37,500 bases of DNA, from the NCBI RefSeq assembly GCF_003600835.1, contig NZ_NQYC01000002.1, positions 265,001 through 302,500 on the forward strand. Direction: 5' to 3'. The stretch comes from Bacillus sp. PK3_68. Lineage in GTDB: Bacteria; Bacillota; Bacilli; Bacillales; Domibacillaceae. Below are positions 1 through 37,500 of the stretch, piece by piece; position 1 is the stretch's first letter; the number at the start of each line of letters is the position of its first letter. A model generated the notes under the pieces. That model saw nothing but the letters and a program-made list of their open reading frames with translations. It was not told the origin of the DNA and did no database searches. The position numbers were made by a program, and so were the translations under genes.

Positions 1-2718
<2,718 letters not shown>

Positions 2719-2825
2719 GATTGTTTGACTTGCTCATAATTTAAAAATAAGAATTAACTTACTGGCATGTATTTTGTTCAGTTTTCAAAGATCAATTCGT
2801 TGTCGTTATCAGCGACAGCTATACT

Positions 2826-2854
2826 ATAATAACATTTTACAATAATAGTGTCAA
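2826..2854 (-). promoter_or_regulatory. rRNA promoter P2
   Basis: On the minus strand a consensus -35 TTGACA (2849-2854) is followed after exactly 17 bp by -10 TATTAT (2826-2831). It lies about 110 bp upstream of the 16S 5' end, the place of the proximal rrn promoter in Bacillus. Upstream DNA is A/T rich, compatible with an UP element. Confidence 0.9.
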
Positions 2855-2908
2855 CGACTTTTTTTAAAATATTTTTTCTCTATCTCACTGTTTTTAGCAG
2901 CAAAGAGA

Positions 2909-2938
2909 ACTATATCATTCTTTTAAATACGGGGTCAA
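2909..2938 (-). promoter_or_regulatory. rRNA promoter P1
   Basis: A second minus-strand promoter, -35 TTGACC (2933-2938) and -10 TATAGT (2909-2914) with an 18-bp spacer, sits 83-84 bp upstream of P2. Tandem promoters at about this distance are the standard arrangement of Bacillus rrn operons. Together the two argue that the operon is transcribed rather than a dead copy. Confidence 0.8.
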
Positions 2939-3037
2939 TAACTTTTTTAAATATAATAGTAAGTTTTTCTGCTAGGTAGCAATCATCCGAATAAAGAAGA
3001 AGCAAAAATTGAGCCTTGCCAAACTATATAAAAAGAA

Positions 3038-3058
3038 CTCTCTGATTCACTCAAAGAG
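3038..3058 (-). terminator. Rho-independent terminator after the 39-codon ORF
   Basis: Read on the minus strand, CTCTTTGA and TCAGAGAG form an 8-bp stem (one G-U pair) around a 5-nt loop, followed by TTCTTTTT. It begins 10 nt after the stop codon of the small ORF at 3068-3187, supporting that ORF as a real transcription unit. Confidence 0.6.
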
Positions 3059-3067
3059 CCCACCTTC

Positions 3068-3187
3068 TTATTTAACTGACTTTAACTGGTCCTCATTACG
3101 GAACAAGTAAACAAGATAAGCATTCAAATCAAACTGGTTTTTATTGATAAAGTTAGTCAACATCAATTTATTTTCTACAATCACCAT
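3068..3187 (-). CDS. Predicted 39-residue peptide, unknown function
   Basis: This short ATG frame has a strong ribosome binding site (AAAGGAGAGAGAA directly before ATG) and a hairpin-plus-T-run terminator just after its stop. The peptide starts MVIVENKLMLTNFINKNQFD and ends in EDQLKSVK; it is mixed hydrophobic and charged with no signal peptide and no cysteine. I recognise no family (it lacks the SQELD motif of Spo0E-like phosphatases). It sits alone upstream of the rRNA promoters on the same strand. A regulatory or toxin-like peptide is possible, but no function can be read from the sequence. Confidence 0.5.
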   Translation of the reverse strand: MVIVENKLMLTNFINKNQFDLNAYLVYLFRNEDQLKSVK

Positions 3188-3275
3188 TTCTCTCTCCTTT
3201 ACTAAATATTCTTGTCTCTATCATTGCCAATCTTTTATTCTTCTATACATGCAGATGTCTAAAAACTATTGATTA

Positions 3276-3325
3276 ATAAAAAGAGCAACCTCTCCATGTG
3301 CTCATCCACATGGTTATCTCTTTTC
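3276..3325. terminator. Hairpin with A/T flanks, probable bidirectional terminator
   Basis: CCATGTG (3294-3300) and CACATGG (3307-3313) form a stem with a 6-nt loop; outside it AAAAGAG and CTCTTTT pair again, giving A-run and T-run flanks on both strands. It lies between the 39-codon ORF and the lipoprotein gene. Confidence 0.6.
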
Positions 3326-3401
3326 AAAAAGGCCGTTCTTTTATTAAACAGAGCTTTGAAATAAATTTTGATCAACACTACTTCATATTTTATGGTAAAC
3401 A

Positions 3402-3444
3402 AGAAGAATCCATTTTGAAAAATTTAATCAAAATGGATTCTTCT
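3402..3444. repeat. Perfect 17-bp inverted repeat
   Basis: Arms at 3402-3418 and 3428-3444 are perfectly complementary (AGAAGAATCCATTTTGA) with a 9-nt loop. It follows the lipoprotein gene at 3600-4031 by about 150 bp. There is no clean T run, so it may be a terminator or a processing or stability hairpin. The rest of 3188-3599 shows no gene. Confidence 0.6.
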
Positions 3445-3599
3445 CTAGCCGTTTTCAGTTTTGTTTTTTAATCGCTTGGTCCGTTCCTATTTGTGCGCAT
3501 TATCGTTTTAATTGTGGGTAATTGAATTTTAGTTAAATCTCTATCTTTGTTCCGATCGATATGAAACTAACTTACAATGTAATAAACAACGAATAGTTT

Positions 3600-4031
3600 C
3601 TAGCTTTGGGCCAAGGTGCCATTGAAAATTTGTCCGCCTCCATTTACTTTAATGATTTTAAGGCGACTGGTATTTTTGATAAATATAGTTTTATATTGTT
3701 CTTCCCCATTTTCATCTTTAATAAGAAGAATACGTTTCCCTTCGTTATCTGTTACCGTTTGAAATCTATTATCTTTGTCCCCAATCTGCTCAATAATCTT
3801 ATTATATTCAGGTAATGAAGACCATTCCTCATGATTTACACTTTCTGCAGATTGGTTTTGGGCTTGCTCTGTTGGCTGTTCATTTTCTTGCCGCTCTTCT
3901 TGTATGTTCTCTGTTTGTAAAACTTCCTCATTTTTTGGGGTACTCTCATTATTGTCTTTATGTGCCTCATTACTATTACAAGCTGTTAGCATGGATGCAG
4001 CAGCAATGAATGCAATAAACGTTTTGAACAT
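3600..4031 (-). CDS. Small secreted lipoprotein, unknown function
   Basis: The 143-residue product has a short hydrophobic N-terminus and a lipobox LTAC with the lipidated cysteine at residue 18, so it should be anchored to the outer face of the membrane. Residues 19-70 are a low-complexity linker rich in Glu, Gln, Asn and Ser; the folded part is residues 70-143, containing EWSSLPEYNKIIEQIGDK and ending near GGGQIFNGTLAQS. Start ATG at 4031 has AGGAGAGG upstream at suitable spacing. It stands alone between hairpins. I do not recognise the domain. Tail composition is typical of Bacillus lipoproteins. Confidence 0.8.
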   Translation of the reverse strand: MFKTFIAFIAAASMLTACNSNEAHKDNNESTPKNEEVLQTENIQEERQENEQPTEQAQNQSAESVNHEEWSSLPEYNKIIEQIGDKDNRFQTVTDNEGKRILLIKDENGEEQYKTIFIKNTSRLKIIKVNGGGQIFNGTLAQS

Positions 4032-4448
4032 TATTCTTTTCCTCTCCTATTGATGTATTCTTTTTTCATTCTAACAATAAATCTTCTATAGTTGACTTAT
4101 TTTGCTGATTCATTCATCACTCAATGGATTGATATAAAAAGACGAATTAGTTGCATGAAAGCATAGAAAAGAATAAAGCCATTCTCCACATGCTTACTGG
4201 AAAGTGAACGAAAAAACATGCACTCTTTTCTATATACGATCGTTCAACGATTTGAACACTCATGCAGTAGCTAAAATTTTGTATGGTTACTTTTAAGCTT
4301 TAGCAAACCGATTGAAAGAATGATTGCCGCAAAAAAAGAACCTCCCTCAACAAAAAACGACGCGGGAGGTTCTGAACCATTACTCAGATCATTTTATTTT
4401 AGATTGGTTCACTCTCTAATTCCTCTTTTGTTAAAACTCACCTCTCAT
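4032..4448. other. Gene-free stretch
   Basis: No coding region with a ribosome binding site was found on either strand. The one recognisable element is the terminator at 4331-4373. The DNA is AT-rich and otherwise featureless. Confidence 0.5.
4331..4373 (-). terminator. Rho-independent terminator of the two-gene secreted-protein operon
   Basis: AGAACCTCCC (4337-4346) and GGGAGGTTCT (4364-4373) form a perfect 10-bp stem; on the minus strand it is followed by a run of seven T. It lies about 75 bp past the stop of the 55-aa gene and ends that operon. Confidence 0.85.
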
Positions 4449-4616
4449 TTATTCTTCATCCAAGTTTACATAAATTGTATCTTCTTTGACATTAGGTATG
4501 TATTTAACACCTTGGTCATCATTCGCCTTAACCTTTTCATAAACGAAAGTTGATGATATAAATATTAGTCCTACAATAGCACAAACTGAAAGTAGAACTG
4601 TTCTCTTTTTTTTCAT
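4449..4616 (-). CDS. 55-residue membrane-anchored or secreted peptide
   Basis: The product begins MKKKRTVLLSVCAIVGLIFI, a positively charged N-terminus and one hydrophobic helix, then a short acidic exported tail ending NLDEE. Its ATG directly abuts the stop codon of the upstream gene (TAAATG), and the ribosome binding site GGAGG lies inside the end of that gene, so the two are almost certainly co-translated. A terminator follows. No family is recognised. The partner is a secreted protein, so this peptide may assist it or act at the envelope; that is inference. Confidence 0.75.
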   Translation of the reverse strand: MKKKRTVLLSVCAIVGLIFISSTFVYEKVKANDDQGVKYIPNVKEDTIYVNLDEE

Positions 4617-5420
4617 TTAATCGCCTCCGTAACTATATAATTTTTTTGCTTTTGTATTTGTGAGTAATACATATTGGGTAGTAGTTTTTCCGCTCATCTT
4701 TGTTACTTTTATAGAGGTTGCACTCTTTTTATACCTATATTTACTAGTTGTCTTAGTAATATTTTTCATTTCACTTCTAGCACTTGAGGCTTTATTTAAA
4801 TACTGTTGTAAATTATTTACTTTAACATACTTATCATTATAGTGTTTTGCAAAGTGATAATCTATCGATTTATGAATATCAGAAAAAGTTCCTTTATCCC
4901 ATTCTTTAGTCAACTGATCCGTTGAAAAATCTAAAGACGCGTTAACACTTTTAGTAACAACTTTTTTGCCATCTTTAATGACTGCGCTACCTGTATAAGA
5001 CATCTTGGTTCTAACCATCGGTACCGGTTTAGATTTGTCTTGGGAAATAGCAGGTTTTAAGTTAGTAAAAACAAAGGTGCTTTTGTTTTTTCCTTTTTGC
5101 TCTTTTCCTTTTGAGGTCAAAATCTTCGGTGAATTAACTGTAACTACTACACTGTCTACCGTATCCACCCCATAATTTCTCACTTTAACTGTTACACCTG
5201 TAACACTAGGAGTCACATTAATCGTAACAGCGTTCGGCAAAGAAGCTAACCTTTTAAATTCCTTATTGCCAGATTCTGATAATTCACTTTGACTAACGTT
5301 AATAACATCAGATTTTACAAGTACATTTCCTTCATTAAAAGAAGCATAGACTTCACTTTGGTTCCCTGATAAAAATAATAAAAAAACACTAACCATTAAT
5401 AAGTACAAACTCTTTTTCAT
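4617..5420 (-). CDS. Secreted protein with signal peptide, unknown function
   Basis: I place the start at 5420 because ATG there is preceded by GGGAGGAG and opens a classical signal peptide (MKKSLYLLMVSVFLLFLSGN, probable cleavage after EVYA). An upstream in-frame ATG at 5483 has no ribosome binding site. The 267-residue protein has a mid part (about 60-170) with beta-rich repeats such as TINVTPSVTGVTVKVRNYG, resembling an immunoglobulin-like or CARDB-type fold, and a basic C-terminal part rich in Lys and Thr. It forms an operon with the 55-aa gene. Function unknown; a cell-wall-associated role is plausible. Confidence 0.8.
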   Translation of the reverse strand: MKKSLYLLMVSVFLLFLSGNQSEVYASFNEGNVLVKSDVINVSQSELSESGNKEFKRLASLPNAVTINVTPSVTGVTVKVRNYGVDTVDSVVVTVNSPKILTSKGKEQKGKNKSTFVFTNLKPAISQDKSKPVPMVRTKMSYTGSAVIKDGKKVVTKSVNASLDFSTDQLTKEWDKGTFSDIHKSIDYHFAKHYNDKYVKVNNLQQYLNKASSARSEMKNITKTTSKYRYKKSATSIKVTKMSGKTTTQYVLLTNTKAKKLYSYGGD

Positions 5421-5533
5421 CAAATACACTCCTCCCAACTGTTTAGTTACAAATATAAATAAACAGTCAGGAAAAATCATCATTTTAAGGAAAATTATGA
5501 CTATTTACATCAACCATTTTAAGGAAACTGTGT

Positions 5534-6019
5534 CTATATTCCTGCATGATACAAGATATACTTAGCATCTTTTATAAAGCCAACCATTTCCAAACAACCT
5601 TCTATAACGTTTAACAAATCTTTTTTATCAAAAAATTTCTCTTTAACCTCCTCAAGTTCTTCGAGGGTGAGCTTTTCCCTTTCTGTTTCATCCATTGTTT
5701 CTAATTCATAATAATAAACATCGGTGGGAAAAGAGAGGATCACGTCTTTCCATTGTAAAAACATGTTTTCTAGTTCACTAACAGAGTGTTTATTAAAAAC
5801 CGTTACTCCATAATAATTAAAGCCTTTGTATTCAGGGAAAACTAAGCCATATGGTTTCTCTTGATAATCAGGATTAATAGAAGGAACCGTGTAAAACAAA
5901 TTGTTTTCTTCTCCTATTGTTGTATCAATGTAATTTAAAAAGTCATCATGTATACTCAGTTCTTTTAATACTTTATCACTATGCTCTTCTATCAATTCAA
6001 ATTCATGATTAAGTCCCAT
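5534..6019 (-). CDS. Acidic cytoplasmic protein, unknown function
   Basis: The 161-residue product is strongly acidic (many Glu/Asp, for example ELETMDETEREKLTLEELEE) with no signal peptide or membrane segment. ATG at 6019 follows AGAGGAG. Composition, size and position beside a secreted-protein gene would fit an immunity-type or SMI1-like protein, but I cannot identify the family and nearby genes do not include a recognised toxin. It is on the same strand as the downstream secreted-protein gene, about 110 bp away. Confidence 0.75.
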   Translation of the reverse strand: MGLNHEFELIEEHSDKVLKELSIHDDFLNYIDTTIGEENNLFYTVPSINPDYQEKPYGLVFPEYKGFNYYGVTVFNKHSVSELENMFLQWKDVILSFPTDVYYYELETMDETEREKLTLEELEEVKEKFFDKKDLLNVIEGCLEMVGFIKDAKYILYHAGI

Positions 6020-6308
6020 ACTATACTCCTCTTTTCAAATAATAAAGATGGCTCATTAAGGATAAACTGAAAGTTCCAAGGAGAGCTATTTTAGATATAC
6101 ATCACTTTACCGGAAGCCATAAAAAGACTCTTCGACTGAAATATCATTTTTGTAGCTTAACTCCCTTTTTAGTTGAATAACACCTGGCTGTTTTTCTCTA
6201 TCATCCAATCGTTATCCTATTAGCAATTCTCTCATCAACTTGCTGTTATTTTCCTTTTTTATTTCGATAAAAATCTTAATCATTGTTATAGGATGAATAG
6301 TCGGCTAT

Positions 6309-9300
6309 TTATTGTTGCGGCTTCATAAACCTTAAAAGGTCTCCAAAAATGATCTTGTCAGACAGTGTTAACTCTTGTCTCACCACATCTAGATATGGTT
6401 CACAATGATGAGTCCCTGCCGCTTGCCCACTTTCTTTTCTATAACAAATACTATCCTTGTATATGTAATTCTTTGAAATAAAACTGCCATCTCGAAAAAC
6501 AACTGGATAATCTGGATCTCTTGTGAAAAGATCATGACCGAATGAATAATTGTTTTCTTTTTTAATGCCTAAAAGATGGAGAAGTGTTGGACGTATATCA
6601 ATTTCTCCTCCCTGTGTGTCAATGATTTTTCCTTCGTGGCCGGGAATATGGATAATCAGCGGCACCTGGCGATGCTTCATTCGATTAGCCACGTTAATTT
6701 CTTCTCCTAATAACTCACTCAGACCTTCCTCGTATTTTTCAGAAATGCCGTAATGATCCCCGACTAGAACAAACATAGTGTCTTCGTACATCCCTTTTTC
6801 TTTCAATTGTTTAAAAAACATTTCAATGGATTTATCTAAATACCGAACCGTTGTCACATAGCGATTAACAACTCCTTCTTTTGTAGCTGCTGGCTCAATG
6901 AACATATCTTCCTCTTCTAGCAAAAAAGGAAAATGGTTTGTTAAGGTGAGAAATTTCGCATAGTAGGGTTCAGGTATAGTCTCTAAATATTGAATAGACT
7001 GATTGAAGTATGGAATATCTTTAATTCCATAGTTGATTGAATTTTCTTCTGTTACTATGTAATCCTTCTTAGAAAAAAATTTGTCGTAACCTAAAGTCTT
7101 GTACATCGTGTCCCGGTTCCAAAAGGTACTTACATTCCCATGAAATGCAGCAGCATAATAATCCTGTTTTTCTTTTAATAAATGTGGAAGGCTATAGTAC
7201 ACATTTTCCGGTCTTCTTACAAAAACAGAACCGCTTGCTAACGGATAAAGCCCCGTATCAATCATAAATTCTGCGTCAGATGTTTTTCCCTGAGCTGTTT
7301 GATCATATACTTGGCTAAAATAGAAACTGTCTTTAATTAAATCATTAAGAAAAGGGGTTATTTCTTCTCCATTTACTTTTTGATGAATGACAAAGTCTTG
7401 GGTTGATTCCATGCTTATGACTACCACATTTTTTCCTTCTGCTATCCCAAATAAATCCGTTGATTGAAGATTTTTATGCTGAAAATATTCTTGCGGGGCA
7501 ACAGCATCTGCTTCTGTGACCACAAACCGCTCTAAGGATACTTTCATCCCTAAAGCAATGTCATATACATGATAATTCAGCAAACCTAATGACTTAACCA
7601 TTTGTTCCCGATCATAAGATTCAGAAAAAAGGTGAACAGATTTACCAATTCCTAAACCAATTGTTATTATAGTAAACGTTAAACTTGCTGCTGCGTATAA
7701 CTTTTTAGTCTGTTTTCCTACTTTAAAACAAGTAGCTCTCGTTTTAAAAAGAAACCACCCTACCAAAAACAGATCGATAAATAAACAAAGATCCCATGGA
7801 TTCATTAGCTCAACCGTGCTGGCACTCAAGCCGCCCACATTATCAAATTGAAAAAGAATCGGCGCGCTAACAAAGTCAATATAAAAACGATAATATAAGA
7901 GATCCCCATAAAGGATAAAAGTTCCGATAAATAATAATCCGAACAACAGCAGTCTGTTTACCTTTTCACTAAAATAAAAACTAAAGCCCATTACAAATAA
8001 CAGCGAACCAAGGGAACTTATCAATATCACTCCGATGTCAAACCATGATTGGAGGCTAAGGTTAAAGCCTAAAAGGCAAACGATCACTGTTTTCAACCAA
8101 AGAATGCTCGCTATCATTAAAACTAGTTTTATGCCCTCTATGTGTTTCCATCGCTTATTTTGAAACATGGTTTGAAACCTGCTTAATTTTTTATTCATTA
8201 TGTCTTGAAGGATGGCCAATGAAGTTTCAAACTCTTTTAATGTAAGGTTCCCCATTAAGGCAAACTGGATCCAGTTCCGTTGCAGTAAATAGTCACTTTC
8301 ATAACTGATAATGATCCCGTTTTCCTTTAACTGATCCCCCACATTTTTTGAAGAAATACTGTATGGAAGCGGAATAGTCATAATGCCCGGTAAGTAATCC
8401 TCATTTCCTAACACAGTAAACCCAGCATTCGTCAGCATTTTCCTGACCTCATTTGCTAATATATGCCTGCTTTCTACATTTACCTTTTTTACCGCTTCAT
8501 GTAATGCAGAAATCAAGTTTGATGAATGAGTATAAGGGATGCTGTCAGTCATGGCATATATCCCTAAATCTAAATACCTCGGTATCTCTTTATTCGGTGC
8601 AATGGTCTCTTGATGAAACACAATAGCTAGCCCTGGATAAGAACCTAATCCTTTTCCACTAACAGTGCTTGCTAAATAAACATCCTGAAAATCAACAGGA
8701 ACGACTCCAACTGAACTGCAGGCATCTACACATAATTTTATGTGATGCTTTTTGACCACTTCTAGAAGCTTGTTCAAATCGTACAGGTATCCTGTAGATG
8801 TTTCACAATGCACTGTCCAAAGCCAATTTACATCCTGATGGGTTTCAAGAAAGCTCTTAATCTCTTCTGCCGAGATGCCCTCATTCCACCGTTTTTCCAA
8901 TGTATAATGCTCCAAGCCGAACCGCTCTGCATGATCGATTAACCGATAGCCAAATTCTCCATTTGCAAGGATTAATCCTTTTCCAGGAAGTTTCTTTATT
9001 TGAGCAGCTACTAAGTCATTCGCAAGTGTTCCGGTTCCGACTGCGATTTGTGCCTTTTTTGCATTGACCAATTCACATAGTTTTGTTCGAACTGTTTTCA
9101 TTTCATTAATAACCTCGCTAGAGCGATGGGAAATAGCTGTTTTTCTAAAAACTTGCTCTACTTCTTTATGTACTGCCACCGGACCCGGCAAAAAGTTCAT
9201 TTTTTTTGGTTCTCTCTTTTTCTGTTTCATCATTTTAGAAAACGCTTTTGATGTAGTTTCAAATTTCTTCTTAGTTAAATACATCGGTTGAAACATTGCT

Positions 9301-9773
9301 TTTTCTCTTCCAACCATGGGGCCGAATGGTTCAAAGCCAATTCTTTTATATAGCCTGATTTGACGATCAGTACCGGAAATAAGAGCCATGTTATATTGTT
9401 TTTCCAAGCAATAGCTAACGAGTAAGTTTACCAGCTGGTAAAATACCCAGCTTTTTCGATAGTCTCTTTTCACCGAGAGCAACCGCACTTCACAAGGATT
9501 AGCATTCTTTGGTAAATAATGATCTAAATCGTCTATTTTATAATCAAGAGAAAACGGGCGGTTGGCACGCACTGCGATCATTCCGACGATAACTCCCTCG
9601 TCCTTAGCAATAATATAGGTATTTTCCTTATCAAATTTATCTATTAAACGTCGTCCTTGATTTTGTTGATGCTGCGGAATTTCCTCTACAAACGTTTCGT
9701 AATTTAGTTTATAGATTTGTTCCATTTCTTCCGGTTCGGATGCTATTTTATAGGTTAACGTATGTTGTTCCAT
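6309..9773 (-). CDS. Three-domain fusion: FeeM/GNAT-like acyltransferase, class V PLP aminotransferase, LTA-synthase-like enzyme
   Basis: The 1154-residue protein has three enzyme parts. Residues 1-180 are a GNAT-fold domain resembling N-acyl amino acid synthase/autoinducer-synthase-type enzymes (EVRLLSVKRDYRKS at 95-108). Residues 192-530 are a class V PLP aminotransferase of the alanine-glyoxylate/AEP-transaminase type: SHRS near 215-218, ETSTG at 324-328, Asp350 in VDACSSVG, and the probable PLP lysine Lys374 in SGKGLG. Residues 550-745 hold about five membrane helices and 770-1150 an LtaS-type phosphatase/sulfatase-fold domain with Glu789 (MES), nucleophile Thr831 (GKTSDAEF), NHFPF near 946 and Asp1006-His1007 (GDHYG). 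All key residues are intact. ATG follows AGGAGG. It is 56 bp downstream of the PlsY-like gene. The joint substrate is unknown. Confidence 0.92.
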   Translation of the reverse strand: MEQHTLTYKIASEPEEMEQIYKLNYETFVEEIPQHQQNQGRRLIDKFDKENTYIIAKDEGVIVGMIAVRANRPFSLDYKIDDLDHYLPKNANPCEVRLLSVKRDYRKSWVFYQLVNLLVSYCLEKQYNMALISGTDRQIRLYKRIGFEPFGPMVGREKAMFQPMYLTKKKFETTSKAFSKMMKQKKREPKKMNFLPGPVAVHKEVEQVFRKTAISHRSSEVINEMKTVRTKLCELVNAKKAQIAVGTGTLANDLVAAQIKKLPGKGLILANGEFGYRLIDHAERFGLEHYTLEKRWNEGISAEEIKSFLETHQDVNWLWTVHCETSTGYLYDLNKLLEVVKKHHIKLCVDACSSVGVVPVDFQDVYLASTVSGKGLGSYPGLAIVFHQETIAPNKEIPRYLDLGIYAMTDSIPYTHSSNLISALHEAVKKVNVESRHILANEVRKMLTNAGFTVLGNEDYLPGIMTIPLPYSISSKNVGDQLKENGIIISYESDYLLQRNWIQFALMGNLTLKEFETSLAILQDIMNKKLSRFQTMFQNKRWKHIEGIKLVLMIASILWLKTVIVCLLGFNLSLQSWFDIGVILISSLGSLLFVMGFSFYFSEKVNRLLLFGLLFIGTFILYGDLLYYRFYIDFVSAPILFQFDNVGGLSASTVELMNPWDLCLFIDLFLVGWFLFKTRATCFKVGKQTKKLYAAASLTFTIITIGLGIGKSVHLFSESYDREQMVKSLGLLNYHVYDIALGMKVSLERFVVTEADAVAPQEYFQHKNLQSTDLFGIAEGKNVVVISMESTQDFVIHQKVNGEEITPFLNDLIKDSFYFSQVYDQTAQGKTSDAEFMIDTGLYPLASGSVFVRRPENVYYSLPHLLKEKQDYYAAAFHGNVSTFWNRDTMYKTLGYDKFFSKKDYIVTEENSINYGIKDIPYFNQSIQYLETIPEPYYAKFLTLTNHFPFLLEEEDMFIEPAATKEGVVNRYVTTVRYLDKSIEMFFKQLKEKGMYEDTMFVLVGDHYGISEKYEEGLSELLGEEINVANRMKHRQVPLIIHIPGHEGKIIDTQGGEIDIRPTLLHLLGIKKENNYSFGHDLFTRDPDYPVVFRDGSFISKNYIYKDSICYRKESGQAAGTHHCEPYLDVVRQELTLSDKIIFGDLLRFMKPQQ

Positions 9774-9829
9774 TTTGTTGCCTCCTCAAAATAGATTGAA
9801 ATGAAAGAAGTATAAAATAATTTATTGAA

Positions 9830-10411
9830 TCATGCGTCTTTTATGTGTGAAATAACTACAATGACCAATAAACTAAATAGCCCAATAGCAAAATAGTATT
9901 CTCCCAGTATCCAAGCTGTCACAGGAATGGTGGCCATCGAAAAAAGACCAGCTATCGTAAAGTTTCGTACAATCCAATAGCTGATTCCAACGCATGTTCC
10001 TAAAACTCCAATGGCCGGTGGAACTAGAAACAAAGTGGAGGTTAAAAAAACGACGACTCCTTTTCCCCCTTTGAAACCAAGGTGTACCGGCCAAATATGG
10101 CCAATTAACAAGAAAAAAGCGCTAACTAACAGCATGATTTTATTTTGCGGAAAGAAAAGTGTTACGAAAGACAGAACCATCATAACTTTTGCCATATCAA
10201 TCAAAAGTGTAAACACAAACGCTTTCTTTCCTAACTCTCTTCCGGCATTTCTGGCTCCAGCATTCCCGCTCCCAAGTTGGCGAATATCTTTTCCCACTGA
10301 CCACTTGGCGATATAATACGCCCCTGTTATACTTCCAGCACAATAGGCAAGCATAACCATCAATACAATTTTTAAAATGGCGCATTCCCCCAAAAGAATC
10401 CTCATGTACAT
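9830..10411 (-). CDS. PlsY-like glycerol-3-phosphate acyltransferase
   Basis: PlsY enzymes transfer an acyl group from acyl-phosphate to glycerol-3-phosphate, the first step of phospholipid synthesis, in the membrane. The product has the family motifs: GSGNAGARNAGRELG (usual GSGNxGATNxxRxLG) and GFKGGKGVVVFL after HIWPVHLG, plus five or so hydrophobic segments. At about 180-193 residues it is normal length. The start is uncertain: the ATGs at 10411 and 10405 lack a ribosome binding site, whereas a GGGGG element stands 8 nt before an in-frame ATT at 10378, where PlsY proteins usually begin. It lies upstream of the fusion gene on the same strand. A housekeeping plsY is expected elsewhere, so this would be a second copy. 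Confidence 0.85.
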   Translation of the reverse strand: MYMRILLGECAILKIVLMVMLAYCAGSITGAYYIAKWSVGKDIRQLGSGNAGARNAGRELGKKAFVFTLLIDMAKVMMVLSFVTLFFPQNKIMLLVSAFFLLIGHIWPVHLGFKGGKGVVVFLTSTLFLVPPAIGVLGTCVGISYWIVRNFTIAGLFSMATIPVTAWILGEYYFAIGLFSLLVIVVISHIKDA

Positions 10412-10970
10412 ACAATAATTTTTTAACTGCCTACTGACTTCAAATAAGGATCATCCTTGTGTTAACGATTGTTTTTTGGCATTCTGCAGTTATTTTACCA
10501 TAAATAACCATAGGCATCTTGAACTATTCTTTCACCTTGTTCATTAAACAATGCGTCTTAGGAGAGAAATACATATTAGTCTCCTTTTTGCTAGAATTCA
10601 GATTTTGACTTGCTTCTTTATACTAAAGAAATATAAAGCCTAATAGATGAATCTTAAATAAATGTAGTAATGAAAGTATATTCAATTTTATAAGTATAAA
10701 AATCAAATAATAGTAAACAATCAATTCTATAAAAAATAAATCAAAATAAATAATCAAAGTTAATAAGCTCTTTTTTAAAACAGTTTCTAAACCCTTACAA
10801 CAGCTGGACTTATACCAAAAAGAAAGACACCAATATTTGATATATTCATAGATTCACAAGCAATCTATTGAATAATTAATAGACAAGAAGCAATTTACTG
10901 ATACAAAAACCACTTAAGAAGCCATCATTTGTTTTTATGAAAAATAAGAAGCAATCTATTGATAGTAAAT
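10412..10970. other. Gene-free AT-rich stretch with short direct repeats
   Basis: No supported gene was found. An imperfect 15-16 bp direct repeat around AAGCAATCTATTGA occurs near 10859, 10889 (as AAGCAATTTACTGA) and 10949. The stretch separates the envelope locus from the replication region and is very A/T rich; the repeats could be a protein-binding or origin-associated site, but that is a guess. Confidence 0.45.
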
Positions 10971-10976
10971 GAAATA

Positions 10977-11018
10977 AAAAAGAGAACGGCTTCTTGGTAA
11001 GAGGCCATTCTCTTAAAA
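10977..11018 (-). terminator. Hairpin terminator downstream of the minus-strand replication gene
   Basis: AAGAGAA and TTCTCTT, with inner pairs GGC/GCC and TCTT/AAGA, form a long imperfect stem. On the minus strand it runs into six T. It lies about 100 bp past the end of the replication gene at 11120. Confidence 0.65.
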
Positions 11019-11036
11019 AAGGAGCATAGATAAAAG

Positions 11037-11074
11037 AAAATCCAAGAACAGATACAAGTTCTTGGATTTTTTAT
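11037..11074. terminator. Second hairpin terminator, probably bidirectional
   Basis: AAATCCAAGAAC and GTTCTTGGATTT form a perfect 12-bp stem with an 8-nt loop, followed on the plus strand by TTTTTT. With the hairpin at 10977 it makes a tandem terminator that insulates the replication gene from the envelope locus. Confidence 0.8.
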
Positions 11075-11119
11075 ACACGAGAAATAGCCTTGTTTGACTA
11101 AAAATTTAAAAACAAGGCA

Positions 11120-12277
11120 TTAGATGAAATGCAGGGCTGGTACTTGTCCTGTTTGGATATATTCGTTGTACTTGGCCTGATGCATTTTATCGTATGGAAT
11201 TTTTTTAAGTTCTTTAGGAAGCTCTCGTCGATAAATGGTCCGAAAATAGGCGCCGATGGACGTATGGAACGAGAACTTTCCTTTACGGTTGATTTGTGTT
11301 CGAATATGCTGTTCAAATTGATCCAGGCAGCGGAAAAACAGAGATTCTGCCCAAGCATCACGGTATGTATAACGCTCTTCACTTTCGTCTTCATCGATCA
11401 AGTATTTGACAATGTCAAGTACCTCTTGTTTAAAGGACAGCATGATATCAAAAAGATCTCGGGGCTTGTAGCGCAGTTTTAGCCCATTGAGTATATAAAG
11501 CGTGTGCTCCTGAAATTTAGCCAAAAGCGGCTCGACATGAAATTCATCTGTATTCTCTTTTACACATTCCGGTTTTAAGCGGAAAATCGCTTTTCGGATC
11601 CACAACTGGCAGCCGCGGACTTGAACGCCTGTATATTCGATGTCAAAAAGAGGTTGTAAAATGGCCAATACCTCTCTTACCCCTTTTGCTCTTTTCTTCA
11701 ATTTTTCTTTTAATGTATGCATGGTCCGTGCTTGTTCAAGAGCTGCCACTTCGTTTTTACGATCAAGTTTGGCGATTCCATGTCGAAATTGATTGAATAG
11801 AGAAAACATGAGTTCAAACGCTTCCGGATTAGAGGTGCGCACAAACTCGGCTACAATCGTCGTATCCAAGAGGGTATGAGGGACGATAAAATAATTCAAT
11901 TCATGGCCGTTCTTTAATTCAGGAGTAGTATATTCCTGATAATTGGCTAACACCCATGCAGGCAGTCCGTTTGGCAGAATTTCTTCATAAAGAAAGCCAT
12001 GTTCTTCTAAGAATTTACGTCCCGCATGCATCGTCGAATAAGCCACATGCAATTTTTTGCTCCAAAAAGCGAGATTAAACTCTTGGACTTTGCCCTGGCT
12101 ATTTTTTTCCAAATGAATTTGTTTTAATACAGAAAGCAGAACGGCATAGGCACTCGCTGGTACTTGCCGTTTTTGTTCTTTTTGGAAGACACGAAGATCT
12201 TCGAGCAACTGATGTGGGAAACGGAAGCCATCCATTTTCACTATTTGCCGTTTGCTTTGCTTACGGAATTTTGCCAT
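11120..12277 (-). CDS. Putative plasmid replication protein, winged-helix type
   Basis: The 385-residue basic cytoplasmic protein has an N-terminal part (about 40-100) that reads as a winged helix-turn-helix of the Rep type (FWSKKLHVAYSTMHAGRKFL). It is transcribed away from the iteron array and pairs with the divergent gene at 12999. I choose ATG 12277 because AAGGGAGGG is 7 nt upstream; ATG 12283 is too close to that site. A TATAAT -10 box lies at 12320-12325 on the minus strand, without a strong -35. Assignment as replication protein rests on the fold impression and its position by the iterons, not on a clear family match. Confidence 0.7.
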   Translation of the reverse strand: MAKFRKQSKRQIVKMDGFRFPHQLLEDLRVFQKEQKRQVPASAYAVLLSVLKQIHLEKNSQGKVQEFNLAFWSKKLHVAYSTMHAGRKFLEEHGFLYEEILPNGLPAWVLANYQEYTTPELKNGHELNYFIVPHTLLDTTIVAEFVRTSNPEAFELMFSLFNQFRHGIAKLDRKNEVAALEQARTMHTLKEKLKKRAKGVREVLAILQPLFDIEYTGVQVRGCQLWIRKAIFRLKPECVKENTDEFHVEPLLAKFQEHTLYILNGLKLRYKPRDLFDIMLSFKQEVLDIVKYLIDEDESEERYTYRDAWAESLFFRCLDQFEQHIRTQINRKGKFSFHTSIGAYFRTIYRRELPKELKKIPYDKMHQAKYNEYIQTGQVPALHFI

Positions 12278-12319
12278 TTTCATACCCTCCCTTCTAGCGG
12301 TTTATGTATAAGTATGTCT

Positions 12320-12325
12320 ATTATA
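12320..12325 (-). promoter_or_regulatory. Probable -10 element of the minus-strand replication gene
   Basis: TATAAT on the minus strand, 43 bp before the chosen ATG at 12277. The -35 region is weak, so activity may depend on, or be controlled by, proteins binding the neighbouring TGGCAA site at 12367-12372. Confidence 0.5.
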
Positions 12326-12380
12326 CACGACGCCTTTTTTCGAATAGGCTCTCTCTAAGAGAAAAGTGGCAAATTTTAAA

Positions 12381-12422
12381 GAGCCCCTCAGCCCAGTCAG
12401 GTCAAGGGCTCAGAGATTTTTT
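12381..12422 (+). terminator. GC-rich hairpin with T run between replication gene and iterons
   Basis: GAGCCC (12381-12386) and GGGCTC (12406-12411) can pair, and a T-rich run follows on the plus strand from 12416. It lies in the divergent intergenic region, so it could end transcription coming leftwards or rightwards or be part of a small control RNA. Neither is shown. Confidence 0.45.
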
Positions 12423-12434
12423 AAAATTTTTTCA

Positions 12435-12829
12435 GGTGCACGGGTAGGACGGAGCAAAATGGAAAGTGGCAAGGTTCAAGTGGAAAGACTTTTTGACTGC
12501 ATGCTTCACAAACGTTGATTTAGCGGGCTTTATAAAAAATCCCTATTTAAAAAAGGTGCACGGGTAGGACGGAGAATTTTTAAAGTGGCAAGAAAAAGGT
12601 GCACGGGTAGGACGGAGCAAAATGGAAAATGGCAAGAAAGGTGCACGGGTAGGACGGAAAGTGGCAAAAAAACGGTGGTTTTCGACTAAATCCGCCTCTT
12701 TTTATCCAAATATAGGAATAAATAAAAGAAAAAGGTGCACGGGTAGGACGAAGGAATAATGAAAATGGCAAGAAAGATGCACGGATAGGACAGAAATGTG
12801 GAAAGAAAAAGGTGCACAGGTAGGACGGG
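12435..12829 (+). repeat. Iteron array: seven 19-bp copies, probable replication origin
   Basis: The 19-bp repeat GGTGCACGGGTAGGACGGA begins at 12435, 12555, 12598 and 12640 (perfect), 12734 (last bases changed), 12776 (three or more changes) and 12811 (two changes). All copies point the same way; several are spaced 42-43 bp, four helical turns. After most copies comes a second conserved box ending in TGGCAA (12467, 12586, 12630, 12662, 12766), so the true unit is about 42 bp with two boxes. The array sits between two divergent putative replication genes. Directly repeated iterons with helical phasing are the hallmark of iteron-controlled theta-replicating plasmids. Confidence 0.88.
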
Positions 12830-12916
12830 GAATAGAACAAAAGTGGAAAGGATCAGTAAACACAAGGAGAACTAGCAACTGTAGGAGCACCGTCTCTTCA
12901 AAGAAAAGAGATGATC

Positions 12917-12937
12917 AAAATGGCAAGTTGCCATTTT
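12917..12937. promoter_or_regulatory. 21-bp palindromic operator over the -35 of the plus-strand replication gene
   Basis: AAAATGGCAA and TTGCCATTTT flank a single G, a perfect palindrome. Each arm contains the TGGCAA box that is repeated through the iteron array. It overlaps the -35 of the promoter below, the usual layout for autoregulation by a replication protein binding one site as a repressor and others as an initiator. Confidence 0.75.
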
Positions 12938-12957
12938 TACGATAGAACTGGCATAAT
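12928..12957 (+). promoter_or_regulatory. Promoter of the plus-strand replication gene
   Basis: TTGCCA (12928-12933) and CATAAT (12952-12957) with an 18-bp spacer, 42 bp before the ATG at 12999. The -35 is the right arm of the palindrome. Confidence 0.65.
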
Positions 12958-12998
12958 GAAGGTATCCATATAGACAGAACGACTTGGGGAGAGATAGC

Positions 12999-14795
12999 AT
13001 GGCGGAATACATTAACCCTAATAAACTCGCACTAAGTGAAGACTTTTTTAAACTTGCCGTTTTAGAAGAAGTCCAAAGGTATTTTTCCAACAACTATATT
13101 ATTGAAGAATGGCAACAGTATGTCACAAGTGAAATTAATCAAACGTTTGATAATCAAAAAGCGTATAGAAGTTTTGATTGGTTATGTGAGATTGTGCGCT
13201 CCCTGCTAGTGAGCAAAAAAGTCACTCAGGAAAATATACGGGAAGTCTTCAGAAAACATCACACATATGTGTTGGAACAAGTCAGCAGCTATATTAACCA
13301 GGACTTTCCGTTGGATGTACATCTTAGTGTTAACGAAGCGGCTGTCCAATTTGCCAAAGAAGAGCGGCATTTGGTCTCCAGCATGGATTATCAGTTTCAT
13401 CTAGTAAGAAATATCGTGACACAGCCTAAGGCCTTTGTGGCGGCTAGTGAAGCAGACGATCTCTTTCAAGCAGAAATTAAAGATTCTAAAGGCAACATTC
13501 ATGGAATGGCACGCGTCAATGTGGCAGGAGGAATGGACATGCCTTTTACGGATGAAGAACAGGAGTATTGGGATAAACTCCGGACGGCATTTAGTGCCAT
13601 GGATGAAATGACAGCCGATATTTTTGATATTATTTGTTTTCTGTTTCTTTTTGCGCCAAAAGATGAAGATGGTTACCTGTATTTTCACTCCAATGATGCG
13701 CTGAAATTAAGAAGCAACCTTGTGGACCCGAATAGCAGCCTGGAAGTCCGGGAAAGAGACCGTTTTAACATTATGTCAAGAGTCAAGGCTCTTTCTAATA
13801 TTTGGATTTCATTGAAAGAGGGAGAGGTCATTGAAGTCGATGAAAATGATTTAAAAGAAAGCAAAAAGTATAAATACAGGGATTTTCAGAAAATGTTTGA
13901 GGTAGGAAAAGTACGGGCAGCTTATGACGAGAACGATAAATTTTTAGGTATCTATGCCTGTCAAATCAAACCAACATCGTTATTAACGTCTTTTCTGAAT
14001 GAAAATAAACGCTTAGGCATTATTGACTTAAGCGCATTGGAGTTTCATCCCGTGCGGCAGCGTCCGGAGAAGCGACTGGCACGTTACCTTGCGACACAAT
14101 GGTTTATTCGTCTGTCTAAAAATAATTTACATCAGCCTTTTATGGTCAAAACGCTCATCCGGGAAATTGATTTCCCTGCACGGATGAGAGGACTAGACAT
14201 GTACGACCGCTTTGTCAAAGCGTTAGATGAACTAACAAACAAAGGCATTGTAAGAGACTGGCATTTTACGGACCCTGTCGACTTCAGTTTGTTTGGCCGA
14301 ACCGGCTGGTTGTCTTATTTTTACGGGCTGAAGGTAGCCATTACCCCTTCTGCTGAAATGATGGAAAAAAATAAAAGAAAGCTGTCGATCTTACAGGATC
14401 AGCACCAGGTAGATTCATCAACTGTTAATCAAATGATTGAATCACTTAGTCAACCAGTTGTCATCCAACAAGTTGGATATCGGAGCATAGAGCAGCAAGC
14501 TTCCCCTTTAAGAAGAGAGCCGGAGGCAGAAGCATCTCAGCTTTCCCTTCCCCTATCGGAACCTAAAAAGAATGATGAACCTCTTCCGCCACTTACAGAG
14601 GAATCCTTAACGGCTGAAATGGTCATCCAAGAAAGAGAGCGGCGAGGACTTTCACTTGCGAAAGCAGCAAAAGAGATAGGGATTGGTTACAATACATTGA
14701 AACGATTTGAGAATAAGGAAACCAAAAGAAGAAATAAGAAGAACGATATGAAGATTGTTCAATGGTTGAAAAAGTCCCTAATACTAGAAGATTAA
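12999..14795 (+). CDS. Putative replication initiator with C-terminal helix-turn-helix
   Basis: The 598-residue protein starts at ATG 12999 (GGGGAGAG upstream); an in-frame TTG at 12984 overlaps that site and is unlikely. The body is acidic-to-neutral and cytoplasmic, with a mid region (about 260-420) that could be a winged-helix replication fold. After a Pro/Glu-rich linker (about 480-540) comes an XRE-type helix-turn-helix (RGLSLAKAAKEIGIGYNTLK) and a basic tail. It lies next to the iterons behind a palindromic operator and ends before a strong terminator. The role as initiator or copy-number controller is inferred from position and the DNA-binding tail; I do not recognise the family. Confidence 0.72.
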   Translation: MAEYINPNKLALSEDFFKLAVLEEVQRYFSNNYIIEEWQQYVTSEINQTFDNQKAYRSFDWLCEIVRSLLVSKKVTQENIREVFRKHHTYVLEQVSSYINQDFPLDVHLSVNEAAVQFAKEERHLVSSMDYQFHLVRNIVTQPKAFVAASEADDLFQAEIKDSKGNIHGMARVNVAGGMDMPFTDEEQEYWDKLRTAFSAMDEMTADIFDIICFLFLFAPKDEDGYLYFHSNDALKLRSNLVDPNSSLEVRERDRFNIMSRVKALSNIWISLKEGEVIEVDENDLKESKKYKYRDFQKMFEVGKVRAAYDENDKFLGIYACQIKPTSLLTSFLNENKRLGIIDLSALEFHPVRQRPEKRLARYLATQWFIRLSKNNLHQPFMVKTLIREIDFPARMRGLDMYDRFVKALDELTNKGIVRDWHFTDPVDFSLFGRTGWLSYFYGLKVAITPSAEMMEKNKRKLSILQDQHQVDSSTVNQMIESLSQPVVIQQVGYRSIEQQASPLRREPEAEASQLSLPLSEPKKNDEPLPPLTEESLTAEMVIQERERRGLSLAKAAKEIGIGYNTLKRFENKETKRRNKKNDMKIVQWLKKSLILED

Positions 14796-14857
14796 ATAAA
14801 CGATATGCAAAAATAAGTTTTGTAAAGAGAATGATGCTTTTTGAACGATAACTTTAT

Positions 14858-14903
14858 AAAGCCCCATCGGCCTTTTCTAGCTATGGCCGATGGGGCTTTT
14901 CTT
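14858..14903. terminator. Strong bidirectional terminator
   Basis: AAAGCCCCATCGGCC (14858-14872) and its exact complement (14885-14899) form a 15-bp GC-rich stem with a 12-nt loop, with T-rich sequence after it on both strands. It separates the plus-strand replication gene from the minus-strand coiled-coil gene. Confidence 0.9.
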
Positions 14904-14975
14904 TATAGCAGCATTGGAATGTAATCGTCACTATATCTATTAGGATAATTATCATTTTCCAAAGCATGAATAACA

Positions 14976-16052
14976 CTATTCATCTAACAAATGTTTTCTT
15001 TCCCCTCCGTTTTCAGGAATATCTATTTCATAGCCTTTTTTCTTTTGGAAATAGGCTAATGCTTGACCTGATTGCTCACCAATCGCATCAAAGGCTTCTT
15101 TATTCTCTAAAATCTCTTGCTCAATGACACTAAGCTCTTCCTTCACTGTAGAGATCTTTTTGGAAAGTGTGCTGTCCTTTGAAAAGTTTGCTGCCTTTTC
15201 CATTTCTTCTTTCAGCTTTTCCTCAATTGCCTGAATGTCAGCTTCTAGATCTTTAACAATCGGGGATGCACCGATTTCTTCTTCAGTAGGTGCCTCTACT
15301 TCACTTTTCTCCACAATAATGGGTGAAAAGATCCTTCCAATAATATTGCTTTCTTTTTTTCTTTTGTTTTCAAGGGCTCGGACCTTCTCTAACCACAATC
15401 GTTCTTTTTCGGAATTTCTTTTTCGTCTTAAATCCCCTTCTAGCAAGAGTTTTCTGTCTATAAGCCGTCTGATGGTTTCCTCTATTTGCGACAGTTCCTT
15501 GTTATGTTCAATGTATAATTGATTTAATTCCTGCTCTTTTTTACTTTTCTCCATAAATTGGCTAAACATCTTTTCTGTAAATTCAAGAGTGGCCTTCTCC
15601 CTTAGGTGCATGCCAAAGAGTAAAGTATCAAGAGTATCTTCATTCATCCCTTTTACATTTTTACGTTTAGGAATAAATTGAGCCTCTTCCCCAATTTTCA
15701 CTTTGATATCCTTTAGTTGCTTGTTCAGGTCTTTGATATACATAAAAATTAAATAAATACGATAGACGCCATCATATCTCATTCTATAAGAGGAAGAAGT
15801 CTTTACAACACCTATGTATTCTGGGAGGTTCTGCAAATAGTAGCGTATATTTGCATCTGAGCGATTAACGAATCGAGCAGCATCTTGCGCAGAGTATTCC
15901 ACCCCTTCTACTAGCTGGCCAAGAAAATCAGGAAATAGTTTCTCTTTTGTTTTAGAGGCCAATGAACATTCCAGAAATAATGGATCATCAGCAAATTTTT
16001 CTTTAATCAATTCCACCATGATGGTTTTTTGTTTCTCTTTGGTTTGTTCCAA
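14976..16052 (-). CDS. RacA/MerR-like DNA-binding coiled-coil protein
   Basis: The 358-residue protein has an N-terminal helix-turn-helix (about 53-95: YSAQDAARFVNRSDANIRYY, then SYRMRYDGVYRIYLIFMYIK), the pattern of MerR/RacA domains, followed by a long charged coiled coil (about 165-335) rich in Glu, Lys and Leu. Such proteins often organise or anchor DNA. The start is a TTG at 16052 with GAGGGGAG 8 nt upstream; longer in-frame starts would translate the upstream repeat region. It lies between the replication and partition genes, so a role in maintenance or regulation is likely. The upstream repeats with GTTTCG motifs are candidate binding sites. Confidence 0.75.
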   Translation of the reverse strand: MEQTKEKQKTIMVELIKEKFADDPLFLECSLASKTKEKLFPDFLGQLVEGVEYSAQDAARFVNRSDANIRYYLQNLPEYIGVVKTSSSYRMRYDGVYRIYLIFMYIKDLNKQLKDIKVKIGEEAQFIPKRKNVKGMNEDTLDTLLFGMHLREKATLEFTEKMFSQFMEKSKKEQELNQLYIEHNKELSQIEETIRRLIDRKLLLEGDLRRKRNSEKERLWLEKVRALENKRKKESNIIGRIFSPIIVEKSEVEAPTEEEIGASPIVKDLEADIQAIEEKLKEEMEKAANFSKDSTLSKKISTVKEELSVIEQEILENKEAFDAIGEQSGQALAYFQKKKGYEIDIPENGGERKHLLDE

Positions 16053-16267
16053 AGTAAACACTCCCCTCTTTTCTCTAGAAACGAAAAGAAATAAGCAATT
16101 TCGCTTCTCTTTGTTTCGTTTCGGAAACACTTCGTTGTTTTGCGTTCTCTTATTAATACTTTTTATTATAGTGGATTTTATGAATAGACTCAATTATATA
16201 GGAATTGATAAGCATTATCTGAAACAGTCAAAGTAAAAACAGAGAAATGTAATGTGCTTTTAAAACC

Positions 16268-16310
16268 AGTCGAAACGAAAAAATAGATTTTGTTTCTTTT
16301 CGTTTCGACT
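16268..16310. repeat. Perfect 14-bp inverted repeat AGTCGAAACGAAAA
   Basis: Left arm 16268-16281 (AGTCGAAACGAAAA) and right arm 16297-16310 are exact complements with a 15-nt loop. It shares the CGAAACGAAA core with neighbouring sites, so it is more likely a protein-binding site than a terminator; no T run follows. Confidence 0.7.
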
Positions 16311-16697
16311 TTTCTCTGTTAATAGCATTTTTCATCCTTATATAAATATAAGAGAAAGGCTTCTTACTATGTGCTTTTTCTTTCAATGCATTTTAAGAGG
16401 AAAATGAAGAATACTCATTAGAAGAACGACAATAGAAAAATCAACTTCTTTATAAAAATTATTGATTATAATCAGAAGTCAATAAAAACACGAGGAAGTT
16501 TGCGAAATAACCGGTTTTCTTTTTATTTCGTTTCTAGACATTTCTAGAAAGGGAGAAGTATTTCTTTTTACTTCGAAACGTTTCTATTTAATAGAAATTC
16601 GAGGAGGATTTGCGAAAAATAATGTTTTCGTTTCATTTCTATATAGATGCGTTACTGGTTGGTAAGAAGATATTGATTCGAAAATGGTATAACCTGT

Positions 16698-16730
16698 AAA
16701 AAACAACCCCTCTAACATCTGGAGGGGTTG
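16698..16730 (-). terminator. Terminator of the parM-parR operon
   Basis: CAACCCCTC (16704-16712) and GAGGGGTTG (16722-16730) form a 9-bp stem with a run of six T after it on the minus strand, immediately past the stop of the ParR-like gene. Confidence 0.85.
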
Positions 16731-16737
16731 GGAGGGC

Positions 16738-17169
16738 TTAATCATCGTCATCATCGTCGAAATTCAAAAATGTTTTCTGAGCGAAAGATTGAAGTGCTTT
16801 ATTTTGAATATAGGATTTCTCTTCCAGTTTTGGTTCGATTGTCTGCTCCGTTTCAGGTAACGTCACCATTTTGTCTGGTTCCTTTAAAAGGTGGGTAATC
16901 AACTGGCCGATCAGAGCTTGGTTTTTTTCATTTTGCAAAAACTCTCTTTCATCCTGACTGATTCCAGAAGGAATAGGGATCACCAGCATGTCATCGGGTT
17001 TTTCCTTTTTTATTTCCTCATCGAGCATTTGAACGAGCTTAGAAGAGAGCACACTACTAAATTTCCTGCCATGATGCGATTTCAAATCTTCCAGGTGTGA
17101 AAGAACTCTCTTGGGAGTGGTTCGAGGAAGACGAAAGGAGATAACTTTTCCAGGGATGAACTCACTCAT
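16738..17169 (-). CDS. ParR-like partition adaptor protein
   Basis: The 143-residue protein has a basic N-terminus that reads as a ribbon-helix-helix DNA-binding domain (KVISFRLPRTTPKRVLSHLE) and a polar tail ending in six Asp residues. This matches the layout of ParR/AlfB-type adaptors, where the N-terminus binds the centromere and the acidic C-terminus binds the actin-like filament. It starts 11 bp after the actin-like gene, with AAGGTG as binding site, and is followed by the operon terminator. The sequence itself is too diverged to assign a subfamily. Confidence 0.78.
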   Translation of the reverse strand: MSEFIPGKVISFRLPRTTPKRVLSHLEDLKSHHGRKFSSVLSSKLVQMLDEEIKKEKPDDMLVIPIPSGISQDEREFLQNEKNQALIGQLITHLLKEPDKMVTLPETEQTIEPKLEEKSYIQNKALQSFAQKTFLNFDDDDDD

Positions 17170-17180
17170 AAGGATGCACC

Positions 17181-18317
17181 TTACCTAGATAGGCTCATAT
17201 CTGTAATTTCAATCCCTTTAGCTTGGCAGTACATTAGCAAAATTTTAAAATAGGCACGTGAAATCATCCAAATGCTGTCCTCTGTCTTTGTAAAACGTAA
17301 TGGATACTGCTTATCCTCATCATTTAGCTTGGATAGATAGGGTCTCAAGATGACAGATCCTCCACCGATTTGGTAAGCTAGACGAATATCAGGCACCGAT
17401 CGCCATAGGTTCTTGATTAATTTATACTCTTCTTTCGCTAAAATCATTAGCTCGCTGTCAATTAGCGCTTTAATGGAGATCCGATTTCCATCTTTCCAAA
17501 TGTAGTATTGTTCCTCTGGATCCTCATTCGTAATAATCTCAACTAAGGCTCGACGACTTTTAATGGTGTATTTGTATTCCTTGTAAACTTTCCGGATAAT
17601 ATTATCTAAGTAAGTGGATACTCCTTGTTTAATGCCATCGGAGTACTCATTGTCCACCTCTGCCTCTTTTGTAATAATGGCTGAGTCGGTAGAGAGTCCT
17701 CCTATATCATTTATTAAAATTGTTTTCCCAATTAACTCTTCATTTTTAGTAGAGCCATCATTATTAGTAGTTAAGTCGATATAAGCAGCAAAGCCCTCTG
17801 TGTTGACGAGTACTTGTTCAAATTTAATTCTGACTGTTTTCCCCTCTAGCTCTGGTGTTTTCAGGAAAGTCACCTGATGCTGTCCACTCTTAAGTTTTTT
17901 CCGGAATACTTTATTCAATTCTCTTTTTGTTTCATCCAAGGGTAGACCTGTTGAAAGAATATATGTAGCTTCAATAATTCCATCATGCTCCTCAAAATGA
18001 CGTGTGGCATCTATAGCCAAGGTGGTTAGCAGCAAAACAATAGGCTGATCGGAAGAACTTTTATCATTTTCAGGCGTTAATTCGTCGTTGTTTGGATATT
18101 TACTTGCCAGCTTCCCTACTGCGAAACGTTTCGAAGTTTCTTTTAAAGCAGAGGATTGAACTTCAACATGGAGAGCATTTAACGGCTCTTTCTCCATTTC
18201 TACAATAGTTCGGTCAGGGAGCTCCGCAATGACGTTCGGAATGTATAGTGTTTCTTCCAGTCCGTTTAAATAAGCTTTAACGGCATCATTGCCAATATCC
18301 ACGCTAGCTAATCTCAT
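17181..18317 (-). CDS. ParM/Alp-type actin-like plasmid segregation ATPase
   Basis: The 378-residue protein begins MRLASVDIGNDAVKAYLNG, the phosphate-1 motif of the actin/ParM fold. Further actin-fold features are a central ILINDIGGLSTDSAII (phosphate 2, about 205-220) and a later GGGSVILRPYL (about 320-330, adenosine motif). Length is normal for ParM-like proteins. ATP-driven filaments of this family push or pull plasmid copies apart. I choose ATG 18317 because TAGGAGG lies 7 nt upstream; an ATG at 18380 would lie inside the promoter. It is the first gene of a two-gene operon with the ParR-like gene. Confidence 0.9.
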   Translation of the reverse strand: MRLASVDIGNDAVKAYLNGLEETLYIPNVIAELPDRTIVEMEKEPLNALHVEVQSSALKETSKRFAVGKLASKYPNNDELTPENDKSSSDQPIVLLLTTLAIDATRHFEEHDGIIEATYILSTGLPLDETKRELNKVFRKKLKSGQHQVTFLKTPELEGKTVRIKFEQVLVNTEGFAAYIDLTTNNDGSTKNEELIGKTILINDIGGLSTDSAIITKEAEVDNEYSDGIKQGVSTYLDNIIRKVYKEYKYTIKSRRALVEIITNEDPEEQYYIWKDGNRISIKALIDSELMILAKEEYKLIKNLWRSVPDIRLAYQIGGGSVILRPYLSKLNDEDKQYPLRFTKTEDSIWMISRAYFKILLMYCQAKGIEITDMSLSR

Positions 18318-18351
18318 GTCTTTATACCTCCTAGAATAAGTTTCTAATTTT

Positions 18352-18406
18352 ATTGTATACATTTTTGTAAACAAAATCAATAGTTGTATACAAAAATGTA
18401 TACAAT
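18352..18406. promoter_or_regulatory. parMR promoter and operator or centromere with GTATAC palindromes
   Basis: An 18-bp perfect inverted repeat (ATTGTATACATTTTTGTA at 18352-18369, complement at 18389-18406) encloses 19 bp. Three GTATAC palindromes stand at 18355, 18386 and 18398. On the minus strand a promoter with -35 TTGATT (18375-18380) and -10 TACAAT (18352-18357), spacer 17 bp, overlaps the sites. In ParMRC systems the ParR-binding repeats (parC) lie over the par promoter and autoregulate it; this array is the best candidate here. Confidence 0.75.
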
Positions 18407-19030
18407 ACTAAAAATGCTTTTACATCCCCATAACAAATGTAAAATTACTAGATTTTCTTACATAGTGACTAGAGACAAAATACAGCTGCCTTAACTGTGA
18501 TAGGAAGAGGATTTTGAGTGATGGCTCCTTGTGTATAGCTAAGATGGTATGAGGGGAATGTGTGCCTCTTAAAGCTTTTCTGACTTATTCAATCTGTTCA
18601 TTTTTAAATTTTTCGGAAGCGAAAAGAAAAGAAACCAAGAAAAAGAGTTTTTTCTTATAGATAGAAAAAAATGTTTGTTTTAATTAGATCTTTGTAAGCA
18701 AACCCTTAAACGAGTTGCTCTTGCTTATACATTCTTTGGTTAATGTAAAATTCGTCACTTCATGTGCTTGTTCCTTTTTTAATCATAGAAGGGAGGGGAA
18801 CATAAACAATGATGAATTATGAGACAGTGGATGGAAACTTCATGCGGCTATATCAACCGAATAGAGGTCTGGTTTAATAAGAAAGACTGCATTTCTGCTA
18901 AATCTTTAATCTAAAATAAATTAAAGAGAAAAACCTCATAACTCAGGAGTATGAGGATATTACAGAACGATTTTGGAGATGTTTGGCAAGGTTAAGCTTA
19001 AAAAAGTGTTTCCGAATTTTGGGTGTGGAG
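18407..19030. other. Largely gene-free stretch
   Basis: AT-rich DNA between the partition operon and the next gene. It holds one possible micro-ORF (18809-18877) and a small hairpin near 18935-18956 (CCTCATA/TATGAGG). Nothing else was recognised. Confidence 0.4.
18809..18877 (+). CDS. Possible 22-codon peptide or gene remnant
   Basis: An ATG frame with a strong binding site (AAGGGAGGGG, 8-9 nt upstream) encodes MMNYETVDGNFMRLYQPNRG plus two residues. The good binding site suggests translation or the truncated start of a former gene. No family is recognised and no terminator follows directly. Confidence 0.3.
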   Translation: MMNYETVDGNFMRLYQPNRGLV

Positions 19031-19033
19031 ACT

Positions 19034-19065
19034 AAAAAAAGACTGCCTTATAGGCAGTCTTTTTT
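19034..19065. terminator. Bidirectional terminator
   Basis: AAAAAGACTGCCT (19036-19048) and its exact complement (19052-19064) with a 3-nt loop; A and T runs on the flanks serve both strands. It ends the gene at 19075. Confidence 0.88.
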
Positions 19066-19074
19066 GGAGAATTA

Positions 19075-19425
19075 TTATTCTATGATCTCATGTTTCATCG
19101 TACTAATATCTCCTTTTGCAAATCCTGCACACACTACTTCTTTATGTTTAGTAATGTAGTAGACATATTCATTTTTAGGTTCATCTTGATAAACAACATA
19201 AGCATAATGATACAGATAGTTTTTTCCGCCTAAAGGGTTATCATTAAAAAAAGTGATCTTCTTTATTTCCTTTTTTCTATAGCTTTTTTCTTTGTACAAA
19301 TATTCATGAAGAGCACTTATGGCTATTTCTTTTTCTTCTTTTTGCTTACTTGTCCAATACATATAATAAGCGCCTGAAATCATTAAAGCGAATATGAATA
19401 AGCTTAATAAAAGTTTTTTTCTCAT
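19075..19425 (-). CDS. Small membrane-anchored protein, DUF3139-like
   Basis: The 116-residue product begins MRKKLLLSLFIFALMISGAY, one N-terminal membrane helix or uncleaved signal, followed by an extracellular domain with YLYHYAYVVYQDEPKNEYVY, similar to the DUF3139 family of Bacillus. Start at 19425 because GAGG is 6 nt upstream; an ATG 12 bp earlier overlaps that site. Family function is not known. It is a lone gene ended by the strong terminator at 19034. Confidence 0.7.
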   Translation of the reverse strand: MRKKLLLSLFIFALMISGAYYMYWTSKQKEEKEIAISALHEYLYKEKSYRKKEIKKITFFNDNPLGGKNYLYHYAYVVYQDEPKNEYVYYITKHKEVVCAGFAKGDISTMKHEIIE

Positions 19426-19534
19426 AAACACCCTCATTTTTTTACAATTTTATCACTATTATACAAAATATGTATATGGGTGAGAGGGGTATAGATTTTA
19501 CACAACTTACAAGCTAGTTAGAAGGTTAAAAACC

Positions 19535-19645
19535 TTGATAAATCAACGATATATAAAATCCCGTTTAGAGAAAAAACAGGGGAAGAAGAAACATCCTAAT
19601 TTCGTGAGGGTGCTGTTCTTTGCTGGCTGCCTTCTTATGGGGGAT
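19535..19645 (+). repeat. Degenerate dispersed repeat, family A, copy 1
   Basis: The stretch starting TTGATAAATCAACGATATAT with AAAATCC following resembles 24922-24965 (TTGATAAACCAATGATGGAT) and the second half of 36759-36885 (CTAAATCAACAATATATAAA). Copies 1 and 2 stay similar for about 100 bp further. In translation the best copies read like KSTIYKIL-KEK, so this is probably a decayed coding element rather than a structural repeat. No intact gene remains in 19426-19749. Confidence 0.55.
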
Positions 19646-19749
19646 GTGAACTAAAGGCGCATGGAATATACAAAGAGTTTTGTGTTCTATTTAATGTTTT
19701 TATAGTAATGTGGAAATATAAGGATAGATAAGTGGACAGGAGAATTTAA

Positions 19750-20165
19750 ATGAAAAATTATTTATTTCATTAGCTTTATTAGTACTTACTGCTTGTCAGC
19801 CCAATCCACCAAAACTTTCTGCAACAGTTAATGAAGAGCAAATTAAGATTTATCAAGGAAGCTATTGTTGGAATGAAAACAGCAAGGAAGTTTGTGCAGA
19901 TACATCATCGCCTGAAGACATGGTAAAAGGGGATGTACCCACTGCAGTAGCCGAGGGAAGTAAATTAAAGCTTCATTTTGATTACCAGCCTAAAAAGGGG
20001 TCTCTAGGAGCAGATATTTGGAACAATGGTGAAGCCAGGGAGCAAAACATTGTTAATTCTGATACTATTATTCTTCCACGAGAGCCAGGTATTTATATTT
20101 ATAGCGTGTATGCTAATTGGGAAGAAGGAGACTCAAGCTATGTACTACAAGTTGAAGTTAAATAA
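19750..20165 (+). pseudogene. Lipoprotein gene with single-base frameshift in an A run
   Basis: ATG 19750 has a proper binding site (AGGAG), but the frame stops after seven codons. One base is missing in the run of A right after the ATG (five instead of six); with it restored the product is MKKLFISLALLVLTACQPNP onward, a lipoprotein of about 138 residues with lipobox LTAC, running open to 20165. The mature part is beta-rich (GIYIYSVYANWEEGDSSYVL at the C-terminus). It is either a recently inactivated gene, a phase-variable one, or an artefact of homopolymer sequencing error. Confidence 0.75.
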
Positions 20166-20252
20166 GACTTTAACACCCGGTATTTTTACTCTCGGTATCG
20201 GAGATTATGTTAATCTGTGGTCTACAAAACATTTTTATTATGAGGGATCAAA

Positions 20253-20687
20253 ATGACTGACGAAGTGTTAAGAAATGGTTTAAGAGTGCGATGCGAGCAA
20301 GGTGTTCATCCAGAAGTAAGAAGAGCATGTTTAGAGTTTGGTAAATGGATGCGGAAAGAATTTGATTTTCCTATTCGTGTGGTGGTGTATTTGAAAAAGG
20401 ATTATCAAATTAAAAACATAACCACTAAAGAGCTAGTTTCTGCTACCTTTTTTGCCCCTTATGATAAAGCTCAAGAGCCTTATATCAGAATTGCTACTGG
20501 TGATTATTTGGAATTGTTAGAGGAATTAGGCCAAGACAATGCCCTGGCTTCTATTCTTGTTTCTATTGCTCATGAAGTTGGACATTACTATCAATGGATT
20601 GATAATAAAGATTTACACGAAGATGAAGCCGAAGATTATGGCGAGTGTATGCTTGATTTATATGCTCAAACAAGAGAGCATCCATAG
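20253..20687 (+). CDS. Predicted zinc metalloprotease-like protein with HExxH motif
   Basis: The 144-residue cytoplasmic protein contains SIAHEVGHYYQW (about 108-119), an HExxH zinc-binding helix, followed by acidic EDEAEDYGECMLDLY (about 127-141) that can provide the third ligand, the pattern of minigluzincin/SprT-like peptidases. There is no signal peptide. ATG 20253 is preceded by GAGGG. It lies 87 bp after the frameshifted lipoprotein gene on the same strand and may be co-transcribed. No substrate can be inferred. Confidence 0.75.
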   Translation: MTDEVLRNGLRVRCEQGVHPEVRRACLEFGKWMRKEFDFPIRVVVYLKKDYQIKNITTKELVSATFFAPYDKAQEPYIRIATGDYLELLEELGQDNALASILVSIAHEVGHYYQWIDNKDLHEDEAEDYGECMLDLYAQTREHP

Positions 20688-20945
20688 AAGTATTTTTTAT
20701 AATTTCTATTAATTCATCTGAAATAAAATAGGATTTGCGTTTTTTTTTATAAGCAGAAGCAGATGATAGGGATGTTTGCTCATATATCTTCTGGTTATTT
20801 GATGAGATATTCGGGTTATTTCTGTCATTTCACTTATAGCTACCCAATTTTCCGCCTCACGTGCTCTCGCCTTAGGAAAGGCTGGTAAGCAGGTGTGAAA
20901 TTGTATAAAAAAGAAGGGAAGTCAACTCAGCATTAAAAAAGTTTT
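20688..20945 (+). other. Gene-free stretch with degenerate repeat family B, copy 1
   Basis: Bases 20762-20860 resemble 32808-32895 (shared blocks such as TTTGCTCATaTAtCTTCTG against CTTGCTCATcTAcCTTCTG, then ACTTAT and CCAATTT). Both look like decayed copies of one coding element. No intact gene is present. Confidence 0.5.
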
Positions 20946-20951
20946 AATATT

Positions 20952-20995
20952 AAAAGCCTAATTTCTCAGTGTTAAAATTGAGAAATTAGGCTTTT
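20952..20995. terminator. Bidirectional terminator, 17-bp stem
   Basis: AAAAGCCTAATTTCTCA (20952-20968) and its exact complement (20979-20995) with a 10-nt loop. It lies between converging genes (20253 plus, 21060 minus) and serves both. Confidence 0.9.
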
Positions 20996-21059
20996 CCGTT
21001 GTTCCTTTCAAGCATCTGACTGCAAAGTAATTAGAATAGTATCTCTCATTCCTTATGAT

Positions 21060-21767
21060 TTAATCGATTCTTCTTTTTCTATAAATAACTACGGTGATGA
21101 CGATCGATACAGCTACCCACACCAGTAGCACAAGGATATGTTCAATAATCCCGCTCAATCCTTTTCCGCTGCTCAACCCAAACCAAATGGCGTTTAGTTG
21201 CTCGTTTGGTAAATAATCGATGATCTTTATGAGAACTTTATTGTCTACCATGGATTTCATCATAGAACTCATTCCAAAGACGACTAATACAGGCATTCCA
21301 ATAATACTCGTTTCCATTACTGTTCTTGAAAGTAAGCCAAGAATAGTTCCTGTTGCAATGTAAAAGAACAAACCTAACACGATACTTATTGAAAACAACA
21401 GGGGGGAAGGAACCTTATAATCTGATAAGAAAATGGAACCAATAATAACAAGAATCGTCATAACAGCAGATAAAGCACTTTTCCCTACAAAAATTTCAGC
21501 TGTGCTAGCGGGTGACAGCAGCAATCCTCTCAATGTATTTTTCTCTTTTTCTTCTGCTACCATGGCAGCTTGAATGAAAGCACCTGCAATGACAAGGGCA
21601 AGGTTGATCGGATAAGTGTTTAAGGCTGCACTTTCTTCACCCATGCGACTTAACATAGCTGCAAACACTAAAGGAATGGCTAATGTAAAGATGATGTAAG
21701 AATTTCTTTGAAGGTCTTTCCAATCTTTTATAAATATTGCATTTACTCGTTTAAATGAAAATGTCAT
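21060..21767 (-). CDS. ABC-2 type exporter permease
   Basis: The 235-residue protein has about six membrane helices and the AEEKEKNTLRGLLLSPAS loop typical of ABC-2 permeases (the conserved E-K-T-L coupling region). Its start overlaps the last base of the ATPase gene, so it is co-translated with it. Families of this type export drugs, peptides or sodium; the NatAB-like and antibiotic-exporter groups are similar, and the substrate cannot be told. It is shorter than many ABC-2 permeases. Confidence 0.85.
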   Translation of the reverse strand: MTFSFKRVNAIFIKDWKDLQRNSYIIFTLAIPLVFAAMLSRMGEESAALNTYPINLALVIAGAFIQAAMVAEEKEKNTLRGLLLSPASTAEIFVGKSALSAVMTILVIIGSIFLSDYKVPSPLLFSISIVLGLFFYIATGTILGLLSRTVMETSIIGMPVLVVFGMSSMMKSMVDNKVLIKIIDYLPNEQLNAIWFGLSSGKGLSGIIEHILVLLVWVAVSIVITVVIYRKRRID

Positions 21768-22612
21768 TATAAATTCCTCCCTGTTAATTGTACGAAAATG
21801 TCTCCAAGTGTTGGCTCATTAGAGTGAATGGTTAAAATCTCCCCATCCTTCATATATTGGTGGATTTTCTCTGCTCCTTCTTCGTCTTTATCAACCACAA
21901 CTGTACGATTTCCTTTTAATAAAAGTGTAATAGATGAATTTTCTTGCTGTGCTCTTATATTCTGAGGTGTATCTAGTAGTTTGATCTCCCCATTATTTAG
22001 GAAAGCCACTCGATCACAAAGGGCTTCTGCCTCTTGCATATCATGGGTAGTTAAAAAAATGGTCGTTCCTTCTCGATTCAACTTTTTTAGGCCCTCATGA
22101 ATATGCTTTGTATTGACCGGGTCTAAGGCAGAGGTTGGTTCGTCTAAGAAGAGAAGATCAGGTTTATGTAAAATCGCCCGCGCCAATGTGACTCGCTGCT
22201 TCATCCCTTTGGATAGCTTTTGAATGGGTTTCTTTTTATCGTTTATTAGGTTAACGGCTTCAAGAACCTCATCGATTCTGCTTTTGTCCACTTCATATAA
22301 ATCACAATATAATGCAAGATTATCAAATATACTCAGGCGATCATAAAGGCCGCTATTATCCGTTAAAATGCCAATTCTCTTCATATAACTCGGGTCCTTT
22401 AATTTATTGATGGATTCTCCAAACACTTTCACCTCTCCAGCTGTCGGGTGAAGTTGCGCAGTTAATATTTTAATGGTTGTCGTTTTGCCAGAACCACTTG
22501 GTCCTAAGAAACCAATCGTTTCTCCTTTTTTCACTTCAAAGTTTACATTTTTCAAGGCCATATTGTTTTCAAACGATTTAACAAGTTTTTTTACCTCAAT
22601 AACATTCTCCAT
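21767..22612 (-). CDS. ABC transporter ATPase
   Basis: A complete ATPase of about 281 residues: Walker A GPSGSGKTTT, Q-loop region, signature LSKGMKQRVTLARA, Walker B LLFLDEPTSALDP and the switch His in TTHDMQEAE. It powers the permease encoded next with a one-base overlap. I choose ATG 22612 (AAGGAG 8 nt upstream); ATG 22618 is only 2 nt from that site. The C-terminal extension is typical of exporter ATPases. No regulator gene is adjacent. Confidence 0.9.
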   Translation of the reverse strand: MENVIEVKKLVKSFENNMALKNVNFEVKKGETIGFLGPSGSGKTTTIKILTAQLHPTAGEVKVFGESINKLKDPSYMKRIGILTDNSGLYDRLSIFDNLALYCDLYEVDKSRIDEVLEAVNLINDKKKPIQKLSKGMKQRVTLARAILHKPDLLFLDEPTSALDPVNTKHIHEGLKKLNREGTTIFLTTHDMQEAEALCDRVAFLNNGEIKLLDTPQNIRAQQENSSITLLLKGNRTVVVDKDEEGAEKIHQYMKDGEILTIHSNEPTLGDIFVQLTGRNL

Positions 22613-22904
22613 TTTCATTACTCCTTCTCGCGTTTTCGTTTTCTTGATTCAAGTTTAGCTGTGATATAAAACAAACGCAGTAATATCAAGGTGAAAAGAG
22701 TATAAGAGGGGATGAATGGAACCAAATTTCAGGTGAATGGATAGCTAATGGGGGCAAGAATAGAACAAAGTTGGGCCTATTACGACTGTTCTATTTTCTT
22801 ATGGGGCTAATATGGCGGTTGAGTGGAAGAAGGAGAAGAAGGAGTAAAACTCTTTGTTATAGAAAGAGAACACAAGTGATTTTTTTATAAGGGGATGATT
22901 CTTA
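22613..22904. other. Intergenic stretch with repeat family C, copy 1
   Basis: Bases 22706-22745 (AGAGGGGATGAATGGAACCA, then AATTTCAG) recur at 32947-32985 with few changes. One frame reads RGDEWNQISGEW against RGDKWNQISDEW, suggesting a decayed coding element. Otherwise nothing is seen. Confidence 0.5.
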
Positions 22905-23354
22905 TTGAAAACTATCCAAAAGATGTATGAGCATTTAAATTGGGCTAATCAACGTATTCTTGAGATATTGCAAAGCATCGAAGAGGAGAATCAAGAGGTG
23001 AGCCGTTTATTTTCACATATCCTGTTTTCAGAGAAAGTATGGATAACTAGACTGCGAGGGTTGGAGAGTTCAGAACTGCCCATTTGGTCAGAGGTCGATA
23101 TAGAATTCTGTGCAAAACTCGTTATGCAAAATGAAGAGAGCTTAACAACGTTTTTTACTAATTTAGCACACACTGACATGGATAAAATAATAACCTACAC
23201 GAATAGTAAAGGAATCAAGTTTAAGAATTCTGTGCGGGATATTTTAATTCATGTAGCATTGCATGGACAGTATCATCGAGGACAGATTAACTCACGACTT
23301 CGGGCAAATGGTATGGAACCAGTTAATATTGACTTTATTACATTTATGAGATAG
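22905..23354 (+). CDS. DinB-like metal-binding four-helix protein
   Basis: The 149-residue protein matches the DinB/YfiT fold: YEHLNWANQRI near the start, LFSHILFSEKVW (about 36-47) and HVALHGQYHRGQI (about 120-132), which supply the three metal-ligand His positions. DinB-like proteins are often thiol-dependent transferases of unknown substrate in Bacillus. Translation apparently starts at TTG 22905, with AAGGGG 10 nt upstream. It stands as a single gene. Confidence 0.82.
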   Translation: MKTIQKMYEHLNWANQRILEILQSIEEENQEVSRLFSHILFSEKVWITRLRGLESSELPIWSEVDIEFCAKLVMQNEESLTTFFTNLAHTDMDKIITYTNSKGIKFKNSVRDILIHVALHGQYHRGQINSRLRANGMEPVNIDFITFMR

Positions 23355-23614
23355 ATGCATCTAGGTTCCATGCCTAGTTTATAATAGGCATATACATTCC
23401 ACTAATGAGGGCGTGAAACAATGATTCTGTGAACTAAACTGTTCACCTCCTACCTGTAGAAACGTTAGTTGAAAGTTCAAATATAAACTTTGTTTTAATG
23501 CAATAAAGAGATACTTTGTTACGCTGATTAAGGAGCCGATCTGAAGAAGTCTCTTTATCATCCTTTACATGTGTTTAATTAAAATTTATTTTACCGGGCG
23601 AAGGGGATATCAAA

Positions 23615-24169
23615 GTGAGTAAACCAGAGTTATATATCAGTTTAGTTGTAGGTCCAAATTGTGACATGGAATCATATGCGTTAAGATCAACATTTGAGTA
23701 TTTTGGGGCAAGAGTTACAATGCACTGGATAGGAAGGCCCAATGATCTTGTTGATGTTTTATCTGGTGAAGAACGTGATAATAAAGTTGATTATTTAATA
23801 TTAAATTTTCATGGAGATGAAGGAAGATTTTGCATGCCTGAACTAGGTGAGGATATTTATGAACCTGGCGAGCCAAGAGGAGAATTTTTTGATGTTCAAG
23901 ATGTTGTGAAGCATTCGAGCTTGAAAAATATAAAAGTGATAGCTCCTGGATGTACATTAGGAACAACCTCGCTAGCAGCAGCATTTCTTGCATCTGGTTG
24001 TCATTCATATATTGGTCCAAATGATTATATAGACGGTAATTCTAATTTAATATTTGTGGTGCGATTTTTCTACGAATTGATCAATAATAACAAAAGTCAA
24101 CAAGAAGCGTTTGAAATCGCAAAGAGTATAGATCAAGAAACCTCAATGTATCAAATTTATTTATCTTAA
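23615..24169 (+). CDS. Small stand-alone caspase-fold (CHAT-like) protein
   Basis: The 184-residue protein reads as a minimal clan CD peptidase fold: YLILNFHGDEG with His66, then VIAPGCTLGTTSLAAAFLAS with Cys113, followed by GCHSYIGPNDY and FFYELINNNKSQQEAFEIAK, the strand-helix order of CHAT C-termini. His66/Cys113 would form the catalytic dyad. It starts at GTG 23615 with AAGGGG 8 nt upstream. There is no other domain, signal peptide or adjoining sensor gene. Family assignment is from pattern only; a non-peptidase relative of the same fold is possible. Confidence 0.62.
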   Translation: MSKPELYISLVVGPNCDMESYALRSTFEYFGARVTMHWIGRPNDLVDVLSGEERDNKVDYLILNFHGDEGRFCMPELGEDIYEPGEPRGEFFDVQDVVKHSSLKNIKVIAPGCTLGTTSLAAAFLASGCHSYIGPNDYIDGNSNLIFVVRFFYELINNNKSQQEAFEIAKSIDQETSMYQIYLS

Positions 24170-24193
24170 GTAATTTTCAATTAGAAGCAGACA

Positions 24194-24280
24194 CCAAAAC
24201 CAATTATTCAGGATTGCTATTCTAGAGTCTTTACTCTTGTAGAGAATGCAAACACTATCGGAGAGCTCAATGTAGATTAA
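24194..24280 (+). pseudogene. Detached C-terminal fragment of a lipoprotein gene
   Basis: This stop-terminated frame encodes PIIQDCYSRVFTLVENANTI and a further GELNVD, closely matching the C-terminus of the lipoprotein at 29986-30540 (TIQDCYSRVFSIIENAKNTG). The nucleotide similarity begins just after the CHAT-like gene. It is the tail of a second, otherwise lost copy of that lipoprotein gene. Confidence 0.8.
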
Positions 24281-24318
24281 GCGAGTTGTCTTTTTAGACT
24301 AAAGCCTAATCAAAAAAC

Positions 24319-24350
24319 AAATGCCATATAATAGTGATTATATGGCATTT
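24319..24350. terminator. Hairpin downstream of the CHAT-like gene
   Basis: AAATGCCATATAA (24319-24331) and its exact complement (24338-24350), loop of 6 nt, with an A run before it. Probable terminator for transcripts in either direction. Confidence 0.65.
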
Positions 24351-24431
24351 ATGATATAACACATCCGGTCGCAGAAGTATTTATTTTAATAAACAGACAT
24401 GCAATTGTATAAAATATCTTCGTCGATAAAG

Positions 24432-24463
24432 ACCCTAATTTATTTATGAAATTAGGGTTTTTT
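24432..24463 (+). terminator. Rho-independent terminator
   Basis: ACCCTAATTT (24432-24441) and AAATTAGGGT (24449-24458) pair, followed by TTTTTT. It lies between converging genes. Confidence 0.8.
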
Positions 24464-24481
24464 CACTGAGCTTCTGTTAGT

Positions 24482-24730
24482 TTATTTAATTTTAGAGATA
24501 CTAAATTTCTTTTGAGAGAAACAATAAGCTAATGTAGCAGTTAACAAAGTCAACAGTAGCGGACTTGAAGTAGTTCCAAACACTACTTCTTGACTAAAAT
24601 TCTCCTCTGTTGCAGAGAAATGTGGAGTATAAAAAGCTGTTAGAAGCCACCCCGATAAAACTTGAAATACTGTATAGAGCAATAAAAAACTAATTATAAA
24701 TACGAAGTATTTTTTCAAATTCCTCACCAC
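24482..24730 (-). CDS. Small membrane protein, unknown function
   Basis: The 82-residue product has two predicted membrane helices (about 8-30 and 55-72) separated by an outward, polar segment (FYTPHFSATEENFSQE), and ends in a basic tail. The start is uncertain: GTG codons at 24730 and 24727 and a TTG at 24718 are possible, with GTGAGG as the only binding-site-like element. No family recognised. It is a single gene converging on the terminators to its left. Confidence 0.55.
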   Translation of the reverse strand: MVRNLKKYFVFIISFLLLYTVFQVLSGWLLTAFYTPHFSATEENFSQEVVFGTTSSPLLLTLLTATLAYCFSQKKFSISKIK

Positions 24731-24921
24731 TTTTTACAATATTTTGTAATTGGAGTATATCATATATTTTCTTGTTTCACTAACCTTGATTTGCCAAACT
24801 TTATAACTTTATTAGAGTAGGTTTTACTGGGATAAAATCAGTAACAATGATCAACTATTTCTTAAGGGTATAAAACCTATCATTTTTATGTACGCTTGGT
24901 CTGTGAGGAATTCTAGAAAGC

Positions 24922-25035
24922 TTGATAAACCAATGATGGATAAAATCCTGTAGAGGAAAAAAATGTAGAACGAAATTTCTTGTTGAGGAACTTATTTGTC
25001 CAGGAGTTTTCTGCTTATAGGGTTATATGGACTGG
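24922..25035 (+). repeat. Degenerate dispersed repeat, family A, copy 2
   Basis: TTGATAAACCAATGATGGAT and the following AAAATCCTGTAGAGG match copy 1 at 19535; both also share a later block resembling TTTTCTGCTTATAGGG against CTGCCTTCTTATGGGG. No intact gene is present between 24731 and 25128. Confidence 0.5.
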
Positions 25036-25066
25036 AGAGGTGTAGAACATACATAAATTCCATTTA

Positions 25067-25095
25067 TTGCGAATCCCATGTTTTTTTGTTAATAT
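25067..25095 (+). promoter_or_regulatory. Promoter of the MarR-type regulator operon
   Basis: -35 TTGCGA (25067-25072) and -10 TAATAT (25090-25095), spacer 17 bp. The -10 is overlapped by the palindrome at 25092-25114, so a bound regulator would block transcription. Confidence 0.65.
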
Positions 25096-25114
25096 ATCGT
25101 ATTATACGATATAT
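25092..25114. promoter_or_regulatory. 23-bp perfect palindrome, probable MarR operator
   Basis: Arms ATATATCGTAT and ATACGATATAT around one central T. It lies directly before the ribosome binding site of the MarR-type gene and over its promoter, the usual place for autorepression by MarR regulators. Confidence 0.8.
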
Positions 25115-25128
25115 GAGAGGTGTAAATT

Positions 25129-25545
25129 ATGGATGCTAGTCTCATTAATGAAGCATGGACCGATCTTTATTACTATTTGCATTACAAGCATGAGGAATCT
25201 CTAACCCATCAAAATATTAGATGTATGCAAGCTATTAAGAAAAATAAAGATGCAACGGTACAGTTTCTTTCGAAAGTATTAGATGTTACACATCATACAA
25301 CGTCTGAGCATATTAAAAGGCTTATACAAAAAGGCTATGTAGAGAAGGAACGCTCTCTTCAAGACAGAAGGGTTGTCTACGTGAAACTTACGAAACTGGG
25401 AGAAGAAGTACTTAAGAAAAATACAGAGCTGGATGAGGAAAAACTAAAAATAATCTTAGGTCGTTTTGATGCTGAAGAACAAGCACAGATTATAGAGACG
25501 TTTGTTTTATTAAGAAGGGAGGTTAAACATGTCTTTTCTTGTTAA
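25129..25545 (+). CDS. MarR-family transcriptional regulator
   Basis: The 138-residue protein has the MarR winged helix: VQFLSKVLDVTHHTTSEHIK (about 45-64) as helix-turn-helix and RLIQKGYVEKERSLQDRRVV (about 65-84) as wing with the conserved D-x-R. Flanking helices form the dimer interface. Start ATG 25129 follows GAGAGGTG. It probably represses its own operon through the palindrome upstream. It overlaps the next gene, a small membrane protein, which is its likely target. There are few cysteines apart from Cys29 and the terminal Cys138, so thiol sensing is possible but not shown. Confidence 0.9.
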   Translation: MDASLINEAWTDLYYYLHYKHEESLTHQNIRCMQAIKKNKDATVQFLSKVLDVTHHTTSEHIKRLIQKGYVEKERSLQDRRVVYVKLTKLGEEVLKKNTELDEEKLKIILGRFDAEEQAQIIETFVLLRREVKHVFSC

Positions 25546-25870
25546 GGTTAGTGTCTCAGCCTGTATCATTGGACTAGTTACTATTCTTGCTAAATATTCA
25601 CCTAAATATGGGGGGATTGTAGCTGCCCTTCCTCTTGTTAGTTTATTAAGTCTTTTTTGGCTATATATACAGGGGGAGCAATCAAACAATTTAAGTCAGT
25701 TTTTATTCGGGGTACTTTATGGCCTGCCCAGTACAATAATCTTGGTTTTTATTGTGGCTGTTGCTCTAAAGTATTCCACTCCATTCTCGATCTCCATCAT
25801 CCTCGGAATCAGCGGATGGGGTCTATGTTTATTCTTACAGAAGTTCTTACTATCAAATATGTACTCTTAA
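25529..25870 (+). CDS. Small four-helix membrane protein, DUF3147-like
   Basis: The 113-residue protein is almost wholly hydrophobic, with four predicted helices, and has PKYGGIVAALPLVSLLSLFW, which resembles the DUF3147 family. It overlaps the end of the MarR gene by 17 bp and its binding site GGGAGG lies within it, so the two are co-translated. Family function is unknown; MarR partnership suggests export or stress protection. Confidence 0.72.
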   Translation: MSFLVKVSVSACIIGLVTILAKYSPKYGGIVAALPLVSLLSLFWLYIQGEQSNNLSQFLFGVLYGLPSTIILVFIVAVALKYSTPFSISIILGISGWGLCLFLQKFLLSNMYS

Positions 25871-26008
25871 ATTTCGGGCATCAAACGTTAGGGAAACTAA
25901 GGGGATATAGCGCATACTTCCTTTTGACCGGTCATAAAAATTTGAATATCCTGATAATAATATAGACTTTTATGGTGAATTGTTCTTTATAAAGAAGGTG
26001 AAAGTAAA

Positions 26009-26297
26009 ATGGCAATAGTACTTGCATTAACAATTTTAATAGTAGGTCTTATACTTGCCTTTAAATTAAGTCAGGGAAAATCAACTAAAAAAATACATAG
26101 TATGGGGAACAACTACAATATTAATAATGGCCCCGCCCTTTTCATGGCCAGTATCTATCTTGTTTGGTATAAGTCAAGGAGATGGTTTTGCAGCAATCGG
26201 ATTAATGATGTTATTGTTTCCACTTTTCTTCTTAATAGGACTTGTTACCCTTCTAATAGGGATTTTTAAAAAAAGCAGTACGAATAAATCTATTTAG
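26009..26297 (+). pseudogene. Small membrane protein gene with +1 frameshift in an A run
   Basis: ATG 26009 (AAGGTG upstream) opens MAIVLALTILIVGLILAFKL, and the frame is lost at a run of seven A near 26087. With six A the reading continues through MAPPFSWPVSILFGISQGDG and LFPLFFLIGLVTLLIGIFKK to a stop at 26297, giving about 95 residues with three membrane helices. A terminator follows 10 bp later. As in the lipoprotein gene at 19750 the lesion is one base in a homopolymer, so sequencing error must be considered. Confidence 0.72.
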
Positions 26298-26306
26298 CAG
26301 GCAAAG

Positions 26307-26339
26307 AAAGCTTTAGAGGCAATCTTCTAAAGCTTTTTT
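26307..26339 (+). terminator. Rho-independent terminator
   Basis: AAAGCTTTAGA (26307-26317) and its complement (26326-26336), then T. It ends the membrane-protein pseudogene unit. Confidence 0.85.
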
Positions 26340-26374
26340 ACTTTGTATAACAGAGCTTATGTTAATCAAAGGGG

Positions 26375-26730
26375 AGTTGGAATTCTTAAACGAAAACCTA
26401 TACTCACTGTTATTATGTTAGCAGCCACGCCTCTTTCAATCATATCCCATATGATGAAATATCCTATCGAAAATAAGCGCGACGACATTCAAGAGCCTTC
26501 GGTAACGTAGAAAAATAAGCTTTTGGCCGGTCCAACTTTAAACTTAAATTGATACAAGTTGCACACTTGGAAGAATCAAATGCATATGTTGTTCTTTATA
26601 GAGTTGATTCGAATAATCATAAGGCCATTTTAGAAGAAAGGCCTCAATGGAAATCTTCAAATTATTCATAGTGTTACTACCACCAGTGGCTTAGTTTATG
26701 AAGGAATTTATATTACCTTCAAATACTAAG
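26375..26730 (+). pseudogene. Decayed coding remnants
   Basis: Short open stretches read KRKPILTVIMLAATPLSIIS (near 26390) and KLIQVAHLEESNAYVVLYRV (near 26550), then GLVYEGIYITFKY (near 26692), in different frames and broken by stops. They look like one former exported or lipoprotein-type gene of about 110 residues that has lost start and frame. No family recognised. Confidence 0.45.
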
Positions 26731-26835
26731 GCTTGATTTGTTTCTCCATCTCTTCTCCAACTTCTTAGTTAATCTCCCCTTTTTCTGTTTTGAACCATGC
26801 AGGGTTTAATAACTCAGAATATTTGTGATCCTTCG

Positions 26836-26857
26836 AAACGGCGTTTAGCCGTTTTTT
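26836..26857 (+). terminator. Rho-independent terminator
   Basis: AAACGGC (26836-26842) and GCCGTTT (26848-26854) with a 5-nt loop and T run. It lies in the gene-free region before the Fur-box promoter and insulates it from the left. Confidence 0.75.
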
Positions 26858-27074
26858 CCTATTATTCATTTTTCAGGTATCAAGCTTATAGATCAAACAA
26901 CTAATGAAAATATATCTCTGTCTATGCCTGCATAGATAGAACAAAGAGACCAAAAATTTATTTTTCTAAATAGCAATCAGCATGTTGAATTGAGTTGGAC
27001 GGCATTCAATTATAGATACTTATGAAATAAAACATAGGCTTGTTAATGAGAAGGTAGAAAAAGCAACAGATTAC

Positions 27075-27104
27075 TTGACGTTGATAATCATTATCAATTA
27101 CTAT
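27075..27104 (+). promoter_or_regulatory. Promoter embedded in Fur sites
   Basis: -35 TTGACG (27075-27080) and -10 TACTAT (27099-27104), spacer 18 bp. The spacer is occupied by a perfect Fur 7-1-7 site, so transcription should be shut off when iron is plentiful. Confidence 0.7.
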
Positions 27105-27131
27105 ATTTAATAGATAATGAAAATCGTTATC
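27082..27131. promoter_or_regulatory. Two Fur boxes
   Basis: TGATAATCATTATCA at 27082-27096 is a perfect Bacillus 7-1-7 Fur box, inside a promoter. A second, weaker site GATAATGAAAATCGTTATC spans 27113-27131. Paired Fur boxes over a promoter are typical of strongly iron-repressed genes. No large iron-uptake gene follows; the first frames downstream are the Cys-rich peptide at 27351 and then the genes up to the FbpA-like gene at 29195. Confidence 0.85.
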
Positions 27132-27350
27132 AATTAGGGTGGCGGATAACTTATAAAACTTTTTCCCTTTTCTTTGTTAGTAAAGACTGCAAGTTATGTG
27201 GATTTTAGATAAAAGTATTAATATCCATCTCAATAAACAGAGGGCTATATTGAAGGGAAATTACAAATCTTGAAGTTCTTTGCTGATCAGGTCAATAAAG
27301 AACATGAACTAAGAAGTAAGAAGACGAATCTGTATGGGGAGGGCAAGATC

Positions 27351-27458
27351 GTGATTGAAATCATAATTTGTAAATGGTGTGGTTTTATAGACGACAAGGA
27401 AATGGTTGATCAATGTGACAATGATAGTTGGTGTCCCTGTTGTGGTATGTGTGAGTAG
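27351..27458 (+). CDS. 35-residue Cys-rich peptide, zinc-ribbon-like
   Basis: A GTG start at 27351 with GGGGAGG 8 nt upstream encodes a peptide with six Cys: CKWCG near the start, one single Cys, then CPCCGMC at the end. Two CxxC-type knuckles suggest zinc or iron binding. A longer reading from TTG 27270 lacks a binding site. It is the first gene downstream of the Fur-box promoter, which makes an iron link attractive. It could also be the tail of a lost larger protein. Confidence 0.55.
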   Translation: MIEIIICKWCGFIDDKEMVDQCDNDSWCPCCGMCE

Positions 27459-27776
27459 ATGTCGTCTAAAGTTTATTATTTGAACTATGCAGGATAGACA
27501 CTGAGGGTTTGTTTGGAATGCTTATAAGGAAAGGGAGAGGTTTATTTAACAGGACAAACAGCAGCCGTTTTTGATTCATTCGATTCAGCTTATCACATAT
27601 GATGCAGCCGTAGATATCATAAGGGAAAGCTTAGAGAAAGGGATAGAGGTGTATCCCCAGGAATAGAAGTTGAATTAAGATCACAAAAATAAGAAGAAGC
27701 CTGACGAACGTTTGGACAGAAGCTCGTTCCATTCTTAAGAACGATAGTTGTTTAAAGAAAGGGGAAGATCGACTAA
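27459..27776 (+). other. Gene-free stretch with decayed coding sequence
   Basis: Fragments such as TAAVFDSFDSAYH (near 27565) and YDAAVDIIRESLEKGIEVYP (near 27598) read in different frames and are broken by stops. They look like part of a former gene. No terminator was found, so transcription from the Fur promoter could continue through. Confidence 0.4.
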
Positions 27777-28514
27777 ATGAAAAGCAGGTATCCACTAGTC
27801 TCTTTGAAAACTATGGCCAATTATCATTTAGAGTCGTTTATGAAGTGTCCTTATACATATTATTATCAACATGTTTTGTTATTAAATCCCCTCGACGTAA
27901 AATGGAGACAAGTTATTCAATCTATAATTAATCAGGTGGTTCAAAACTTTTATCAACTTCCACTAGATGCACAAAACAAGTTAAATATATTGAAATTGAT
28001 CCATAGATATTGGAAAAACGTGAGTCCACAGCTATTTGAATCGAAGGTACATTACTATATGGTTTTAACAAAGACGACAGATCATTTGCTTCAATTTTTA
28101 TCTGCAAAGAAAAAGCAGAAGCCGCCGTTATGGGTGAATACCAATATTGAGGAATTGGAAGCTCATCTTTCATTAACTATTGAATTAGAAGAGCGGGCAA
28201 CTCACTCTTTTACTATAAAAAAATTTCTTCTGGAAGCGGATGAGGAAATAATTCAACTATACAATGACTTAACGATTGTATTTTCGAATAAAGCATTTGG
28301 CAAACTTCCTGAGAGAATAGAAATCAACACTCTATTGGAGGGAGAAAAATATACTTTTTCACCCACAGTGAATAATGCTGCTGAAGGAAACGTGGATGTA
28401 AAGAATATGAAAGATCTACTGCAACATCCAAATGACTATACAAAAATAAGTTCCCTGAGAGAATGCAGGAAATATCTTTTTTGCATAAACGCAAAGGCAG
28501 CCCAAATAGCCTGA
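27777..28514 (+). CDS. PD-(D/E)XK nuclease-like protein, truncated or diverged
   Basis: The 245-residue soluble protein begins with HLESFMKCPYTYYYQHVLLL, resembling the N-terminal S-x-x-x-x-CP-x-x-y-y-y motif of AddB/Cas4-type PD-(D/E)XK nucleases. The expected catalytic D...ExK run is not evident and the C-terminus ends abruptly after SSLRECRKYLFC, so it may be inactive, shortened, or a different family. AGGGGA lies 13-14 nt before ATG 27777, rather far. It stands between the Cys-rich peptide and the IDEAL-domain gene on the same strand. Confidence 0.55.
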   Translation: MKSRYPLVSLKTMANYHLESFMKCPYTYYYQHVLLLNPLDVKWRQVIQSIINQVVQNFYQLPLDAQNKLNILKLIHRYWKNVSPQLFESKVHYYMVLTKTTDHLLQFLSAKKKQKPPLWVNTNIEELEAHLSLTIELEERATHSFTIKKFLLEADEEIIQLYNDLTIVFSNKAFGKLPERIEINTLLEGEKYTFSPTVNNAAEGNVDVKNMKDLLQHPNDYTKISSLRECRKYLFCINAKAAQIA

Positions 28515-28635
28515 AAGTGGCTAATAGACCAAATGAAGATTATTAGCACAAATCGCAATTAGAAGTAAATTCCTTTTGATATGGGAAAGTAAGTTCGAAG
28601 TTTCGGAAACTATACTATTAATAGGAGGGAAGAGA

Positions 28636-29049
28636 ATGTCTGAATATTTTATCGCAACAGAAACGTTTGAGCATCAAATTGACTGTTTTTGTCCGGAAGG
28701 GGATCATGCAGATGTTTTAAAAATCAATAAAGGAGATGTAATTGAAGTCACGAATGAACATAAATTTACGATGATTAACGGATGGTACCTTTTGGTTAAG
28801 ATCAATGATCAATATGTTTTCTATATGGCCCTCGCAGATTTAGAGCAATATTGTATAAAAGAACGCGTTTTATCTATATTGGAAATAAACTTAAAGATGA
28901 ACTTTTGGCGATTTAAAATAAATGAAGCACTTGATACAGGGGATGAAGCCTCTTTCCTCAGTTATACAAATAGATTACTTGAATCAAGTGAACTTCAAAT
29001 AAAACTGGAGAACTATTTAAACACAGAAGCAGTAAACCATACCATATAA
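28636..29049 (+). CDS. IDEAL-domain protein
   Basis: Start ATG 28636 has AGGAGGGAAGAGA directly upstream; the longer frame from 28576 lacks a site. The 137-residue protein has an N-terminal beta-rich part (about 1-75, with GWYLLVKINDQYVFYMALAD) and a C-terminal helical hairpin RFKINEALDTGDEASFLSYT, which matches the IDEAL motif found in small Bacillus proteins, where it follows various N-terminal domains. IDEAL domains are thought to mediate protein contacts. It is in the same direction as the FbpA-like gene downstream. Confidence 0.7.
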   Translation: MSEYFIATETFEHQIDCFCPEGDHADVLKINKGDVIEVTNEHKFTMINGWYLLVKINDQYVFYMALADLEQYCIKERVLSILEINLKMNFWRFKINEALDTGDEASFLSYTNRLLESSELQIKLENYLNTEAVNHTI

Positions 29050-29194
29050 AAGGCATTAATATGCGGGGAGAATTGAGTCACTGGGAAAAAATCTTAAGAC
29101 ACCAACTAGAGAAATAAGCTTAAATAATGCTACATGGCATGCCAAGAACAAAAATTCGATCATCAACATAAAAATTTTAAAGGAGATGATGAGG

Positions 29195-29368
29195 ATGGGT
29201 GATATTTTAAATAAAGTGATCATTAATCGAAAAGAGCAGTTGATCCAGCAAATGTTAAAATGGGAATCCTACAAATCAACGGATGAGCGTCAGTTGTACG
29301 AGTTAACACTAAGTGAATTAGAACATGAATATCAAAAGATGTATAAAGATCATTCGAACATTCGATGA
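29195..29368 (+). CDS. FbpA-like Fur-regulated small basic protein
   Basis: The 57-residue protein MGDILNKVIINRKEQLIQQM continues with a segment ending in RQLYELTLSELEHEYQKMY, the signature of the Fbp (Fur-regulated basic protein) family. In Bacillus subtilis Fbp proteins are made under iron starvation and help the iron-sparing response, FbpA-C acting with the small RNA FsrA. I choose ATG 29195 because AAAGGAG ends 9 nt before it; ATGs at 29186 and 29189 are too close. No Fur box is adjacent; the nearest is at 27082-27131 on the same strand. Confidence 0.78.
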   Translation: MGDILNKVIINRKEQLIQQMLKWESYKSTDERQLYELTLSELEHEYQKMYKDHSNIR

Positions 29369-29394
29369 AAATTTACTCTTGATAGGGCAGTTAA

Positions 29395-29422
29395 CCTAAA
29401 GTGCTATGCAGAGCACTTTAGG
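29395..29422. repeat. Perfect 11-bp inverted repeat
   Basis: CCTAAAGTGCT (29395-29405) and AGCACTTTAGG (29412-29422) with a 6-nt loop, about 30 bp after the FbpA-like gene. No T run follows. Could be a weak terminator or a remnant of an insertion. Confidence 0.5.
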
Positions 29423-29650
29423 AGGAAAGGTGAATATCAAACCTCTAATAAGTAAAAAAGTACAGACCTATATATCACTTTGGGCGCTCAGAGGGCCATA
29501 CAGGTGATAGCCTTGAAATTGAATATATAAGCGAACATTTCAGAAAAAGTAACAGGACAAGTTTTAGTGGATATAGCTAATTCAATAAAGCGAAAATGAA
29601 TCCAACATAATGGTTAGCATATTGTATTGAAAACGCCCCGGCTATCAAAG
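29423..29650. other. Gene-free stretch with remnant coding sequence
   Basis: A broken frame near 29465-29560 reads YITLGAQRAIQVIALKLN and, shifted, HTGDSLEIEYISEHFRKSNR. It looks like a decayed gene end. Nothing else is seen. Confidence 0.35.
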
Positions 29651-29665
29651 ACAGCTGGGGTGTTT
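29619..29665 (+). terminator. GC-rich hairpin with T run
   Basis: AAACGCCCCGGCT and AGCTGGGGTGTTT pair with two mismatches or wobbles around ATCAAAGAC. Probable terminator of the upstream unit. It immediately precedes ATG 29667. Confidence 0.65.
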
Positions 29666-29666
29666 A

Positions 29667-29888
29667 ATGTGGAGCATGGACATATTGCTGATTAACACAT
29701 TTAATTTTTCACTCTATAATTACCCGATACAACCAACTGTGATTCAGTTAGTGAAGCACCCTCTATCACCTCAACTGATGGCATTTACAGCTTTTGATGT
29801 CGTAGAAGAGTTCGCAGCGAAGAAGGGACTTCCAAACAATAAGATAGCAGATAACGATAGTGCTAAAACTTTTAATAGTTTTAACTAA
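29667..29888 (+). CDS. Uncertain 73-residue protein, possibly a remnant
   Basis: An ATG frame just after the hairpin (the GGGGTG of the hairpin is the only binding-site candidate) encodes MWSMDILLINTFNFSLYNYP and a C-terminal half with AFDVVEEFAAKKGLPNNKIA. The C-terminal half has ordinary protein-like composition; the N-terminal half does not. It may be the end of a once longer gene. No family recognised. Confidence 0.35.
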   Translation: MWSMDILLINTFNFSLYNYPIQPTVIQLVKHPLSPQLMAFTAFDVVEEFAAKKGLPNNKIADNDSAKTFNSFN

Positions 29889-29985
29889 TTTATCCTGTTT
29901 TAGTTATTTTTATAAAATTGTTATATCATAAATTTATGATAAGATATTAATTTTTTATTACCGCTACAAACAAGGGAGATACTGG

Positions 29986-30540
29986 ATGAAAAGCGTTCTT
30001 TTAAACTCTATCATGTTTCTCGTTTTAGCCATATTATTATCGGCCTGTACTTCTAATAAAGAGTCCACCAGTGAAGGAGTTGAAGACTTTGACTCACCAG
30101 TATACTCCGGGGGAAATTTAAAAATAGGTATAGTAGGAGCACCTCCTAAAGTGAGAGAAGATAATGTAAAATTCATTTCTTTGTCATTAGGAGATGTAGA
30201 AGAGAAAAATTTCAGGGACGTAGATGCTGTATTTATAAATAAAAATTATTTACCTGAAGCAGCAGAGGCTAAATATGCAAAAGTTTATCTAGAGTCCCTT
30301 GTTCCTTTTATTTTTATCAATTCGGAGAAGGTTTATTTAGCATTCATTGATGAAGAACTTTCTTACGAAGATGCTCATACTTCAAAAGCAGGTGATTATT
30401 TAATTGGGTACTTTAATCACAAATATTTTGGATTGAGTCTATACAACCACCAAAACACAAAGAAAACTATTCAGGATTGTTATTCTAGAGTGTTTTCTAT
30501 TATAGAAAATGCAAAAAATACTGGGGAAATTAATTTATAG
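29986..30540 (+). CDS. Bacillus-type lipoprotein
   Basis: The 184-residue product has signal sequence and lipobox LLSACTS with the lipidated Cys at 21, a short Ser/Glu linker, then a folded domain starting GGNLKIGIVGAPPKVREDNV and including AVFINKNYLPEAAEAKYAKV. It ends YSRVFSIIENAKNTGEINL. AAGGGAGA precedes ATG 29986. Similar lipoproteins with the KIGIVG-PPKVRE start occur in Bacillus and have no known function. Its C-terminus exists a second time as a fragment at 24194-24280. Confidence 0.82.
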   Translation: MKSVLLNSIMFLVLAILLSACTSNKESTSEGVEDFDSPVYSGGNLKIGIVGAPPKVREDNVKFISLSLGDVEEKNFRDVDAVFINKNYLPEAAEAKYAKVYLESLVPFIFINSEKVYLAFIDEELSYEDAHTSKAGDYLIGYFNHKYFGLSLYNHQNTKKTIQDCYSRVFSIIENAKNTGEINL

Positions 30541-30634
30541 TAAGTAGAAAAATCGTAATGCTAAGATGGGGAGCAGTTTTTCAATTCGACTTTACATTGA
30601 CACTTGGGATTGGCTGAGACTATAAGACGGGAGA
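30541..30634. other. Short intergenic stretch
   Basis: No gene or structured signal recognised. Confidence 0.3.
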
Positions 30635-30720
30635 ATGAAGTTAGACAATTTTATTCAGTTTTTATACAGTTGCAGAGTCTATTTAGGAGCCCGAGATATT
30701 GCTGGTAGCAGCTCCCTGCT
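30635..30720 (+). repeat. Degenerate dispersed repeat, family A, copy 3 (first half)
   Basis: The stretch with ATGAAGTTAGACAATTTTAT, then TTTATACAGTTGCAGAGTCT and GGAGCCC, recurs at 36759-36840 with few changes (ACAGTTACAGAGTCTATTTG). In copy 4 it continues directly into the CTAAATCAACAATATATAAA block seen in copies 1 and 2, which joins the pieces into one element. The frame starting at ATG 30635 has GGGAG upstream and reads MKLDNFIQFLYSCRVYLGAR, but it diverges after 30700. Confidence 0.7.
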
Positions 30721-30781
30721 TGCAACATTAGGTGAACTAGAAATAAATAGAACATACAAGTGCGAAGGAGAAAAAACAAAA

Positions 30782-30824
30782 ACTCGAACTATAGACCTCA
30801 TGTTTGAGTGTCCATAGTTCGAGT
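30782..30824 (-). terminator. Terminator of the MFS transporter gene
   Basis: ACTCGAACTATAGAC (30782-30796) and GTCCATAGTTCGAGT (30810-30824) form a 15-bp stem with one wobble. On the minus strand it is followed by TTTTTGTTTTTT. It lies 35 bp past the stop of the transporter gene. Confidence 0.85.
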
Positions 30825-30858
30825 AGTCCAATGGAGTGGATATTTTTTTTAATTTAGT

Positions 30859-32259
30859 TTATTCGTCTTTTTGTTCTGTTTGCCACCATAATGAATCTTT
30901 TGGATTTTCGACAGCTTCTTTATATTCAGCCTTAGAAGCAACGGTTGGGTAGGAACCCTTGAGAGATTTCCCTGAAGTACTATTGAACAAGAATAGTATC
31001 ACTAAAAATCCGATAATACTCACGGCTGTTAGATAGAAACTAGGTGCTAAGTTATTGCCTGTTTGGTGAACGAGCCATGTGGAAAACAATGGGGTAGTTC
31101 CACCAAATATTGAAACAGAAACATTAAAGGTCACAGATAATGTACGATATCGGATATCAGTATAGAACATCGCTGGTAACGATCCTGGCATGGTGCCTTC
31201 ATAAGTTGAAAGTAAAACACCCAGAATGAGAATACCTAACGAAACAAATATTAAACCATTCAAGTTTATTAAATAAAAAGCAACGGTAGACAATAAAGTC
31301 AATCCGCCTAAACCAATTAAGAACACCGTTTTGTTTCCGATTTTATCACTGAGTTTTCCAAACATGAAAGCAAGCGGCACCATAATAATCATGACAGCCG
31401 TAATTAATACAGTTCCTATCGTACTGGATAATCCAATAATTTCATTCAAATAAGAGGGCATGTATGATAATAGCATGTAGTTTGTAATGTTAAAGAAGGC
31501 GACAGCTACAAAACATACAACAACATCTTTTTTGTGGTTTTTTAAAATAGATAGGAAGCTTTCCTCTTGGACTGTATCATCAGAAAGTTCATTTTCAAAA
31601 ATCGGTGTTTCTTCTAAGCTCCTTCTTAAGTACAGCCCGATAAGACCTAAAGGTAAACCGAGTAGAAATGGTATTCTCCAACCCCATGAGGCCATCTGTT
31701 GATCAGATAGGGTGATAAAGAGTGCACTGGCAAGTAGTGAAGCTAATATGTAACCAGTGAGCGTGCCAATTTCTAATCCACTCCCAAGCATATTGCGTTT
31801 ATTATCTGGAGAGGATTCTGCAATATAGACCATGGCACCGGCGTATTCCCCGCCAGTTGAAAAACCCTGAATAATTCTAGCTACTAATAAGAGTATAGGC
31901 GCCCATATACCTATTTGATCATATGTAGGCAATAAACCGATGAGCAATGTGGAAAAAGCCATTAAAATAATCGTGGTTGTTAAAACGACTTTTCTTCCTG
32001 ATTTATCTCCGATTTTACCAAATATAATACCGCCTAACGGTCGCATTAAGAAGGCGATCGCAAATGTTGCAAAGGTAAATACTAATTTCAGCTGGTCATT
32101 TTCAACAGCAGTGAAAAAGTTCTGGCTAATGATAACCGCTAAATAGGAATATAAGCCAAAATCAAACCATTCCATCGCATTTCCTACCCCTGTAGCAAAC
32201 ACGCTTTTCTTAGTTCGCTGAATATCTACGACGTTGATTTTCTTCTTGTTAAATTTCAT
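30859..32259 (-). CDS. MHS-family major facilitator, ProP-like proline/betaine transporter
   Basis: The 466-residue protein has twelve predicted helices and strong MHS signatures: [20 protein letters not shown] near the start, [13 protein letters not shown] (loop 2-3, the MFS G-x-x-x-D-R/K-x-G-R-K/R motif, about 81-93), [14 protein letters not shown] (about 128-141) and [14 protein letters not shown] in the second half. ProP-type members take up proline, glycine betaine or related compounds by proton symport. The C-terminus ends in a short charged tail without the coiled coil of E. coli ProP, so osmosensing may differ. ATG 32259 has only a weak GGAG at 13 nt. It is a single gene. MHS relatives carry other metabolites (for example citrate or ketoglutarate), so the substrate is not certain. 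Confidence 0.85.
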
Positions 32260-33030
32260 TTTGTTGTGTCAACTCCATGGTATACAGTTATATGGGAATG
32301 AGAAATAAACTCAAACTAAGGGGGAAACAAGCCTTGAGCGTTTTCTCCAAAGATATCTCAAATAAAATTTTGTTTTTTTATAAACTAACTTGTTCTAGAT
32401 TAGGCAAATACGATGCCCTGGCATGAAGCTTTGTTGAAAGAAATAAATTCTTTGACGTTAGTTATTTTGATACAAAAACAGAAAAATATTCATTTTTCGC
32501 TTATAATAGTTCCCCGTGGGTATACAAAAAAATTAACATCCTCGCATATTCTTATTCACCTCTCTTTGCTTTCGCATCTCTGTCTGAAGTTGTATCAAAG
32601 TTTCTCCTTGTTTTGTATGGCTTCTACTAAATGTATGTCACCTGCTTTCCTTCATCTTTTACAGTTATGTTTATAGACATTTCTAGGCCGGATAAAACAT
32701 TATCTACCTTTCCAACATCGTGCCCTCTGAATCAAGCACCTCATTTTTTAAATCGTCTCTATTGTGAATTTATCTGCAATAAGGAAGGGTTGTTTTTTTA
32801 TGAGAGGATGATGCGAATGCTTGCTCATCTACCTTCTGATCACCCGTTGGGATATCTCTGTTTTACTTATGGTTAGCCAATTTCTCAATTACTCACATCT
32901 TAAGGAAGTTCATTATACTTATGGATGTACAACGCCAAAAAGATTACAAGAGGGGATAAATGGAACCAAATTTCAGATGAATGGATGGTGTTTTTCGCCC
33001 TTTATATAGCAAAATTTCAATAGGAAATGG
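32260..33030. other. Gene-free region of old insertion debris
   Basis: The promoter region of the transporter gene lies at the left end. Bases 32808-32895 are repeat family B, copy 2, and 32947-32985 are family C, copy 2 (RGDKWNQISDEW in translation). No intact gene was found in 32260-33030. Confidence 0.55.
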
Positions 33031-33244
33031 AGGTGTGAAGGGGGAGGCGCTATCAGGAATCGTACTATAAGGAAAGCTTTCGGCTATCGTTTTTACCAGC
33101 GAATGAAGGGCGCGGCGGCATTGCAGCAAATCTTTAGCTATTCATCCCCATCAATCACACTGAGATATATTGGCATGAATGATGAAATAGTAGATAGGGT
33201 CCTAGAAGGTTTCAACGGATCAACTCTAAAACTTAGTATAGCTT
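33031..33244 (+). pseudogene. C-terminal fragment of a tyrosine recombinase
   Basis: The frame reads TIRKAFGYRFYQRMKGAAAL then QQIFSYSSPSITLRYIGMND and ends EIVDRVLEGFN and a tail before the stop at 33244. This is the typical C-terminal third of Bacillus integrase/recombinase proteins (usual H-x-L-R-K-T-F-G, then H-S/A-P-S-x-T-L-R-Y-I-G with the catalytic Tyr). The expected His before LRK and the His or Trp before the SS-PSITLRY block look altered, and everything upstream is lost. It is a dead remnant of an integrase gene. Confidence 0.85.
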
Positions 33245-33593
33245 GAAAACAAAGTTTAATCATTTTAAAAAGCGGATTAAAAACCCTGTGTTGAGATGCA
33301 GGGTTTTTTCTTGTTCAGCAACCGAATCAAATGATGGAGCAACGTCTTTAAAGAAAATTGGATTTCTTGATTCAAGTTTAGGGGAGATGATGAGATGTTG
33401 TAAGCAAAGTAATAGTCGAAAGGATTAAAGAGAAAATAGTTTTACAAAGGCACGTTTTTCAAAATCCGTGGGATTTTCAAAAAGCTTCTCCTCTAATAGG
33501 AAATTGTTTTTTTGTTATTCATAAAAATAGTCTAACCTGCTTAGACCTAGTGAGAGTAAAGATGCCCAAATGTATAGTATGAATAAAAATTAA
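33245..33593. other. Gene-free stretch
   Basis: It holds the terminator at 33279-33309. A short frame near 33320-33427 ends in KKIGFLDSSLGEMMRCCKQS but has no start signal and is probably a remnant. Nothing else is recognised. Confidence 0.4.
33279..33309 (+). terminator. Rho-independent terminator
   Basis: AAAAACCCTG (33279-33288) and CAGGGTTTTT (33299-33308) pair around a 10-nt loop with T run after. It follows the recombinase remnant. Confidence 0.85.
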
Positions 33594-33629
33594 TTGACAC
33601 AACACGCTACTTTGTAATACTATATAGTA
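33594..33629 (+). promoter_or_regulatory. Promoter and palindromic operator of the PadR operon
   Basis: Consensus -35 TTGACA (33594-33599) and -10 TACTAT (33618-33623), spacer 18 bp. The -10 lies in a perfect 12-bp palindrome TACTATATAGTA (33618-33629), with a further AGTACT next to it. PadR regulators usually bind such AT-rich dyads over the -10 and repress their own operon. Confidence 0.75.
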
Positions 33630-33666
33630 GTACTAAGTGATAACAAGTAGTTAGCAAGGAGGAAAT

Positions 33667-33996
33667 ATGAAAGATTTAACGGAAATGCTCAAGGGAGTTC
33701 TTGAAGGTGTGGTGCTTCAAAAGATTCAAACAGGAGAAACCTATGGTTATGAAATTGCTAAGTACCTAAATAAGTTGGGTTTCGACGATATTGTGGAAGG
33801 AACGGTCTATACCATTCTTGTTCGAATAGAGAAAAAAGGGCTTGTGGAAATTGAGAAGAAAAAGTCGGAACTTGGGCCAGCGAGAAAATTTTACACACTA
33901 AATGCGAAAGGCGAACAAGAATTAAAGGATTTTTGGAAGCGTTGGACATTCTTAGAAGAAAAAATGAATGAAATAAAGGAGCAAAGAAATGTTTAA
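33667..33996 (+). CDS. PadR-family transcriptional regulator
   Basis: The 109-residue protein has the PadR winged helix (GVLEGVVLQKIQTGETYGYE at about 10-29, then EGTVYTILVRIEKKGLVEIE at about 43-62) and a short dimerisation helix, i.e. the subfamily-2 size. AAGGAGG precedes ATG 33667. The operon order PadR, DUF1048, ABC ATPase, ABC-2 permease is a familiar drug- or toxin-exporter arrangement in Firmicutes; PadR should repress it until a ligand binds. The gene ends inside the start of the next. Confidence 0.9.
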   Translation: MKDLTEMLKGVLEGVVLQKIQTGETYGYEIAKYLNKLGFDDIVEGTVYTILVRIEKKGLVEIEKKKSELGPARKFYTLNAKGEQELKDFWKRWTFLEEKMNEIKEQRNV

Positions 33997-34303
33997 AAAA
34001 ATGATTCAAGAAAAACGCGAATATCGAGCCTATAGAAAAAGAGTGAATGAATTACCTGAGGAATACAGAACGGCAATGACAGCCATTGAGAAGTATATGT
34101 GGAATTTTGCTAAGGGATCAGGCATGCTGGCGCTGTTACAAAATGTTTTAGAGATGTTCGAAAGTAGTGCCAGTGATGGATTAAATGTAAGAGATATAGT
34201 CGGGAACGATGCAGCAGAATTTGCCGACTCCTTACTAGCAGAGTTTCCAGAAGAAACATGGATTGACAAAATGAGAAAAGAATTAAGAGATTCCATTAAA
34301 TAA
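33989..34303 (+). CDS. DUF1048 protein
   Basis: The 104-residue helical protein matches DUF1048: RAYRKRVNELPEEYRTAMTA (about 13-32), then KYMWNFAKGSG and a C-terminal half with DIVGNDAAEFADSLLAEFPE. It overlaps the PadR gene by 8 bp and is followed 11 bp later by the ABC ATPase gene. DUF1048 genes regularly accompany PadR regulators and exporters, but the function is not known. Confidence 0.88.
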   Translation: MFKKMIQEKREYRAYRKRVNELPEEYRTAMTAIEKYMWNFAKGSGMLALLQNVLEMFESSASDGLNVRDIVGNDAAEFADSLLAEFPEETWIDKMRKELRDSIK

Positions 34304-34314
34304 AGGAGAGAGCC

Positions 34315-35238
34315 ATGAATACAACTGTCCTTGAAATCCAAAATGTAAAAAAGAGCTTTAAAGGGAATGAAGTTTTAAGCGATGTCAATATCACTGTGAA
34401 AGCAGGCTCCGTTTATGCTTTATTAGGAGCGAATGGGGCTGGGAAAAGTACCTTATTAAAAATTGTTACGGGGTTACTTAATAGCGATGGTGGAAAGGTA
34501 ACCATTCAGGATATTAATATTGCTGACAATCCTGTGGCAGCACAAAATCTTTTTAGTTTTAGTTCTCAGAATTCCACTGTTGATGGCATGCTGACTGGAT
34601 ATGAAAACCTTCATTTGATTGCAAAATTGCGACATGAACGCAATCCGAGAAAAGTTGCCGAAAGTTTGTTAGAAAAGTTTGATCTGACTGAAGCCAAAGA
34701 CAAAGCTGTTTCAAATTACTCAGGAGGAATGCGACGGCGTCTTGACTTAGCTATGAGTTTAGTTGGGAATCCAGAAATCGTTTTTCTAGATGAGCCCACC
34801 ACTGGATTGGACCCTAAAAGCAGGCAGGATCTTTGGGAGATGATTAAAGAAATGAAGTCGCAAGGGAAAACAATCTTTTTAACGACTCAGTATTTAGAGG
34901 AGGCAGATTATTTAGCTGATCAGATAGGCTTCTTATGTGAAGGAAAAATTGTTGCCAGTGGAACTCCTGATAAAATGAAACGTATTGCTGGAGCGGATAA
35001 ATTACTTCTTGTATTTAATTGCAATGAAGACACTGAAATAGCTTTAAAACTCTTAGAACCATATTCCCCTCAAAAAAAAGACCATTGTGAGATTTCTATT
35101 GATTTAACAGAAGATATCACAACAACTTTAAACGTAATGAATGCTCTAACAACCGAAAATATTGAGCTCAAGACCTTCAAAATGATTACCCCAACCCTTG
35201 ATGATGTATTTATGACACTTACGAGAGGAAGAAAATAA
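34315..35238 (+). CDS. ABC transporter ATPase (DrrA-like)
   Basis: A complete 307-residue ATPase: Walker A LLGANGAGKSTLLK, signature NYSGGMRRRLDLAMSL, Walker B IVFLDEPTTGLDP, and a C-terminal extension (about 220-307) as in DrrA/exporter ATPases. AAAGGAGAG precedes ATG 34315. In the H-loop the usual His is replaced: FLTTQYLEEADYLA has Gln where TTH is typical, which is also common in DrrA-type proteins. It overlaps the permease gene by one base and works with it as an exporter. Confidence 0.92.
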   Translation: MNTTVLEIQNVKKSFKGNEVLSDVNITVKAGSVYALLGANGAGKSTLLKIVTGLLNSDGGKVTIQDINIADNPVAAQNLFSFSSQNSTVDGMLTGYENLHLIAKLRHERNPRKVAESLLEKFDLTEAKDKAVSNYSGGMRRRLDLAMSLVGNPEIVFLDEPTTGLDPKSRQDLWEMIKEMKSQGKTIFLTTQYLEEADYLADQIGFLCEGKIVASGTPDKMKRIAGADKLLLVFNCNEDTEIALKLLEPYSPQKKDHCEISIDLTEDITTTLNVMNALTTENIELKTFKMITPTLDDVFMTLTRGRK

Positions 35239-36005
35239 TGAAGATAAGTCAAAACGTGAGTGATACATTAGCACTTGCCAATAGAATTATTAAGCACAAT
35301 TTGCGAAGTATCGATACGCTTATTACTGTTATTGCTATGCCGGTTATGATGCTATTAGGTATGGTTTATATATTTGGAGGAGCCATTCAAATTCCAGGAG
35401 TGTCTCAAGAGGATTATATAAATTATGTACTTCCAGGAATCTTATTAATGACAATTGCCACTGGTTCAGCTTATACCTCATTGCGGATAAACTTAGACAA
35501 AACTTCAGGGATGTTTGACAGATTTAAGTCAATGCCTATATCAAAATCATCTGTATTGGGCGGTCATGTTTTAGCATCCGTTGTCTTTATGTTAGTTTCT
35601 ATCGTTGCCGTTTTGCTAGTAGGATTTCTAGCCGGATTTAGAAGTAACGCCACATTTTTTGAATGGTTTCTTGTGGTGGTTATGATTATTTTATTTTCTC
35701 TTGCATTAACTTGGCTTTCAGTACCATTTGCGTTAGCTGCTGGAAGTATTGAAGGGGCTGGTTCCTTCTCTTATATTCTATTGATGATGCTTTTTGTTAG
35801 TTCCGCATTTGTTCCTACTGATGGAATGCCTAAGGTAGTTGGCCTCTTCGCAGAAAATCAACCGATGACACCGATTATTCAAACAATCAGAAATCTGTTA
35901 AATTCACAAGTTGCTGGAAATGATTTGTGGGTGTCTATTGGGTGGATGGTGCTAATTATCATGATTTCATATATATTTGGAATGAAAGCCTATAGGAGAG
36001 TATAA
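35238..36005 (+). CDS. ABC-2 type exporter permease (DrrB-like)
   Basis: The 255-residue protein has six predicted helices and the ABC-2 core: YVLPGILLMTIATGSAYTSL then DRFKSMPISKSSVLGGHVLA, a coupling helix with R-x-x-P-I-S/P, and the C-terminal ENQPMTPIIQTIRNLL found in DrrB-type permeases. Its start overlaps the ATPase stop. Together they probably export a drug or toxic lipid-like compound under PadR control. Substrate unknown. Confidence 0.9.
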   Translation: MKISQNVSDTLALANRIIKHNLRSIDTLITVIAMPVMMLLGMVYIFGGAIQIPGVSQEDYINYVLPGILLMTIATGSAYTSLRINLDKTSGMFDRFKSMPISKSSVLGGHVLASVVFMLVSIVAVLLVGFLAGFRSNATFFEWFLVVVMIILFSLALTWLSVPFALAAGSIEGAGSFSYILLMMLFVSSAFVPTDGMPKVVGLFAENQPMTPIIQTIRNLLNSQVAGNDLWVSIGWMVLIIMISYIFGMKAYRRV

Positions 36006-36493
36006 GCGCCTAATAGTAAGGATGTAAATATACTCGTAGTTCGTCTGAAGAGGATGCCAATCCTTTTTGGTTAATTATAAAAAACATCGGATCAAATGGT
36101 TAATGTAGCAAGACTTTGTTGTAGGATTAGCAGGTAAGTTAGTTTGACCATCCGAAGTATAAAGATGACAAATCATTAAAACCAAATGGTGATTATATTA
36201 TGTCTATAACGGAGCATCCCGAAGAGTGATCAAATTCTTTGGGATGTTCTTATTAAATTAGATGAAAAAATAAAGGCCTTTAACTATCCTGGACTTAAAT
36301 GGTGACATAATCATGAAAATGGAATAGGGTGGTCATCAAAAAAGAAAAATCAAGAATAGCTATACTATGTTCGCCTAATTTAGGGATTAGATAGAACCCT
36401 GAGGCTATTTCCATCTTAAATAGAAATGTATTGCTGGTTTCAAAAACTCAATCCATTCTCTTTGTGGTAAGATTCACCTTGAGGGATGGAAAT
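36006..36493. other. Gene-free stretch with a C-terminal gene remnant and terminator
   Basis: The frame ending at 36229 reads DHPKYKDDKSLKPNGDYIMS and ITEHPEE before the stop, the tail of a lost gene. A hairpin with arms AGCATCCCGAAGA (near 36213) and TCTTTGGGATGTT (near 36236) followed by CTTATT may terminate the ABC operon. Nothing else is seen. Confidence 0.45.
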
Positions 36494-36750
36494 ATGAGGA
36501 ATCATTTTAATGTTTTATCTATTGGTTTGTTTTGATTATGACATTTAATGCCTATTTTATCTTCGAAGATGGTTTAAGTTCTATATTTCTTCCGTTACTT
36601 TTTGTTATTTCGATCATGGGCATTGTGCTTGCATGGTAGGGAGGGAAAAGTTCGCTGAGAACGATTGCTTTGGCTGTCAATCTGACTTTTCTCTTGGTTT
36701 TTATTGTTTTACCAATATTGATGCGTACTTTTATTTGGAATAGACCATAG
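36494..36750 (+). pseudogene. Small membrane protein gene with a frameshift and an in-frame amber codon
   Basis: ATG 36494 (GAGG upstream) reads MRNHFNVLSIGLF, then a T appears to be missing in a T run; restoring it continues into LIMTFNAYFIFEDGLSSIFL and PLLFVISIMGIVLAW, then TAG, then GGKSSLRTIALAVNLTFLLV up to a stop at 36750. The hydrophobic pattern gives about three helices and 85 residues. Two lesions indicate a true pseudogene. Confidence 0.7.
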
Positions 36751-36758
36751 AAGAGAAA

Positions 36759-36885
36759 ATGAAGTTAGACAATTTTATTTAGTTTCTTTATACAGTTACA
36801 GAGTCTATTTGGGAGCCCAAAATACTGCTAAATCAACAATATATAAAATCTTACATAAAGAAAAAGCCAGGCAAAGAAAACACTG
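36759..36885 (+). repeat. Degenerate dispersed repeat, family A, copy 4 (most complete)
   Basis: Contains both blocks of family A: the MKLDNFI-type start shared with 30635 and the KSTIYKIL-type block shared with 19535 and 24922. With single-base corrections it would read as one small protein MKLDNFIxFLYSYRVYLGAQ with TAKSTIYKILHKEKARQRKH after it. Suggests a decayed small DNA-binding or transposase-like gene. Confidence 0.65.
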
Positions 36886-37008
36886 ATGCTTTCTATTATT
36901 AGATACTTGCATCATCTCAGTCTCTGCTTTTATTTCAATGGATAATAAATATTGATTAGATTATTTTGATTCCTACATCAGGTATTATATTAATTGAAGG
37001 AGGCAGTT

Positions 37009-37350
37009 ATGGTGAATGGAGCGATTGTTCATTTGATTATTCTAATTCCCTTTTTGATTTTTGCTATCTTTTTATCAAAAGGCAAAGGAGCAGCTTTAAT
37101 TGCGGGTTACAACACAATGCCAGAGAGTAAAAAAGCTCAATACGATGAAGCAGCTATGTGCAAGTTTATGGGGAAAGTGATGTATGGTATTTGCTTTAGT
37201 CTATTATTGTGGGCAGTAAGTGAAATCCTAAAAAGTCAAACACTGTTTCTCATTGGTCTTGTTTTATTTTCAGGTCTTATTATTTTTGCAGTAGTGTATT
37301 CAAATACAGGAAACAGATTTTTAAAAAAAGGTGATGAACGTGCCAAGTAA
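37009..37350 (+). CDS. DUF3784 small membrane protein
   Basis: The 113-residue protein has three predicted helices and the DUF3784 block SKGKGAALIAGYNTMPESKK (about 23-42), followed by MCKFMGKVMYGICFSLLLWA. I choose ATG 37009 because AAGGAGG lies 5 nt upstream; a TTG at 36994 precedes that site. Family members are common in Firmicutes and often encoded near transporters; the function is unknown. It is complete in the window. Confidence 0.85.
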   Translation: MVNGAIVHLIILIPFLIFAIFLSKGKGAALIAGYNTMPESKKAQYDEAAMCKFMGKVMYGICFSLLLWAVSEILKSQTLFLIGLVLFSGLIIFAVVYSNTGNRFLKKGDERAK

Positions 37351-37500
37351 CAAGGGATTTCTAGACAGGAGTGTTTAAAAGGACAGATTGAAACGCTGGC
37401 TGTTTTATCGAATGAGCGACAGACGAGGAAGAAAATAAAAAAGAAAAATGTGATGAGAAATTTTGAGGCAACGCACAAGTGCTTATGAATAATAAGGTTG
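37351..37500. other. Window end, no gene recognised
   Basis: A frame reading LAVLSNERQTRKKIKKKNVM and a few more residues to a stop near 37476 lacks a start signal and may be a remnant. Nothing else supported. Confidence 0.3.

Follow-up and report, generated by a model that had tools for sequence, protein, structure and literature searches.

A plsY/GNAT-aminotransferase/(ltaS) gene cassette of bacilli as a candidate route to an acylated amino-glycerophospholipid-like lipid

Introduction

The closest described systems are the OlsB/OlsA and GlsB/GlsA aminolipid pathways, in which, according to the excerpted account in PMC11631085, a GNAT-type N-acyltransferase stands beside an O-acyltransferase, and the products resemble the one proposed here in bearing an amine and two acyl chains. 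The cassette analysed here shares the GNAT-type N-acyltransferase, but an adjacent PlsC/LPLAT gene is missing: the second acyltransferase of the Ols and Gls pathways is of the PlsC/LPLAT type, whereas that of the cassette is of the PlsY type, which uses acyl phosphate. Furthermore, the cassette GNAT domain is fused to an aminotransferase, a lipoteichoic acid synthase (LtaS) is often attached, and the hosts are Bacillota. A second likeness is one of reaction alone. Cj1437 of Campylobacter jejuni transaminates dihydroxyacetone phosphate (DHAP) to (S)-serinol phosphate, the conversion that we propose for the cassette aminotransferase, and its product decorates the capsule, as stated in the excerpted text of PMC11800397.

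The single parts of the cassette also have characterized relatives. 2-Aminoethylphosphonate (AEP) transaminases share the class V fold and the PLP lysine, and the PntC-AEPT fusion (6pd1) provides a precedent for an aminotransferase joined to another enzyme of headgroup chemistry, although its partner is a cytidylyltransferase and that of the cassette aminotransferase is a GNAT. The FeeM and LuxI-type acyl-homoserine lactone synthases (2g0b, BjaI 5w8e, TofI 3p2h) have the GNAT fold of the cassette domain, which matches Pfam FeeM over the cut-off but is instead fused to an aminotransferase, in an operon with plsY.

Organization of the locus

The window, the whole stretch of 37,500 nucleotides that was analysed, comes from Bacillus sp. 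PK3_68 (contig NZ_NQYC01000002.1, positions 265,001 to 302,500). A sequence-only reading had described a 1154-residue frame with a FeeM/GNAT domain, a class V aminotransferase and an LtaS-type enzyme behind a plsY-like gene, and this was confirmed by the open reading frames and Pfam domains. The features of the locus are as follows.

6309..9773, minus strand: fused GNAT-aminotransferase-LtaS reading frame (1154 residues), one open frame of 1154 codons, in this window only
9830..10411, minus strand: plsY-like acyltransferase gene (193 residues), first gene of the cassette, assigned by PF02660, a profile match to 5xj5 and its clade
9240..9773, minus strand: GNAT domain (residues 1-178) of the FeeM/LuxI type, presumed N-acyltransferase, assigned by PF21926, an AlphaFold2 model and Foldseek
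8172..9215, minus strand: class V PLP aminotransferase domain (residues 187-534), with Lys374 kept and the usual Arg replaced by Gln503
8186..8191, minus strand: A6 run inside the frame at the joint of GNAT-aminotransferase and LtaS
6309..8168, minus strand: LtaS part (M536 to residue 1154, plus stop), assigned by NF053595 and a profile match to solved LtaS, and a separate reading frame elsewhere
2835..10685, no strand: cassette-bearing block that differs from plasmid pPM400, delimited by blastn against pPM400

The triple fusion, which had been put forward as the functional unit, is rejected as such, since GNAT-aminotransferase (GNAT-AT) is joined to LtaS at one of 71 loci, that of the window. 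At 41 other loci ltaS adjoins GNAT-AT, and there GNAT-AT (about 530-540 residues) and LtaS (mostly about 600-650 residues) are separate reading frames; three of these loci are damaged, with a 66-residue piece of ltaS in L091, ltaS in two pieces in L073, and GNAT-AT in two pieces in L121. The fused frame of the window runs through the A6 run and then reaches an in-frame ATG at 8168-8166 (M536), which is preceded by the Shine-Dalgarno-like sequence AGCAGG. Because the A6 run is crossed just before this likely start of ltaS itself, a working fusion is no more likely here than an indel or a sequencing error. The LtaS part of the window is likely to be a former, or even a present, ltaS gene in its own right, with an ATG and a Shine-Dalgarno-like site, and its joining into one polypeptide is probably incidental. 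We regard it as rather improbable that the fusion is itself the novelty and that the three activities act as one enzyme: the frame is open throughout its length, and the genome shows no sign of frequent sequence errors, its other LtaS, PlsY and decarboxylase-like matches being free of internal stops, but the arrangement is unique to one locus, crosses the A6 run, and leaves ltaS its own start and ribosome-binding-like site. The N-terminal GNAT-AT extensions of L072, L083, L086, and L087 were rejected as further fusions because they overlap plsY genes found by tblastn.

Distribution and gene order

The unit is instead the cassette plsY-like/GNAT-AT/(ltaS). GNAT-AT is present in 65 of the 397 sampled genomes of the order, and in 22 of its 135 sampled genera. 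That the enzymes belong together, with plsY as a conserved neighbour, is borne out by gene order: plsY lies directly upstream of GNAT-AT at 69 of 71 loci by tblastn, and at 51 of the 62 loci measured by reading frame the gap is at most 20 bp or the genes overlap. Both other genomes with a full-length GNAT-AT in a sample of the phylum likewise have plsY directly upstream. A separate ltaS frame follows just downstream of GNAT-AT at 41 of 71 loci, and in 17 of them the two overlap by exactly 4 bp. The longest-ORF gene caller gives rough start sites and overlaps; by this caller plsY seemed absent from nine loci, a number reduced to two (L007 and L012) after tblastn. The loci that lack ltaS have varying neighbours, with no consistent substitute partner. 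The composition had been thought undescribed, and the open-licence PMC literature indeed yielded no description of such a cassette or pathway.

The GNAT and aminotransferase domains

The GNAT domain matches FeeM (PF21926, residues 19-153) with 41.1 bits (cut-off 27) and Acetyltransf_5 (PF13444) with 31.1 bits (cut-off 22.4). Its AlphaFold2 model has a pLDDT of 90.7, and in Foldseek the query TM scores were 0.78 to the acyl-homoserine lactone synthase BjaI, 0.74 to TofI, and 0.72 to FeeM (2g0b), at sequence identities of about 13-17%. The products of FeeM, BjaI, and TofI are N-acyl amino acids or homoserine lactones.

The aminotransferase domain scores 39.8 bits against Aminotran_5 (cut-off 21.5); its best NCBIfam transaminase match is AepZ (TIGR03301, residues 194-526), at 141.1 bits and below the cut-off of 360.8. 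In an alignment of 61 of 70 usable GNAT-AT rows, Lys374, Asp350, and Glu324 are invariant, and so is Gln503 (61 of 61), at a position occupied by Arg in the solved relatives. This substrate Arg, part of an FRIG motif, is present in the five printed sequences of AEP transaminases (7e7g, 1m32, 9kk8, 9kka, and 6pd1), of which 7e7g and 1m32 are among the nearest solved relatives of the domain, as well as in the printed alignments of alanine-glyoxylate, PH1308, and MpMetRS-domain aminotransferases. The loss of Arg raises the question of how the amino-acid donor would be held. The N-terminal domain of Mycoplasma penetrans MetRS (9os7), likened to a nucleotidyltransferase in the excerpted text of PMC13215547, was rejected as another GNAT-AT and is only another aminotransferase fusion.

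The comparison of Gln-type enzymes rests on two stand-alone relatives. One lies beside a glycerol kinase (TIGR01311, 711 bits, cut-off 590) and an ELFV (glutamate-type) dehydrogenase, with neighbouring UgpA/UgpB-like ABC transporter parts that score below their own cut-offs. The other lies beside a cytidylyltransferase-like gene and a CDP-alcohol phosphatidyltransferase, a context that fits the formation of phosphoethanolamine from glycolaldehyde phosphate equally well. In the class of G695, no further stand-alone Gln-type relative was found (one of 17 genomes). His216-Arg217, which we take to be SerC-like phosphate residues, were rejected as a discriminating feature, as the pair is also present in 11 of 12 aminotransferase-only controls (22 rows, 12 with loci, of which 11 were compared after exclusion of L192 for an internal stop, together with L025 of the window genome).

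The PlsY-like acyltransferase

The 193-residue frame upstream has G3P_acyltransf (PF02660, 118 bits, cut-off 24.1) as its only Pfam match, remains below the curated equivalog TIGR00023 (87.1 versus 137.2 bits), and belongs to a family whose profile matches the solved Aquifex PlsY (5xj5) at 3.6e-39. The cassette enzymes form a clade apart from 31 other PlsY with a support of 0.96. Among the 37 of 62 sequences aligned, from 69 cassette loci with plsY upstream, Ser35, Arg45, His92, and Lys104 are present in all and His177 in 36, so that they share with Aquifex PlsY the family, the acyl-phosphate site His92, and most of the phosphate clamp. They differ from it at three positions: Ser142, kept in 31 of 31 other PlsY, is Gly in 34 of 37; Asn180 of the phosphate clamp is kept in 11; and Thr41 is kept in 13 and replaced by Arg in 24. 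According to the excerpted description of aaPlsY (PMC5700162), Ser142 contacts the glycerol 2-OH, and the N180D variant loses over 95% of activity. The cassette PlsY is thus, judged by its residues, not an ordinary copy. Because Asn180 is mostly lost, the window enzyme has Asp at this position, and N180D nearly inactivates aaPlsY, the acceptor or the rate may differ more than supposed.

LtaS

The sulfatase domain of the LtaS part (residues 781-1070) scores 133.2 bits (cut-off 25), and the LtaS equivalog NF053595 (residues 550-1153) 609.9 bits, below its cut-off of 970. The family profile matches solved LtaS with a best value of 6.5e-152. The key residues had been read as intact, and in 26 of 39 sequences aligned Glu789, His878, Trp885, Arg887, His947, Asp1006, and His1007 are invariant, and position 831 is Thr in 23 and Ser in 3; we take these eight positions to have the catalytic-site roles of their S. 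aureus LtaS counterparts. The cassette enzymes thus resemble the lipoteichoic acid synthases 2w8d and 2w5q at all positions checked, but form a clade of their own next to GNAT-AT.

The core can do without LtaS, since a match of at least 820 bits is absent from 16 of 65 GNAT-AT genomes. Of the 29 GNAT-AT genomes in which no intact ltaS adjoins, 13 have an unlinked cassette-type LtaS (at least 820 bits), as compared with 20 of 332 genomes without GNAT-AT. The unlinked copies in G139 and G323 group within the cassette clade (support 0.80). As independent evidence this co-occurrence is weak, because linked copies had gone into the profile, the threshold was chosen once the list had been inspected, the 13 cases are confined to three genera (g64, g80, and g84), and the link fails in g80, where this LtaS is present in 3 of 7 GNAT-AT genomes and also in G394, the sole listed genome without GNAT-AT. 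Six of the 20 genomes with cassette-type LtaS and no GNAT-AT match were inspected: G070 (L208) and G267 (L217) contain decayed cassettes, and in G394, G053, G315, and G020 no cassette adjoins ltaS.

Proposed pathway and alternatives

As suggested earlier, the most economical reading remains that an amine is N-acylated and linked to lipid or LTA metabolism. We tentatively propose that the cassette quite possibly encodes the synthesis of an amino-glycerophospholipid-like membrane lipid acylated on both N and O, often with a dedicated LTA-synthase-type enzyme; from gene order and residues we infer all of its reactions and the product. The aminotransferase would aminate a phosphorylated three-carbon carbonyl compound that lacks a carboxylate, most likely DHAP, to give serinol phosphate. 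The fused FeeM/LuxI-type GNAT would acylate the amine from acyl-ACP or acyl-CoA, and the divergent PlsY would acylate the remaining primary hydroxyl from acyl phosphate, yielding a 2-amido analogue of phosphatidic acid; alternatively, PlsY may act first, on DHAP. Where present, the cassette LtaS would make a polyglycerolphosphate-type polymer with the resulting or a derived lipid as its anchor or as the donor. A bolder version is conceivable but doubtful: in bacilli, serinol (2-amino-1,3-propanediol) would take the place of glycerol in a phospholipid with one amide and one ester chain. This lipid would be built by a DHAP-aminating aminotransferase, joined to an N-acyltransferase of the LuxI/FeeM type, and by a PlsY whose acceptor has shifted, and the dedicated LtaS would draw on it, as anchor or as donor, to make an alternative lipoteichoic acid.

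FeeM, BjaI, and TofI, which come nearest in shape by TM score, would also fit a GNAT-AT whose product is a free N-acyl amine or an N-acylated amino acid, as a signal or surfactant, with plsY and ltaS as mere neighbours in an envelope operon, and the dispensability of ltaS agrees with this. We consider it unlikely, as such a product needs no second, altered acyltransferase, yet plsY is retained at nearly all loci, usually almost touching GNAT-AT, with a changed acceptor pocket. Additional PlsY copies are common, with 2-3 matches in each of 30 cassette genomes when the copy in the cassette is counted, and positions 180, 142, and 41 depart from the usual enzyme, so the extra PlsY could be an ordinary second glycerol-3-phosphate acyltransferase beside an unrelated or inactive GNAT-AT; this seems improbable, since the supported clade, the four invariant PlsY residues, Lys374, and the conserved GNAT residues argue for selection on active enzymes. 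Least credible is the aminophosphonate version suggested earlier, in which the aminotransferase makes AEP for N-acylation or for attachment to a teichoic-type polymer. The relationship to 7e7g and 1m32 and the AepZ match speak for it, but the domain lies far below the AEP-transaminase cut-offs and has Gln where the printed AEP transaminases, 6pd1 included, keep Arg. Phosphonopyruvate decarboxylase exceeds its cut-off of 312.5 bits in none of 31 cassette genomes, that of the window among them, but also in none of 14 controls; some weak match occurs in 29 of the 31, and the two-part matches in G015 and G211 reach about 101 and 56-58 bits.

If correct, the amino-glycerophospholipid reading would mean that bacterial phospholipids have a second backbone chemistry, or that Bacillota have a new class of aminolipids with a PlsY-type second acyltransferase. 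It would alter the view of LTA anchors and PlsY specificity, and could account for the extra plsY and ltaS genes of several bacilli. The parts of the cassette are directly testable by lipidomics.

Genomic setting

The cassette of the window is carried by a plasmid-like element of a bacillus. By blastn, plasmid pPM400 of Pseudobacillus badius (NZ_CP082364.1) is homologous to both flanks of the cassette-bearing block, with 98.7% identity to positions 1-2834 and 78.1% to positions 10686-14795. In two genomes, those of Cytobacillus spongiae and of the window, the cassette lies on a plasmid or a contig resembling one, and in several others on chromosome-sized contigs.

Gene organization of the cassette

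The locus in the window consists of a plsY-like gene and one long reading frame:

9830-10411 (-), plsY-like gene, followed by the fused ORF
6309-9773 (-), ORF of 1154 codons encoding a FeeM-type GNAT domain (41.1 bits to Pfam FeeM), a class V aminotransferase domain and an entire LtaS-type enzyme
8186-8191 (-), A6 run crossed by the frame at the joint between GNAT-AT and LtaS

The sequence-only reading treated the long frame as one triple-fusion protein. All the key residues it cited are found in the window ORF and are conserved across the aligned relatives; the fusion as a unit is not borne out, since the GNAT-aminotransferase protein (GNAT-AT) runs into LtaS in the window alone, one of 71 loci. 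Judged from the sequences compared, the functional unit is a cassette of separate genes, not a fusion. The 71 loci are those of the window, 64 other genomes of the order and six named loci (Oceanobacillus jordanicus, Planococcus sp. MER TA 32b, a contig labelled Roseburia sp. 1XD42-34, Mesobacillus maritimus, Rossellomorea sp. BNER and a Cytobacillus spongiae plasmid). When the GNAT-AT part was used as the query, it was detected in 65 of 397 genomes sampled from the order, counting that of the window, and in 22 of 135 genera. The plsY gene is located directly upstream of GNAT-AT in 69 of the 71 loci (62 by ORF, a further six by tblastn, plus the copy in the window), and neither approach found it there in the Planococcus (L007) and Rossellomorea (L012) loci. 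A separate ltaS reading frame follows downstream in 41 of the 71 (36/64 order genomes and 5/6 named loci); the overlap is exactly 4 bp in 17 of these 41, and three of them contain a damaged gene (L091, L073 and L121).

The A6 run at the joint is followed by AGCAGG and then an ATG (8168-8166), which was probably the original start of LtaS. The joint may reflect a genuine indel or a slippage site, or it may come from a sequencing error. The other LtaS, PlsY and decarboxylase-like matches of the window's genome are free of internal stops, and the assembly therefore cannot be called poor.

GNAT and aminotransferase domains

The GNAT domain was modeled with a pLDDT of 90.7. Among the 50 structural matches listed, the highest query-normalised TM scores belong to BjaI (0.78), TofI (0.74) and FeeM (0.72), and the best E-value to the small acetyltransferase 5jph (TM 0.68-0.69). 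By sequence search alone, the match to BjaI has an E-value of 0.52.

The whole GNAT-AT model has a mean pLDDT of 89.5, and its aminotransferase (AT) domain resembles 2-aminoethylphosphonate (AEP) and alanine-glyoxylate aminotransferases. Lys374, Asp350 and Glu324 are kept in the GNAT-AT family. The position of Gln503, which is glutamine in 61 of 61 family members, is occupied in 7e7g, 1vjo, 2dr1, 9os7, 1m32, 9kk8, 9kka and 6pd1 by an arginine that presumably binds the acid group of the substrate. This replacement of the arginine of AEP transaminases disfavours the aminophosphonate product proposed from the sequence alone. The phosphonopyruvate decarboxylase model, also used against that product, is over its cut-off in none of 31 cassette genomes, but in none of 14 controls either.

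AT-only relatives have arginine at this position in 11 of the 12 compared, the exception being in genome G695, and two further relatives that were checked also have arginine. The glutamine-type AT of G695 is accompanied by a DeoR-type repressor, an ELFV dehydrogenase and a glycerol kinase (711 bits, cut-off 590), with UgpA/UgpB-like ABC transporter parts, scoring under their cut-offs, nearby. The same row (L203:4494-15740) also has an oxidoreductase and two amidohydrolases, and is possibly a serinol or amino-polyol catabolic gene row. A relative on a plasmid of Sulfitobacter sp. SK012 also has glutamine and is located beside a CDP-alcohol phosphatidyltransferase and a phosphocholine cytidylyltransferase-like nucleotidyltransferase (L220:5995-8810), a possible route to a phospholipid with an amino-alcohol headgroup. 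Either setting would be in keeping with a C3 polyol or the phosphate of an amino alcohol as substrate, such as DHAP/serinol-P; that of SK012 would equally suit glycolaldehyde phosphate/phosphoethanolamine. Separately, an LtaS-family gene on a Bacteroides finegoldii plasmid (L020:5308-10493) lies among glycosyltransferases and adjoins genes for a phosphotransferase, a CDP-glycerol glycerophosphotransferase, a class V aminotransferase and a cytidylyltransferase-family protein.

PlsY-like acyltransferase

The 37 cassette PlsY proteins form a clade apart from 31 other PlsY (support 0.96), which are the best-scoring non-cassette copies from 30 cassette genomes and from that of the window (third copies, present in some genomes, were omitted and L155 is partial). 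According to excerpts of PMC5700162, Aquifex PlsY (5xj5), whose numbering we use, clamps the phosphate with Ser35, Arg45, Lys104 and Asn180, contacts the 2-OH group through Ser142 and His177, and binds the acyl phosphate by Thr41 and His92. Ser35, Arg45, His92 and Lys104 are present in all 37 cassette proteins and His177 in 36. In contrast, position 142 is glycine in 34/37 cassette proteins and serine in 31/31 controls, Asn180 is kept in 11/37 and 31/31, respectively, and position 41 is arginine in 24/37, as opposed to threonine in all 30 controls having a letter there. Among 7,288 PlsY homologues, arginine at 41 accounts for 3.0% and glycine at 142 for 5.2% (table in PMC5700162, same excerpts). 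Because the phosphate clamp, His92 and His177 are mostly kept and positions 142, 180 and 41 are changed, we read the acceptor of the cassette PlsY as a putative C3-phosphate altered at carbon 2.

Proposed product

The three non-LtaS activities fit a single product, each reaction of which we infer. The AT would aminate a C3 phosphate, for example DHAP to serinol-P, the GNAT domain would N-acylate the resulting amine, and the PlsY-type enzyme would O-acylate it. Amination of DHAP to serinol-P has a precedent in Cj1437 (excerpts of PMC11800397). The logic of N- and then O-acylation is that of two-step aminolipid pathways, as reviewed in excerpts of PMC11631085; however, the cassette differs from these in having PlsY instead of a PlsC-type enzyme and its own amine supply. 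Searches of the open-licence PMC literature, with most hits judged by their listing and the opening of the abstract, turned up no recognisable account of the cassette gene set or product.

LtaS as a putative cassette partner

The cassette LtaS of the window is 42, 37 and 36% identical to three other LtaS-like proteins in its genome. In a 54-sequence tree, 26 cassette LtaS fall into one clade (support 0.80) together with unlinked LtaS of the GNAT-AT genomes G139 and G323; genomes G030, G233 and G126, which have no adjacent ltaS, have no LtaS inside this clade. A cassette LtaS profile gives matches of at least 820 bits in 49 of 65 GNAT-AT genomes (36 with a linked or fused copy and 13 with an unlinked one) and in 20 of 332 others, the linked matches being partly circular since the profile was built from linked copies. 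For unlinked LtaS only, the counts are 13/29 versus 20/332 (Fisher p 7e-8, ignoring descent); the 13 cases come from three genera, and within g80, one of these, the link between GNAT-AT and LtaS fails. The 820-bit threshold was picked after the list had been seen; GNAT-AT genomes and others number 48 and 18 at 835 bits, 39 and 3 at 900 bits, and 27 and 2 at 1000 bits. Because of the circular profile, the post hoc threshold, the three genera and the failure in g80, gene order is the main basis for the putative partnership of LtaS with the cassette.

Six of the 20 genomes with LtaS of at least 820 bits and without GNAT-AT were inspected. Two hold decayed cassettes: plsY, a 149-aa GNAT-AT remnant and ltaS in G070 (L208:7042-9923), and an 84-aa plsY remnant and ltaS in G267 (L217:7317-9620). 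No cassette was found beside ltaS in the other four (G394, G053, G315 and G020). The unlinked ltaS genes L206, L207 and L209 (genomes G374, G394 and G335) encode proteins 71-72% identical to the window LtaS and have neighbours that we take to be PhzF-like. Since the GNAT-AT proteins of G374 and G335 are just ~49-50% identical to that of the window, an exchange of cassette parts may have taken place.

Distribution and plasmid-like setting

Within the 397-genome sample, GNAT-AT has no match in the sole other genome of the same genus or in any of the 14 genomes of the same family. In a phylum sample of 398 genomes, 25 have a match at 1e-40, of which 22 match the AT only; full-length GNAT-AT is present in the window's genome and two from outside the order (G738 and G777). 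Both of the latter have plsY upstream of GNAT-AT, the G777 copy being split into two frames, and no ltaS within the fetched stretch.

The contig carrying the window, which spans G000:C2:265001-302500, is 351,837 bp long, in an assembly that also has a 4.48-Mb contig. The backbone of this contig shows homology to plasmid pPM400 from Bacillus badius, now placed in Pseudobacillus. The 16S identity between the contig and pPM400 is 99.2%, and an HTH ORF at 12984-14795, likely a replication protein, matches pPM400 at 85.7%. The block 2835-10685, which holds the cassette, differs in pPM400. Several short repeated pPM400 matches at 12434-12849, upstream of the HTH ORF, are iteron-like. An Alp7A-like actin, of a type known for plasmid segregation, is encoded at 17181-18380 (-) (Pfam 52.3 bits, cut-off 22). 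The 352-kb plasmid-like contig also carries rRNA genes: an SSU gene and the start of an LSU gene at window positions 1-2718 (-), and a second SSU copy at G000:C2:191145-192698 of the window's genome. An SSU gene is also present on the homologous plasmid pPM400.
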